Part shown: positions 1 to 43,570 of the stretch, in pieces
How positions within the stretch are numbered: position 1 is the stretch's first letter
Layout: the number at the start of each line of letters is the position of its first letter
IMG/VR virus record: IMGVR_UViG_3300028423_000521
Span: 1-43,570 of that record
Reading direction: 5' to 3' (one strand)
DNA from: a virus
DNA length: 43,570 nucleotides
Notes under the pieces: model-generated
What the model saw: the letters and a program-made list of their open reading frames with translations, nothing else
The model's database searches: none
Told to the model about the DNA's origin: nothing
Translations under genes and position numbers: made by a program

Positions 1-177
1 CTTCGTGAAAGAACGGCCATAGCCCAGCTTCTTTCCGACGCAAACCCCGAGGCGCTTCTGGCCTCAATCCCTATCGCCCTCGAACAATCGGCCCTGACCG
101 ACGAGCAACTTACCACCTTATCAAATCGCATAGGCCGCATACCCCACGAGCGGACTTGGAGAAACAGGAATGTATAG
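1..177 (+). CDS. Small hypothetical protein, 3' part (gene starts at 43451)
   Basis: This is the end of a 65-residue protein whose start codon lies at 43451, on the other side of the circular join. The reading frame from 43451 runs into 43472-43570, which is identical to 1-99, and continues here to TAG at 175-177. The protein is Ala/Leu-rich (begins MALTNAQLRERTAIAQLL) and probably helical, with no recognised domain or catalytic motif. It opens the right-going run of small genes and overlaps the next gene by 8 bp, suggesting translational coupling. Function unknown. Confidence 0.75.
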   Translation, partial: LRERTAIAQLLSDANPEALLASIPIALEQSALTDEQLTTLSNRIGRIPHERTWRNRNV

Positions 178-379
178 CTACTTCACACGAGTCCTGACTG
201 AGGAGCAGGTAAACTTCATCCTCGAAATGATGCGAGCACTGGGGGCCAAGATAGAACAATCAACGGCCTTAGTAAAATGCTTCGCCCCGGATGGCGATGA
301 GTTATTCGTGGCCATCCAACTTTACCCTGAAACCTACGTCTGTCGCTTTCATAAGGAGGTCTTTGATGCCGCGTTCTAG
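170..379 (+). CDS. Hypothetical protein, 69 aa
   Basis: A 69-residue protein (MYSYFTRVLTEEQ...) starting at ATG 170 within the end of the preceding gene. A purine-rich stretch (GAGAAACAGGA) lies just upstream as a weak ribosome-binding site. It is mixed alpha/beta in character with two cysteines and no recognisable family. It overlaps the next gene by 14 bp, so it sits in a coupled operon. Function unknown. Confidence 0.7.
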   Translation: MYSYFTRVLTEEQVNFILEMMRALGAKIEQSTALVKCFAPDGDELFVAIQLYPETYVCRFHKEVFDAAF

Positions 380-749
380 AAAAGAACAATCGCCCGCCGC
401 TTATCAGGATGTTAAATACGTCCTAGACCTAGCCCTCAAAAAGCCCGGCCTCCGCTACGAGCTATCTACCCCCGGCCGGGCCATCAACTTCAAACAACGT
501 TGCTACATGTATCGCAACCTCCTTCGCGAAATGGCTCAAGAGGCAATTGCCCTTCCCGGCCAGCGGGCTGAGGTATCCTACGACCTTCTCATCATCAAGC
601 AGGTCAATGACGAAGGAAAGCCAGACAAGCAGGCCGGTCGCATCCTAATCTTCGAGCATCATATTCCCGAAGGCCGCCTCATTGACCCTGAAACGGGCGA
701 AGAGATAGACGTCAACATTCCGGGCCTCACAGACTACATATCGGAGTAA
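366..749 (+). CDS. Hypothetical protein, 127 aa
   Basis: The start is placed at ATG 366 because AAGGAGGT lies at the proper distance in front (ending near 361). An in-frame upstream ATG at 291 lacks such a site and would overlap the previous gene more. The N-terminal half is basic (MPRSRKEQSP, FKQRCYMYRN) and the C-terminal half acidic (DPETGEEIDVNIPG). That could fit a nucleic-acid-associated protein, but no family is recognised. Confidence 0.75.
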   Translation: MPRSRKEQSPAAYQDVKYVLDLALKKPGLRYELSTPGRAINFKQRCYMYRNLLREMAQEAIALPGQRAEVSYDLLIIKQVNDEGKPDKQAGRILIFEHHIPEGRLIDPETGEEIDVNIPGLTDYISE

Positions 750-753
750 CACA

Positions 754-999
754 ATGCAATATGCTGCAAGAAACCTCGTCCACATCTCCCTCCACCTTCG
801 TATCCTTTACGAGCCCTCTACCAACCTCTACCACACATGGAGGCTTCAAGACCATCGGGGCTGCCTTCAGTTCGTTTACGAGGGCGGCCTAGAGCCCGAG
901 AGCCTCCTTTTCCTCCTTCGTGAGAAAAGCCCGCCAATCCCTCACTACGAGGAAATCGAGTCCGCGCTCGACTTCACGATACCGGGAATTGAGATATGA
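754..999 (+). CDS. Hypothetical protein, 81 aa
   Basis: An 81-residue protein (MQYAARNLVHISLHL...) starting 4 bp after the previous stop. It is rich in Leu, Tyr and His and ends with an acidic tail. No domain is recognised. It is the last gene before the promoter at 1008, so it closes the first small-gene operon of the right-going arm. Confidence 0.65.
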   Translation: MQYAARNLVHISLHLRILYEPSTNLYHTWRLQDHRGCLQFVYEGGLEPESLLFLLREKSPPIPHYEEIESALDFTIPGIEI

Positions 1000-1007
1000 G
1001 AAAGTAT

Positions 1008-1036
1008 TTGACATTCCCGCAACCATATGGTAGAAG
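1008..1036 (+). promoter_or_regulatory. Sigma70-like promoter upstream of the helicase gene
   Basis: A perfect -35 TTGACA (1008-1013) is followed after 17 bp by TAGAAG (1031-1036, 4 of 6 matches to the -10 consensus). The spacer contains the palindrome CCATATGG (1023-1030). The expected transcription start lies at or just beside the ATACCGCCATA motif at 1040-1050, so a repressor or activator could act here. It would drive the helicase gene at 1079. Confidence 0.6.
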
Positions 1037-1039
1037 AAC

Positions 1040-1050
1040 ATACCGCCATA
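1040..1050 (+). promoter_or_regulatory. Putative operator ATACCGCCATA (copy 1)
   Basis: The 11-mer ATACCGCCATA recurs exactly at 10645-10655 and 39152-39162, each time 3-6 bp downstream of a recognisable -10 element. Here it starts 3 bp after the -10 of the 1008 promoter. A phage-encoded regulator is inferred; none is identified with certainty. Confidence 0.45.
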
Positions 1051-1078
1051 AGTGCGGCCAATAGCAAAGGAAACTGAA

Positions 1079-2527
1079 ATGCCCGACTTCGACCCGACAC
1101 CTGAACAAAAAGCAATCGTAGAGGCGGCCCGCGATACCAGCGACAACCTCTGCGTTATCGCCCGTGCCGGTGCAGCCAAAACCTCCACCCTAGTCCTCAT
1201 CGCAGAGGCGCTGCCCGATACCGACATTCTCTGCCTCGCCTTCAACAAATCCATCGCGACGGAGATGGCCGACCGCCTGCCGCCAAACTGCGAAAGCAAG
1301 ACCCTTCACGGTCTGGGCTACAAAGCGTGGTTCCAGTTCATCCGCCGAAAGTGCGATGTGAAAAAGAACAAGGTCTATCTCATCCTTAAAGAAGAGATCG
1401 ACAAACTCGACGGAGAAGATCGAGACCACGCCTTTGAGAAAATGTCAGAAATCCTCGACTTCGTGTCAAAAGGCAAGAACATGGGCTGGCTGCCCGAGGC
1501 CTACAAAGGCCACTGGAAGCCCTTATACTCCGACATGGAGTTCTTCTCTTCCCTCGAGTTCGAGGTATCTCAGGTCCAAGAATACCTTATCAAAGCCGTC
1601 TCAATCGAAAGCTTCAAACAAGCCCTTCAGGGCTCTGTCGATTTTGACGACATGGTATTCTGCCCGGCCATCACAGCTGCCCCGTGGCCCTCACCTTCAC
1701 TAACCCTTGTGGACGAGTCACAAGACCTGTCTGGCCTTAACCATCACATCCTTAAGAAAATCGTCCGCAACCGCAGGGTAATTGCGGTGGGCGATCCTTG
1801 CCAAGCTATCTACGCCTTCCGTGGGGCAGACTCAAACTCCATGACCGAGCTTTCTCAACTCTTCTCCATGACTGAGTATTCCCTCACCATCAGCTTCCGG
1901 TGCGCCCGCAAGATCACCGAGAACGCATGTTGGCGGGCTCCCGACATGAAGGCTCCCGATTGGGCTGAGGATGGCGAAGTCCTTCAAATCAAATCATGGT
2001 CTGCGGACGACCTTGCCCTAGGCGACGCCATCGTATGCCGCAACAACGCTCCCCTCTTCGCCATAGCCATGAAACTCCTTGAGTCCGGCAAGCCCCCGGT
2101 CATAGCTGGCCGCGACATTGCTGCTCCGCTCAAGAAAATCATGAAAAAGCTTGGCGGGAACTCGCAGCCGAACCTAGCCTCAATAGCCGCCCTAGACGAA
2201 TGGAAGGCCAAGGAGCTTAAGCGGGCCCGCAAAGGAGGCAAAGCGGCCATCCATGACCGTTATGAGTGCATCAAACTCTTCCTTGAGCGGACAGACAACC
2301 TTGGAGACGCGATCTTCTACCTTGACCGGCTCCTCAACTCCGAGGGCCGCATCCACCTCATGACCGGCCATAAGTCCAAGGGGCTAGAGTTCAATACGGT
2401 CTGGTTCCTTGATCCCTTCCTCTGCCGTGTCGAGGAGGGCCAAGACGCAAATATCAAATACGTAATAGAAACTCGTGCCAAGCGCAAGCTTATCTACTGC
2501 ACCACCGAAGGCTTTGACAGCAACTAA
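1079..2527 (+). CDS. UvrD/PcrA-like superfamily 1 DNA helicase
   Basis: A 482-residue SF1 helicase: ATP-driven DNA unwinding in phage replication, recombination or repair. Visible motifs in order are a Walker A variant (ARAGAAKTST, with Ala in place of the usual SerGly), motif Ia region LAFNKS, Walker B DESQD, motif III GDPCQAIYAFRGAD, motif IV SFRCARK, motif V TGHKSKGLEF and motif VI ETRAKRK. It is shorter than cellular UvrD (about 720 residues) and so lacks much of the accessory subdomains, as is usual for phage versions. ATG 1079 is chosen over an in-frame GTG at 1052 because AAAGGAAACTGAA precedes it and 1052 lies too close to the inferred transcript start. Confidence 0.88.
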   Translation: MPDFDPTPEQKAIVEAARDTSDNLCVIARAGAAKTSTLVLIAEALPDTDILCLAFNKSIATEMADRLPPNCESKTLHGLGYKAWFQFIRRKCDVKKNKVYLILKEEIDKLDGEDRDHAFEKMSEILDFVSKGKNMGWLPEAYKGHWKPLYSDMEFFSSLEFEVSQVQEYLIKAVSIESFKQALQGSVDFDDMVFCPAITAAPWPSPSLTLVDESQDLSGLNHHILKKIVRNRRVIAVGDPCQAIYAFRGADSNSMTELSQLFSMTEYSLTISFRCARKITENACWRAPDMKAPDWAEDGEVLQIKSWSADDLALGDAIVCRNNAPLFAIAMKLLESGKPPVIAGRDIAAPLKKIMKKLGGNSQPNLASIAALDEWKAKELKRARKGGKAAIHDRYECIKLFLERTDNLGDAIFYLDRLLNSEGRIHLMTGHKSKGLEFNTVWFLDPFLCRVEEGQDANIKYVIETRAKRKLIYCTTEGFDSN

Positions 2528-2538
2528 GGAGAAACCCG

Positions 2539-3381
2539 ATGAACCTCGATCTTGAAAACCTCGCCCGCCTTACTCGTGACGAACGTGCGGCCGCAAAAAC
2601 CCTCGGTCCCGCAGAAGCCCGCTACCTCGTGGACACCTATTACGCTTTCCAGCGCTTCCGCATCACGGCGGGCAACCAGATCAACGCGGCCGAAAAGCAG
2701 GGCGAGCCTCACTCAACCCTAGCATGGGCTTTCTCTCAATTCGACCTTCTCGAACAGCAGGTCAAGGGAGCCCTGTCCAAATACGTTGAGTCTCACACCA
2801 TCGGCCAGTGGGCCATCTCACAGAAAGGAGTCGGTCCAGTTATCACGGCAGGCTTCCTGTCTCGCCTTCAAATCCGGCCGACCGTAGGCCACTGGTGGAA
2901 TTTCTGTGGCCTTAACCCTGACATAGAATGGAAGAAAGGGCAGGTTCGGCCGTGGAACGCAAGTCTCAAGCGCCTTTGCTGGCTTCTTGGCGAGTCCTTC
3001 ACCAAAGTCTCAGGCCGCGATGATGCCTTTTACGGCCAACTCTATCGCCAACGTAAAGAGCAGGAAGTTCGCAAGAACCTCGCGGGCGACTTCGCTGAGC
3101 AGGCCGCTAAGCAACTCGCCAGTAAGAATTACGGCAAACAGACCGAGGCTTATAAGGCGATGATTGAGGGCCGCCTCCCTGACGCCCAAATCCATCTGCG
3201 GGCTCAACGCTATGCGGTCAAGTTCTTCCTCTCTCACCTCCACCACGTCTGGCATGTCGTGGAACTCAACGAGCGGCCACCGAAGCCTTTCGTAATCGAG
3301 CATCTTGGCCACGCTCATTACGTCGAACCGCCTAACTTCGACACGAAGGAGTATCTAGCCATTAATCGTGATAGTAACTAA
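2539..3381 (+). CDS. IS110-type transposase C-terminal-like (helix-hairpin-helix) protein, no RuvC domain
   Basis: A 280-residue protein starting 11 bp after the helicase, with AAGGAGAAACCCG as ribosome-binding site. Residues about 95-180 (QKGVGPVITAGFLSRLQ, then FCGLNPD..., then ASLKRLCWLLGESF) resemble the C-terminal domain of IS110/IS116/IS902 transposases: a helix-hairpin-helix GVGP motif, a GL-P turn and a final helix. The N-terminal DEDD/RuvC-like domain of real IS110 enzymes is absent. The SG serine expected after GLxP reads WKKG here, so recombinase activity is unlikely and DNA binding is more plausible. The rest is basic and helical. The stop codon lies inside the first unit of the 36-bp array, suggesting the array is its target (inference). 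The family match is by eye. Confidence 0.6.
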   Translation: MNLDLENLARLTRDERAAAKTLGPAEARYLVDTYYAFQRFRITAGNQINAAEKQGEPHSTLAWAFSQFDLLEQQVKGALSKYVESHTIGQWAISQKGVGPVITAGFLSRLQIRPTVGHWWNFCGLNPDIEWKKGQVRPWNASLKRLCWLLGESFTKVSGRDDAFYGQLYRQRKEQEVRKNLAGDFAEQAAKQLASKNYGKQTEAYKAMIEGRLPDAQIHLRAQRYAVKFFLSHLHHVWHVVELNERPPKPFVIEHLGHAHYVEPPNFDTKEYLAINRDSN

Positions 3382-4159
3382 AGAAGTGAGCGAGCCACCG
3401 CTGAAGATAGTAACTAAAGAAGTGAGCGAGCCCGTCACGCCGACTGTAACTTTTTCCGCGAGCGAGCCGAGAATGGAAACTGTAACTCGATTGCTGAGCG
3501 AGCCAATACCACGGACAGTAACCTAACTTGGGAGCGAGTCGCTCGATATGACTGTAACAAAGAAGAAGAGCGATCCTACTACATCGAGTGTATCGTGCAT
3601 GACGAGAGAGCCAGAATTACTGATCGAAACAAAGCATCAGAGCGAGCCATCGTATCCGAAAGTAACAAACCATCAGAGCGAGTCATTGTGGCCGAAAGTA
3701 ACTAATCGGAAGAGCGAGCCATCGTGACCTAGAGTGCCGTAAGCAGAGAGTGAGCCACCCCTAAAGCTAGTATCTATCCCCCTGAGCGAGCCGTCTGATA
3801 AGACAGTAACTCATGATGAGAGCGAGCCGAATGGTCTGACAGTAACATACCAAGCGAGCGAGCCAAGCATATCGAATGTAACGAAGAGAATGAGCGAGCC
3901 ACAGAGTAAGACTGTAACAAAGTTGATGAGCGAGCCATGACTGTTGACAGTAATAAAAGGAGCGAGCGAGCCGCGTAAAGCAAAAGTATCGTGTCAAGTG
4001 AGCGAGCCGGTTGTCCAGAATGAAACTCAAAAGTGGAGCGAGTCACCGAACAGGACAGTATCAATGCGAACTAGCGAGCCACCTCCTTGTATAGTAACTA
4101 ATCGTGGGAGCGAGCCGAATATGTTGAGTGTAACGAAGTTTGTGAGCGCCTATGGCGCT
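3374..4159. repeat. Array of about 22 units with exact 36-bp period
   Basis: AGCGAGCC (or a 1-2 base variant) begins at 3389, 3425, 3461, 3497, 3533, 3569, 3605, 3641, 3677, 3713, 3749, 3785, 3821, 3857, 3893, 3929, 3965, 4001, 4037, 4073 and 4109. Every step is exactly 36 bp, and a diverged copy begins at 4145. A second core, GTAAC (variants GTATC, GAAAC), starts 21 bp after each first core; an extra copy at 3374 opens the array. The 13 bp and 10 bp between cores are almost unrelated from unit to unit. This is not a CRISPR: the conserved part is 13 bp in two blocks and no cas genes are present. Four in-frame stops (3524, 3725, 3740, 3938) argue against a repeat protein. The 21-bp core spacing is two helical turns, which suits a protein-binding array. 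Confidence 0.9.
4145..4159. repeat. Inverted repeat closing the 36-bp array
   Basis: AGCGCC-TAT-GGCGCT is a perfect 6-bp inverted repeat at exactly the place where the next AGCGAGCC core should fall. It is followed by ACCATTAAAAG rather than a T tract, so it is not a typical terminator. It may be a boundary site for whatever binds the array, or a leftover of the mechanism that built it. Confidence 0.6.
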
Positions 4160-4186
4160 ACCATTAAAAGATAGGACCATATCGAG

Positions 4187-4342
4187 ATGAAACAAGACAA
4201 AAGACTGCCCGAGGACCAAGCAGACTATCACTCCCGGCCAGACGAGGGCGCTGGCGTTATCGCCGCCCTCGCCGTAGCCATAACTATCGTCCTCTGCCTC
4301 GTGGCCCTCTTCACCATCTACTACCTACAAAACGGGGGTTGA
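4187..4342 (+). CDS. Small single-pass membrane protein, 51 aa
   Basis: Translation gives a 51-residue protein: a charged N-terminus (MKQDKRLPEDQADYHSRP) and then one long hydrophobic helix (about residues 23-46, IAALAVAITIVLCLVALF) ending YYLQNGG. No cleavable signal is evident, so it is probably an N-in inner-membrane anchor. Its TGA stop overlaps the -35 hexamer of the next promoter (4339-4344). The upstream ribosome-binding site is weak. Function unknown; small membrane proteins in phage early regions often act on the host, but nothing here shows that. Confidence 0.6.
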   Translation: MKQDKRLPEDQADYHSRPDEGAGVIAALAVAITIVLCLVALFTIYYLQNGG

Positions 4343-4366
4343 CAATTCCGCCCGTATATGTAAAAA
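4339..4366 (+). promoter_or_regulatory. Sigma70-like promoter upstream of 4389
   Basis: TTGACA at 4339-4344, a 16-bp spacer and TAAAAA at 4361-4366 as a moderate -10. ATACCGATGG, related to the operator motif, follows at 4371-4380. The -35 overlaps the stop codon of the preceding small membrane-protein gene. Confidence 0.5.
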
Positions 4367-4388
4367 TACCATACCGATGGAGGAAAAC

Positions 4389-4559
4389 ATGCTTTCAAAT
4401 ACTGAAATAATCAATCTAGTCGCTTGCCATTTCTGCTGCGCCATGATCGGGCAACCGTGCATGTGGCATAGAGAAGGTGATCCCGATGGCCGGAAACGTG
4501 TTGCGAAAGAGTCACACGCTGCCCGCATCGCACTCGCACAGAAAAAATACGAAAGATGA
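4389..4559 (+). CDS. Small zinc-finger-like protein, 56 aa
   Basis: Start chosen at ATG 4389, which has GGAGG 4 bp upstream. The in-frame ATG at 4377 lies in front of that site and has no ribosome-binding site of its own. Key residues follow the pattern C-x2-CC-A-x5-PC-x2-H followed by H-AAR, resembling short phage zinc-binding proteins of the CxxC..GxPC..HxxR type. Metal binding and nucleic-acid binding are inferred from the cysteines and basic C-terminus (RIALAQKKYER). Confidence 0.6.
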   Translation: MLSNTEIINLVACHFCCAMIGQPCMWHREGDPDGRKRVAKESHAARIALAQKKYER

Positions 4560-4560
4560 C

Positions 4561-4589
4561 TTGACATTGCATCCGCCAGCGGCCATAAA
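4561..4589 (+). promoter_or_regulatory. Sigma70-like promoter upstream of 4664
   Basis: TTGACA at 4561-4566, 17-bp spacer, CATAAA at 4584-4589 (4 of 6 consensus). It lies in the 104-bp gap before the 165-residue gene at 4664, whose transcript would end at the strong terminator at 5205. Confidence 0.55.
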
Positions 4590-4663
4590 GAACGCATGGC
4601 AACAGCGGATTAGTCAAACCACTCACCCCGCTTCCGCAACCGACATGTAAGAGGAGAAAAACC

Positions 4664-5161
4664 ATGTCAGAGAAGAAAGAAATCACGGTCCAAGGTGTTC
4701 TGGTCGAGGTATCTCAGCCCTACGCCGAGGGCCACCAGATCACCGAAGCCGAGGCCAAAGCCCTCAATCAAGTCCGAGCCGAGAACATCGGCAACAACGT
4801 TCGGACTAAGATCAAAGAAATGCTCGAGTCCGTGGACGGCGACGTGGAGAAAATCGCCAAGGATGCCCGCGCCCTCGTTGCAGAGAAAGACAAAGACTAC
4901 ATCTTCACCCTCGCTTCTGTCGGCGGTGGCGCAACTCGCCTCGATCCGCTTACCAAGGAATGCCGCTCGCTGGCCAAGCAGTATGTCACGGGCAAAATCA
5001 AAGAGAAGGGCATGACCCAGAAGGAATACCTCGAGAAGAACGGCGAGGACTCCATCAAGGAACTTGTGGCCCAGATTTCGGAGAACCCGAAGATCGTGGA
5101 GGCCGCAAAGAAGAACCTCAAGCTGCGTGAGTCCATCCCCACCGACCTCGAGGAAATCTAA
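4664..5161 (+). CDS. Hypothetical charged helical protein, 165 aa
   Basis: A soluble, highly charged, mostly helical protein with a strong ribosome-binding site (AAGAGGAG) and its own promoter and terminator, which suggests high expression as a single gene. The N-terminus reads VQGVLVEVSQPYAEGHQITE and the centre is Lys/Glu-rich. It has no catalytic motif. I have the impression that the SQPYAEGH...EAEAKALNQVRAEN segment recurs in phage proteins of unknown function, but cannot check. A DNA-binding or replication-accessory role is possible, unproven. Confidence 0.7.
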   Translation: MSEKKEITVQGVLVEVSQPYAEGHQITEAEAKALNQVRAENIGNNVRTKIKEMLESVDGDVEKIAKDARALVAEKDKDYIFTLASVGGGATRLDPLTKECRSLAKQYVTGKIKEKGMTQKEYLEKNGEDSIKELVAQISENPKIVEAAKKNLKLRESIPTDLEEI

Positions 5162-5168
5162 TCCTCCC

Positions 5169-5199
5169 GGCCAGCCTTTTCGTCGGGTTGAGGCTGGCC
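5169..5199 (+). terminator. Hairpin downstream of the 165-aa gene
   Basis: GGCCAGCC (5169-5176) pairs with GGCTGGCC (5192-5199), an 8-bp stem with a 15-nt loop, just after the stop codon. It has no T tract of its own and precedes the stronger terminator, so it may protect the 3' end of the mRNA. Confidence 0.5.
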
Positions 5200-5204
5200 C
5201 AACT

Positions 5205-5242
5205 AGGAGTGCGCTTTCTGCCACGAGGGCGCACTCCTTTTT
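5205..5242 (+). terminator. Rho-independent terminator
   Basis: AGGAGTGCGC (5205-5214) pairs perfectly with GCGCACTCCT (5229-5238) and is followed by a run of T. The 10-bp stem with U tail is the clearest intrinsic terminator in the window. It separates the 165-residue gene from the HIRAN gene. Confidence 0.85.
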
Positions 5243-5270
5243 CCTAACCCCATGAAGAACGGAGAAAACC

Positions 5271-5627
5271 ATGAAGCCGCCTGTTTTTCCCAATGTCGCC
5301 GTAGTAGGAATGCATTTTCGTGAGCGCGATGGAGTTCCGGCCAAGGCAATCGTCTCCAATTTCCTGCCGCCCGTGGACCTCGAAATCGAGCGGGAGCCTG
5401 AAAACCCGTTCGACAGCTTCGCCATCAAAGTCCTATACGATGGCCAGCACATCGGCTACATCGAGGCCTCACAAGCAATGTATATCTCACCTTGGATCGA
5501 TCAAGGCATAGACTACATCTGTGTCTGCACCGACCTCGAGCCCCGCCGCCAGAACCTTCACCCAATAGTCACCTTGACGCCGGCAGAAACGCTGGAACTA
5601 AAGAACGAGGAAAAGGCAGAAGCCTGA
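5271..5627 (+). CDS. HIRAN-domain protein, 118 aa
   Basis: The core (VVGMHFRERDG... then EREPENPFDSFAIKVL, then GQHIGYI, then A) matches the HIRAN fold, a small OB-like domain that recognises damaged DNA, stalled forks or 3' ssDNA ends. In eukaryotes it is attached to HLTF/Rad5 helicases; bacteria and phages often carry it alone. Here it is free-standing, in a region with a helicase, nuclease and RecA-like ATPase, so a role in sensing DNA ends or damage is inferred. Ribosome-binding site GGAGAAAACC precedes the ATG. Confidence 0.75.
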   Translation: MKPPVFPNVAVVGMHFRERDGVPAKAIVSNFLPPVDLEIEREPENPFDSFAIKVLYDGQHIGYIEASQAMYISPWIDQGIDYICVCTDLEPRRQNLHPIVTLTPAETLELKNEEKAEA

Positions 5628-5845
5628 TGGGAAAGCATTCGGTCGAGCTTCTTGAGATACTTTACGCTGCGTATCATAGTGAACACGGGCTACTCGTGAG
5701 CACTAACAAGGTTGAGCAGTTACGCCAGCTTATGTATCAGGAAATGAAAACAGACCCTATGCTTGCCTCCCTATCAATAACTCGCTCCCGCACAAACCCG
5801 GATAGTGAACTCTGTATCATAAAGAAGAAATCAAATGAAAGCTGA
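5627..5845 (+). CDS. Hypothetical protein, 72 aa
   Basis: Start ATG 5627 overlaps the previous stop (TGATG), giving coupled translation. The protein (MGKHSVELLEILYAAYHSEHG...) has a helical first half and a basic C-terminal segment (IIKKKSNES). Its 3' end overlaps the next gene by 11 bp. No family recognised. Confidence 0.6.
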   Translation: MGKHSVELLEILYAAYHSEHGLLVSTNKVEQLRQLMYQEMKTDPMLASLSITRSRTNPDSELCIIKKKSNES

Positions 5846-6029
5846 TCTCCAGAAACACACCCTAAACCTACGTGAGGGTGATTGGGACTTCCTAGAGTCC
5901 ATTTTCCGGCCTAATGGCATCCCAACCTCGGTTGCGGTCCGCACCATCATCAGCAACTACGTGGACAAAAAGCGCATCGAGCAGGAGGCCATTAAGAACG
6001 AAACCCCTGACCTAGATGTGGAAATCTGA
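5835..6029 (+). CDS. Ribbon-helix-helix-like small protein, 64 aa
   Basis: The pattern KHTLNLREGDWDFLESIF, then a turn, then SVAVRTIISNYVDKK resembles ribbon-helix-helix (CopG/Arc-like) repressors: a short N-terminal strand, helix A, a turn and helix B. If correct it is a dimeric DNA-binding regulator and a candidate ligand for the palindromic operators of this phage. The match is by pattern only. Confidence 0.5.
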   Translation: MKADLQKHTLNLREGDWDFLESIFRPNGIPTSVAVRTIISNYVDKKRIEQEAIKNETPDLDVEI

Positions 6030-6030
6030 A

Positions 6031-6243
6031 ATGGAAGAAAAATCCGACATTAACGAACTCTTCGCCCGCGATCCTCTATCCCTAACGGACGAGGACATTG
6101 ACCTCATCATAGCGGAGATGCGCAAACGCCGACACCTTTTCAAGACAGCCCCTAAGTCCACCAGCCGCAAAACAACTTCACCCAAACTCACTGAAAAAGA
6201 GAAAGCCGTCAAGGGTCTCGGTGATTTGGGCATCGACATTTAG
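6031..6243 (+). CDS. Hypothetical protein, 70 aa
   Basis: Begins at ATG 6031, one base after the preceding stop; an alternative in-frame ATG at 6016 would add five residues. The N-terminal half is acidic (DPLSLTDEDIDLIIAEMRKRR) and the C-terminal half Lys/Ser/Thr-rich and probably disordered. It sits directly upstream of the RecB/Cas4-like nuclease. No family recognised. Confidence 0.6.
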   Translation: MEEKSDINELFARDPLSLTDEDIDLIIAEMRKRRHLFKTAPKSTSRKTTSPKLTEKEKAVKGLGDLGIDI

Positions 6244-6254
6244 GGAGTCCTCTC

Positions 6255-7187
6255 ATGATCGCCAATGAGAAAAAGTCGTTCGAGAACGGCTACCAGTTTG
6301 CATGGGATGCAACTTCCCTCGACCTCGCAATGACTTGCCCGCGCAAGTATTACTACCGCATCATCCGGGGCATCAGCCCTAAGCACAAATCTGTCCATCT
6401 TATCTTTGGCGGCATATACGCCTCCGCCCTCGAAAACTTCTATAAATACCGGGCCGAGGGCGAGAGTATAGAAACCGCTCAGCGCAAGGTCGTCCGCGAA
6501 GCACTTACCGCCTCGTGGGACAATGACAACAATCGGCCTCGCGTGTTCGAGGATAATGCAAAAACTCGGCCAAATCTCATCCGCACCATTGTCTGGTATA
6601 TTGAACAATTCGCCATCGAGACCGATGATGGATTAAAAACCCACCACCTCGACGATGGCCGCCCGGCAGTAGAGCTATCTTTCAGCCTAGAAATCAGCCC
6701 CAACATCATGTATTGCGGGCACCTAGACCGAGTAGTCTCAATGGCAGACCAATTTTATGTCATGGACCAAAAGACAACTGGCGGCACGGTCGGCACTTAC
6801 TACTTCGACACCTTCTCACCAAACAACCAGATGAGCGGTTATGCGATGGCCGGTCAAGCTGTCCTTCATTCTCCCATCGCCGGAGTTATAATCGATGCCG
6901 CCCAGATCGCAGTCAACTTTACTCGCTTCGAACGAGGCGTAACAACGCGGTCAAAGGATCAGATTGAGGAGTGGCTCCAGAACACAATCTATTTCATCCA
7001 TAACTTTCAAGACCTCACAAAACATGCTCAGGACGAGGAAACAAAGTGGCCAATGAACCCGAACGCCTGCGGAAATTACGGGGGCTGCGAGTTCCGCATC
7101 CTCTGCCAGCGGAGCCCGAAGGTTCGCGAAAGCTACATTCGCGGCGATTTTGTAGAACATGACTGGGACCCGATCAAGGAGCGCTGA
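6255..7187 (+). CDS. RecB/Cas4-like PD-(D/E)XK nuclease with probable Fe-S cluster
   Basis: A 310-residue nuclease of the PD-(D/E)XK superfamily. An N-terminal Cys sits in TCPRKYYYR (about residue 28), the catalytic region reads GHLDRVV... then VMDQKTTGG (Asp and Asp-x-Lys), and the C-terminus has CGNYGGCEFRILC. One N-terminal plus three C-terminal cysteines is the arrangement that holds a 4Fe-4S cluster in AddB/Cas4-type exonucleases. No CRISPR genes are nearby, so it most likely trims DNA ends for phage recombination together with the adjacent RecA-like ATPase and SSB-like protein. Confidence 0.82.
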   Translation: MIANEKKSFENGYQFAWDATSLDLAMTCPRKYYYRIIRGISPKHKSVHLIFGGIYASALENFYKYRAEGESIETAQRKVVREALTASWDNDNNRPRVFEDNAKTRPNLIRTIVWYIEQFAIETDDGLKTHHLDDGRPAVELSFSLEISPNIMYCGHLDRVVSMADQFYVMDQKTTGGTVGTYYFDTFSPNNQMSGYAMAGQAVLHSPIAGVIIDAAQIAVNFTRFERGVTTRSKDQIEEWLQNTIYFIHNFQDLTKHAQDEETKWPMNPNACGNYGGCEFRILCQRSPKVRESYIRGDFVEHDWDPIKER

Positions 7188-7205
7188 GGATGAAGGACAG
7201 AAACG

Positions 7206-7373
7206 ATGATAAAGGATAGAAGAGGCCGAACCCCGAATTTCGTAGTCAGAGACAAAACCCTGCTTCATCAGCCCACCGGACTCCGAGTAGAGATAACCGA
7301 CACTGAACCAGAAACACTGAAAAAGGCCATCAAGGCACTTAAGGAGAAAATAGCCAATGCCAAAAGCAAGTGA
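7206..7373 (+). CDS. Small basic protein, 55 aa
   Basis: A 55-residue Lys/Arg-rich protein (MIKDRRGRTPNFVVRDK...) ending in a basic helix (LKKAIKALKEKIANAKSK). Its last 17 bp overlap the start of the ATPase gene, and AAGGACAG lies upstream as a possible ribosome-binding site. No family is recognised; the charge suggests nucleic-acid contact. Confidence 0.55.
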   Translation: MIKDRRGRTPNFVVRDKTLLHQPTGLRVEITDTEPETLKKAIKALKEKIANAKSK

Positions 7374-8145
7374 GCATAAGTCGGCCGAATTTGTCAAACT
7401 CCTATTCATAGGTGCCTCCGGCGCAGGGAAAACCGGAGCCCTGACCTCCCTTGTTGAGGCGGGCTACAAACTCCGCATCATCGACATGGACAGCGGGCTG
7501 GACGCCCTTATCAATCACGTCAAAGAGTCCGATCCGAAACTCCTCGACAACATCGAGTATGAGACCTTCAGAGACCGCATCAAAATGTCGTCCGCAGGGC
7601 CAAAAGTAGATGGCTCGCCAAAAGCATACCTTAACGCCCTTCGCGCTCTAGAAAGCTGGCCAGAAGATGATAGTGATCCGGCTACTTGGGGCCATGATAC
7701 AATTCTCGTCATAGACTCACTAACCAACATCGGCCGCGCAGCTATGCTGTGGGCTAAAGCAGCCAATCCGGCGGCCAAAGACCCTCGTCAGTGGTATAAG
7801 ACTGCGCAAGACCTGATCGAGGACCTTGTGGCCAACCTTACCTCAGACGGCTTCAACACGAACGTAATAGTAATATCTCATGTGGACATGGTAGAAACAA
7901 AAGAGGGCATGATTAAGGGCTATGCCTCAGCCATCGGCAAGGCTCTCGGCCCGAAACTCCCGCGTTTCTTCAACACCATGATCCTCTCAGAAACACGCGG
8001 TTCCGGGGCTAACGTTAAGCGCATGATCCACACAGTTCCCACCGCCCTGATCGACCTCAAAAATCCCGCCCCGATGCGGATTGAGGCGCATTACGAAATA
8101 AAAGATGGCTTGAGGAAAATCTTCGAGCGTCTTAAGAACTCCTAG
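7357..8145 (+). CDS. Sak4-like RecA-fold ATPase
   Basis: A 262-residue single-domain P-loop ATPase. Walker A is GASGAGKT (about residues 19-26) and the Walker B strand is ILVIDSLTNI (about 113-122); a following IVISHVD strand is typical of RecA-like ATPases. Short phage RecA relatives with an SSB-like protein directly downstream, as here, fit the Sak4 group of single-strand annealing/recombination proteins. It lacks the long C-terminal domain of cellular RecA. Role in phage homologous recombination is inferred from family and neighbours. Confidence 0.8.
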   Translation: MPKASEHKSAEFVKLLFIGASGAGKTGALTSLVEAGYKLRIIDMDSGLDALINHVKESDPKLLDNIEYETFRDRIKMSSAGPKVDGSPKAYLNALRALESWPEDDSDPATWGHDTILVIDSLTNIGRAAMLWAKAANPAAKDPRQWYKTAQDLIEDLVANLTSDGFNTNVIVISHVDMVETKEGMIKGYASAIGKALGPKLPRFFNTMILSETRGSGANVKRMIHTVPTALIDLKNPAPMRIEAHYEIKDGLRKIFERLKNS

Positions 8146-8193
8146 CCCACCGTAGAACGGGCCTCGGAGGGCGGGTCTGGCTAGGGAGCCCTC
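8141..8193 (+). promoter_or_regulatory. Structured intergenic RNA with competing hairpins
   Basis: Between the ATPase and SSB-like genes, CCTAGCC (8141-8147, including the stop codon) can pair with GGCTAGG (8179-8185). GAGGGC (8167-8172) can pair with GCCCTC (8188-8193). The two stems interlock, so they are alternatives or a pseudoknot. No T tract follows. A role in mRNA stability or differential expression is possible. Confidence 0.35.
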
Positions 8194-8222
8194 ATCAACC
8201 CAACTTCAGAAGGAATGAAAGA

Positions 8223-8690
8223 ATGAAGTTTTCAGAAGCACTGGACCGGAAGCTCGAAGAAATTCAGCGGCCACCGAACCCACCTATCGGCCATTACATC
8301 TGGCAGGTGTCGAAGCATCCCGAAGTAGACGAATTCACTTCGGGCCGCACGGGGGCTGAGTTTGAGCGTGTCAACATCCAACTCACCTGCGTTTCGCCGG
8401 GCGACGATGTAGATACAGACGAACTCGGGGACTACGGAAACATTGCGGGCTACTCGCAGCGCAAGACCTTCCTTTTCCCAACCGCGGAGGACGAAAAAGC
8501 GTCTTACGAGCGCTCCCTTTTCAACCTCAAACGCTTCCTCGAGCACTGTGGCGTTGATGCCGAGTTGTCCCTGACGGAAAGCCTTGCGGCCTGCGTCGGG
8601 ACTCAGGTCATGGCCGAACTCAGGCATCGGCCGGACCCGGAAGACCCAGAGGTTGTTTATGCCGAAATCGGCAAGACGGCTCCGGTCTAA
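8223..8690 (+). CDS. Probable single-stranded DNA-binding-like protein, 155 aa
   Basis: A 155-residue acidic protein (MKFSEALDRKLEEIQRP...) with alternating strands (IGHYIWQVSK, FERVNIQLTCV, RKTFLFP) and a helix, then a C-terminal strand HRPDPEDPEVVYAEIGK. Sequence and position directly after the Sak4-like ATPase fit phage SSB-like proteins of the DUF669 kind. No strict motif proves it. Ribosome-binding site AAGGAATGAAAG precedes the ATG, and a hairpin follows the gene. Confidence 0.5.
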   Translation: MKFSEALDRKLEEIQRPPNPPIGHYIWQVSKHPEVDEFTSGRTGAEFERVNIQLTCVSPGDDVDTDELGDYGNIAGYSQRKTFLFPTAEDEKASYERSLFNLKRFLEHCGVDAELSLTESLAACVGTQVMAELRHRPDPEDPEVVYAEIGKTAPV

Positions 8691-8701
8691 CGTTCAACAT
8701 C

Positions 8702-8725
8702 AGGAAGGGCTTAGCGGCCCTTCCT
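8702..8725 (+). terminator. Hairpin after the SSB-like gene
   Basis: AGGAAGGGC (8702-8710) pairs with GCCCTTCCT (8717-8725), a perfect 9-bp stem with a 6-nt loop. Downstream sequence is CCCACC, not a T run, so it is a weak terminator or an mRNA-stabilising stem. Confidence 0.55.
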
Positions 8726-8743
8726 CCCACCGAGGAAGTAAAC

Positions 8744-9073
8744 ATGCCCACTTTTACAGATAAGTTTGATGAGCAGCTAACCGGCCTCGTCAACAAAGAA
8801 CGTCAAGCAGCCTATGGCCACCCGCTATACCACTTTCAGCGCACGGCCAACATGAAAAAGGAGTTGCGCCATTGCGAGGATGCAGAACTCCGCCATGTTC
8901 TTGAGATGATCGCGGACAAGATGGCCCGTCTCTGTGAGACACCAGACCATTTTGACTCATGGATCGACATTGCGGGCTACGCTCGAACAGCCATGATGGT
9001 CATGGATGAGAGAAAAGGAAATGAAGATGCAAAGTATAAAACCTCAGTAACCCTCGGAGGAGACCTTATATGA
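8744..9073 (+). CDS. DUF6378-like phage protein, 109 aa
   Basis: The sequence NKERQAAYGHPLYHF..., then MIADKMARLCE..., then DSWIDIAGYARTAMMV follows the pattern of a small phage family annotated DUF6378 (all-helical, distantly like MazG-type nucleotide pyrophosphohydrolases). Conserved-looking acidic residues and the DIAGY helix are present. Nucleotide-related function is a guess from the fold. GAGGAAG is the ribosome-binding site; the gene overlaps the ParB-methyltransferase start by 4 bp. Confidence 0.6.
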   Translation: MPTFTDKFDEQLTGLVNKERQAAYGHPLYHFQRTANMKKELRHCEDAELRHVLEMIADKMARLCETPDHFDSWIDIAGYARTAMMVMDERKGNEDAKYKTSVTLGGDLI

Positions 9074-10374
9074 CGAGCGGAAACTTCTCTTACATCCCGC
9101 TTGACTCCATCACGGTCAACAGGGACAACAGGCAAAGAAAAGAAATCGACCCAACTAAACTGGAAGAATTGGCCGAGTCAATCCGACAGCGTGGCCTCAT
9201 CAATCCAATCACAGTCACTCGCGATCTTGTCCTAATCGCGGGCGAGCGCCGCTATGAGGCCCACAAACTCTTGGGCTTCGATCAAATCGCTGTGCAGTTT
9301 ACGGAAAACCTGACTGATGAGGAAATGCACCTTATCGAGCTTGAAGAAAACGTCAAACGCCTCGACCTTTCGTGGCAAGATGAGGTAGATGCAGTCTCCC
9401 TCTACCATGAAATCAAGTCGGGGACTGAGGAAGATTGGTCTCAAGAACGGACCGCCGAGGCCCTTGGCATGAGTCAGTCTAACGTGGCCAAGCAACTTCT
9501 GGTAAAGAAGGCCATGGATGAGGGTGTTGAGGACGTTATCTCCTCACCGAAACTTACGACCGCAGCCAATTACGCGCAGCGGGCAATGGAACGCAAGAAA
9601 ACATCAGCCTTGCGTAATCTTCGTCAGGAGAGTCTCCCTTCGTCGAGTGAGTCCCCAACTATCACCGAAGAAGAGGTTCTTAGCATCCAGCCCGCCGTGA
9701 AACGATACGCTGATATTCAGGAGGCCAATTTCAACGTGTGGTCAAAGGAGGTCTACGAGGTTCCTTTCAACTTCATTCACTGTGACTTCCCCTACGGCAT
9801 CAGCGCGGGCGACACTAAGGGCCAGTCGGGGGCCAAGCTTTACGGGGGCTACGCTGACAAGCCTGAAATCTATTGGGAGTTGATAGACAAATTCTTGGAG
9901 CGGCAAGATAACTTTGTAGCCCCTTCGGCCCATATGATGTTCTGGTTCAGCATGGACTTCTATCAAGAAACTAAGCACAGGCTTGAAGAGGCGGGCTGGA
10001 AAGTTAATCCATTCCCCCTTATCTGGTTTAAGACCGACAACACGGGCATCTTGCCTGATGCAAAACGTGGCCCCCGTCGCATCTACGAGACTGCCTTCCT
10101 CTGCACGAGGGGCGACCGCAAAATCGTCAAGGCCAAAGGAAACTGTGTCGGAACCACTGTCACCAAAGACTACCATATGAGTGAAAAGTCCACAAAGATG
10201 CTAGAGCATTTCTTCACGATGTTTGTGGACGAGACTACAGTAATGCTTGACCCTACCTGCGGCTCAGGTAATGCAGTAAAAGTGGCCGAGGAAATGGGGG
10301 CCGACTGGTCTCTGGGCCTCGAATTAAATCCCGAATATGTGGCACTCGCCCGCCAAAATCTGGAGTTAGACTAA
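9070..10374 (+). CDS. ParB/Srx-domain - DNA methyltransferase fusion
   Basis: A 434-residue fusion. Residues 1-110 form a ParB/Srx-type domain (YIPLDSITVNRDNRQRKEID, INPITVTRD, LIAGERRYEAHKLLG). Residues about 125-160 hold a KorB-like helix-turn-helix (RTAEALGMSQSNVAKQL). From about residue 225 there is an adenine/N4-cytosine methyltransferase with catalytic CDFPYG (motif IV, Phe in place of the first Pro of DPPY) followed near the C-terminus by the SAM-binding motif DPTCGSGNAV. That order is typical of the beta class. It probably modifies phage DNA against host restriction, guided by the ParB/HTH part. Target sequence unknown. Confidence 0.85.
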   Translation: MTSGNFSYIPLDSITVNRDNRQRKEIDPTKLEELAESIRQRGLINPITVTRDLVLIAGERRYEAHKLLGFDQIAVQFTENLTDEEMHLIELEENVKRLDLSWQDEVDAVSLYHEIKSGTEEDWSQERTAEALGMSQSNVAKQLLVKKAMDEGVEDVISSPKLTTAANYAQRAMERKKTSALRNLRQESLPSSSESPTITEEEVLSIQPAVKRYADIQEANFNVWSKEVYEVPFNFIHCDFPYGISAGDTKGQSGAKLYGGYADKPEIYWELIDKFLERQDNFVAPSAHMMFWFSMDFYQETKHRLEEAGWKVNPFPLIWFKTDNTGILPDAKRGPRRIYETAFLCTRGDRKIVKAKGNCVGTTVTKDYHMSEKSTKMLEHFFTMFVDETTVMLDPTCGSGNAVKVAEEMGADWSLGLELNPEYVALARQNLELD

Positions 10375-10613
10375 TGCTATCCGCAGTTCACCCACTTCAA
10401 ACTCGCCGCCTTGCATCAGACCAAGATGAGTATAATGCTCTATCCATCGCGGACCGCCCTGAGCCAGAATTGGGCAACGTCATGGAGTCCATATGGGAGC
10501 CCACCCCACGAGAGCTAGAAGAACTCAAGAACGGTGGCTTCATCCGCCTTTCCATAATCGGGCTAATCCATCCACCTGTCATGCTTGATGTAGTGCCTCG
10601 TTCCGAGGATTGA
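10374..10613 (+). CDS. Hypothetical protein, 79 aa
   Basis: Starts in the TAATG overlap with the methyltransferase stop, so is translationally coupled to it. The protein has an acidic centre (SIADRPEPELGNVMESIWEPTPRELEELKNGG) and a hydrophobic C-terminal segment (FIRLSIIGLIHPPVMLDVV). No family recognised. Its stop overlaps the -35 of the promoter at 10610. Confidence 0.6.
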   Translation: MLSAVHPLQTRRLASDQDEYNALSIADRPEPELGNVMESIWEPTPRELEELKNGGFIRLSIIGLIHPPVMLDVVPRSED

Positions 10614-10638
10614 CATAAGGTTGATATGGCTTTATGAT
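10610..10638 (+). promoter_or_regulatory. Sigma70-like promoter upstream of the polymerase operon
   Basis: TTGACA at 10610-10615, 17-bp spacer and TATGAT at 10633-10638 (5 of 6 consensus): the best-matching promoter in the right-going arm. The predicted start falls on the ATACCGCCATA operator at 10645-10655, which runs into the palindrome CCATATGG. It would transcribe the glycosylase/exonuclease, inserted genes, polymerase and helicase. Confidence 0.7.
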
Positions 10639-10644
10639 TAAATG

Positions 10645-10655
10645 ATACCGCCATA
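10645..10655 (+). promoter_or_regulatory. Putative operator ATACCGCCATA (copy 2)
   Basis: Exact copy of the 11-mer at 1040 and 39152, starting 6 bp downstream of the -10 of the 10610 promoter. It overlaps CCATATGG (10651-10658) and lies just before the ribosome-binding site GGGAGG of the GTG-started gene. Confidence 0.5.
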
Positions 10656-10668
10656 TGGGAGGACAAAA

Positions 10669-10890
10669 GTGGCTTGGTTCTGCTACGAAATCTCATTCTC
10701 GGGCCAGCTTCAGCCCCGAGTCTACAATGAAAAACCGGACGAAAGAACGGCTGAGGGCCGCAAGCGGTCTATAGTCAAAGACTCTCTTTACGAGATAGAC
10801 AGTGGCCTTTCTACGGAACAGGCCGAGATAGCCTTTCTCCTAAGCCGAGGTGGCAAGTTCACTTACAAGAAAGAGAGGCAAGATGCATAA
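10669..10890 (+). CDS. Hypothetical protein, 73 aa (GTG start)
   Basis: The longer frame opens at ATG 10642, but that lies at the inferred transcription start and has no ribosome-binding site. GTG 10669 has GGGAGG 6 bp upstream and is preferred. The protein (VAWFCYEISFSGQLQPRVYNEKP...) has an N-terminal strand pair, a basic middle and a C-terminal helix with EQAEIAFLLSRGG. No family recognised. Its end overlaps the next start by 8 bp. Confidence 0.6.
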   Translation: MAWFCYEISFSGQLQPRVYNEKPDERTAEGRKRSIVKDSLYEIDSGLSTEQAEIAFLLSRGGKFTYKKERQDA

Positions 10891-11908
10891 GCCGATTATG
10901 ATTGTTGGCGAGGCTTGGGGCGAGCAAGAAGAGCGGGTAGGTAAGCCCTTTCAAGGGCCATCCGGCTCTGTCCTCCGAGGCATCCTGCGTCAGACCGGCG
11001 TGGACATAAACGAATGCTACCTCACGAACGTATTCAATCGTCGCCCGACTAATAATAAGATAGAGGCATTCTGTGGCCCCAAGGCCGAAGGCATACCTAA
11101 CTATCGTCCGATCAAGCAAGGCAGCTACGTGCGAAAGGAATTTCAGCCTGAGTTAGACCGTCTGTTTGAGGAGATCGAACGGACTCGTCCTAACATAATC
11201 GTAGCCGTGGGCAACACTCCTTTATGGGCCCTGTGCAAAAAGGTGGGCATTAAGAAATATCGCGGGGCTCCCATGCTTACCCATCCTGACGTTCTGGGCG
11301 GAAAGTATAAGGTAATTCCTACATGGCATCCGGCCGCAATCCTCCGTCAATGGGAAATGCGCATCGTAGCCGTGGCCGATTTCCATAAGGTCAGGCACGA
11401 AAGCAGCTTCTCTGAACTCCATCGCCCGTCGCACCTAATTTACCTTGAGCCCTCTATCGGGGACATTGAGGCTTTCTATAATCAATTCCTCAAAGACGAG
11501 CCCTTCGTGTCGGCCGACATTGAAACTAAGGAACGGACGATAACTGAGATCGGCTTTTCGACGGCCAGCGGAGATCGCTGCATTGTGATCCCTTTCTGGA
11601 GCCGGGCCGCAGAAGATGGAAATTACTGGTCAACGGCCGAGGAAGAATGTGAGGCATGGAATTGGGTCAGGCATATCCTAGCCGAAAAGAAAGTCGTCGG
11701 CCAAAACTTCTCCTACGACATGAACTATCTTTGGCGCACAGTCCACATACCTTGCCCACATTTTCTGGGCGACACAATGGTTCTCCACCACTCACTCCAG
11801 CCCGAGTTAGAAAAAGGCTTAGGCTTTTTGGGCTCAATCTACACAAACGAGCCCTCATGGAAATTCATGCGCACCGATCACTCAACACTTAAGCAGGGAG
11901 ACGACTGA
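10883..11908 (+). CDS. Uracil-DNA glycosylase fused to the N-terminal part of a DnaQ-like 3'-5' exonuclease
   Basis: A 341-residue protein. Residues 1-175 match family 4/5-like uracil-DNA glycosylases: GEAWGEQEERVGKPFQGPSG, then IIVAVGNTPLW, then a C-terminal TWHPAAI His motif. From about residue 200 the exonuclease domain of a family A polymerase begins: VSADIETK (Exo I, Asp-x-Glu) and VGQNFSYDMNYLW (Exo II), then a segment ending KGLGFLGSIYTNEPSWK. It stops before Exo III. Exo III (YNGLD) is in the polymerase gene at 12449, beyond two inserted genes, so this is the first half of a split polymerase. ATG 10883 is preferred to GTG 10850 because GAGAGGCAAG precedes it. Confidence 0.85.
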   Translation: MHKPIMIVGEAWGEQEERVGKPFQGPSGSVLRGILRQTGVDINECYLTNVFNRRPTNNKIEAFCGPKAEGIPNYRPIKQGSYVRKEFQPELDRLFEEIERTRPNIIVAVGNTPLWALCKKVGIKKYRGAPMLTHPDVLGGKYKVIPTWHPAAILRQWEMRIVAVADFHKVRHESSFSELHRPSHLIYLEPSIGDIEAFYNQFLKDEPFVSADIETKERTITEIGFSTASGDRCIVIPFWSRAAEDGNYWSTAEEECEAWNWVRHILAEKKVVGQNFSYDMNYLWRTVHIPCPHFLGDTMVLHHSLQPELEKGLGFLGSIYTNEPSWKFMRTDHSTLKQGDD

Positions 11909-12138
11909 TGTTCATAACTGCAATAATGATACAAAATCAACTGTGTCGGGAAATATCCCTAAACATGGCCAACGTTATTTTTATCAGCGATCTTGACCAA
12001 CCCATAACCTTCGTCCATCAAGACGAAGATGGGAACCGATTTAACGAGAGAGGTCCCGGCTGTCTGGCCGTAATGACCAACGGAGAAACCATCCTCCTTA
12101 ACGGAACTCGTCACGAAATCATAACGAGGACTGCATGA
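11908..12138 (+). CDS. Hypothetical protein inserted in the split polymerase, 76 aa
   Basis: ATG shares one base with the stop of the glycosylase/exonuclease (TGATG), with GGGAG upstream, so expression is coupled. The 76-residue protein (MFITAIMIQNQLCREISLNMANVIFISDLDQPITF...) looks beta-rich with a compact fold and no catalytic motif. It overlaps the DUF1937 gene by 4 bp. It is one of two genes sitting between the polymerase halves; no homing endonuclease motif is seen. Confidence 0.65.
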   Translation: MFITAIMIQNQLCREISLNMANVIFISDLDQPITFVHQDEDGNRFNERGPGCLAVMTNGETILLNGTRHEIITRTA

Positions 12139-12452
12139 TCTACGTAGCCAGCCCATACTCCCACCCCGACGCAGCCGTTCGTCATGTTCGCTACGAGAGA
12201 ACTCTTTACTACTGCGCCGAGCAGATGCGTAAGGGCCTTGTAGTATTCTCGCCCATCGTCTACGGCCACCAGTTTGCCCTTCTCGGCCTATCTCAAACTG
12301 ACCACGTTTGGTGGCAGGACTTTAACGAAAGAATGCTTCTTTCCGCAGAGTCTATCCATATCTTCATGATCGCGGGCTGGAAAGAGTCGGAGGGCATAGC
12401 CCATGAGATAGACTTTGCTCAGCGGCACGGCATTGAGGTAAAATACGTATGA
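12135..12452 (+). CDS. DUF1937 / nucleoside deoxyribosyltransferase-like protein
   Basis: The pattern IYVASPYSH (N-terminal strand and loop), VVFSPIVYGH, ERMLLSAESIHIFMIAGWKESEGIAHEID is that of DUF1937, related in fold to nucleoside 2-deoxyribosyltransferases and DUF4406. The SPYSHPD loop and the GWKESEG...E segment correspond to the nucleotide-binding and catalytic side of that fold. It may act on nucleotides or base-modified precursors; activity is unproven. Overlaps the polymerase start by 4 bp. Confidence 0.7.
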   Translation: MIYVASPYSHPDAAVRHVRYERTLYYCAEQMRKGLVVFSPIVYGHQFALLGLSQTDHVWWQDFNERMLLSAESIHIFMIAGWKESEGIAHEIDFAQRHGIEVKYV

Positions 12453-14026
12453 AAATCTTCGACACCGCTAATCTTGATGAAAAGCTTATGTCCAAGCTTT
12501 CGGCCGATGAGGCTGCCCACATCTACAACGGGCTAGATTGCTGTGTCACGGCCGAGATATACAGCGAGCTTATGACACAGCTTGAGACCGAGCCCGACAA
12601 TGTTAAGGAAACCTATACAACTGCCTTAGCCAAACTGGCCCCCATCCTAGAAATGTCAATGCGAGGCACTCTCATCGACGAGGAGGCCCGTCAGAAGTCA
12701 ATCAAACTCTTAGAGAAAGACCTTACAGAACTCGACGCCAAATTCCAGCGCATCATGCGTGAAATCTTTGGTGGCGAGTTAAATTGGCGGTCGCCTGTGC
12801 AGCTTAAGAACCTCTTCTATTCCATGCTCGGCCTTAAGGAGGTTAAGAAACGAAACCAGAACGGTATCTTTGCTGCAACCACCAATCGTGAGGCACTGGA
12901 ATTTCTGGCGGGCCGCTATTTCTACGCCCGCCCGCTGGCCAATATGATCCTAGCCATGCGTGATTTGCACAAACAACTCGGCTTCCTCAAAACCGAGATC
13001 GACAAAGATCAGCGTATCCGCACATCCTATAACACCTGTGGCACGAACACCGGCCGCCTTTCCTCTTCCATGTCAGACTACGGCACAGGGACCAACTTGC
13101 AAAACGTCAATCGCAAACTACGTTACCCATTCGTGGCCGACCCCGGAATGTATTTGGTCAACGTTGATCTGGAGCAGGCAGATGGCCGCAACGTGGGCGC
13201 AATCTGCTATAACCTTTTCTACGACAGCCACGGCCCTGAGTTCTCGGGCGCTTACCTCGACGCCTGTGAGTCGGGCGACCTCCACACTACCGTTTGTAAA
13301 ATGACGTGGCCGGAGCTAGACTGGCCTGAGGATGAGAACGAATGGAAAAAGTTTTGCGACAGCATCCTAGCACATGGGCAGGACAGCTATCGCCAACTTG
13401 CAAAGAAGCTTGGCCACGGCACAAACTATTACGGAACGCCTCGGACAATGGCCCGTCATGCTCACGTGCCAACTAAGATCATCGAGGAATTTCAGAACAG
13501 ATACTTCAAACAGTTTGCCTGTGTCCCTGAGTGGCACAAAAGCGTCATATCGGACATACAGACTACTGGCACAATCACCACCCTGTTCGGCCGCCGGCGA
13601 ATGTTTTTCGGGCGAGGCAACGATGCCTCTACTCACCGTAAGGCCATCGCCTATGCTCCGCAGTCCATGACAGGTGAGCAAATCGACCGTGGCCTGTTAC
13701 AGGTCTGGCGGGCCTACCCGCAGGTGCAACTACTGAACCAAGTCCACGACTCAATCCTATTCCAACTCCCGTTCAGCGAAGCAGAAGAACTGATACCAGA
13801 AGTCCTGAAAACAATGGAAGTAAGCCTCGATCTTCGGGGCGGCCGAAAATTCACCGTTCCCCTCGAGGCCCAAGTGGGCTGGAACTGGAGCAAGGCGGAC
13901 AAAACAAACGAGTATGGACTGAAAGCATGGACAGGCAAAGAAGATCGCTCAAGGCCAAACCCGACAAAGAGGATAAAGGACTTCTTTCCGAAAGACCGGA
14001 TTTTATCCAAGCGTTTGAGGAAATGA
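12449..14026 (+). CDS. Family A DNA polymerase, C-terminal part of a split enzyme
   Basis: A 525-residue family A polymerase beginning in the middle of the 3'-5' exonuclease domain: residues about 26-34 hold Exo III (YNGLDCCVT). Motif A is VNVDLEQADGR (Asp240), motif B RQLAKKLGHGTNYYG, motif C NQVHDSILF (His433, Asp434). At the motif A steric-gate position, where most family A enzymes have Glu, this one has Asp245, and Glu242 replaces the usual Ser. Exo I and Exo II are on the separate protein encoded at 10883-11908, so proofreading needs the two chains to assemble. The 3' end overlaps the helicase gene by 100 bp. Confidence 0.9.
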   Translation: MKIFDTANLDEKLMSKLSADEAAHIYNGLDCCVTAEIYSELMTQLETEPDNVKETYTTALAKLAPILEMSMRGTLIDEEARQKSIKLLEKDLTELDAKFQRIMREIFGGELNWRSPVQLKNLFYSMLGLKEVKKRNQNGIFAATTNREALEFLAGRYFYARPLANMILAMRDLHKQLGFLKTEIDKDQRIRTSYNTCGTNTGRLSSSMSDYGTGTNLQNVNRKLRYPFVADPGMYLVNVDLEQADGRNVGAICYNLFYDSHGPEFSGAYLDACESGDLHTTVCKMTWPELDWPEDENEWKKFCDSILAHGQDSYRQLAKKLGHGTNYYGTPRTMARHAHVPTKIIEEFQNRYFKQFACVPEWHKSVISDIQTTGTITTLFGRRRMFFGRGNDASTHRKAIAYAPQSMTGEQIDRGLLQVWRAYPQVQLLNQVHDSILFQLPFSEAEELIPEVLKTMEVSLDLRGGRKFTVPLEAQVGWNWSKADKTNEYGLKAWTGKEDRSRPNPTKRIKDFFPKDRILSKRLRK

Positions 14027-15198
14027 CAGAACACCTCAGTTCCCCGCCTCTGTTTCGTAAGTGGGGAGCCATATCGCTTGTGGCGGGCGCTCTTGAGCGT
14101 AAGGTCTGGGTGCGGACTATGGGCTCCGATCTTTATCCCAACCTCTACGTTATTCTGGTGGCCCCACCCGGAGTGGGCAAGACTGAGATAACATGGAGGG
14201 TTAGAGAACTTTGGAAAAGCCTAGAGTCTCATCATGTAGGAAGTTCTTCTGTAACCAAAGCCTCCATGATGGACGAGCTTGCAGAAGCCGTTCGCCGCTG
14301 GATTATTAAAAATCCGAAACCGGGCGAGACTCCAGTCGAGTCCTTCAATTCCCTTCTCCTATGCGTAAACGAGCTAGGCGTCTTTCTTCCGGCCTATGAT
14401 AACGAGTTTATGAACGCCCTTACCGATCTTTGGGACTGTAAGGATTACTCGGAGAAAAGGCGGCACGGGCCGAAGAACAAGGAGCCTATTGATATTAAGA
14501 AAGCTCAGCTTAACATGATCGCGGCCTGCACTCCCTCCTACCTACAAGGCACCTTGCCCGAGGGCGCTTGGGATCAGGGCTTTATATCTCGCACGATACT
14601 TATATATTCGGGCGAGCGCCAGCTTCGTTCCCTCTTCGATGAGACAAGTATTGACATGGAAAAGCTGGAGCATGTAAAAGACATGCTTGCTGACATTGCC
14701 AGTCTGTGGGGTGAGATAAAGTTTACAAAAGATGCGGCCGAACTCATCGACAACTTTCACCTAACCGGCGGGGAGCCGCAACCCGATCACCCAAAACTTC
14801 TGTCCTATAAAATTCGTCGCACGGTGCACTTACTCAAGCTTTGCATGGTGGCCAGCGTAAGCCGCTCGGACGACCTTACCATAACTAAAGGAGATTTCGA
14901 GACAGCCAGTAATTGGCTGTTTGAGGCTGAGGCCTACATGCCAGAAATCTTCAAGGCAATGGCTCAGGGCGGAGCGGGCAAGGTAATGGAGGAGACTTGG
15001 TATTACATCTTCACCATTTACTCAAAAGAGAATAAGCCAGTCCTCAAGCACCGGCTTATCCAATACCTTCAGGAGCGTGTCCCGGTCCACAATATTCAGA
15101 ATGTGATTGACATGATGGAGCAGGGCAAGATGATAGAAAAGCGGATTACAACTGCGGGAACGGCCTACGTTCCGGCCTCAAAACCCAAGCCGCATTAA
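13927..15198 (+). CDS. DUF3987-type replicative helicase/primase-like ATPase
   Basis: A 423-residue ATPase with Walker A APPGVGKT (about residues 77-84), a segment LLCVNELGVF as probable Walker B, and the typical opening F...SPPLFRKWGAISLVAGALERKVW of the phage DUF3987 family. These are DnaB/RepA-like helicases often next to family A polymerases. The C-terminus looks like a small winged-helix module (KHRLIQYLQERVPVHNIQNVIDMMEQGK). The conserved opening begins before the only internal ATG (14023), so the true start must be upstream and ATG 13927, inside the polymerase gene, is used. It ends at the shared TTAA with the lysis operon. Confidence 0.75.
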   Translation: MDRQRRSLKAKPDKEDKGLLSERPDFIQAFEEMTEHLSSPPLFRKWGAISLVAGALERKVWVRTMGSDLYPNLYVILVAPPGVGKTEITWRVRELWKSLESHHVGSSSVTKASMMDELAEAVRRWIIKNPKPGETPVESFNSLLLCVNELGVFLPAYDNEFMNALTDLWDCKDYSEKRRHGPKNKEPIDIKKAQLNMIAACTPSYLQGTLPEGAWDQGFISRTILIYSGERQLRSLFDETSIDMEKLEHVKDMLADIASLWGEIKFTKDAAELIDNFHLTGGEPQPDHPKLLSYKIRRTVHLLKLCMVASVSRSDDLTITKGDFETASNWLFEAEAYMPEIFKAMAQGGAGKVMEETWYYIFTIYSKENKPVLKHRLIQYLQERVPVHNIQNVIDMMEQGKMIEKRITTAGTAYVPASKPKPH

Positions 15199-15437
15199 GT
15201 CTCGCCGCAGCCCGCCGCAATCGTTCCGAGGGCTACCGCTCCAGTGGCCCTCGTCTGGCGGGCGATAGGATGATCTACCTGTCCCAGATCAACCAAGGAC
15301 TGAGCATGAACTTGTCTTGCACTCAACGAGGATATACAAATCTCCGTCGAGCGAGTCTCTTCACTGGCCGGTAAGTTCTCGGAGCACGCGGTCAATATCA
15401 TCATTAGTGGGATTATGGCCAATCTCATCCAGTGCAT
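15195..15437 (-). CDS. Rz1-like outer-membrane spanin lipoprotein
   Basis: An 80-residue protein with a short signal peptide and lipobox (LAIIPLMMILTAC-SEN, Cys lipidated). It partly overlaps the Rz-like gene in another frame (15361-15437). Spanins of this kind link inner and outer membranes and complete lysis of Gram-negative hosts. The start at 15437 is chosen because GGGAAAGGA lies upstream; an in-frame ATG at 15476 has none. It ends on the TTAA also used by the helicase gene. Confidence 0.72.
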   Translation of the reverse strand: MHWMRLAIIPLMMILTACSENLPASEETRSTEICISSLSARQVHAQSLVDLGQVDHPIARQTRATGAVALGTIAAGCGET

Positions 15438-15612
15438 CTTGTATCCTTTCCCTGATTTCCAGCCGCTCTTCTTCATTAGCTTGCATTTGCTCTAACTCAC
15501 AAGCACTTCGTCCTTTTGATTGGCCGATCCAGTTACCTACCTGATAGGCGGCAAAGGTGGCCAAAACACCTATGCCGATCATGCCTGCAGGCCGAGTAAG
15601 AAGCCCAATCAT
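15361..15612 (-). CDS. Rz-like inner-membrane spanin
   Basis: An 83-residue protein with an N-terminal membrane anchor (MIGLLTRPAGMIGIGVLATFAAYQVGNWIG) and a charged coiled-coil-like periplasmic part (LEQMQANEEERLEIRERIQDALDEI). The Rz1-like lipoprotein gene starts inside its 3' end in another frame, the usual overlapping Rz/Rz1 layout. ATG 15612 has GGGAGGAAAGA upstream. It follows the holin candidate with a 4-bp overlap. Confidence 0.75.
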   Translation of the reverse strand: MIGLLTRPAGMIGIGVLATFAAYQVGNWIGQSKGRSACELEQMQANEEERLEIRERIQDALDEIGHNPTNDDIDRVLRELTGQ

Positions 15613-15809
15613 TCTTTCCTCCCTAGCGGAGTTGTGGTAACAGACCGCATCACTATTGCAACGATAGCCACAAGCAGCGTATAAAGCGACCACCACTCTT
15701 GCGGAATAACACCGCGCCACTGAGGTAGTTGTAAGATGGGCAACAGCACCTCCATCAACGGAGGAACGGCCGCCAGCCCCATGATAAAAACAGTCCTATA
15801 TCCCTTCAT
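15609..15809 (-). CDS. Holin-like small membrane protein, 66 aa
   Basis: Two hydrophobic segments (TVFIMGLAAVPPLMEVLLPIL and WWSLYTLLVAIVAIVMRSV) with a short turn, and a charged tail TTTPLGRKE that is common in phage holins. It sits between endolysin and spanin genes with 4-bp overlaps on both sides. It would form the inner-membrane hole or pinhole that times lysis. The 101-residue protein at 16582 is an alternative or partner holin. Confidence 0.7.
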   Translation of the reverse strand: MKGYRTVFIMGLAAVPPLMEVLLPILQLPQWRGVIPQEWWSLYTLLVAIVAIVMRSVTTTPLGRKE

Positions 15810-16585
15810 TTCGGCATCACCTTTCCTAGTTCTTCCACACGAATTTTCTCTACATTCCTGCGGCGGTTGAAGATAACGAACAGTCCCAGCCCAATCACGG
15901 CCAGCCCAATTATCAGGTAAGTTGGGTCTATTGGTAACTGAGTGGAGCCCACCGCCCCACCACCTGCAGCTGCTGGCGCTCCGGCCGTCGCTTCAGTTTC
16001 TTTCTTCTTCCTTCCATTCGCCTCTACAATATCTTCGCCAAGCTTGCGCTTAACTTCCATATCATTATAGAGATAGAACATCTTAAGGGCCACAGCTTCG
16101 GTTTCGGCCACCCTCCGGGTCCACCCTTTGCCGAACGTGGACCAGTGACTAAGGCCCCGTAAGAACCCCATGCGCAAGGACGCAGCGCGCTTAATGTGGG
16201 CCGCATCCGCCGATCTTATGCTTGCAAGGGTTTTCGGGCCAACAACGCCATCAACGCCCGTCCCAACGGCCCGCTGAACCCATTTAATGCCCCTTTTCGG
16301 CCCACTGTTAACCCCTCCATCCATAGTTATCATATCCCAGCCATCGGGCATATGTCCACATTTCATAGGCTTCCAGAAGCGATCTTTATATATTTGTCTG
16401 GCCTCGGTCTTAGTTAAGTTCTTGACCTGCGTTTTCGTAACCGAGGCTTTACCCCTATGGGCGGCCAACGTCAGGTGAGTTATTCCCATATTCGTTGCCC
16501 CGCCGGGGTCTCGCGGATGGTCTACATAACCGCCCTCATGCTTGAACACAACATCCATAACAGACTTAAAGTTAGTGCTAGTCAT
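15806..16585 (-). CDS. Endolysin: GH108 muramidase + PG_binding_3, C-terminal membrane anchor
   Basis: A 259-residue endolysin. Residues about 8-95 are a glycoside hydrolase 108 domain with catalytic Glu17 in KHEGGYVDHP and DPGGATNMGIT; residues about 97-170 match PG_binding_3 (MDGGVNSGPKRGIKWVQRAVG, VDGVVGPKTL). It cuts the N-acetylmuramic acid-N-acetylglucosamine bond. An Ala/Gly-rich linker leads to a single C-terminal transmembrane helix (YLIIGLAVIGLGLFVIFNRRR, about residues 221-241), unusual for an endolysin. ATG 16585 is chosen for GGAGG upstream; earlier in-frame codons lie inside the neighbouring gene. Confidence 0.88.
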   Translation of the reverse strand: MTSTNFKSVMDVVFKHEGGYVDHPRDPGGATNMGITHLTLAAHRGKASVTKTQVKNLTKTEARQIYKDRFWKPMKCGHMPDGWDMITMDGGVNSGPKRGIKWVQRAVGTGVDGVVGPKTLASIRSADAAHIKRAASLRMGFLRGLSHWSTFGKGWTRRVAETEAVALKMFYLYNDMEVKRKLGEDIVEANGRKKKETEATAGAPAAAGGGAVGSTQLPIDPTYLIIGLAVIGLGLFVIFNRRRNVEKIRVEELGKVMPK

Positions 16586-16887
16586 TTCGGTCCTCCATCC
16601 ATAATGGTTGCAGCAATGGCTACGTAGGTTGATACAATCAGGGCCAGTGCTGAAATCCAAATAGAATAACTACCCCTTCTATCCTTTTCTTCGTCCTCTT
16701 TAGCTTCATGCCAGCCATGAGTTCTTGCTTCCGCAATCGCATTTCTGGCCACCTGCGGCATCTGGCGATCTATATGAGCCACTCTTTCTTCCAGCCGGGC
16801 AAAAGACTCCGCCGTGGCCATAGACCCGAGAAGGGTCTCTATACGAGTAAGCCGCTGAAGAACCGCGTCCATTTCATCTTCACTCAC
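16582..16887 (-). CDS. Coiled-coil and single-TM protein, possible holin or antiholin
   Basis: A 101-residue protein with heptad-like helices (LQRLTRIETLLGSMATAESFARLEERVAHID) and one C-terminal membrane helix (WISALALIVSTYVAIAATI). This layout occurs in phage proteins of the hemolysin-XhlA/holin kind. It overlaps the endolysin start (ATGA) and the preceding gene by 4 bp, placing it in the lysis operon. Whether it is a holin, antiholin or membrane anchor for the endolysin cannot be told from sequence. Confidence 0.6.
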   Translation of the reverse strand: MSEDEMDAVLQRLTRIETLLGSMATAESFARLEERVAHIDRQMPQVARNAIAEARTHGWHEAKEDEEKDRRGSYSIWISALALIVSTYVAIAATIMDGGPK

Positions 16888-17804
16888 TCTATTTCTCCCA
16901 GAGTCCTGTAAGTTTGTGTCTCTTGTTCCAGCATTGTTTCGGCTGCCCGCTGCAATGCATTATAAGCTTGCTTGAGAGTATAACCTTGGGCCAGCACAAA
17001 CTCTCTAAGATGCTTGTTATTGAGACTAATCGTCTCAAGACCTCGCACTTGCTCTACCGTAAAACCTTTACCCTCAATAAAGGTTTTGAAGGCGGCCAGA
17101 TTTCCGGTATCCTGCAGCACCTGTTCTAAAAGAGGCACAGGGACTTTTTTATAGTTGGGCGGCCTAGTATAAACAACTGTGTCATCAGGATTTAGCTTAT
17201 CACCTTTACACAGTGCGCGGGTTTCTCCCAGCTCGTCCGTAACTGTAATAGCATCAGGATCAACCACTCGTCCTCCCGCAGGAACATCAATATCATTCCC
17301 GTCCGTAAGGGTTCCTACAAGGTTTACACAAAAACCCTCAGCATCTACAATCATTCTAGGCTGAGGTAATAGCCATGCGCCAGCGGAGTCAGACCAGATT
17401 GGCCGCTGGGCTCTAGTCTCAGGTGGCGGCGTCATAACCCACTTTCGGCCCTCACGCAATGACGGAAGCCGTTCGGGCCACACGTTACTTTTTCCTTGCA
17501 GGGTCCAATAGCCCGGTTTATCCACTCGTTCAAGAACCTCATAAGCAGGGGTATCGGGCAAGAGCCAAACTAAATTTTCCTCATCCCACTTACCATTTTC
17601 TTTCGGATCGGCCAGTGCTTCAGGCATTGTCAGCCATGTAAGCTTCTTTTCCTCCGGTGTCCCCTTAGGATTAAGACGCGGCCTAGGCGTTCCTTTCTCC
17701 CATTGATAGGCAGCCACAAAAAGATTATTGCGGTCTATCGCAATACCTCTTTCATACTGCACGTTGACAGGAGGCTGAATAGGTTCATTTCCAATCATGG
17801 CCAT
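16884..17804 (-). CDS. Probable tail fibre-associated or chaperone protein, 306 aa
   Basis: A 306-residue protein (MAMIGNEPIQPPVNVQYERG...) with Trp/Pro-rich N-terminal half containing repeated short strands around W-x-L/P (DEENLVWLLPDTP, SDSAGAWLLPQPR), followed by helical C-terminal region (LLEQVLQDTGNLAAFKTFIEG, LKQAYNALQRAAETMLEQE). Located after the glycine-rich fibre and before lysis genes, it is likely a tail fibre tip or fibre-assembly protein. AGAGGA is the ribosome-binding site. No exact family recognised. Confidence 0.6.
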   Translation of the reverse strand: MAMIGNEPIQPPVNVQYERGIAIDRNNLFVAAYQWEKGTPRPRLNPKGTPEEKKLTWLTMPEALADPKENGKWDEENLVWLLPDTPAYEVLERVDKPGYWTLQGKSNVWPERLPSLREGRKWVMTPPPETRAQRPIWSDSAGAWLLPQPRMIVDAEGFCVNLVGTLTDGNDIDVPAGGRVVDPDAITVTDELGETRALCKGDKLNPDDTVVYTRPPNYKKVPVPLLEQVLQDTGNLAAFKTFIEGKGFTVEQVRGLETISLNNKHLREFVLAQGYTLKQAYNALQRAAETMLEQETQTYRTLGEIE

Positions 17805-17807
17805 TTC

Positions 17808-18593
17808 TTAAATCCTCTTGATGCAGTAGACGCGGACAACTCCACTCCCGCCGATGCCAAACGAGATACTACTTCCACCTCCACCGCCACCGGGAAACTC
17901 ACCATCTTGGCCAGCGGCGCCGCTTATACCAAAGCCACCTCTGCCATGATAGCATGAGTTACCGCCAACAACTCCGCCAACAGTCCCCGGCCCTCCAGCA
18001 CCTCCGCCCCAAATAGTGTTTGCACTGCCGCCCGGGCTAGAGCCTGCGGCACTGGTATCAGGTATCCCTCCATAAAGCTGAACCCCGGTGCTGCTTTCTC
18101 CCACTCTAAAATCTTGCTCATCTGCCGCAGAGCCTACACTTACTTGTGCCCCCGCGCCTGCGGTTCCGCCAACAACTTTTCTATATGAACTGTCTAAGTC
18201 CGTTCCGAAGCTTGAGTCTCCGCCAGCTTGTCCACTTGACGTTCCTCCAAGTCCCACAACAACAGGCTCAGTAGCCCCCAGATCATCAATATCAAACCGG
18301 CAAAGCATACCAGTTCCACCTCTGCCGCCAAATGCGCCATCACCAGCCTGTCCGCCCGCGCATAATTCCACAAAAACTTCATCACCAGTTTCAGCGTCAG
18401 CGGGCTTGATCCAAGTGCCGTTAATAGTTGTAAATTCTTGATAGTTGTAAGGCACATTAAATGCTTTAAGCGCCCCGCTGGCCCGCTGCGCTATTCCTTC
18501 AGGGTTGTCCCGTAGTGCTGTAACAAGTGAGGTAGTTAGCGGAGCACCCGCAGCTACCTGTGCGTTTGTGATCGTTGTCCAAGAGACTGCCAT
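17808..18593 (-). CDS. Glycine-rich tail fibre/tip protein, 261 aa
   Basis: The N-terminal part (MAVSWTTITNAQVAAGAPLTT...) and the C-terminal half, dense in Gly (GGRGGTGML, GGGAGGPGTVGG, FPGGGGGGSS), resemble glycine-rich receptor-binding domains of tail fibres, ending VVRVYCIKRI. Poly-Gly sandwiches of this kind form exposed adhesin tips. It overlaps the start of the large tail protein stop by one base. A host-recognition role is inferred from composition and place. Confidence 0.7.
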   Translation of the reverse strand: MAVSWTTITNAQVAAGAPLTTSLVTALRDNPEGIAQRASGALKAFNVPYNYQEFTTINGTWIKPADAETGDEVFVELCAGGQAGDGAFGGRGGTGMLCRFDIDDLGATEPVVVGLGGTSSGQAGGDSSFGTDLDSSYRKVVGGTAGAGAQVSVGSAADEQDFRVGESSTGVQLYGGIPDTSAAGSSPGGSANTIWGGGAGGPGTVGGVVGGNSCYHGRGGFGISGAAGQDGEFPGGGGGGSSISFGIGGSGVVRVYCIKRI

Positions 18594-21436
18594 TATGCCA
18601 ACCTCGCTCCTTCAGTTCCGTCTGAGTTCAGGCCATCATCATCAGTAATGAAGGCGTTTCCGGCTGCAAACAGCGCAGCCGTGTAGTTCGATAACCCATC
18701 AACAGTGATCCTATAGATCAGTCCGTCTAGTGTCACATCGGCCACTCTATATCTGACGAGGTGACCCGGATCAATTTCTTCACCCTCAACAACTAGCCAT
18801 CTTTTGTCCTCAATTCTATTTCCATCCTCATCAACAATCAGTGGATGAGAAATGGTAACAAAGTCGCCCGTCCAGATTGCTCGATCCTTAGCGTCTACCA
18901 TAAACTCGAGATACTGCGGAACATCAGCAAAGCGGAGGGCCAGTCGAGATGAGGTTTGGTTAGCCTGCGCTTCCGTGCTCAGCCACCGTGAAAAAATGGT
19001 CCTTATCTGCACGTAATTGCCATACTGCTCAGGCAACGAGCTTGTTCCATTAATAACTTGAAGCCCGTTTTTGAAGTTAGAGGGTTTGTCAAGTGCGCCA
19101 GCGAAGTCAGACGGGTTGTAATAAAAGTCAATTACATTCAGGCGCTGCTTAGGCTTTTCCTCAATTTTCATCGAGCCGCCCACGATATTCTTTTCATAAG
19201 CCCAGCTAGCTTGAACATCCTCATCAATATCTAGCCCGCGAATGGCCTGCATTCTAACTCGCTGATCCCGTTCATCCCACCAGATGTAGAATGAGCATTC
19301 TTCCGAAAGTTTGCCTATAAGCCTGCTTACAGAAGTGGGCTCCGTAATAAGGGTAGTAAGCTTGTAGGCTGAAAGATATAATTCGTCTTCGGTCTCAATC
19401 TCATCAACCGCAACTTGCTGAGCCGGGATGCCCGCGTCGGTCATAAGAAGGTTTAAGAGGACGTTAGAAACTGTATCGTTTGTATAGCGGCGACATAGTT
19501 GCACAAGGTCATCAACATCATGTTCAGCTACTTCCGAGCCATCGCTTCCTCTATAGCTTGAGTCTACCATACTGAAAGTAGTTTCATCAGAGCCTGAGTC
19601 GTATGTCAGTTCACTATATCGAATAATCTCATCATTTATGCGCACAGTTCCGCTGGCCGGATAATCTGGCCGCACATCTCCGAACACCACAAAGGAAAGT
19701 GCAGTCTCATTCAGTTCCTCCTTAAGAATGCCCGTGGACGGAGCAGGAACCTGAGCCCGCCTAAATTCCGTCAGGGAAAGAATGTCGCGGGCCCTAAACG
19801 AGATCGCATCTTCATTATATTGCGCCATGTCCAGAAGATATTCACGCACCCTATACTCAGACAATGCTTGGCCAGCATAGCCATCATACACTTTTACAGA
19901 AGCATTCACCTTGCCGAACTTTTCCCTTACCAGCCACTTACGCCAAAACGTAGACTGACTTCTAGGATTAACCAGCCGGTCAGCTACATAGCGATCTTGG
20001 CCTATATCACTGTGGACAAAGTCAGTGCAACTAAAGTTTACCGAGGCCCGGCGGCCGAGGGGTTCATAATTATCGTCCGAGCCCGCAATGTTAATTCTAG
20101 TTCCTAGGGTAGATAGATTTTGCAGGCATGGTAGTATCGGTAATTGATCTGTAGGCTCACCAACAACACCGCGGCCAAGAGTTATTACCTTCTTATACTC
20201 ATCCAGTTCAGTAATATTCGCATAAAGATCATCGTAGAAATAAGCATTCTCAATCCGGCCATTCCATGAGGCATTACTTTCTCCAGTCGTAGTCAAATTA
20301 TTAGCTTCTCCTACAGCCCCCGCATCTCCTTCGGCCCATTCGCCAGCAACGTCAGTCCAGCTATCTTCCCCAAGAAGCACGAGGTTAAGAGAGCACGGGC
20401 AAAAGCGCCAAAGCCTGACGTAGCAAGTTGAACTAGCATTGAACTCAATCTCGCCATAGAGTGTATCAGTTCGGCCAGCAAGATCGGCAGCCGAAACAGA
20501 AATCTTACCCGTATTTGGCCCACTGGCAACTGATCCATCACCGGCCCTAAACACAAGGTTACCACTCGTAACCCCTAGATAAGCGCCATCAGTATCACCA
20601 CCCAGTTCCCATAGCACTCCATCAGGCTCACTAGCAAACCGCATAGAAATGGAGAAGAAAAGGTTGCTAGTTCTAGTAAGGTCTCCGCTACCGATAGTGT
20701 CTCCATCGCCCAGTGAGAGGGTGGGCTCCAAATTCCTATCCGGCTTATCCCTGTAGTTATTTGGGTCTTCGCAGGTAGCCCGCGTGTTATAGCATTCACC
20801 GCCCCTATTTTCATACAAGTTTTCTGACATAACCTGCACAGAATAAAGGTCGAAAACGTTATCTCCATTATTAATGATAGAAATTTGCAGGCCAGTAATC
20901 TCTTGCCCTTGCCAGTCCGTAGCGTATGTTGGAATTTCGGCCGCATCAAAAACAAGGACAAACTCTTGGCCCTCTTTCAGCGTCTTCCAGTTCGTGCCAC
21001 GAAACTCTTCGTGAACCGGGGCATCTATACCGTTGCCAGCAAAACCAGCCTTAGTTGTAGATGTAAACAGCATAAGGGCGTTAAGAACTTGACCAGAGCT
21101 TGTGGGCTCCGCCAACGTCTTAAGCCTGCCATGCACGACAATATAGCGAAAGGAACTGCCAGAAAAACCGTTGCCCGCCGTAACTGTTTTAAGAATAGCA
21201 CGATAGCCGGTTCCTGAATTATTAGTCACACGAATACCACCGACTATCCTTTCAATAGCAGCAGCCCCACTGGACCAGCCGTTAATCCCGCTAGTTGTAA
21301 AATTGGTCGAAAGGGCACTGGTATCTCTGGAGCCATTTCCAGCTTCACAATTACCGCACCCATACATATTTGCACAGCGGGGCAACCTAAGCTGCACCAA
21401 CTCCTGCGGTTCCCTATTCAAACTATTTTCATTCAT
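18593..21436 (-). CDS. Large tail tip/baseplate hub protein with LamG-like domain
   Basis: A 947-residue protein after tape measure and distal tail genes, the position of the tail tip/host specificity protein. The N-terminus carries a Cys cluster (CANMYGCGNCEAG). Residues about 230-420 (LSLGDGDTIGSGDL, ISMRFASEPDGVLWELGG, SWNGRIENAYFYDD) look like a concanavalin/LamG sandwich. The C-terminal half (RAQVPAPSTGILKE, INDEIIRYSELTYD, SFYIWWDERDQRVRMQAIRG, DWAIWTGDFVTI-like strands) looks like a baseplate hub. ATG 21436 is chosen over GTG 21454; neither has a strong ribosome-binding site. The gene overlaps the 418-residue gene by 8 bp. Confidence 0.65.
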   Translation of the reverse strand: MNENSLNREPQELVQLRLPRCANMYGCGNCEAGNGSRDTSALSTNFTTSGINGWSSGAAAIERIVGGIRVTNNSGTGYRAILKTVTAGNGFSGSSFRYIVVHGRLKTLAEPTSSGQVLNALMLFTSTTKAGFAGNGIDAPVHEEFRGTNWKTLKEGQEFVLVFDAAEIPTYATDWQGQEITGLQISIINNGDNVFDLYSVQVMSENLYENRGGECYNTRATCEDPNNYRDKPDRNLEPTLSLGDGDTIGSGDLTRTSNLFFSISMRFASEPDGVLWELGGDTDGAYLGVTSGNLVFRAGDGSVASGPNTGKISVSAADLAGRTDTLYGEIEFNASSTCYVRLWRFCPCSLNLVLLGEDSWTDVAGEWAEGDAGAVGEANNLTTTGESNASWNGRIENAYFYDDLYANITELDEYKKVITLGRGVVGEPTDQLPILPCLQNLSTLGTRINIAGSDDNYEPLGRRASVNFSCTDFVHSDIGQDRYVADRLVNPRSQSTFWRKWLVREKFGKVNASVKVYDGYAGQALSEYRVREYLLDMAQYNEDAISFRARDILSLTEFRRAQVPAPSTGILKEELNETALSFVVFGDVRPDYPASGTVRINDEIIRYSELTYDSGSDETTFSMVDSSYRGSDGSEVAEHDVDDLVQLCRRYTNDTVSNVLLNLLMTDAGIPAQQVAVDEIETEDELYLSAYKLTTLITEPTSVSRLIGKLSEECSFYIWWDERDQRVRMQAIRGLDIDEDVQASWAYEKNIVGGSMKIEEKPKQRLNVIDFYYNPSDFAGALDKPSNFKNGLQVINGTSSLPEQYGNYVQIRTIFSRWLSTEAQANQTSSRLALRFADVPQYLEFMVDAKDRAIWTGDFVTISHPLIVDEDGNRIEDKRWLVVEGEEIDPGHLVRYRVADVTLDGLIYRITVDGLSNYTAALFAAGNAFITDDDGLNSDGTEGARLA

Positions 21437-22685
21437 AGGAAAGGCTAGTCCCACTAAGTCCCATAGTCATCAGGTCACGGGTTCCTGTAGTTTGTGGCAC
21501 CTGTGAAACGCTGGCCTGCATAAGGTAGTCAACATCTTCAGTCAGTTCTGGCCGCCACGCTAGGAACAAAGGCTCATCTTCCACTGCTTGCACAAGTCCG
21601 TCTGGTCCGTCAATATTACTCCGCACCCAAGAATATGTCAAGTTGTTCCATGAGCACGAAGTCTGCAACGTAGTCCGCTGCTTTGATCGGCCAAGAAGCT
21701 GGCCGCTGCCGGATAAGTTTCCTAGCACCTCAGTCTGCCTATCAAGCCGGGCGGGAGTAAAGCCGCTATAAAATGGCCGCTCCATCTTAAGCGGGTTTCC
21801 GAGCCAGATTACTCCTATCTCAGGCAAGGCTCCACGGGCTATCTTGATGCGCCACTTAGCTGAGGAGATGGAAGAAAAGAAGAACAGAATTGGACTATCG
21901 TCCGTAGGCGTGACTGAGCCTATATCTGTATAAACTCCATTATCATCGCTGTCATGGGAAAAAGTAATGCTTGCTATGCTGGAGGCCAGATTATGGGCCG
22001 CTACGCCGAAGCAGGTTGCCCCTTCTGCAGTATAAAGATCAAGGTCAAGCGTAGCCTCACTTTCATGCAAAATGGCCTTAAGCACTCTTACAGAAGAAAC
22101 CCCGTCTCCAGTAAATGTGTTATTCGTGGCTCCGTCAGTAAAGATAAGTCTTGCGTAGCCCGTGCCCGCAGCAGGTGTAAAATAGATACGAAGCAGGTAG
22201 CGCTCGTTGCCAAGACTCTCAATCTCACCGGATGCATTACTGCTACCACTGATAGATATATCCCGCAGATCAAAGACTACGGTGTAGCTAGTTGTCCCAT
22301 CGTTGGCCAAAACTCGAATTTCCGGCGCGGTCTGCCGCTCTACCACAAAAGCCAAAATATGCTCATTTGTGTTAGGGAATGTGTAGGTCTGAGAAATAAA
22401 ATGGGCACCAGTGCTTGTATCTTGTGTAATGGTCTGAAAGTCTGCTCCAGCGGTAGCCCCGGTGATAGACCAGCCACTCGAGTCAAAAAGATTTCCGTCG
22501 GTCAGCAGAGTTTCGAATGGCCGCCAACGGTCTACAGTATCTCCACTATCTACCGCACTGGCAGGGTAATTTGTCACTTCATCGCTGGCCGAGATACCCT
22601 TTACCGCAAGCCTGTTTTTCGCATGAAGAATGCGAGCGTATTTTCCGTCAGTCCAAGAATAGCCCGTTTCAGTTGCTACAGTCAT
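21429..22685 (-). CDS. Probable distal tail protein with carbohydrate-binding-like insert, 418 aa
   Basis: A 418-residue protein directly downstream of tape measure, overlapping it by 4 bp. The middle (LFDSSGWSITGATAGADFQTITQDTSTG..., EIRVLANDGTTSYTV, NERYLLRIYFTPAAGTGYARL) resembles a jelly-roll carbohydrate-binding module. The C-terminal part (IGVIWLGNPLKMERPFYSGFTPARLDRQTEV..., PLFLAWRPE) resembles proteins that cap the tail tube. Distal tail/adhesin combination is inferred. Confidence 0.6.
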   Translation of the reverse strand: MTVATETGYSWTDGKYARILHAKNRLAVKGISASDEVTNYPASAVDSGDTVDRWRPFETLLTDGNLFDSSGWSITGATAGADFQTITQDTSTGAHFISQTYTFPNTNEHILAFVVERQTAPEIRVLANDGTTSYTVVFDLRDISISGSSNASGEIESLGNERYLLRIYFTPAAGTGYARLIFTDGATNNTFTGDGVSSVRVLKAILHESEATLDLDLYTAEGATCFGVAAHNLASSIASITFSHDSDDNGVYTDIGSVTPTDDSPILFFFSSISSAKWRIKIARGALPEIGVIWLGNPLKMERPFYSGFTPARLDRQTEVLGNLSGSGQLLGRSKQRTTLQTSCSWNNLTYSWVRSNIDGPDGLVQAVEDEPLFLAWRPELTEDVDYLMQASVSQVPQTTGTRDLMTMGLSGTSLSYE

Positions 22686-24841
22686 GCTCGTCCCCTGATA
22701 ATCAGACCATCATCAGTCCCGTCATTCATGAAGCGGGCAATCTCTTCAGCCTGAGCCCGATTAAAGCGGTCTCCAATGAGGGTAAGTGTGCGCGACATTT
22801 GAGGTTGCTCAGGCGGGGCTCCAGCAGAACCCGCATCCGATGGCCCTGCCGTCGCAGAAGCAGTTCTCTGTCCAGAGCCACCTTTTCCTATACCCTGAAT
22901 TGCACTGACTGCTTGCATTGCGGCCCCGAGAAGCGAGATTGCCGTGGGCAATTTCATAAACCAAGGCAGGGTTTCATCGGCCATAACTTGCGAAAAGGTT
23001 CTCCATGCGTTAATGAGGGCCTCAGCTGCACCGAATACTTTACTAATTCTGACCATTTCCTCATTGCCTCGGGCAAGGGCATCGGCCATGTCGCCCATGA
23101 ATTTTTCAGTTCTCTGTAGGCCGGTCATATGCTGCCAGCTTTCAAGATCAACCATTCTTTGAGCGTGCTCTTCTTGCGCCCGCCGCATCAACTCATTATA
23201 CTCTTCTTGCGTCAGAAGTTTCTTTTCAAGGGCCTCTTCCAGAATTAGCTGTCTTTCCTCAAAGTTGGCTTTTTCCATCTCAAGCTGCGTCATGAGAGAC
23301 TCTTGCAATCTCTCGAGTTCGGCCACTATTGGGTCTTCGGAGCCACCTCCACCTCCGCCTCCGCCAGCACCGCCACCGAAACTAAAGCCTTGTGTTTTAA
23401 GGTAATCTGGAGTATAACCCATCCTTAGCAAATCTTCTTTACCATAACGGTCAGCCGCATTACCACTAACAGCATCCTGAGACATTACTGTATCTTCGTC
23501 AGCTATTCTTGCGGCGGCACCCATAGAAAGCTGGCTTTTCAGCGAAACAGCTATGCCAAGAAAACGAGCCAGACTGGAGGCTGCCCCAGCGGCCATCGAA
23601 ATAGGTGTAGCAATGTCAATGGAGCCTATAGTGGTCATATTGCTGGCGCTGCGGGCTAATCCTCCGGCCAGCCTAGATGCTTCATCGGCACTGAGGGTCA
23701 TATCCCCTCGATATTGCCTGACAAGCCACGTAAGCTTTTCCATAGCCACACCGGCCTGTAGTTCAAGCTGCCGCGTAAGTTGTTGCGCGCTGGCGAGGGT
23801 TTCCCTATAAGTTTCGGGCATCTTCTCAGCCGAGGCCACAACATTTTCCTGCAGGGTCGCAAGAGATTTTAACCCCTGCTCTAAAGCCTCCTGATTTCTA
23901 AGTGTTTTTCTGTTAGTCTCTAATATAGTTTCGGCCGCAGAAATCTCTTTCTGCAATTCAGCCAAAGTAGCTCTTATAGTCAGAAGCCGTGACTCTTGGC
24001 CACGGGCTCCGGCCTGCATAATCGAGTTAATTTCTTGCAGTAATTTTGCTTCTTCCCGCCTCAGTGAAAGTAGCTGGTCATTCATCAAAAGCTGTTCTGC
24101 AGTATCAAAACCAGAGAACATAAGACGAATGGCTGCTTCAGCCTGCGCAGTAGACTTTTCCAACTCAAGCATAGACTCGGAAAGGGCATCCACCTTTTCC
24201 TCTGTCTCATCGGCCCTTGTGGCCCACTGGAAAAGGTAGCCCGCACCAGCAACTAGCCCAACACTAACCAGTGTAATTGGGTGAAGAAGCTGCATAAATG
24301 CGCGGCCAAGAGACTTGACAAGAGACATTGTAGTGGCGCTGCGGCCGCCCATGACCTGCAAGACTTGGCTAAATTGTGAACCCTGCTGAACGCCCATGAT
24401 AAATGGATTTTGGCCAGAGGTCATCATTACGCCAACGTCAAAGAACTGAGCCGCAAGGTTGGCCGTATGGAAGCGGCTGGCCCGCAGGGCCCTGTTCATT
24501 CCGTGAGCAGCCTGCTCCGCTACATTATAATGATGGGCTGAAGCGTCTACAAGTCTGTTATACTCGGCCTGCGTTATCTTGGCCGAAGCCAGACTTCTGT
24601 CTAAAATCCTGACGGCCCGTTCGTGGGCCTTAGTTGAGGCATAATTGCGGTCAACCGTGCGGCGAATTTTCTCTAGTGAGGCATCCAGTCCTTTTGTCTT
24701 GTTAGCAAGATTTTGTTGCGCAGAAGATGTAGTGTTTAGCTTGCGGCCAAACTGATCCAAAAGCCCTGTCGTGCTCTTGATGGCAGCGTCAGCGCTCGAC
24801 GAGTCCCCGGTAAGAACTACCTTGCGTCTTAGATCAGCCAT
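22682..24841 (-). CDS. Tape measure protein, 719 aa
   Basis: The longest all-helical protein of the tail module, immediately after the frameshifted tail chaperone gene. It starts MADLRRKVVLTGDSSSADAAIKSTTGLL, has long heptad-rich segments, a hydrophobic segment (ITLVSVGLVAGAGYLFQW) and an Ala/Gly-rich C-terminal part with LPTAISLLGAAMQAVSAIQG. Tape measures set tail length, at roughly 1.5 angstrom per residue, so about 100-110 nm here, a modest siphovirus tail. The start overlaps the end of the chaperone fusion frame by 8 bp. Confidence 0.88.
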   Translation of the reverse strand: MADLRRKVVLTGDSSSADAAIKSTTGLLDQFGRKLNTTSSAQQNLANKTKGLDASLEKIRRTVDRNYASTKAHERAVRILDRSLASAKITQAEYNRLVDASAHHYNVAEQAAHGMNRALRASRFHTANLAAQFFDVGVMMTSGQNPFIMGVQQGSQFSQVLQVMGGRSATTMSLVKSLGRAFMQLLHPITLVSVGLVAGAGYLFQWATRADETEEKVDALSESMLELEKSTAQAEAAIRLMFSGFDTAEQLLMNDQLLSLRREEAKLLQEINSIMQAGARGQESRLLTIRATLAELQKEISAAETILETNRKTLRNQEALEQGLKSLATLQENVVASAEKMPETYRETLASAQQLTRQLELQAGVAMEKLTWLVRQYRGDMTLSADEASRLAGGLARSASNMTTIGSIDIATPISMAAGAASSLARFLGIAVSLKSQLSMGAAARIADEDTVMSQDAVSGNAADRYGKEDLLRMGYTPDYLKTQGFSFGGGAGGGGGGGGSEDPIVAELERLQESLMTQLEMEKANFEERQLILEEALEKKLLTQEEYNELMRRAQEEHAQRMVDLESWQHMTGLQRTEKFMGDMADALARGNEEMVRISKVFGAAEALINAWRTFSQVMADETLPWFMKLPTAISLLGAAMQAVSAIQGIGKGGSGQRTASATAGPSDAGSAGAPPEQPQMSRTLTLIGDRFNRAQAEEIARFMNDGTDDGLIIRGRA

Positions 24842-25061
24842 TCTTCTTTACCTTTTCCGAGTGAAGTTTGCGGGCTGCCTCCCAATCGGCCTCCGAAAAA
24901 CCATCCTTGCGTTTAGTTATTCGCTTCTGCACTTTCATCTTGTAGTCAAATTCCCACCAAAATTCCAGAGTAGACATAGCCCAAAATTCATTAGGCTGTA
25001 TCCCCCAATCTCGTGCAGTTCCGTAGGCCGATTTTACGAAGGCAGCCCAATCTAGTTTCCC
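24834..25061 (-). CDS. Tail assembly chaperone T-type extension (made by -1 frameshift)
   Basis: Reading the -1 frame from the slippery site G GGA AAC (25061-25055) gives CTA GAT TGG ...: LDWAAFVKSAYGTARDWG, then PNEFWAMSTLEFWWEFDYKMK, then a Lys-rich tail ending EKVKKNG and TGA at 24834. The Trp-rich FWAMSTLEFWW pattern is typical of the second part of phage tail assembly chaperones (lambda gpG-gpT type). The zero-frame stop TAG follows the heptamer directly. There is no good start with a ribosome-binding site in this frame, so it should exist only as a fusion. Confidence 0.8.
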   Translation of the reverse strand, partial: GKLDWAAFVKSAYGTARDWGIQPNEFWAMSTLEFWWEFDYKMKVQKRITKRKDGFSEADWEAARKLHSEKVKKNG

Positions 25062-25420
25062 TCAGACTTATTTTCACCTTCGCCTATACTCTCTTCCGGC
25101 ACCGGGCCTACAAGCAGGCCGATGTATTCGGTAGCAATATCGCGGCAATTAGCGAAACCTTCCTCAAATACCATTTCCTGCACTTCCTCGAGCGTGTGTG
25201 CGTCGCCCACTCCGATCTTGATAATAAGAGGAATGTTCTCGGTCGTAAACATCCACTTAGGAGTATACGGCATTCCCCGCTCCATCATCATGACCTCGAG
25301 CGTGGCCTCACGCGCGATATAAAGGGGATCAGCCACCTTCTTTGCGAGTTCCATACTCGCTTTGAAGGTTGCGGCCAGCTTGATCTCCTTGCCCGCAATA
25401 GTTGCTTCCAGTTCTCGCAT
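25052..25420 (-). CDS. Tail assembly chaperone, G-type (zero frame)
   Basis: A 122-residue acidic protein (MRELEATIAGKEIKLAATFKASMELAKK..., MPYTPKWMFTTENIPLII...) between major tail protein and tape measure, the fixed place of the G-type tail chaperone that coats the tape measure before tube polymerisation. Its last codons GAG GGA AAC TAG contain the -1 slippery heptamer GGGAAAC directly before the stop, yielding the longer G-T fusion ending at 24834. GGATGAAATG region supplies the ribosome-binding site. Confidence 0.85.
   Translation of the reverse strand: MRELEATIAGKEIKLAATFKASMELAKKVADPLYIAREATLEVMMMERGMPYTPKWMFTTENIPLIIKIGVGDAHTLEEVQEMVFEEGFANCRDIATEYIGLLVGPVPEESIGEGENKSEGN
25055..25061 (-). 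promoter_or_regulatory. Programmed -1 ribosomal frameshift heptamer GGGAAAC
   Basis: In the zero frame the heptamer is G GGA AAC, with the TAG stop immediately after. This is the X XXY YYZ form used in tail chaperone genes (lambda uses GGGAAAG). Slippage moves tRNAs from GGA/AAC to GGG/AAA and continues into a Trp-rich frame with the expected chaperone features. Confidence 0.8.
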
Positions 25421-25434
25421 TTCATCCTCCCAAA

Positions 25435-25848
25435 TTAGCTAGATGCGGTGTAAGTGATCTCTCCGGTTGACATGAAGGTTGCCGAAAACTCTACTGCACC
25501 ATCATGCTCACCTGTCTGCTCGAATGATGAGATAAGAAAGTCGCCCGTAAGATTACCCGGCGTCGTGATACCTGATGCCGTGCCTGTAGGCAGTTTAACT
25601 TCTACAGTGTCAACGGCAACTGAAGCGGCCATCATGTCATTGATGAGAACCTCGTCTGAGGAAATACCACTCACCGTGACTTCAATCGAGCGCAGCCCGG
25701 GATCGGCCAGCAAAGTCCGCCAGCCACTATCGTCATCAGTCGTAACATCTACATACTCGTTAGAGATTGTGAAGCCCCGCGTTCGAACACCTACCAGAGT
25801 CGTGGTAGAATAGTCGATTGTCAGGGCACGTCCATTAAATCCAGCCAT
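25435..25848 (-). CDS. Major tail tube protein, 137 aa
   Basis: A beta-rich, Thr/Ser-rich 137-residue protein (MAGFNGRALTIDYSTTTLVGVRTRGFTISNEYVDVTTDDDSGWRTLL in short form) matching the TP901-1/GTA-type major tail protein pattern: an RTRGFTI strand followed by the VDVT-DDDSGWRTLL motif and C-terminal FSATFMSTG. It polymerises to the tail tube. Place before the chaperone and after DUF3168 is canonical. It is the likely most abundant tail protein. Confidence 0.85.
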   Translation of the reverse strand: MAGFNGRALTIDYSTTTLVGVRTRGFTISNEYVDVTTDDDSGWRTLLADPGLRSIEVTVSGISSDEVLINDMMAASVAVDTVEVKLPTGTASGITTPGNLTGDFLISSFEQTGEHDGAVEFSATFMSTGEITYTASS

Positions 25849-25854
25849 AGTGTT

Positions 25855-26268
25855 TTACTCCTTCTCTACTATGACACTATATCGGCACACCCCGTGCCGA
25901 GTTCTACCGTCACCATCAGTAAAAGTGTCGGTAAATTCGTGGAGGCAGTCTACGAAACGGTAGCCCGCCGCGCTTAGATTATCGGCCTGTCTGTGGAGGG
26001 CGCTATAGCAATCAGCCATGATTGATTTCAGTTCCTTCATACCCTCGCCGCGTGACCAGATATGAATTACGACTGTTAGCTCTCCGCCCAGAGTATCGTC
26101 TGTGTCCCAATCCGTTCCGTAATCCTGCCCTATGACAATGAAAGGAAAATCGGCAAGAGGCAAGCCTTCCGGGTTTGCTGGAACATCGTCATAAGTAGTA
26201 GCAGAATTTACCGCATTTGTCAAGCGGGTATATACCGCCTGTTGAACTGGCGTAAAAAATTCGCTCAT
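25855..26268 (-). CDS. DUF3168 tail terminator/completion protein, 137 aa
   Basis: Sequence VQQAVYTRLTNA..., PLADFPFIVIGQDYGTDWDTDD, then VVIHIWSRGEGMKELKSIM, then FTDGDGRTRHGVCRYSVIVE is the DUF3168 pattern (GTA gp8-like), a hexameric ring that ends tail-tube growth and joins it to the head. It overlaps the HK97 gp10-like gene by 4 bp and precedes the tail tube gene. Confidence 0.85.
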   Translation of the reverse strand: MSEFFTPVQQAVYTRLTNAVNSATTYDDVPANPEGLPLADFPFIVIGQDYGTDWDTDDTLGGELTVVIHIWSRGEGMKELKSIMADCYSALHRQADNLSAAGYRFVDCLHEFTDTFTDGDGRTRHGVCRYSVIVEKE

Positions 26269-26702
26269 CCGGCCATCTTCCTTAACTCGCGGTCAAAGAC
26301 TTTTTCGCCCTCGGCTAACGCTTCCATAAACGAGGGATATAGGAATGGGCGGGGCTCTACATAGCGGCCACTTTCATTAAAGCCACCGAACTCAAGCGTG
26401 TCAGCGTAGGTGGCATCTACAGTTACCTCGGCCTCGGAACTTATGTTGTCTGTGATCTCAGTATGACTAATGCTCGACGCAAGGTAGCCCGTCCAGTCGG
26501 CTGGCGCTTCGCCGGGGGCAGATGCCTGATGGCTACCATAAGTCCGCCCAGTTTTTGGCCCGCTCCTAATCTTATTTCTAGCCCGCTGTGCAGTTGACCT
26601 AACTACAAAATTCATCGTGCGGGCAACCGAGGCCTGTCCTTCTTCAACCAAAGCTTCAAGTTCCTCGGCCAGCCCGTCAATATCCGATAGGACTCTTATC
26701 AT
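26265..26702 (-). CDS. HK97 gp10-like tail-component protein, 145 aa
   Basis: Pattern MIRVLSDIDGLAEELEALVEEG, arginine-rich central helix (RSTAQRARNKIRSGPKTGRTYG), HQASAPGEAPADWTGYLASSI and RPFLYPSFMEALAEGEK matches the HK97 gp10 family, which acts at the head-tail junction. Start 26702 is used (ATGA overlap with the preceding gene and GGAGGGAG upstream); the upstream in-frame codon at 26738 lies within that gene. Confidence 0.85.
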   Translation of the reverse strand: MIRVLSDIDGLAEELEALVEEGQASVARTMNFVVRSTAQRARNKIRSGPKTGRTYGSHQASAPGEAPADWTGYLASSISHTEITDNISSEAEVTVDATYADTLEFGGFNESGRYVEPRPFLYPSFMEALAEGEKVFDRELRKMAG

Positions 26703-27067
26703 GAAGGCTCTCCCTCCATCAAGTCCATCACCAGCCACTGGCTATCAAAGTTCTTATCCTGAATGGCCTTGATGTTGTAATAGCGGCCACGGATGCGAAC
26801 ACGATGATCGCCCGCTGTCCAGTAGGGGGCTCCGTTAGAGTCTCCTTTAAACCTAACCGTTACTCGAATAAGATTGGCCGACATAGTGCGCATGGCTGTC
26901 CATTGCTCGGAGCCCGTAAGATTTTGTATCCGGGCCATCAGTCCACCGGGAGGGTCCTCAGTCCAAGTCTGCGTCCAGCCGCCCATGCCGTCAGAAGTTC
27001 TTGTTTGCTTCTCAACATAGATGCGGTGCTTAAGCATTCCGGAGTGCATATCGCAACAATTAGCCAT
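26699..27067 (-). CDS. Phage head-tail adaptor (stopper), 122 aa
   Basis: The pattern GMLKHRIYVEKQTRTSDGMGGWTQTW, then MARIQNLTGSEQW, then VRVRIRGRYYNIKAIQD-like strands is the SPP1 gp16/phage_H_T_join family, which plugs the connector after DNA packaging. The second of two adjacent ATG codons (27067) is preferred because GGAGG lies 5 bp before it. Confidence 0.85.
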   Translation of the reverse strand: MANCCDMHSGMLKHRIYVEKQTRTSDGMGGWTQTWTEDPPGGLMARIQNLTGSEQWTAMRTMSANLIRVTVRFKGDSNGAPYWTAGDHRVRIRGRYYNIKAIQDKNFDSQWLVMDLMEGEPS

Positions 27068-27115
27068 CATGCCCTCCGATATGGTTGTATTCGCAAATCA
27101 TAAGACCATATCACC

Positions 27116-27793
27116 TCACAACCGGGCCCGTCTATACATGCGGGCAATGGACTCCGCGCCAGATTTCACAAACGCATCTCCCATAGAACAGCCGTCGCCC
27201 CGATTATCGTAAAAGTAAGAAACGAGGTTTTTTATGGCCCTGACCAGCGGAGTCGGCACGTCAGAAATACTTGTTCCGTAGCCCACGGTGTAAACTATCT
27301 CAACAGCATTGTTAGCCCGCGTAGCAATAGGCCACGTAGCCCCGCGCTGCAGTGTCAAGCGTGATGGAACCGAGGCTGTATCTATATCAAAGACTGAGGC
27401 AATTGTTACCGCAGTGCTATTGCTATCCTCATCATAGACCGTTACTGTATCAACTGAGATGAGAGGAAATACTGCAAGTTCTACACTATTCGCCCGCCCA
27501 CTATAAATTTCCGTAACGGGCATCTCTCTTACTCCATCCCACCATGGCTCAGGCGGAGCATTCCACGAGTCGAGAACAAGCTTACGGGTTTGTGAAATCA
27601 GGGCAATATTTGTTCTATCCTCAAATTCCTCGCGGGCCTGCTGTATCAGATCAGTAATGTAACGATCGTCCGTATCATCATTAAGCCTCATGTGGGCCTT
27701 CATATCCTCCACCGAGACAACCTCGATTGCCGGGTTTGTAACCCGAACTGAGGCCCGCGGGCGAAAGTATTTTATGTTTCCGCGTAGAGACAT
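27116..27793 (-). CDS. Head-tail connector, gp6-like/phiE125 gp8 family, 225 aa
   Basis: The motif EVVSVEDMKAHMRLNDDTDDRYITDLIQQAREEFEDRTN is the hallmark of gp6-like DNA packaging/connector proteins, followed by beta-rich GRANSVEL... and C-terminal PLVRAIKNLVSYFYDNRGD helix. It would form the ring under the portal. The start overlaps the previous gene stop by one base. Confidence 0.85.
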   Translation of the reverse strand: MSLRGNIKYFRPRASVRVTNPAIEVVSVEDMKAHMRLNDDTDDRYITDLIQQAREEFEDRTNIALISQTRKLVLDSWNAPPEPWWDGVREMPVTEIYSGRANSVELAVFPLISVDTVTVYDEDSNSTAVTIASVFDIDTASVPSRLTLQRGATWPIATRANNAVEIVYTVGYGTSISDVPTPLVRAIKNLVSYFYDNRGDGCSMGDAFVKSGAESIARMYRRARL

Positions 27794-28119
27794 TAGGCCA
27801 AATCCTCGTATATGTTGATGTTAATATACTCGTAATTCGGGAAAGTTTCAACAGTGCTGTCCGCGTAAGTTACCTCAAACTCGGCTCGATAGAAGCCCGC
27901 CGCAGCGGTGTCGGCCGCCTGCCAGTTATACTGAACTACGCCGTTAGCAGCATCGGTGACGGTGGCCGCCGCATTAACGATCTCATTTGCCGCGTAGTCA
28001 TAAAGGATAAACTTTACCGTAGCCCCGACTAAGCTTACGGCTGAGCCTGCTGAGTCCTGAAGCGTGGCCTGAATGGCGGGCGAGGTATCGTTACGCTTTA
28101 TGAAGAAATCCGTGCTCAT
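27793..28119 (-). CDS. BppU N-terminal-like beta-sandwich protein, 108 aa
   Basis: The protein (FFIKRNDTSPAIQATLQDSAGSAVSLVGATVKFILYD..., AAGFYRAEFEVTYADSTVETFPN) matches the small Ig-like domain found at the N-terminus of phage baseplate upper proteins and as single-domain proteins in head-tail regions. It probably decorates the capsid or pairs with the adjacent glycine-rich protein. Function inferred. Confidence 0.65.
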   Translation of the reverse strand: MSTDFFIKRNDTSPAIQATLQDSAGSAVSLVGATVKFILYDYAANEIVNAAATVTDAANGVVQYNWQAADTAAAGFYRAEFEVTYADSTVETFPNYEYININIYEDLA

Positions 28120-28130
28120 ATGGTTCCCCT

Positions 28131-29930
28131 TTAATTACGACCATACTGGTTTTTGCCAGTAATGTCAAGAGAAGATGCATTACGACCAGTCCCAACTAAG
28201 ACCGAATTTTGCCTTGCACCCGCGTGCTCAACCCTTCGCACCGAGGCGTCATCTCCAAAGACCAAAGGAGGAAATGTGGCAAGTGTGTAAGACGTTAGGG
28301 TTATTAGGATAATTGACTGTTCAGTAACCGCGGGCGCCAGCGGAGTCAGAGTATAGCCCGCGGTAGGGACGGCAATTATCTGAGCGGTGGTAATTGCGGG
28401 TGCTGGATTGGTTTGTGTAAAGCTGGTGGCCGGAACTTCTAATATGAGGTTTTCAGCCAACGCAGGGGTGGGCGCAGTAAGCGTGTAAGTAGAAAGTGGA
28501 ACTTCTATTGAGTCGGCCGCGATAAGTGTAGGTGTCGGGGTCGTGAGAGAATAGCTGGTCTCAGGGACGGCTATCGAGTCGGCCGTCACGAGCGTCGGGG
28601 CAAGGACGGTGAGGGTGTATGAGGTTACCGAGACCGCGTAAGTTATTTGCTCCGTGAGGGCGGGAATAGGAACGGTAGTGGTAAAGGCGGTAAGTGGGAC
28701 CGAAAGGGCTAGATTTTCAGTCAGGCTCGGCGGCAAGTCAGTAAGCACGTAAGAGGTAAGCGGGACCTCAAGTGTCTCAGCGGCCGCTAGGCTGGGAGCC
28801 GGAAGGCTGAGGGTGTAGGTGGTAAGAGGGACACTGAGCGTAAGCGCGGCCACAATCTCCGGTGCAGGCAGACTCTGTGTGTATGTGGTAACGCCAACTG
28901 AGATAAGTTCGTTGGCCAGCAGAGTCGGAGCCGAGGCGGATAGGGTGTATGCGGTTGCAGGAACGGCCAGTGCAATTTCGGCCAGAATGTCCGGTGTATT
29001 GTTTGTCAGTGAGTATGCGGTTGCCGAGACGGCCAGCAGCTCGTTGACGGGCAGGGATGGAGCAGGGTTGGTAAGGGTGTATGAAGTTGTGGGAACTTCT
29101 ATAGCTGCAGCAGCGCCCGGCGTCTCGACCCGGATTATGATTATTCCATCGCCGCCGTCAGAAAATACATCAGCAGGTGCGCCACCTCCGCCACCACCAC
29201 CTAGGCCATCCGTGCCGTCCTGTTGAGTTGTGCCGCCTGTTCCGCCTCCGCCGAGGCCCCCCGAACTGACTCCGTCAGTAGAACCACCACCGCCGCCGCC
29301 CGCATAATAGGTTGCCGTGCCGTCAATAGAAGACTGCCTGCCATCGCCTCCGTCACCTCCCGGCCCAGAAGACGAGAAAGGTCTATCATCCCCCGGCTCC
29401 CCTGCACCACCGCCACCTGCGCCGTGACGGCCACCATCTCCCAAATCCTCTCCGCTTCCTCCCGCAAAACCGAAGCCACTATCACCAGTCCCGCTCAGCG
29501 CGCTTGCTCCGGTGCCACCATAGCGACCACCACCACCTGACCCACCAATTTCTCCGTTATGGTCAACGTTACCACCACCACCACCATGGCCACCGCCGGG
29601 AGCAATCAGGCCGTTAAACGAGCTATCGCCTGCTCTTGGAATGGAACCAGCATCATTACCTACACCACCGGCGCCTACCGTGACAGTCAGTGTTGACGCC
29701 GTTACAGACGTTGTTCCTTCGAGAAAACGTCCACCTCCGCCACCACCACCGCGCCTGTCTCCACCTGCGCCACCACCGCCAATTATGAGATAATCTACAT
29801 CCCCGGCGCCGTCGAAGGTAATCGAGCCGCCGTTCGGGAACTCGTAGACGTCATAGTCCGTGCCCCCGATATTGGTGGTCGTCTTGGTAGCCCCGGTTCC
29901 CGAGTATGTGCTGACGGTCGCGGCGACCAC
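28131..29930 (-). CDS. Glycine-rich fibre-like protein with about 13 22-residue repeats
   Basis: A 599-residue protein with three parts: an N-terminal strand region (TVSTYSGTGATKTTTN..., SITFDGAGDVDYLIIGGGG), a very Gly-rich part to about residue 270, and about 13 repeats of 22 residues (about 279-558; consensus VP-T-YTLT-PAP-L). The C-terminal tail ends GKNQYGRN. Gly-rich and repeat parts resemble tail fibre or capsid fibre proteins. The gene lies between capsid and connector genes, unusual for a tail fibre, so a capsid-exposed fibre is possible. The 66-bp DNA repeat unit could change copy number by recombination. Confidence 0.75.
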   Translation of the reverse strand: MVAATVSTYSGTGATKTTTNIGGTDYDVYEFPNGGSITFDGAGDVDYLIIGGGGAGGDRRGGGGGGGRFLEGTTSVTASTLTVTVGAGGVGNDAGSIPRAGDSSFNGLIAPGGGHGGGGGNVDHNGEIGGSGGGGRYGGTGASALSGTGDSGFGFAGGSGEDLGDGGRHGAGGGGAGEPGDDRPFSSSGPGGDGGDGRQSSIDGTATYYAGGGGGGSTDGVSSGGLGGGGTGGTTQQDGTDGLGGGGGGGAPADVFSDGGDGIIIIRVETPGAAAAIEVPTTSYTLTNPAPSLPVNELLAVSATAYSLTNNTPDILAEIALAVPATAYTLSASAPTLLANELISVGVTTYTQSLPAPEIVAALTLSVPLTTYTLSLPAPSLAAAETLEVPLTSYVLTDLPPSLTENLALSVPLTAFTTTVPIPALTEQITYAVSVTSYTLTVLAPTLVTADSIAVPETSYSLTTPTPTLIAADSIEVPLSTYTLTAPTPALAENLILEVPATSFTQTNPAPAITTAQIIAVPTAGYTLTPLAPAVTEQSIILITLTSYTLATFPPLVFGDDASVRRVEHAGARQNSVLVGTGRNASSLDITGKNQYGRN

Positions 29931-29933
29931 GTT

Positions 29934-30422
29934 TTACACTCCGAGTGCGTCGAAGGCTGCGACGAGGTTGAACACAGGCGGGCTATCGCGCAGGGTCTGT
30001 GCGGTCGGATCGCTGACATGCGATCCCCACTGCAATTCCCGGTAGGTGTTTCCGTCCGCGTCGGTCAGGGTCGGCACATCCACCAGCAACGAGGCAGGCT
30101 GATTGTGCAGCCACGAACGCAGGGCGTCACCGAAAGCGTCCTTCGCCTGCTTGAGGGTTGTTAATTGGCCAATCAGTGTTGATTTGCCCGGGCCACCGAT
30201 TGAGGCAAGAAAGTTGTCCACATCGGCTGCGTAGCCCCGGTTCATGTCCGCGATGGCTGTGCGCCAGAGCGCTTCCATGCGCTCCATATCGTTGAACACC
30301 TTGGCCAGAAGCCGGAACGTCAGATCGCCCGTGTCGTTCTTTACCTTGCGGGCCGCCGTGGCCGCAACCTCGGTTTGCTCAATAGCCCGCGTGACGGACA
30401 TGGGATATTTTGCCAGTGCCAT
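29934..30422 (-). CDS. Hypothetical helical protein, 162 aa
   Basis: A 162-residue protein (MALAKYPMSVTRAIEQTEVAATAARKV..., LLAKVFNDMERMEALWRTAIADMN). The first half is helical; GGPGKSTLIGQL looks like a P-loop by chance but lacks context. The second half has DVPTLTDADGNTY. It sits between the winged-helix gene and the fibre-like protein. By eye its codon use is more GC-rich than the neighbouring genes. No family recognised. Confidence 0.6.
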   Translation of the reverse strand: MALAKYPMSVTRAIEQTEVAATAARKVKNDTGDLTFRLLAKVFNDMERMEALWRTAIADMNRGYAADVDNFLASIGGPGKSTLIGQLTTLKQAKDAFGDALRSWLHNQPASLLVDVPTLTDADGNTYRELQWGSHVSDPTAQTLRDSPPVFNLVAAFDALGV

Positions 30423-30423
30423 T

Positions 30424-30816
30424 TCACATCTCCTTGAAGTCGAAATCGTCCTTCTCGAGCAGTAGCTCGAAATCCGTTTTCAGGTCGCGCCAGTGCCAGT
30501 CGGAAGGGCGCTGAAGAAGCCAGCCGATACTTGGAATGACTTTCAGGTTCAGTGGCAACGCGCGATCCTTAATTGTCTGACGCAGCCTCTTGAGCGTCGT
30601 TGATAGCGCAGTATCGGACGGCTCGTATCGCCACGCCTCGAACAGGTCCAGAAGGACGCTTTTGGTAAGCACCCTCCCTTTCGCGTCCCACAGGGCGAGG
30701 AAAACGCGGGCCTCAGCCTGCCGCATCGGAATGCGCTGAACGAGGTCGGCCACCTCAACGTCATTAGGTAGTTGGCCATCACGAATTTCGCTATCACAGA
30801 CTGGACAACGTGGCAT
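30424..30816 (-). CDS. CxxC + OmpR-type winged-helix DNA-binding protein, 130 aa
   Basis: The N-terminus has a CPVC knuckle (MPRCPVCDSEIRDG), then a domain resembling the OmpR/PhoB C-terminal winged helix: MRQAEARVFLALWDAKGRVLTKSVLLDLFEAW, then DTALSTTLKRLRQTIKD, then IPSIGWLLQ. These are the N-terminal helices, recognition helix and wing of Trans_reg_C. There is no receiver domain. It is the only clear transcription-factor-like protein in the structural operon, so it may regulate late genes; target unknown. Confidence 0.6.
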   Translation of the reverse strand: MPRCPVCDSEIRDGQLPNDVEVADLVQRIPMRQAEARVFLALWDAKGRVLTKSVLLDLFEAWRYEPSDTALSTTLKRLRQTIKDRALPLNLKVIPSIGWLLQRPSDWHWRDLKTDFELLLEKDDFDFKEM

Positions 30817-30817
30817 C

Positions 30818-31267
30818 TTATGCTACGGTGAGAATTCCTGATCCGTTCCACTGAATTGTGCGGCTATTGCCGTCAGTGATGGAAATTGTCTCGCCCGCAT
30901 CAATGAGCAAGATAAGTTCATCGTTCGTGGCCGTCTGGTTGAATAGGTAAATGTAGCGGAAATCTGCAATATCCCCGCCCGACGCTGTAATGACAATATC
31001 ACTTGCGTCCAGCGTATAGGTGCCTCCACTTTCTACCGAGGTCACGCTTTCCAGAACCCGGTCAACGGTCATATCGTCTGTATAGTTTGTGTAGGCGATC
31101 TGCGTCACATTGGCCAGAATACCGTTCCCGGTGGCCGTAGGGTCCGATGTTTCGGCTCCGGGCGCAGTATTGGAAAGTGCGATCTGAAGGGTGTCTGAGC
31201 CTAGGTTGTGAAAACCCTCAGCCAGCGCCTCAACAAAGTCTGCAATCTTAGTTGTCGTTACGGCCAT
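30818..31267 (-). CDS. Structural (decoration/fibre-like) protein, 149 aa
   Basis: A beta-rich 149-residue protein (MAVTTTKIADFVEALAEGFHNLG..., TLQIALSNTAPGAETSDPTATGNGIL..., FRYIYLFNQTATNDELILLIDAG) ending IQWNGSGILTVA. This type occurs in phage head modules as minor capsid or adaptor protein. It overlaps the 62-residue gene by 20 bp. Its detailed role is unknown. Confidence 0.65.
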   Translation of the reverse strand: MAVTTTKIADFVEALAEGFHNLGSDTLQIALSNTAPGAETSDPTATGNGILANVTQIAYTNYTDDMTVDRVLESVTSVESGGTYTLDASDIVITASGGDIADFRYIYLFNQTATNDELILLIDAGETISITDGNSRTIQWNGSGILTVA

Positions 31268-31436
31268 CTTCTATCTCCTCGACAGCTTTGTTTTCAGGAG
31301 CCCCTTGCAGCATCTTTGCTTCAGGGCCAGCAACGCATCCGACTGAGCGGGCAGCTGCTTCAGCGGTGCCTTCTACATCATCACCGGGAAAATACCATTT
31401 CCCTGCATGATAGAAATTCTTGATAATCTTAGCCAT
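31248..31436 (-). CDS. Small hypothetical protein, 62 aa
   Basis: A 62-residue protein (MAKIIKNFYHAGKWYFPGDDVEGTAEAAARSVG...), with a basic aromatic N-terminal strand pair and a variable acidic tail. Small proteins with this KNFYH-GK-Y-PGD layout lie downstream of capsid genes in several phages. It overlaps the next gene by 20 bp. Function unknown. Confidence 0.6.
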   Translation of the reverse strand: MAKIIKNFYHAGKWYFPGDDVEGTAEAAARSVGCVAGPEAKMLQGAPENKAVEEIEDGRNDN

Positions 31437-31453
31437 TTTTAGCCTCCGTAGGG

Positions 31454-31479
31454 GGAGGGGCCAATTTCTCAGCCCCTCC
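31454..31479 (-). terminator. Hairpin after the decoration-protein gene
   Basis: GGAGGGGC (31454-31461) pairs with GCCCCTCC (31472-31479), an 8-bp stem 8 bp downstream of the 150-residue gene (left-going). No T tract follows on the transcribed strand, so it may only attenuate, giving more capsid and decoration protein than downstream genes. Confidence 0.5.
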
Positions 31480-31486
31480 TATTCTT

Positions 31487-31939
31487 TTAAGTTGCGGCTA
31501 CCGAAGTGCCGACGCCAGCATCAAGGTCCATTCGTGCACCCATGGTAAGGACTGCGACGATGGAAACGTCTGCATCGGTTCCGGTGGTTCCGGTAGCTAC
31601 GACGCGGGCATAACGACTGTTGCCCACGTAGCCAATGGTGCCCGCGATGGCATCATCATCTCCGTCAGCCGTCACGGTAAGCGCAGACTCGGCACCCAGA
31701 AGTTCGGCGTCAGCCACTGCAGCAGCACCGGCCGCCGTAGTATCATCGCCTTCTTGAACCTCAAAACTGAAGCCCGAAGCCGTTCCCGCATCAGTTACAG
31801 TATTGTTGACTGCGACGAACGTGCAGGTATCAAAACCCTTAGTATCCACCCAGTCTGATGCAGCGGGCGTCGCGCCCGACAGGGACAGATTGCCAAGGTG
31901 GACAACCTGCATGTTGTTTTTCATATCACGCTGAGGCAT
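31487..31939 (-). CDS. Capsid decoration-like protein, 150 aa
   Basis: An Ala/Thr/Val-rich beta protein (MKNNMQVVHLGNLSLSGATPAASDWVDTKGFDTCTFVAV..., GYVGNSRYARVVATGTTGTDADVSIVAVL) directly downstream of the major capsid gene, the usual position of head decoration proteins. The VNNTVTDAGTASGFSFEVQEGDD region resembles the beta-tulip/immunoglobulin-like types. Strong ribosome-binding site (AAAGGAGAAC) suggests high expression. Confidence 0.7.
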   Translation of the reverse strand: MPQRDMKNNMQVVHLGNLSLSGATPAASDWVDTKGFDTCTFVAVNNTVTDAGTASGFSFEVQEGDDTTAAGAAAVADAELLGAESALTVTADGDDDAIAGTIGYVGNSRYARVVATGTTGTDADVSIVAVLTMGARMDLDAGVGTSVAAT

Positions 31940-31962
31940 TGGTGTTCTCCTTTCTCCTCAGG

Positions 31963-33291
31963 TTACGATGCAAACTTCACGATCTTTAGGGCCGCAAAGT
32001 CAATCACGTCACCACCGACTCGCTTGGTCGTGTAGAACTTGATATAGGGTTTTGCGGTGAAGGGATCGCGAAGAACTCGGATGCCCATCCGGTCAACGAC
32101 CTGATAAGCTTCGCCCATGTTACCGAAGGCGAGACTCAGGCTGTTGGCCGCAATGTTGGGCATGTCCTCAAAGACAGCGGTGGGGTAGCCCGCGAGGGTG
32201 GCAGGTTCTCCAGCAGCAACCGAGGGCTGCCACATATACATGCCGTTCGAGTCCTGCATCTTACGAATGGTGCCATAGGTTCCACGATTAGCAAACCATG
32301 CAGCGCCCGCTTTGTAGCGATCCTGCAGCGCGTAGATGGCGTCGTAGAGGACATCAGGACCGTTGGGATCGGAAGCGAATGCGCCAGAGGCTCCGGTATC
32401 GAATTGCTCGATTGCCCCGAGTTGGTAGACGCCCGCCGTGTCCCAATCTCCATAGTCAAGGAAGCCACGAGGCTTGCCTACTCCATCGCCAGTAACGAAG
32501 GCTGCGTTCTCGGTGCGGGTAAACTTGTCCGCAACTTTGTCGGCTAGCCACATTTCTATGTCGATGTAGGCATCGTCCAGAAGCTTCTGCGTAGCGCGGG
32601 GCTCTGCATACTGCTCATGCACAGGAATGCGCCACGCGTCAAGCTCAGAAGTATCGGTCTCCGGCCGCGAACCAGTTTCCGAAACCCAGCCCGAACTTAC
32701 CTCATCTACGTCATGCATACCTTCGAGTGCATCAGTGGAAATCATCTGCACAGCAGCGTATGCCCGCATCGGAGAGGTGTCGAACTGACGCTGAACCATC
32801 CGGCCAGTAGTGTCAGGGTCCACAACATGACCGCCATCAGGATCAGAGCCGACAGACAGCGCCTTCCGCTCATCGGGCTCCAGTTCCGACTTGTAGCCAT
32901 CGCCGCCCCGAACCCAATTCAGGAAATGCTTCTTGTAGGTTTGCATATCCTCATGAGTATAGCTTTCGGGCCGATTGCGGCCATTACGGAACTCGGCCGC
33001 CGTATTAGCCCACGCAGCGGCCTTGAAGTCCAGTTCTTCCTGATCGACTTCCCTGCCGTCCAGATAAACTTTCTTCTGCCGCATCGACGTGGCCAGCTCG
33101 TCCAGCTTAGTCTGATTCTCCTCGAGATCGGCTTCGATCTTTTCGAGCTTCTCTTTGGTGAGAATATCGACAGACTCGCCTGCCTTCTTCTCGATTGTCT
33201 CGGGCAGAGTTTTCTTGAACTCCTCGAACGCCCGATTGACCTCTTCTACCGCCTTAACGGCATCTTCGAGGTCGATTCCATCTTTAGGCAT
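31963..33291 (-). CDS. Major capsid protein, HK97 fold, with N-terminal delta domain
   Basis: A 442-residue HK97-type capsid protein. Residues 1-75 are coiled-coil (VKAVEEVNRAFEEFKKTLPETIEKKAGE, LEENQTKLDELATSM) as in delta/scaffold domains removed by the protease. The mature part has GGHVVDPDTTGRMVQRQFDTSPMR, WVSETGSRPETD, IDIEMWLADKVADKF, GDGVGKPRGFLDYG, a typical A-domain GYPTAVFEDMPNIA and ADYQVVDRMGIRVLRDPF-like end. It overlaps the protease gene by 8 bp. Confidence 0.92.
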   Translation of the reverse strand: MPKDGIDLEDAVKAVEEVNRAFEEFKKTLPETIEKKAGESVDILTKEKLEKIEADLEENQTKLDELATSMRQKKVYLDGREVDQEELDFKAAAWANTAAEFRNGRNRPESYTHEDMQTYKKHFLNWVRGGDGYKSELEPDERKALSVGSDPDGGHVVDPDTTGRMVQRQFDTSPMRAYAAVQMISTDALEGMHDVDEVSSGWVSETGSRPETDTSELDAWRIPVHEQYAEPRATQKLLDDAYIDIEMWLADKVADKFTRTENAAFVTGDGVGKPRGFLDYGDWDTAGVYQLGAIEQFDTGASGAFASDPNGPDVLYDAIYALQDRYKAGAAWFANRGTYGTIRKMQDSNGMYMWQPSVAAGEPATLAGYPTAVFEDMPNIAANSLSLAFGNMGEAYQVVDRMGIRVLRDPFTAKPYIKFYTTKRVGGDVIDFAALKIVKFAS

Positions 33292-33937
33292 TGATAGCCT
33301 CCTTCAGTTTGTTGATGGTTTCGATGAATGTCGCCTTGCTTTCGTCGTCACCCTCACGGTGTCCTTTAAGGCGGGATACTGCCTCGTCATAGCCGTAAAG
33401 AGCTACAAGTTTGGCAAACGTGCCGGGCACGCCCTGCTTGCGCAAAAGCTGCTCGACTTCCCGAGGGGAGTTAATGTGCTGCTTCACGTCAGTCACACCA
33501 GCCTCGGGGTTCATTGGGAAGGTCACTAGGGACGTTTCCCAAAGCTCTAGTTCTTTCAGTTCGCGGGCACGCTCATCGCCTTTGCCCGTTATCTCATAGT
33601 CGATGGTTTTGTAGCCAATGGACAGGCCCTCGAGCGCCTTGTGCTTTAAGAGGGTGTGGGCTACCTTGGCTTGCGGAATGTCCAGAAGAAGCTGGCCCTT
33701 CAGCTGCAGCCCGCGGTCATCCTCTTTCGCATCAGTCCAGACACCGATGGGCTGCGACGGATCGTGCTGCCAAAGCATCTTTACCGACTTGCCTGATTTG
33801 AGGGAATTGGAAAAAGCGCCCTTAAGGATTATATCTCCGCCGAGGTCTTTGACACCGAAAACCGAGCCGTAGCCCGAGATAATTCCCTTTTCCTCATCCT
33901 CAACTTTCGTGTCGAAAGCAAAGCTTTTGTATTCCAT
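33284..33937 (-). CDS. Prohead (HK97/S78) protease, 217 aa
   Basis: A 217-residue capsid maturation protease. Sequence GYGSVFGVKDLGGDIILKGAF, then LWQHDPSQPIGVW with the catalytic His, then ALEGLSIGYK with the catalytic Ser is diagnostic of the herpes-like S78 family. It removes the capsid delta domain during expansion. AGAGGACTG is the ribosome-binding site. A C-terminal helical extension (LRKQGVPGTFAKLVALYG) follows the protease core. Confidence 0.9.
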   Translation of the reverse strand: MEYKSFAFDTKVEDEEKGIISGYGSVFGVKDLGGDIILKGAFSNSLKSGKSVKMLWQHDPSQPIGVWTDAKEDDRGLQLKGQLLLDIPQAKVAHTLLKHKALEGLSIGYKTIDYEITGKGDERARELKELELWETSLVTFPMNPEAGVTDVKQHINSPREVEQLLRKQGVPGTFAKLVALYGYDEAVSRLKGHREGDDESKATFIETINKLKEAINA

Positions 33938-33940
33938 TGT

Positions 33941-34720
33941 TCAGTCCTCTACGTAAACTTGGTTGCACCGGCAGTTAATCACGTTGCCCGCTGAGCCTTT
34001 AGGATCGCCGGGGAACAAAAGCCGCTCGACAGACCCGGTTAAGGTTGGGACCGGAAAGGCGGCCGAAACAGGCACAGTTACACCGTTCATGACGCGGTGA
34101 TTGAAGGCTGAAATGTGGCCTACCTCTCCGAAGTCCCTAGTGTTTTCATCATTCACTGAGTCCCACGTTTTCCGCAACCGGAGCCCGGAACGGATCGCCA
34201 TCTGCTGCGAGGCGTATTGATTAGTTGCATGTATCTCGGTCTGGGTTATGACGGTAGCCCGCTGGTCAGCGATGGCCGGAATTTTGTTTGTAAGGTTTTT
34301 AAAGACCTCATTAATGCTTTCACCCCGTGCCAGCCCACCGTTTACCATATCCCGGACTTGCCGCTCAGTCGTGCGGATGATTTGCGCAGCTTGGCGGGCT
34401 CCGTAGCGATCAATGTATTCTCGGATTATGCGCTGCTTGACCTCAGTTCTCTCGGCCTTCGTCCGCAGGTTCTTAAAGCCAGAGGCGAAGAACTCCTGCA
34501 TGTAATCGGCGGTCTCGTTTGTGGTTTCTTGCCACAGGGCCGTCACGGTGGCCACGATGGCCGAGCGAGAGCTGTCGTTAAGCCTGCGCGGGTAACGCTC
34601 ATTTTTCAGGTTTTCAATGGTGGAGTCCATCGCGGCCTGCAACACGTCCGAAACCCGCTCGAAATACTTGTCCTCTATTGAGGCGGAAAGGGAAAGCATG
34701 GACTCAGTTAACTTTTCCAT
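33941..34720 (-). CDS. Phage head morphogenesis protein (Mu gpF / SPP1 gp7 type)
   Basis: A 259-residue minor head protein. The C-terminal half has the family signature: QTEIHATNQYASQQMA, KTWDSVNDENTRDFGEVGHI, LFPGDPKGSAGNVINCRCNQ. It helps load portal into the procapsid and may be ejected with the DNA. The longer frame runs back to 34837 inside the portal gene, but the homologous region begins near MEKLTESML, so ATG 34720 is used. Confidence 0.85.
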   Translation of the reverse strand: MEKLTESMLSLSASIEDKYFERVSDVLQAAMDSTIENLKNERYPRRLNDSSRSAIVATVTALWQETTNETADYMQEFFASGFKNLRTKAERTEVKQRIIREYIDRYGARQAAQIIRTTERQVRDMVNGGLARGESINEVFKNLTNKIPAIADQRATVITQTEIHATNQYASQQMAIRSGLRLRKTWDSVNDENTRDFGEVGHISAFNHRVMNGVTVPVSAAFPVPTLTGSVERLLFPGDPKGSAGNVINCRCNQVYVED

Positions 34721-35960
34721 AGCCCAATTCCCACAGGTCTTCTTCGACAGTTTGCTCATCCTCTTCCTCACGGGACTCCTGTCCCTTACGAACCTCGGCC
34801 ATGAGCATGGAGCCCAGAGGATCAGGAAGCGGGTCATAGCCTTTCATAGCCCGGCTTTCATTGAGGGTAAGGTCGTCAGAATTATCGGCCATCTCCCACA
34901 TTTTTGTCCGTTTGTCTGCAATGGCCTCAATCTTATCTTTGTTCGGCACGAGGCGCACATCCTCACTAAGCCAGTAGGAAAGTTCCGCAGCCTGATATTC
35001 TACCAACGGAAGGATTGTGTCCTCATAAAAACCAAGCCGGGCCTCACGATAGTTGGCGTAGGTATTGTCACCCGGAATGTTGAGGAGAAGTGGAGGGACA
35101 CCGAAAGCAAGAGATATGTCGCGGGCGGCGCTTTCCTTAGTGCGTAGGATTTCCATGTCCATCGGGCTAAGGCCCATTGATTTCCAATCCAGCCCGCCCT
35201 CTAGCAACATCGGCCGACCAGCGTTCTCTGCGCCGGAATACTTCTGATCCAACTCGACCTTAAGCCGCTGATATTCCTCATCCGAGAGGCCAGTTTCGCT
35301 GTCAACGACAAGAGCGCCTGACGGGCGGGCAGCGTTTTGCAGAAGGGACTGAACCCAGTTCATGGACTCGTTATGCTGGTCGATGGAGTAGGCCCCGGCC
35401 GAGATGGGCGACATGCCATACCAATCGTCAGTGGGGTGGAATAGCTTAATGTGCAGAATGTCTGAGCCCAATTTGGCGTCTACAGGGTAAACTACCTTTT
35501 GGTTGCCTGTCTTGTATTCGTAGCCTTTAGGTAGGCCAGTTTCACCGGGAAGGATGGTCATGCGGTCAGGCCGCAGCGGCCAAAGTTCCAGCGTGTTTCC
35601 GCGAGTGTCGGTTACTCGCTCATCGTAATTGTTGCCCGAAAGGAGGAGGTAGGATACTCGAGCCTGCCACCAAGCGAAGCGGGACATTGCAGGATTTGGG
35701 CGATTGATGAGATCGAGGATCGGGTGCTCGTCTACAATCTTACCGCCTATATCTACTTGCCACTCGATTGAAGCCACGGCGTTTGCAATCCTGTTGATGG
35801 CTGAGTGAGCAATTACGTTCAGGCTGTAGGCCTCGCGAGAGAAATCTTGGTAGCGGCGGCCAGACCAAGCGGCTCTCATGAGGCCGAAGAAGTGAGTGCG
35901 GTAGCCTTTGGAAAGTTTTATCTCCGGCGGAGTGGAGAAAAGGCGGGAAATGATACTCAT
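34704..35960 (-). CDS. Portal protein, HK97-type, 418 aa
   Basis: A 418-residue portal: SLNVIAHSAINRIANAVASIEWQV near the N-terminus, HPILDLINRPNP, YLLLSGNNYDERV, ELWPLRPDRMTI, DILHIKLFHPTDDWYGMSPISA, then GVPPLLLNIPGDNTYANYREA and a C-terminal acidic tail. It forms the dodecameric ring through which terminase packs DNA. It overlaps TerL and the head morphogenesis gene at its two ends. Confidence 0.93.
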   Translation of the reverse strand: MSIISRLFSTPPEIKLSKGYRTHFFGLMRAAWSGRRYQDFSREAYSLNVIAHSAINRIANAVASIEWQVDIGGKIVDEHPILDLINRPNPAMSRFAWWQARVSYLLLSGNNYDERVTDTRGNTLELWPLRPDRMTILPGETGLPKGYEYKTGNQKVVYPVDAKLGSDILHIKLFHPTDDWYGMSPISAGAYSIDQHNESMNWVQSLLQNAARPSGALVVDSETGLSDEEYQRLKVELDQKYSGAENAGRPMLLEGGLDWKSMGLSPMDMEILRTKESAARDISLAFGVPPLLLNIPGDNTYANYREARLGFYEDTILPLVEYQAAELSYWLSEDVRLVPNKDKIEAIADKRTKMWEMADNSDDLTLNESRAMKGYDPLPDPLGSMLMAEVRKGQESREEEDEQTVEEDLWELGYGKVN

Positions 35961-37198
35961 AGCGAACGTATCCTCGGGCGGGCCTTATGGCGGATCATGG
36001 GCTCGAGTGCATAACGAAGGGAGTCAATGCCATCGTTATATTTGTCAAGTATGACTGGAAGAATGTCGCCCGACAGCCGATCTACTTTGTAGGAATAGAG
36101 CATGAACTCACGGGCTATGTTCGGGCAATCAGGGTGAATGACAATTTTGTCGAAGGACTTGAGATACTCGATGCCGTCCTCAATCGAGCCCTTGCCTTTC
36201 TTGGCGCCGACGACCTGCGGTATACCGTGTTGACGGAGGAAGGAAATGGACTCAGGGCGGGCCGAGTCAGCCCGCACGATATACATTGAAATGCGAGGAA
36301 TTTCGCGAGTAAGGAAGTCTACAGTTTTGTCAAGGTCAAGCTTCTTTTTATAGGCTTCGCGCCGGATGTAGAGGACGTTGTTGTGGATGTAGGATTGAGT
36401 GGCGGCTGTCGGGTCTTGGCTGAAACCGAAATCAAGCCCGTGATAAGGGCCATCCCAGAAAGGCTGTTCCTCGAACTCATCCACAGTATAGTGGCCCGCA
36501 AAGATTTGGGCCTCAGTAAGGATAAGATACTCGCCTTCCCAGACGTGGTTGTAAATGTCCGGGCGAAGCCGAAGGTCCTCCAGTCGTTCGGCCTCAAGCG
36601 TATCAGGAAACCACGGGTTGTCCCAATAGTTTAGCTGAATGATTTTTGCGTTGTTCGGCGGGTTTACAAGGAAGCGTTGGTTCGTGGCCGAGTTTTCAGA
36701 CTCCGGGTTCCATGTAAGCCAGATTTCGGACGACCAGCCCTTAACAGGGTCTTGATCGCGGACGGTGGGGATAAGCTTACGCCAAGCGGTTTCGGACACT
36801 TGCTCGGCCTCATCCACCCACGCACGGAGGATGCGGGCCTTGGATTTGACACCCTCAACGTTGTGGCGGAGCCCGGTAAAGCCGTATTTTATCCTTCCGT
36901 CACGAGAGCGGATAAACTTTTCACCGATCTCGTAATAGTCCAGAAGCCACGGCTCGGATGCGATGGCCTGCTTGACCTCCTCCATCGAGCTTTCGTCTAG
37001 GGAGTTAAGGTGCTCACGAGCACAAAGCATCATGCCCGAGACGCCAGCCCGTCCTAGACGATAACCATCCACAGCGGTCATCATCGCGAACGTGCGAGTC
37101 TTGGCTGAGCCGCGGCCACCGTGAGCACCTCGGTAGCGGGCCTCGCCCTGAAAGATTGGAATAGCTTTGGGAGGAAGCTGAATTTGCGCCGCCGTCAA
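35957..37198 (-). CDS. terL: Terminase large subunit
   Basis: A 413-residue packaging ATPase/nuclease. Walker A is GGRGSAKT (about residues 29-36), Walker B region ILRAWVDEAEQVSE, and a C-terminal nuclease domain with YHGLDFGFSQDPTAA (Asp), IVRADSARPESI (Asp) and a third acid near the end (DGIDSLRYAL). It translocates DNA into the procapsid and cuts concatemers. Sequence type looks like the PBSX/Terminase_3 group. Overlaps terS and portal by 4 bp each. Confidence 0.93.
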   Translation of the reverse strand: MTAAQIQLPPKAIPIFQGEARYRGAHGGRGSAKTRTFAMMTAVDGYRLGRAGVSGMMLCAREHLNSLDESSMEEVKQAIASEPWLLDYYEIGEKFIRSRDGRIKYGFTGLRHNVEGVKSKARILRAWVDEAEQVSETAWRKLIPTVRDQDPVKGWSSEIWLTWNPESENSATNQRFLVNPPNNAKIIQLNYWDNPWFPDTLEAERLEDLRLRPDIYNHVWEGEYLILTEAQIFAGHYTVDEFEEQPFWDGPYHGLDFGFSQDPTAATQSYIHNNVLYIRREAYKKKLDLDKTVDFLTREIPRISMYIVRADSARPESISFLRQHGIPQVVGAKKGKGSIEDGIEYLKSFDKIVIHPDCPNIAREFMLYSYKVDRLSGDILPVILDKYNDGIDSLRYALEPMIRHKARPRIRSL

Positions 37199-37764
37199 TC
37201 AGCTTCCTCCCCTTCTTGCCGCCCATCTGCAACCGACAGGGAGGAAGAGGTCTGCTCAGGGGCAACAAGCTCGATAACGGTCGGGAGGTCTTTTTCGTCC
37301 ATCCCGCCGTTGTCCGTGCGATCCTTAATCTCCGTGAAAATCTTTAGCAACTCGGAGTTGGTAAAGCGGTCGGCCGATTCCTCAAGGCGATCACGAAGCT
37401 CAAGCAGGCTGTCTTTGGAAAGACCGGCCATGTGCTCGATAACAGTGTCAAATTTCGCATCCATCTTTTCGCGGTAAAAGGCCATGAGGTCTTGGAAGAT
37501 GCGCGATTGCTTGAGGATGGAAATGCGGCTCAGCGTGTAGCCCGTTTGTAAGGAAGCCTCTTCCTCAGTTACCCCGGCGGCCAGCAACCGGGCCAGCATG
37601 TGATGGCGGTCACTAATCCGCTTAATCTCGGGTGGCTTCTCACCGGCTGGAACTGTCTGGATGAGGTTAATGTCGGCTTCGGTAAGCTCGCGGACCACCT
37701 CAAACTGCAGAGGAGTCCGCGGGGCTACGGCCTCAAGTTCAGTGATATTTAGTCCGAGTGACAT
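37195..37764 (-). CDS. terS: Probable terminase small subunit
   Basis: A 189-residue protein directly upstream of TerL with 4-bp overlap. It has a helix-turn-helix-like stretch (RLLAAGVTEEEASLQTGYTLSRISILK) that would read the packaging site, a helical oligomerisation region and an acidic, disordered C-terminus (SSSLSVADGRQEGEEAD) for contact with TerL. ATG 37764 is chosen; a GTG start at 37806 would add 14 residues without a family match. Confidence 0.75.
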   Translation of the reverse strand: MSLGLNITELEAVAPRTPLQFEVVRELTEADINLIQTVPAGEKPPEIKRISDRHHMLARLLAAGVTEEEASLQTGYTLSRISILKQSRIFQDLMAFYREKMDAKFDTVIEHMAGLSKDSLLELRDRLEESADRFTNSELLKIFTEIKDRTDNGGMDEKDLPTVIELVAPEQTSSSLSVADGRQEGEEAD

Positions 37765-37796
37765 ATGGCTGCACCACGCTTTCTTGCCTTTGCAGC

Positions 37797-37825
37797 ACTC
37801 TTGCACATTTTGGCCCGCGTGTCAA
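37797..37825 (-). promoter_or_regulatory. Possible promoter for the structural operon
   Basis: On the minus strand, TTGACA (37825-37820) is followed after 17 bp by AAGAGT (37802-37797), a poor -10. It lies just upstream of terS. It may be a late promoter needing an activator, perhaps through the CCATACTTT repeats next to it. Confidence 0.35.
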
Positions 37826-37835
37826 GCGGCGGCCG

Positions 37836-37947
37836 AAAAGTATGGTGCGGGCTCCTCACGAAGTTTAAACGGACGCTGGCGAAAGTATGGTCGGAAATTT
37901 TGGGAAAAATAAAAATCGAGATGGCAAAAGTATGGCTCGAAATTTTG
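37836..37947. repeat. Three direct repeats with 45-bp period upstream of terS
   Basis: AAAGTATGG occurs at 37837, 37882 and 37927, exactly 45 bp apart. Copies 2 and 3 match over a longer stretch (TGGC-AAAGTATGG--CGAAATTTTG with few changes); copy 1 shares only the core. This 112-bp stretch has no believable gene (the open frames over it have no ribosome-binding site). Possible roles: packaging site, activator binding sites for late transcription, or origin iterons. Confidence 0.65.
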
Positions 37948-38011
37948 ACCCCATACAAAGGTTTGACTACTATGCCCGTCGCGATCTGTGAGGATTTTTT
38001 GCAACACAAAA

Positions 38012-38030
38012 GGGCGGGATAGACCCGCCC
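38012..38030 (-). terminator. Rho-independent terminator after the 183-aa gene
   Basis: GGGCGGG (38012-38018) pairs with CCCGCCC (38024-38030) around a 5-nt loop. On the minus strand the stem is followed by TTTTGTGTTG, a U-rich tail, 22 bp after the stop of the 38052 gene. On the plus strand CTTGCTTTTC follows, so it may work both ways. Confidence 0.75.
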
Positions 38031-38051
38031 CTTGCTTTTCTGTTTTCCGAG

Positions 38052-38603
38052 TTACATCGCGGCGAAAGCGTCAAGGGTCTTTTGCGCGGCGGTTTCGACC
38101 TTTTCGCGCTTCCCTTTCGGCAGGGACTCGATGCAATCAAGAATCGCTTGCTTACGTTCGGCGGTGGTCATGCCCTTACATCCGGCAAAGGCGGTGGCAA
38201 TGTCTTTCCACCCGGCCTTACCCTTAAGCTTGCCCGCCGTTTCATACATCGCGTCCTGCAATGGGGTGAAGGCGGGACCGGCGGACTCACGGCGCGCTTT
38301 ACGTTCCCCGGCATATGCGGACTCCACGGCGCTTTCCATCATGGCTTGCGACTCGGCCCGGACAAGATCGGGGTTTTCTTCGCCCCAAGCTTTGCGGGTG
38401 TCGGGGTCGCCTTCTTCCCCGGTGGCCTTTGCGTATGCAACTGCAAGGGCCGAAGCGCGGGCATCGCGGATGTATTCGGCAAGCCCTTCCGTGGCGAAGG
38501 CTTCCCAAAGGTCGGCATGGACCTTGGCCAGTTCGACGGCGACGGATGCGCCATCACGGGTTGCAATTTCCATCGACTCGGGAAGGTTAATCTTGATTTC
38601 CAT
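38052..38603 (-). CDS. Hypothetical abundant helical protein, 183 aa
   Basis: A 183-residue Ala/Glu/Lys-rich helical protein (MEIKINLPESMEIATRDGASVAVELAKVH...) with two cysteines and no family recognised. It has its own promoter (38683-38655), a good ribosome-binding site (GAAAGGAAAG) and a strong terminator, so it is a separately controlled, probably well-expressed gene at the head of the left-going arm. Its codons look more GC-rich than average. Because it starts next to the palindrome-rich control region it could be a regulator or a DNA-binding protein. Confidence 0.65.
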   Translation of the reverse strand: MEIKINLPESMEIATRDGASVAVELAKVHADLWEAFATEGLAEYIRDARASALAVAYAKATGEEGDPDTRKAWGEENPDLVRAESQAMMESAVESAYAGERKARRESAGPAFTPLQDAMYETAGKLKGKAGWKDIATAFAGCKGMTTAERKQAILDCIESLPKGKREKVETAAQKTLDAFAAM

Positions 38604-38654
38604 TGTTACTTTCCTTTCGGGTTAATCGGCTTGCGTTGTGCTTCCGATACCCAA

Positions 38655-38683
38655 GACATAAGCCATATGGGAACCATATGCAA
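38655..38683 (-). promoter_or_regulatory. Left-going promoter for the 183-aa gene, with operator
   Basis: On the minus strand TTGCAT (38683-38678), 17-bp spacer and TATGTC (38660-38655). The spacer is filled by the palindrome CATATGG-GAA-CCATATG (38664-38680), a good candidate for a dimeric repressor. Confidence 0.5.
38664..38680. promoter_or_regulatory. Palindromic operator CATATGG-GAA-CCATATG
   Basis: A perfect 7-bp inverted repeat with a 3-bp centre lying between the -35 and -10 of the left-going promoter. The half-site CCATATGG also occurs in the promoters at 1023-1030 and 10651-10658, linking the three control regions. Confidence 0.6.
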
Positions 38684-38692
38684 GCTTTAATC

Positions 38693-38748
38693 GGAACTTT
38701 TTTGAAAAAAGTTCCCCTATATATAAGGCGTGGAACAAAGGGGGAACT
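38693..38748. repeat. Origin-like palindrome cluster
   Basis: GGAACTTTTTT-G-AAAAAAGTTCC (38693-38715) is a perfect 11-bp-arm palindrome. It runs into CCTATATATAAGG, and AGTTCCCC (38710-38717) has an inverted partner GGGGAACT (38741-38748). AT-rich, easily melted DNA flanked by inverted repeats between two divergent transcription units is a typical origin setting. No direct evidence of replication start. Confidence 0.6.
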
Positions 38749-38776
38749 CGGGGCGAAAATAATTTGCGAAAAGGTG

Positions 38777-38805
38777 TTGACCATATCTGCGCCATACGCT
38801 AAGCT
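38777..38805 (+). promoter_or_regulatory. Possible right-going promoter
   Basis: TTGACC (38777-38782), 17-bp spacer containing CATATCTG-GCCATACG, and TAAGCT (38800-38805). It points into a stretch without a good gene until 39336. It may make an untranslated RNA, perhaps a replication primer. Confidence 0.35.
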
Positions 38806-38818
38806 TGGAGTAAGACGC

Positions 38819-38850
38819 CCGATCCGGGAGAGGTGACGCCGGGGGATCGG
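38819..38850 (+). other. Stem-loop in the control region, possible structured RNA
   Basis: CCGATCC (38819-38825) pairs with GGATCGG (38844-38850), enclosing a GC-rich loop that can fold further (CCGG repeats). It lies 14 bp downstream of the possible -10 at 38800. Between here and 39336 I find no open frame with a ribosome-binding site; the stretch 38851-38976 otherwise shows nothing recognisable. Confidence 0.3.
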
Positions 38851-38976
38851 CTTCGTCGATGTGAAGATGATTAACATTTCCCTGACTCTCTTTTAAGGCG
38901 AACGCCATGCTCCAAGCGCATAGGTGCCTTGCAGCCTTTCGTGATATTTTTGCACCAGCTGGATGGTAAAAATGTC

Positions 38977-39039
38977 CCGTCGAGTGAGTCTTCCGGTCCG
39001 TCAGCGGAGTCAGCCGATCCGTCGAGTGAGTTCCGTCCT
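38977..39039. repeat. Three tandem 21-bp repeats in the control region
   Basis: CCGTCGAGTGAGTC (38977), CCGTCAGCGGAGTC (38998) and CCGTCGAGTGAGTT (39019) begin exactly 21 bp apart, two helical turns. Consensus CCGTC---G-GAGT. The middle copy is the scattered CAGCGGAGTCAG motif. Iteron-like; a replication initiator or regulator could bind along one face. Confidence 0.6.
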
Positions 39040-39116
39040 TTCGGATGGTTGTTACTGTAATGTTCTGGGTATGTTAATGGGGGAGTGGCGGTTTGTATTA
39101 AACGGGATTTCCGACC

Positions 39117-39145
39117 TTTTCACGGGCATGGTATGGCTCTACCAT
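39117..39145 (+). promoter_or_regulatory. Possible right-going promoter with inverted repeat
   Basis: TTTTCA (39117-39122), 17-bp spacer and TACCAT (39140-39145), each 4 of 6 consensus. ATGGTA (39128-39133) and TACCAT (39140-39145) form an inverted repeat over the -10, and the ATACCGCCATA operator follows 6 bp later, the same spacing as in the 10610 promoter. Confidence 0.4.
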
Positions 39146-39151
39146 TTTGTG

Positions 39152-39162
39152 ATACCGCCATA
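39152..39162 (+). promoter_or_regulatory. Putative operator ATACCGCCATA (copy 3)
   Basis: Third exact copy of the 11-mer, after the possible promoter at 39117. A short hairpin AGGCC-TTTC-GGCCT (39164-39177) with a pyrimidine-rich tail follows and could attenuate transcription before the next promoter. Confidence 0.45.
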
Positions 39163-39233
39163 CAGGCCTTTCGGCCTTCCTTCTTCGAGCTTCCGGCTTT
39201 TCTTCCTTCCCCTTACGAGCCTTTCAAAAGTTC

Positions 39234-39262
39234 TTGACATCGCCCGCCGTATAATGTATGGT
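39234..39262 (+). promoter_or_regulatory. Right-going promoter of the early small-gene operon
   Basis: Perfect TTGACA (39234-39239), 17-bp spacer, TATGGT (39257-39262). A TATAAT at 39250-39255 is also present but only 10 bp from the -35. The transcript would begin the long right-going arm with the gene at 39336. Confidence 0.6.
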
Positions 39263-39335
39263 CGGGGTGATGGGTGAGTATGCCCCGCCTTTCCCATCAG
39301 CTTTATACGCGGGGCCATATATAGGAGTAGCTTTC

Positions 39336-39788
39336 ATGACTATCAAGCATATCCATGAGATCGCGGATGGCCCGCTTGGCGCATCCCTCTCTGATGAAGA
39401 TACGGGTAACGCAGTTAATGAACGGTTGGCCGCCATCGCTCGTGAACTTCGGACCATCTTTGCAGACTACGGCGAATACGTTCGCCCGCACGAAGCTGGG
39501 ATGGTTGCAACCCAAGGCCATCACGCTGCCATCACATGCCATGAACTGGCCGGCCCGATGCATCTTGTCGAACTCTCGCAAAACGTAAAGATTGATCCGC
39601 CGACCTACATGGAAAGCCTTTCCAACGAGGCGATCGGTCAAATCGTCCTTAATCTCCCTATGACGGAAAATGGCGATCCCGACAGCCCGATTGATGGCCA
39701 CCTAGCTGTAGATGTGGCCAAAGAACTTGGCCCGGATTGGGCGCAGGCCCTTTACCGTTTTGCAGTTCTTGTAACCAAACTCGCATGA
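39336..39788 (+). CDS. Hypothetical protein, 150 aa
   Basis: First gene of the right-going arm. ATG 39336 has TAGGAG upstream; an earlier in-frame start (39258) lies within the promoter. The protein (MTIKHIHEIADGPLGASLSDEDTGN...) is helical with a His-rich middle (QGHHAAITCHELAGPMH) and acidic end. First-expressed phage genes often act on the host, but no family is recognised. Confidence 0.7.
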   Translation: MTIKHIHEIADGPLGASLSDEDTGNAVNERLAAIARELRTIFADYGEYVRPHEAGMVATQGHHAAITCHELAGPMHLVELSQNVKIDPPTYMESLSNEAIGQIVLNLPMTENGDPDSPIDGHLAVDVAKELGPDWAQALYRFAVLVTKLA

Positions 39789-39800
39789 AGGAGTAAGAAA

Positions 39801-40022
39801 ATGTCAACTTTCCCTAACCCTGAAATCCCCGGTTGGTTCCTTGACCTGAACGAGATCAAGTATCTCATCAGGCGCACCGAGTCCTTTATCGAAGATATGG
39901 GAAGCGACGAGGAACTGGAAGCCCTGCTTGCCCGCCTTCAGGCTTTATACAAGGCCCACGTTTCTACAACGTATGAAATGAAGGATGGCGAGTTAGTGGC
40001 CAATCCGATAAGACTGAACTGA
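39801..40022 (+). CDS. Hypothetical protein, 73 aa
   Basis: A 73-residue acidic helical protein (MSTFPNPEIPGWFLDLNEIKYLIRRTESFIEDMGSDEE in part) with ribosome-binding site GAAGGAG. No domain recognised. A strong hairpin follows the gene at 40035. Confidence 0.7.
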   Translation: MSTFPNPEIPGWFLDLNEIKYLIRRTESFIEDMGSDEELEALLARLQALYKAHVSTTYEMKDGELVANPIRLN

Positions 40023-40034
40023 CCTTATCGGTTC

Positions 40035-40067
40035 GGGCCCCAGACGCAATCTTAAAGTCTGGGGCCC
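40035..40067 (+). terminator. Strong hairpin (terminator-like)
   Basis: GGGCCCCAGAC (40035-40045) pairs with GTCTGGGGCCC (40057-40067), a perfect 11-bp stem with an 11-nt loop. Only ATTCC follows, so termination may be partial; it may set the ratio between the first two genes and the rest of the arm. Confidence 0.6.
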
Positions 40068-40107
40068 ATTCCGATGCGATCAGCATCTCAACCCGATGGA
40101 GACCCAA

Positions 40108-40200
40108 ATGCTTATAAACCTACTCGACCCCGATGAGTTTACAACGGAACTGGAATACGTCAAACTTTACCTTCGCACCCAATACCACAGGCTCGCGTAA
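40108..40200 (+). CDS. Very small protein, 30 aa
   Basis: MLINLLDPDEFTTELEYV... with GATGGAG 6 bp upstream of ATG 40108. Its stop TAA shares a base with the next ATG (TAATG), which supports a real coupled gene despite the small size. Amphipathic helix likely; function unknown. Confidence 0.45.
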   Translation: MLINLLDPDEFTTELEYVKLYLRTQYHRLA

Positions 40201-40379
40201 TGACCTTCACTGACCTTTCGCCCCGGTGCTGGCAGATGCACGTTTCTGGCCCGCAGGGCATTGTGGCATATGCCTATTCCTCAAACGGCGTTGATTGGGT
40301 CTGCAAGTCGGACAAAGAACGTCGCACTCTTTACGGAAAGAAGCGGGCCACCCAGTGGCTCAAGGAGTATATGAAATGA
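40200..40379 (+). CDS. Small hypothetical protein, 59 aa
   Basis: Begins in the TAATG overlap and ends with ATGA-type overlap to the next gene. Sequence MTFTDLSPRCWQMHVSGPQG..., then WVCKSDKERRTLYGKKRATQWL suggests a compact beta domain with a basic helix. No family recognised. Confidence 0.6.
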   Translation: MTFTDLSPRCWQMHVSGPQGIVAYAYSSNGVDWVCKSDKERRTLYGKKRATQWLKEYMK

Positions 40380-40471
40380 ACCTTCTCTACGCCTTCGCTT
40401 ACGCAATCATAGCCATGGCGGCCACCTATATCTTTTGGGGCCTCCTGATCCTTAACTTCTACGGAGTCTGA
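40376..40471 (+). CDS. Very small membrane protein, 31 aa
   Basis: MNLLYAFAYAIIAMAATY... is one hydrophobic helix with almost no charged residues, ending ILNFYGV. It overlaps the previous gene by 4 bp. Likely an inner-membrane peptide; function unknown. Confidence 0.5.
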   Translation: MNLLYAFAYAIIAMAATYIFWGLLILNFYGV

Positions 40472-40473
40472 AC

Positions 40474-40668
40474 ATGACCGACTCGACAAAAACCGGCTTT
40501 GAGCAGTATTTGACAGAAAGAAACCTCGCTGGCCAAGCCCTCTTTCAAATGCAGTTCGGTATCCTCATGATAGGGTCCGGCCGTATGGAGCTGGCCGCCG
40601 AAGCGTTCAACAAAGCTGAAACCATCCTGATAGATTTGGAGGCCCGCCTTGACGAAGAAAATTCGTGA
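40474..40668 (+). CDS. Hypothetical helical protein, 64 aa
   Basis: A 64-residue helical protein (MTDSTKTGFEQYLTERNLAGQALFQ..., AAEAFNKAETILIDLEARLDEE) starting 2 bp after the preceding stop. Its end overlaps the TTG-started gene by 20 bp. No family recognised. Confidence 0.6.
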   Translation: MTDSTKTGFEQYLTERNLAGQALFQMQFGILMIGSGRMELAAEAFNKAETILIDLEARLDEENS

Positions 40669-40822
40669 CCGCCTTGCGGAGATAGAACGCGAACAGTTCC
40701 TCCTCGAGTGCAAACCGTTCGCCATCAGTATCGTTCCGCGCCTTAACGCACTTCAGGACGAGAAGCGCAAGCTTCTCTCCAAGATGGAAGGAGAAAAAGA
40801 TGCCCACAATTCCAATTACTGA
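40649..40822 (+). CDS. Small basic protein, 57 aa (TTG start)
   Basis: Proposed start TTG 40649, because GGAGG lies 7 bp upstream and the frame continues to TGA 40820-40822. Protein: MTKKIRDRLAEIEREQFLLE..., LNALQDEKRKLLSKMEGEKD: charged coiled-coil-like helices. It overlaps both neighbours, as do other genes of this cluster. Moderate confidence because of the TTG start. Confidence 0.5.
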   Translation: MTKKIRDRLAEIEREQFLLECKPFAISIVPRLNALQDEKRKLLSKMEGEKDAHNSNY

Positions 40823-41114
40823 GTTCGTTCCGCCCCTTGGCAAGAGAGTCGAACGGGAAATAGAAGTTTCAGCCGAGGTCTACGAGACAGCCCGCGAATG
40901 CCTTGATCTCGATTTCTCATATTCTTGCGAGTTTATTGGCTCCAAGACCGTCTTCTATATCTCGGACGACACTTTCGAGGTCGATCTCTTCGTGGACTTT
41001 ATAACCTCGGCTGATGAACTCGAAAAAGCCATCAGGAAAAACCCGGCCCACATTCTTAAGCGCAAGCTGGCCGATTGGATCGAGGCCGAACAACTTTACC
41101 AAGCGGAGCACTAA
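40800..41114 (+). CDS. Hypothetical protein, 104 aa
   Basis: Strong ribosome-binding site (GAAGGAGAAAAAG). The protein (MPTIPITEFVPPLGKRVEREIEVSAEVYETARECLDLD...) starts with a proline-rich strand region followed by helices and ends with a basic-acidic helix (KRKLADWIEAEQLYQAEH). No family recognised. Confidence 0.7.
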   Translation: MPTIPITEFVPPLGKRVEREIEVSAEVYETARECLDLDFSYSCEFIGSKTVFYISDDTFEVDLFVDFITSADELEKAIRKNPAHILKRKLADWIEAEQLYQAEH

Positions 41115-41115
41115 C

Positions 41116-41283
41116 ATGCAAGTATCCTATCAGAACGGGCTAGGCGAAACAGTCATAGCCCCGCTTTTCAAACTCTTCACTGACCACAAAGGTCAGGAAT
41201 GGGTAGTTACATGGGATTTTCGTTCCGACGAGCCCAGATGCATACGAGTCAACCAAATCGCCATAATCCCGTCAGCGGAGTAA
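41116..41283 (+). CDS. Small hypothetical protein, 55 aa
   Basis: Begins 1 bp after the previous stop. Sequence MQVSYQNGLGETVIAPLFKL..., GQEWVVTWDFRSDEPRCIRVNQI looks like a small beta barrel. Its stop TAA is inside the first of two direct repeats of CCGTCAGCGGAGT (41269 and 41286). Confidence 0.6.
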   Translation: MQVSYQNGLGETVIAPLFKLFTDHKGQEWVVTWDFRSDEPRCIRVNQIAIIPSAE

Positions 41284-41301
41284 CTCCGTCAGCGGAGTCA
41301 G
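41269..41301 (+). repeat. Direct repeat of the CCGTCAGCGGAGT motif
   Basis: CCGTCAGCGGAGT occurs at 41269 and 41286, 17 bp apart, in the gap before the GHKL-like gene and overlapping the previous stop codon. The same motif recurs at 39000, three times within the next gene, and elsewhere in the genome. Confidence 0.65.
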
Positions 41302-41315
41302 AAAGGAACCCGACC

Positions 41316-42458
41316 ATGACACTCTATTTTCACAATCCCGGCCAACTCGACCTTGACACCATCCGTCTCATGGGAGTTTCTGTGAAGGAAACAGATAGCC
41401 CGATCGGCTATTTCGGCACCGGGCTCAAATTCGCCATCGCCACCCTTCTCAGGACCGGCCACCAAATATCCCTCAAAACTGGCGGCCAAAAATACACCTT
41501 CACTGCGTCAGCGAAGTCAGTCCGCAACCGAGAAATCCCCGTGGTCTATATGAACGATGAGCAACTCGGTTTTACCACCGAACTCGGTAAGAACTGGGAA
41601 CCGTGGATGGCCTACCGCGAGCTTCGTTCAAACGCAATGGACGAGGGCGGAAGCGTCAGCACATCGCGGCCAAAGAACGCGGATACCCTCATCACCGTCA
41701 GCGGAGCCGGTATCACCGAGGCCCACCAGCGGAGGAGGGAAATCTTCCTTGAAACGGAGCCCCGCTGGACCGTCAGCGGAGTCGAAATCCACAATGGAAC
41801 CTCCTACACAGTCTACTACCGCGGAGTCGCTGTTCAGAAACGCGAGAAACCTTTCGCCTTCACCTACAACATCACAAACGCAATGCGGTTGACTGAGGAC
41901 CGCATCCTCGCGTCCGAGTTCCTAGCCGATTGGGAAATCCGCAATGCCATTGAGGCCACCAGTGCGCCAACAGAGTTTCTTCAAGAACTCTTCTGCCAGC
42001 GCCTCACCGAGAATACCTACCGCTATTCGGAGGTATCATTGCGAATGATGGAGGCCGCCCGGCCGCATCTGTTCGACCAAGAGTTCAACGCAACCATCCG
42101 TGAAGCCTGCCGGGAAGCGGACAGCCAAAACTCGGGCCACCCGCCATCCAACCTATCCTCTTTCGAGGAGGTAAATATCCGGCTGGCCATCGAACTCCTA
42201 GAGAAGCTGGACGTGAATATCACCAGAGACGCCTTCACCGTAACCGACACCCTCGGCCCACGAACATACGGAGTCTATAACAGAAAAAGGGATGAAATAT
42301 ACATCGCCCGCACAGCCTTAGATCGCGGGGCCATGTTCTTCGCCTCCACCCTTTACGAGGAGTGGCTTCACAAAACCCACGGCTTCGACGATGAAAGCAG
42401 GGAGTTTCAGGAATTCCTTCTTGACAAACTCATCGCCATGGTAGCCCGCCAAAACTGA
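41316..42458 (+). CDS. GHKL-like ATP-binding protein, 380 aa
   Basis: Residues about 1-110 (LYFHNPGQLDLDTIRLMGVSVKE, then PIGYFGTGLKFAIATLLRTG, then LGKNWEPWMAYRELRSNAMDEGG) resemble a GHKL (gyrase/Hsp90/MutL) ATP-binding fold: an N-box-like helix with Asn-x3-Asp (RSNAMDE) and a G-x-FGTGLK glycine motif, in changed order. The C-terminal part has FASTLYEEWLHKTHG. It may be a phage chaperone-like or signalling ATPase; no close functional relative is known to me. ATG 41316 is used (GGAACC upstream); an earlier in-frame start lies in the previous gene. Confidence 0.6.
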   Translation: MTLYFHNPGQLDLDTIRLMGVSVKETDSPIGYFGTGLKFAIATLLRTGHQISLKTGGQKYTFTASAKSVRNREIPVVYMNDEQLGFTTELGKNWEPWMAYRELRSNAMDEGGSVSTSRPKNADTLITVSGAGITEAHQRRREIFLETEPRWTVSGVEIHNGTSYTVYYRGVAVQKREKPFAFTYNITNAMRLTEDRILASEFLADWEIRNAIEATSAPTEFLQELFCQRLTENTYRYSEVSLRMMEAARPHLFDQEFNATIREACREADSQNSGHPPSNLSSFEEVNIRLAIELLEKLDVNITRDAFTVTDTLGPRTYGVYNRKRDEIYIARTALDRGAMFFASTLYEEWLHKTHGFDDESREFQEFLLDKLIAMVARQN

Positions 42459-42469
42459 CCCATCGGTGA

Positions 42470-42489
42470 GGAGCCCCGTCGCGGGCTCC
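42470..42489 (+). terminator. Hairpin after the GHKL-like gene
   Basis: GGAGCCC (42470-42476) pairs with GGGCTCC (42483-42489) around CGTCGC, 11 bp after the stop codon. The next bases (CATCCC) are not T-rich, so it is a weak terminator or a stabilising stem. Confidence 0.5.
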
Positions 42490-42529
42490 CATCCCATGCG
42501 CCAGTGCATGATAACGAAAGGAGAAAGAC

Positions 42530-42769
42530 ATGAAACTCAAAATCACCATGGCCATCCTAGCCACCAGCCTCGCGGCCTGCACCGCAACGCCTGAGATGAT
42601 TGAAGCGCAAAAAGCCCGCTGCACTCAGGTCGGCTGGAAACCCGGAACCCCTGAGCACGCTCAATGCGTCGAGCGTGGAACCTTCCAGCAGCAACAAATG
42701 CAGAACGCGGCCGCAGGTGCCGCGGGTTCGGCCGCCGCTGGTGCAGCCATCGGAGCCCTTTTCTATTAA
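42530..42769 (+). CDS. Small lipoprotein, 79 aa
   Basis: Signal peptide with lipobox (MKLKITMAILATSLAAC, Cys at residue 17), then a short charged part with two Cys (KARCTQVGWKPGTPEHAQCVERG), Gln-rich stretch and a Gly/Ala-rich tail (AAAGAAGSAAAGAAIGALF) like glycine-zipper outer-membrane lipoproteins. In phages such proteins can block entry of related phages (superinfection exclusion). That role is an inference. Strong ribosome-binding site GAAAGGAGAAAG. Confidence 0.75.
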   Translation: MKLKITMAILATSLAACTATPEMIEAQKARCTQVGWKPGTPEHAQCVERGTFQQQQMQNAAAGAAGSAAAGAAIGALFY

Positions 42770-42825
42770 CCACAAGGCACCGTCCTCAGTGGCGGTGTCG
42801 CCCTAACAGCCAGTGGAGGATAAAA

Positions 42826-43338
42826 ATGACCGACCTAAGTAACCCTAATAAGCTGATATTAAAACACATGTCGAAAGTGGAGAGGTGGGCGCTCCTCGGG
42901 GCACAAAACAGCGGCCAAAAACTTCAAGAGTTTTGTAGCAAAAGGTGGACTGATAGATATAATGATCGCAGTCCACTTTTGAAGTATGGTATTTACCGCC
43001 TCAAACCAAATCGCAAAGAAGTAGACACCGAAAAGCACACACCGGGGCCGTGGAGGGTTATTATTGATGATGACGGGGGGCCGCTTTCCGGCAGGCCCGG
43101 CGTTTTTGCATCAGAAGAATTGGATTGTGGAATAGTTCATTGGGACGGGTTTATTCAAGAGTATTGGCGCAGTGCCCGAGGAGACAAAGAGATACACGCC
43201 AACGCCCACCTGATCGCCGCCGCGCCAGATATGTATGAGGCACTGGAGATGATGGTCAATTTCTTCGATGACGTGGCTCCGGATTGCATGATCAGCAAGG
43301 CCCGATCTGCACTCGCCAAGGCGGAGGGCAAAACATGA
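42826..43338 (+). CDS. Hypothetical phage protein with HTPGPW/NAHLIAAAP motif, 170 aa
   Basis: ATG 42826 has GGAGG upstream; longer in-frame versions lie over the lipoprotein gene. The C-terminal half carries KHTPGPWRVI and ANAHLIAAAPDMYEALEMM, a common phage/prophage module of unknown function. The N-terminal part is basic (SKVERWALLGAQNSGQKLQ). It overlaps the next gene by 4 bp. Confidence 0.75.
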   Translation: MTDLSNPNKLILKHMSKVERWALLGAQNSGQKLQEFCSKRWTDRYNDRSPLLKYGIYRLKPNRKEVDTEKHTPGPWRVIIDDDGGPLSGRPGVFASEELDCGIVHWDGFIQEYWRSARGDKEIHANAHLIAAAPDMYEALEMMVNFFDDVAPDCMISKARSALAKAEGKT

Positions 43339-43451
43339 ACTACGAATTGGAGCGAGCATTGAAAGAAACGGTTGATCGCGAAGCAGCTACCTGTGAGCGG
43401 TATGATCGGAAGATCGAGAAACTCATGGAAGAACTGAAAAAGGAAACCTGA
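43335..43451 (+). CDS. Very small coiled-coil protein, 38 aa
   Basis: A 38-residue charged helix (MNYELERALKETVDREAATC..., KIEKLMEELKKE) overlapping both neighbours by 4 and 1 bp (ATGA and TGATG). Heptad pattern suggests a coiled coil. Function unknown. Confidence 0.55.
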   Translation: MNYELERALKETVDREAATCERYDRKIEKLMEELKKET

Positions 43452-43570
43452 TGGCCCTCACAAACGCCCAACTTCGTGAAAGAACGGCCATAGCCCAGCT
43501 TCTTTCCGACGCAAACCCCGAGGCGCTTCTGGCCTCAATCCCTATCGCCCTCGAACAATCGGCCCTGACC
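43451..43570 (+). CDS. Small hypothetical protein, 5' part (continues at window base 100)
   Basis: ATG 43451 lies in TGATG with the preceding gene. The frame runs off the window end and, because 43472-43570 equals 1-99, continues through 100 to the stop at 175-177. The complete protein is 65 residues, beginning MALTNAQLRERTAIAQLLSD. Confidence 0.75.
   Translation, partial: MALTNAQLRERTAIAQLLSDANPEALLASIPIALEQSALT
43472..43570. repeat. 99-bp terminal repeat (identical to 1-99)
   Basis: The last 99 bases equal the first 99. A gene crosses the join in frame, so the molecule is circular or circularly permuted. Such an exact 99-base overlap could equally be an assembly-graph overlap, so it should not be taken as a physical terminal repeat. 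Confidence 0.95.

What the first reader, a model, noticed from the sequence alone, without database searches (positions are those of the whole stretch)
2539..4159. IS110-C-terminal-like DNA-binding protein coupled to the array
The gene just upstream encodes a domain resembling the C-terminal helix-hairpin-helix domain of IS110 recombinases without their RuvC-like domain and apparently without the serine. Its last codons AGT AAC TAA form the first GTAAC core at 3374-3378, so gene and array overlap. This suggests a recombinase domain turned into an array-binding protein, making a new two-part system. IS110 enzymes also use a noncoding RNA, so an RNA from the array region should be considered.
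Basis: partly seen in the sequence, partly recalled or inferred. Interest (0 to 1): 0.78.

Follow-up and report, generated by a model that had tools for sequence, protein, structure and literature searches.

The report
Phage TIGR-TasA RNA-guided DNA-binding system
This phage carries a known type of RNA-guided DNA-targeting system called TIGR-Tas, in its form without a DNA-cutting domain: one protein gene fused at its end to an array of 22 short paired guides, whose natural targets nobody knows yet.

Summary
Gene 2539-3381 encodes a 280-aa protein related to the RNA-binding half of IS110 recombinases. It lacks the RuvC (DEDD) domain and the catalytic serine, and its last codons run into an array of 36-nt units (22 in register, no indel). 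The interpretation, a new pairing of a recombinase domain with a DNA array it binds, is not right. This is a TIGR-TasA locus, a system described in 2025 (PMC12045711). The protein passes NCBIfam's TIGR-Tas model (184.8 bits, cut-off 100). Its AlphaFold model (pLDDT 92.6) matches solved TasH and TasR (Z 19.8 and 18.1), above IS621 (12.9). The array has the TIGR layout: 9-nt edge GAGCGAGCC, 9-nt spacer A, 9-nt loop GANWGTAAC, 9-nt spacer B. At least 21 of 37 related viral contigs carry a 35-39-nt alternating-repeat array beside the gene. By homology the array RNA is cut into 36-nt guides that direct a TasA dimer to ~18-bp DNA sites, each spacer pairing with one strand; the site is bound, not cut. 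No natural target was found. One by-product: viruses with identical TasA keep the array ends but differ inside.

The parts
2539..3381 (+). tasA: 280-aa solo Nop-domain (coiled coil + C-terminal RNA-binding domain) TIGR-associated protein, no nuclease domain
   Evidence: NCBIfam NF052498 TIGR_Tas_endo 184.8 bits, cut-off 100, E 2e-54; phmmer to 9mty (TIGR-TasR) E 1e-12; AF2 model pLDDT 92.6 matching TasH Z 19.8, TasR Z 18.1, ISCro4 13.0, IS621 12.9
3352..4150 (+). TIGR dual-repeat array: 22 predicted tigRNA units of 36 nt (edge GAGCGAGCC / spacer A 9 nt / loop GANWGTAAC / spacer B 9 nt)
   Evidence: exact 36-nt period, column conservation; tigRNA table; arrays with the same edge beside homologous genes
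3352..3360 (+). 5'-truncated first edge repeat (TATCTAGCC, 6 of 9 identical to GAGCGAGCC), inside the tasA coding sequence
   Evidence: register of the array; in L122-L124 the tasA stop codon lies in the equivalent truncated edge GATAAGCCG, and in Microcystis phage Mvi-JY20 the tas stop also lies in a truncated edge
3361..3378 (+). spacer A1 (ATTAATCGT) and first loop repeat (GATAGTAAC), overlapping the last codons of tasA; stop codon 3379-3381 lies in spacer B1
4145..4159 (+). array end: truncated edge GAGCG running into hairpin AGCGCC-TAT-GGCGCT (terminator-like, but no U run)
   Evidence: fold: centroid -9.8 kcal/mol, not unusual against shuffles, z -0.28; the terminal GAGCGCC is shared with L122-L124
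1079..2527 (+). UvrD-like helicase gene directly upstream (stop 11 nt before the tasA start); probably same transcript, not a conserved partner
   Evidence: Pfam UvrD-helicase 3.6e-19; no homologue near the other tas loci

Best explanation
The locus is a TIGR-TasA system. Shown here: a solo Nop-domain Tas protein directly followed by a dual-repeat TIGR array. Inferred from characterised relatives: the tasA-array transcript is cut inside the edge repeats into 36-nt tigRNAs by a host RNase with help from TasA. One tigRNA is held by a TasA dimer, the edge repeat by one protomer and the loop repeat by the other. Spacers A and B pair with opposite strands of an ~18-bp target, which is unwound and bent. 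Without a nuclease, TasA would stay bound and block transcription or replication of the target, most likely a competing mobile element or a host gene. This last step is the least certain.
For: NCBIfam TIGR-Tas model passed at E 2e-54. Profile and fold match solved TasR and TasH better than any other chain. The array matches the published definition: two alternating 8-12-nt repeats and 9-nt spacers, 36-nt unit, truncated edge repeats at both ends, beside the tas gene. Homologues include the published SpTasH phage (Salicola phage CGphi29) and Acidianus tailed spindle virus, with an annotated repeat region next to the gene. At least 21 of 37 IMG/VR homologues carry a 35-39-nt alternating-repeat array beside the gene. 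FpTasA, a nuclease-less member, was shown to bind 36-nt RNAs from its array (PMC12045711).
Against: No RNA or binding data for this locus. The loop repeat ends in AAC+N rather than ACC+R as in the close relatives L122-L124, so the usual symmetry of the box C motifs between edge and loop is weaker here. Several loop repeats are degenerate (GTGCC, GAAAC, GTATC). The terminal hairpin is weak. No target was identified in the phage's own genome, and scans of IMG/VR with three spacer pairs were inconclusive.
Confidence: 0.94

Rival explanations
1. The repeats act as DNA: iterons or a centromere-like array bound by the upstream protein for replication or partition.
Against: The protein is a Nop-domain Tas protein whose solved relatives bind the array RNA. 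The unit architecture (two alternating 9-nt repeats and two 9-nt variable segments) is that of TIGR arrays and recurs with the same or other repeat sequences in relatives. Iterons do not need two hypervariable 9-nt segments.
Confidence: 0.02
2. A TIGR array in decay: the system was inherited but many units no longer give functional guides.
For: Loop repeats with substitutions (t7, t8, t11, t12, t18-t20); weak end hairpin.
Against: 22 units keep exact 36-nt spacing with no indel, the edge repeat is nearly invariant, and the gene is intact with all family-invariant residues.
Confidence: 0.1
3. The array encodes a 12-residue repeat protein (frame ...VTxxxSEPxxx...).
For: 36 is 12 codons; one frame reads as a repeating VT...SEP motif over long stretches.
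Against: That frame has several internal stop codons, and third codon positions of the conserved codons (GTA, AGC, GAG) are as conserved as first and second ones. Relatives use 35, 37 and 39-nt units, two of which break the frame.
Confidence: 0.005
4. An IS110-type RNA-guided recombinase or its relic.
For: Profile hit to IS621 and ISCro4 (E 4e-6) and fold similarity Z 13.
Against: No DEDD/RuvC domain, no catalytic serine, much closer to Tas proteins; no evidence of an element end or bridge RNA.
Confidence: 0.005

Closest known systems
TIGR-TasA (solo Nop Tas with dual-repeat array; Faure et al. 2025, PMC12045711)
   Same: Nop-domain protein without nuclease; adjacent array of edge/spacer A/loop/spacer B units, 9-nt spacers, 36-nt unit; phage-borne.
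   Different: 22 units rather than the most common 5-15; loop repeat GANWGTAAC lacks the CC of the edge repeat; first unit lies inside the tasA coding end.
TIGR-TasH (Salicola phage CGphi29; PDB 9vzx, 9w04, 21kl)
   Same: Nop domain over the whole length (Z 19.8, 229 aligned), TIGR array system in a phage.
   Different: TasH has an N-terminal HNH nuclease; the window protein has only about 26 residues there.
TIGR-TasR (PDB 9mty)
   Same: Nop domain (E 1e-12 single sequence, 4e-47 profile; Z 18.1).
   Different: TasR has an N-terminal RuvC nuclease of about 110 residues, absent here.
IS110 family recombinases (IS621, ISCro4)
   Same: Related coiled-coil/RNA-binding C-terminal fold (Z 13); RNA-guided.
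   Different: No DEDD domain, no catalytic serine, no mobile-element structure; guides come from an array, not a bridge RNA.
CRISPR arrays
   Same: Regular array with variable segments next to an effector gene.
   Different: Two alternating 9-nt repeats and two 9-nt spacers per 36-nt unit; no cas genes recognised beside it.

Membership tests
TIGR-Tas | Nop-domain Tas protein | tested here: met
   NF052498 184.8 bits, cut-off 100; AF2 model matches TasH/TasR with Z 18-20
TIGR-Tas | Adjacent array of two alternating 8-12-nt repeats with ~9-nt spacers | tested here: met
   9+9+9+9 = 36 nt, 22 units, no indel
TIGR-Tas | Array bounded by truncated edge repeats and followed by a terminator | tested here: inconclusive
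   Truncated edges at 3352 and 4144; the hairpin is present but weak and without a U run
[quoted passage not shown]
   Both repeats start with GA and end with C, but the edge ends CC and the loop ends AC; in most relatives both end CC
TIGR-Tas | Array RNA processed to 36-nt tigRNAs bound by Tas | not testable with these tools
   needs small-RNA sequencing
TIGR-Tas | tigRNA-guided binding of both strands of a dsDNA target | not testable with these tools
   needs binding assays; no own-genome target with 2 or fewer mismatches; viral scans with 3 spacer pairs inconclusive
TasA subtype | No N-terminal HNH or RuvC nuclease | tested here: met
   Only ~26 residues before the NF052498 region (27-238) and no Pfam nuclease
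IS110 recombinase | N-terminal DEDD/RuvC-like domain | tested here: not met
   shared region starts near residue 21, IS621 equivalent 125
IS110 recombinase | Catalytic serine in the C-terminal domain | tested here: not met
   no serine at the equivalent of IS621 Ser241; invariant W131 beside it
CRISPR-Cas | Single 25-36-nt repeat type with similar-sized spacers | tested here: not met
   two alternating 9-nt repeats and 9-nt spacers

The most novel reading that the evidence does not exclude
The phage uses a non-cutting TasA with 22 guides to silence other viruses (or host genes) by binding, and such arrays change by gain and loss of units in their interior while both end units are kept. This would be a way of array evolution different from leader-end CRISPR adaptation. 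Support is thin: one set of three related viruses (two with identical TasA) and a few near-duplicate units.
Probability: 0.25. Interest if true: 0.65.

Novelty: new member of a known kind. Interest (0 to 1): 0.42.

Why it matters
TIGR-Tas is a recently described RNA-guided family. The role of the nuclease-less TasA form, its natural targets and how its arrays grow are stated open questions (PMC12045711). This locus adds a clean 22-guide TasA array and a set of related phage loci with the same edge repeat. The closest three relatives show how arrays differ between near-identical systems, which is a direct handle on array evolution.

Tried and rejected
Array as coding repeat: stops, non-triplet units in relatives. 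Same array sequence elsewhere: 117 single-match contigs, none an array. Close relatives by one protein: none, solved by a small alignment. Self-targets, both array phases: no hit with 2 or fewer mismatches, counts as in shuffles. Targets in IMG/VR for 3 spacer pairs: 2, 0 and 14 contigs; the 14 fall into about five unrelated contexts, including a portal-like motif EWSAWYSG in L181/L183; reverse-order control 0; with about 1.4 chance hits expected per pattern (my estimate) this is not decisive. Cross-targets between TIGR loci held here: as in shuffles. Array growth by tandem unit duplication: only a weak excess of similarity between neighbours (p 0.018, uncorrected). An apparent preference for pairs five units apart did not hold (p 0.79). 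Conserved neighbour genes: none. Rfam: nothing. Single-sequence AF2 model: useless, pLDDT 39. In the VIA list no Nop5/Prp31 row appeared; that absence is not evidence.

Full report
WHAT WAS CHECKED. The window is a 43,570-base virus record, a tailed phage by its terminase, major head protein and DNA polymerase. From 3372 there are 22 consecutive 36-nt units without a single indel. Conserved blocks are GTAAC (with GA and one A/T base before it) and GAGCGAGCC, separated by two 9-nt variable segments. Lag-36 identity of 0.63 exceeds anything in shuffled sequence (0.42).

WHAT THE PROTEIN IS. No Pfam family matches, and PHROG calls it 'transposase'. A single-sequence search of the PDB finds one chain: 9mty, the 331-aa TIGR-TasR, E 1e-12, in the part after its nuclease. 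A 30-sequence alignment of viral relatives turned into a profile finds TasR (4e-47), TasH (1.2e-34), and, far weaker, the IS110 recombinases ISCro4 and IS621 (4e-6). NCBIfam has a curated TIGR-Tas model, NF052498. The window protein scores 184.8 bits against a cut-off of 100. The AlphaFold2 model from that alignment has mean pLDDT 92.6. Its best structural matches are TasH (Z 19.8, 229 aligned, rmsd 4.4), TasR (Z 18.1, 191, 2.3), ISCro4 (13.0, 177, 3.5) and IS621 (12.9, 176, 3.2); unrelated helical proteins begin at 9.8, and Foldseek agrees. The model has helices only. No nuclease domain precedes the shared region, and the IS110 serine is missing. This is TasA. NCBI's family name 'endonuclease' does not fit this member.

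WHAT THE ARRAY IS. The published definition of a TIGR array (PMC12045711) is two alternating 8-12-nt repeats (edge, loop) with mostly 9-nt spacers, truncated edges at both ends, next to a tas gene; bound RNAs are 36 nt. Here edge, spacer A, loop and spacer B are 9 nt each. I assign GAGCGAGCC as edge and GANWGTAAC as loop because the array begins and ends in truncated copies of the former: TATCTAGCC at 3352-3360 and GAGCG+CC at 4144-4150, the latter shared with relatives L122-L124. The assignment is an inference. It gives 22 tigRNAs, the first lying in the last codons of tasA. The terminal hairpin at 4145-4159 is present but weak.

RELATIVES. Microcystis phage Mvi-JY20 has a homologue followed by an ATGCGAGCC/ACGAAACCC array and a clear terminator. 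Gordonia phage Morrissey has six inverted repeats around its homologue, each with exactly 30 nt between the arms, and Arthrobacter phage Talia1610 has two with 31-33 nt; these look like the published stem-loop type. Of 37 non-redundant IMG/VR homologues, at least 21 have a clear alternating-repeat array of period 35-39 nt beside the gene; several use the identical edge GAGCGAGCC. Some distant relatives showed no such periodicity (L143, L151-L155, L157, L158, L168); they may carry stem-loop arrays or none. In the tree the window protein groups with L122-L124 (support 100/97). Relatives also occur in bacterial genome assemblies, among them Acidobacteriota and Halomonas. No gene next to the window tasA was found near the other tas loci, so gene plus array behaves as a self-contained module.

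ARRAY CHANGE. L122 and L123 encode identical TasA. Their arrays share the first units and the last ones but differ in between, with 7 and 16 full edge repeats. In L124 one tigRNA occurs twice, and the 9-mer GTGTAAGTC serves once as spacer A and once as spacer B. In the window, two adjacent units are clearly similar (68% over the variable columns) and the first two share one spacer. This points to interior gain and loss of units, but the pooled statistic is weak.

TARGETS. From the published cut geometry I derive the target as spacer A followed by the reverse complement of spacer B, gap 0-2. No own-genome site has 2 or fewer mismatches, and counts equal those of shuffled spacers. Three IMG/VR scans gave 2, 0 and 14 contigs. 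The 14 fall into about five unrelated contexts, one a portal-like motif; the reversed order gave none. I do not claim a target.

MECHANISM. Shown: protein family, fold, lack of nuclease, array anatomy, co-occurrence. Inferred from FpTasA, TasR and TasH: processing into 36-nt tigRNAs, dimer binding, tandem two-strand recognition, DNA bending. Speculative: blocking of competing elements or regulation.

VERDICT. The claim of a new system is not: it is a new member of TIGR-TasA.

Noticed in passing
L122 4792-5080, L123 4779-5390, L124 4781-5180: Viruses with identical (L122, L123) or near-identical (L124) TasA have arrays that differ inside while L122 and L123 share the end units; L124 repeats one tigRNA and uses one 9-mer as both spacer A and spacer B.
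   Followed up: partly
window 10868-11908 and 12449-14026: Uracil-DNA glycosylase domain apparently fused to a DnaQ-like 3'-5' exonuclease domain (weak Pfam hit), close upstream of a family A DNA polymerase for which no exonuclease domain was reported.
   Followed up: no
window 9070-10374: ParB_N domain fused to an N6/N4 DNA methylase, 5.7 kb from tasA; not the published tasParB arrangement, which is operonic.
   Followed up: no
L173 2100-3151 (Mycobacterium phage Scowl gp70): A protein annotated DNA-binding or 'transposase' in many Mycobacterium phages is a Tas relative, with inverted repeats upstream that may be a stem-loop TIGR array.
   Followed up: partly
L181 1403-1420, L183 7288-7305: Exact 18-nt match to the predicted target of window tigRNA 14 in a gene with a portal-like motif EWSAWYSG; could be chance.
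   Followed up: partly
window 1008, 4339, 4561: Three TTGACA-type sites in the early region; only the one at 4339 was scored as promoter-like in the stretch scanned.
   Followed up: no
window 28720-29480: Periodic stretch (lags 45-66 nt) in a large structural gene with glycine-rich and repeated sequence.
   Followed up: no
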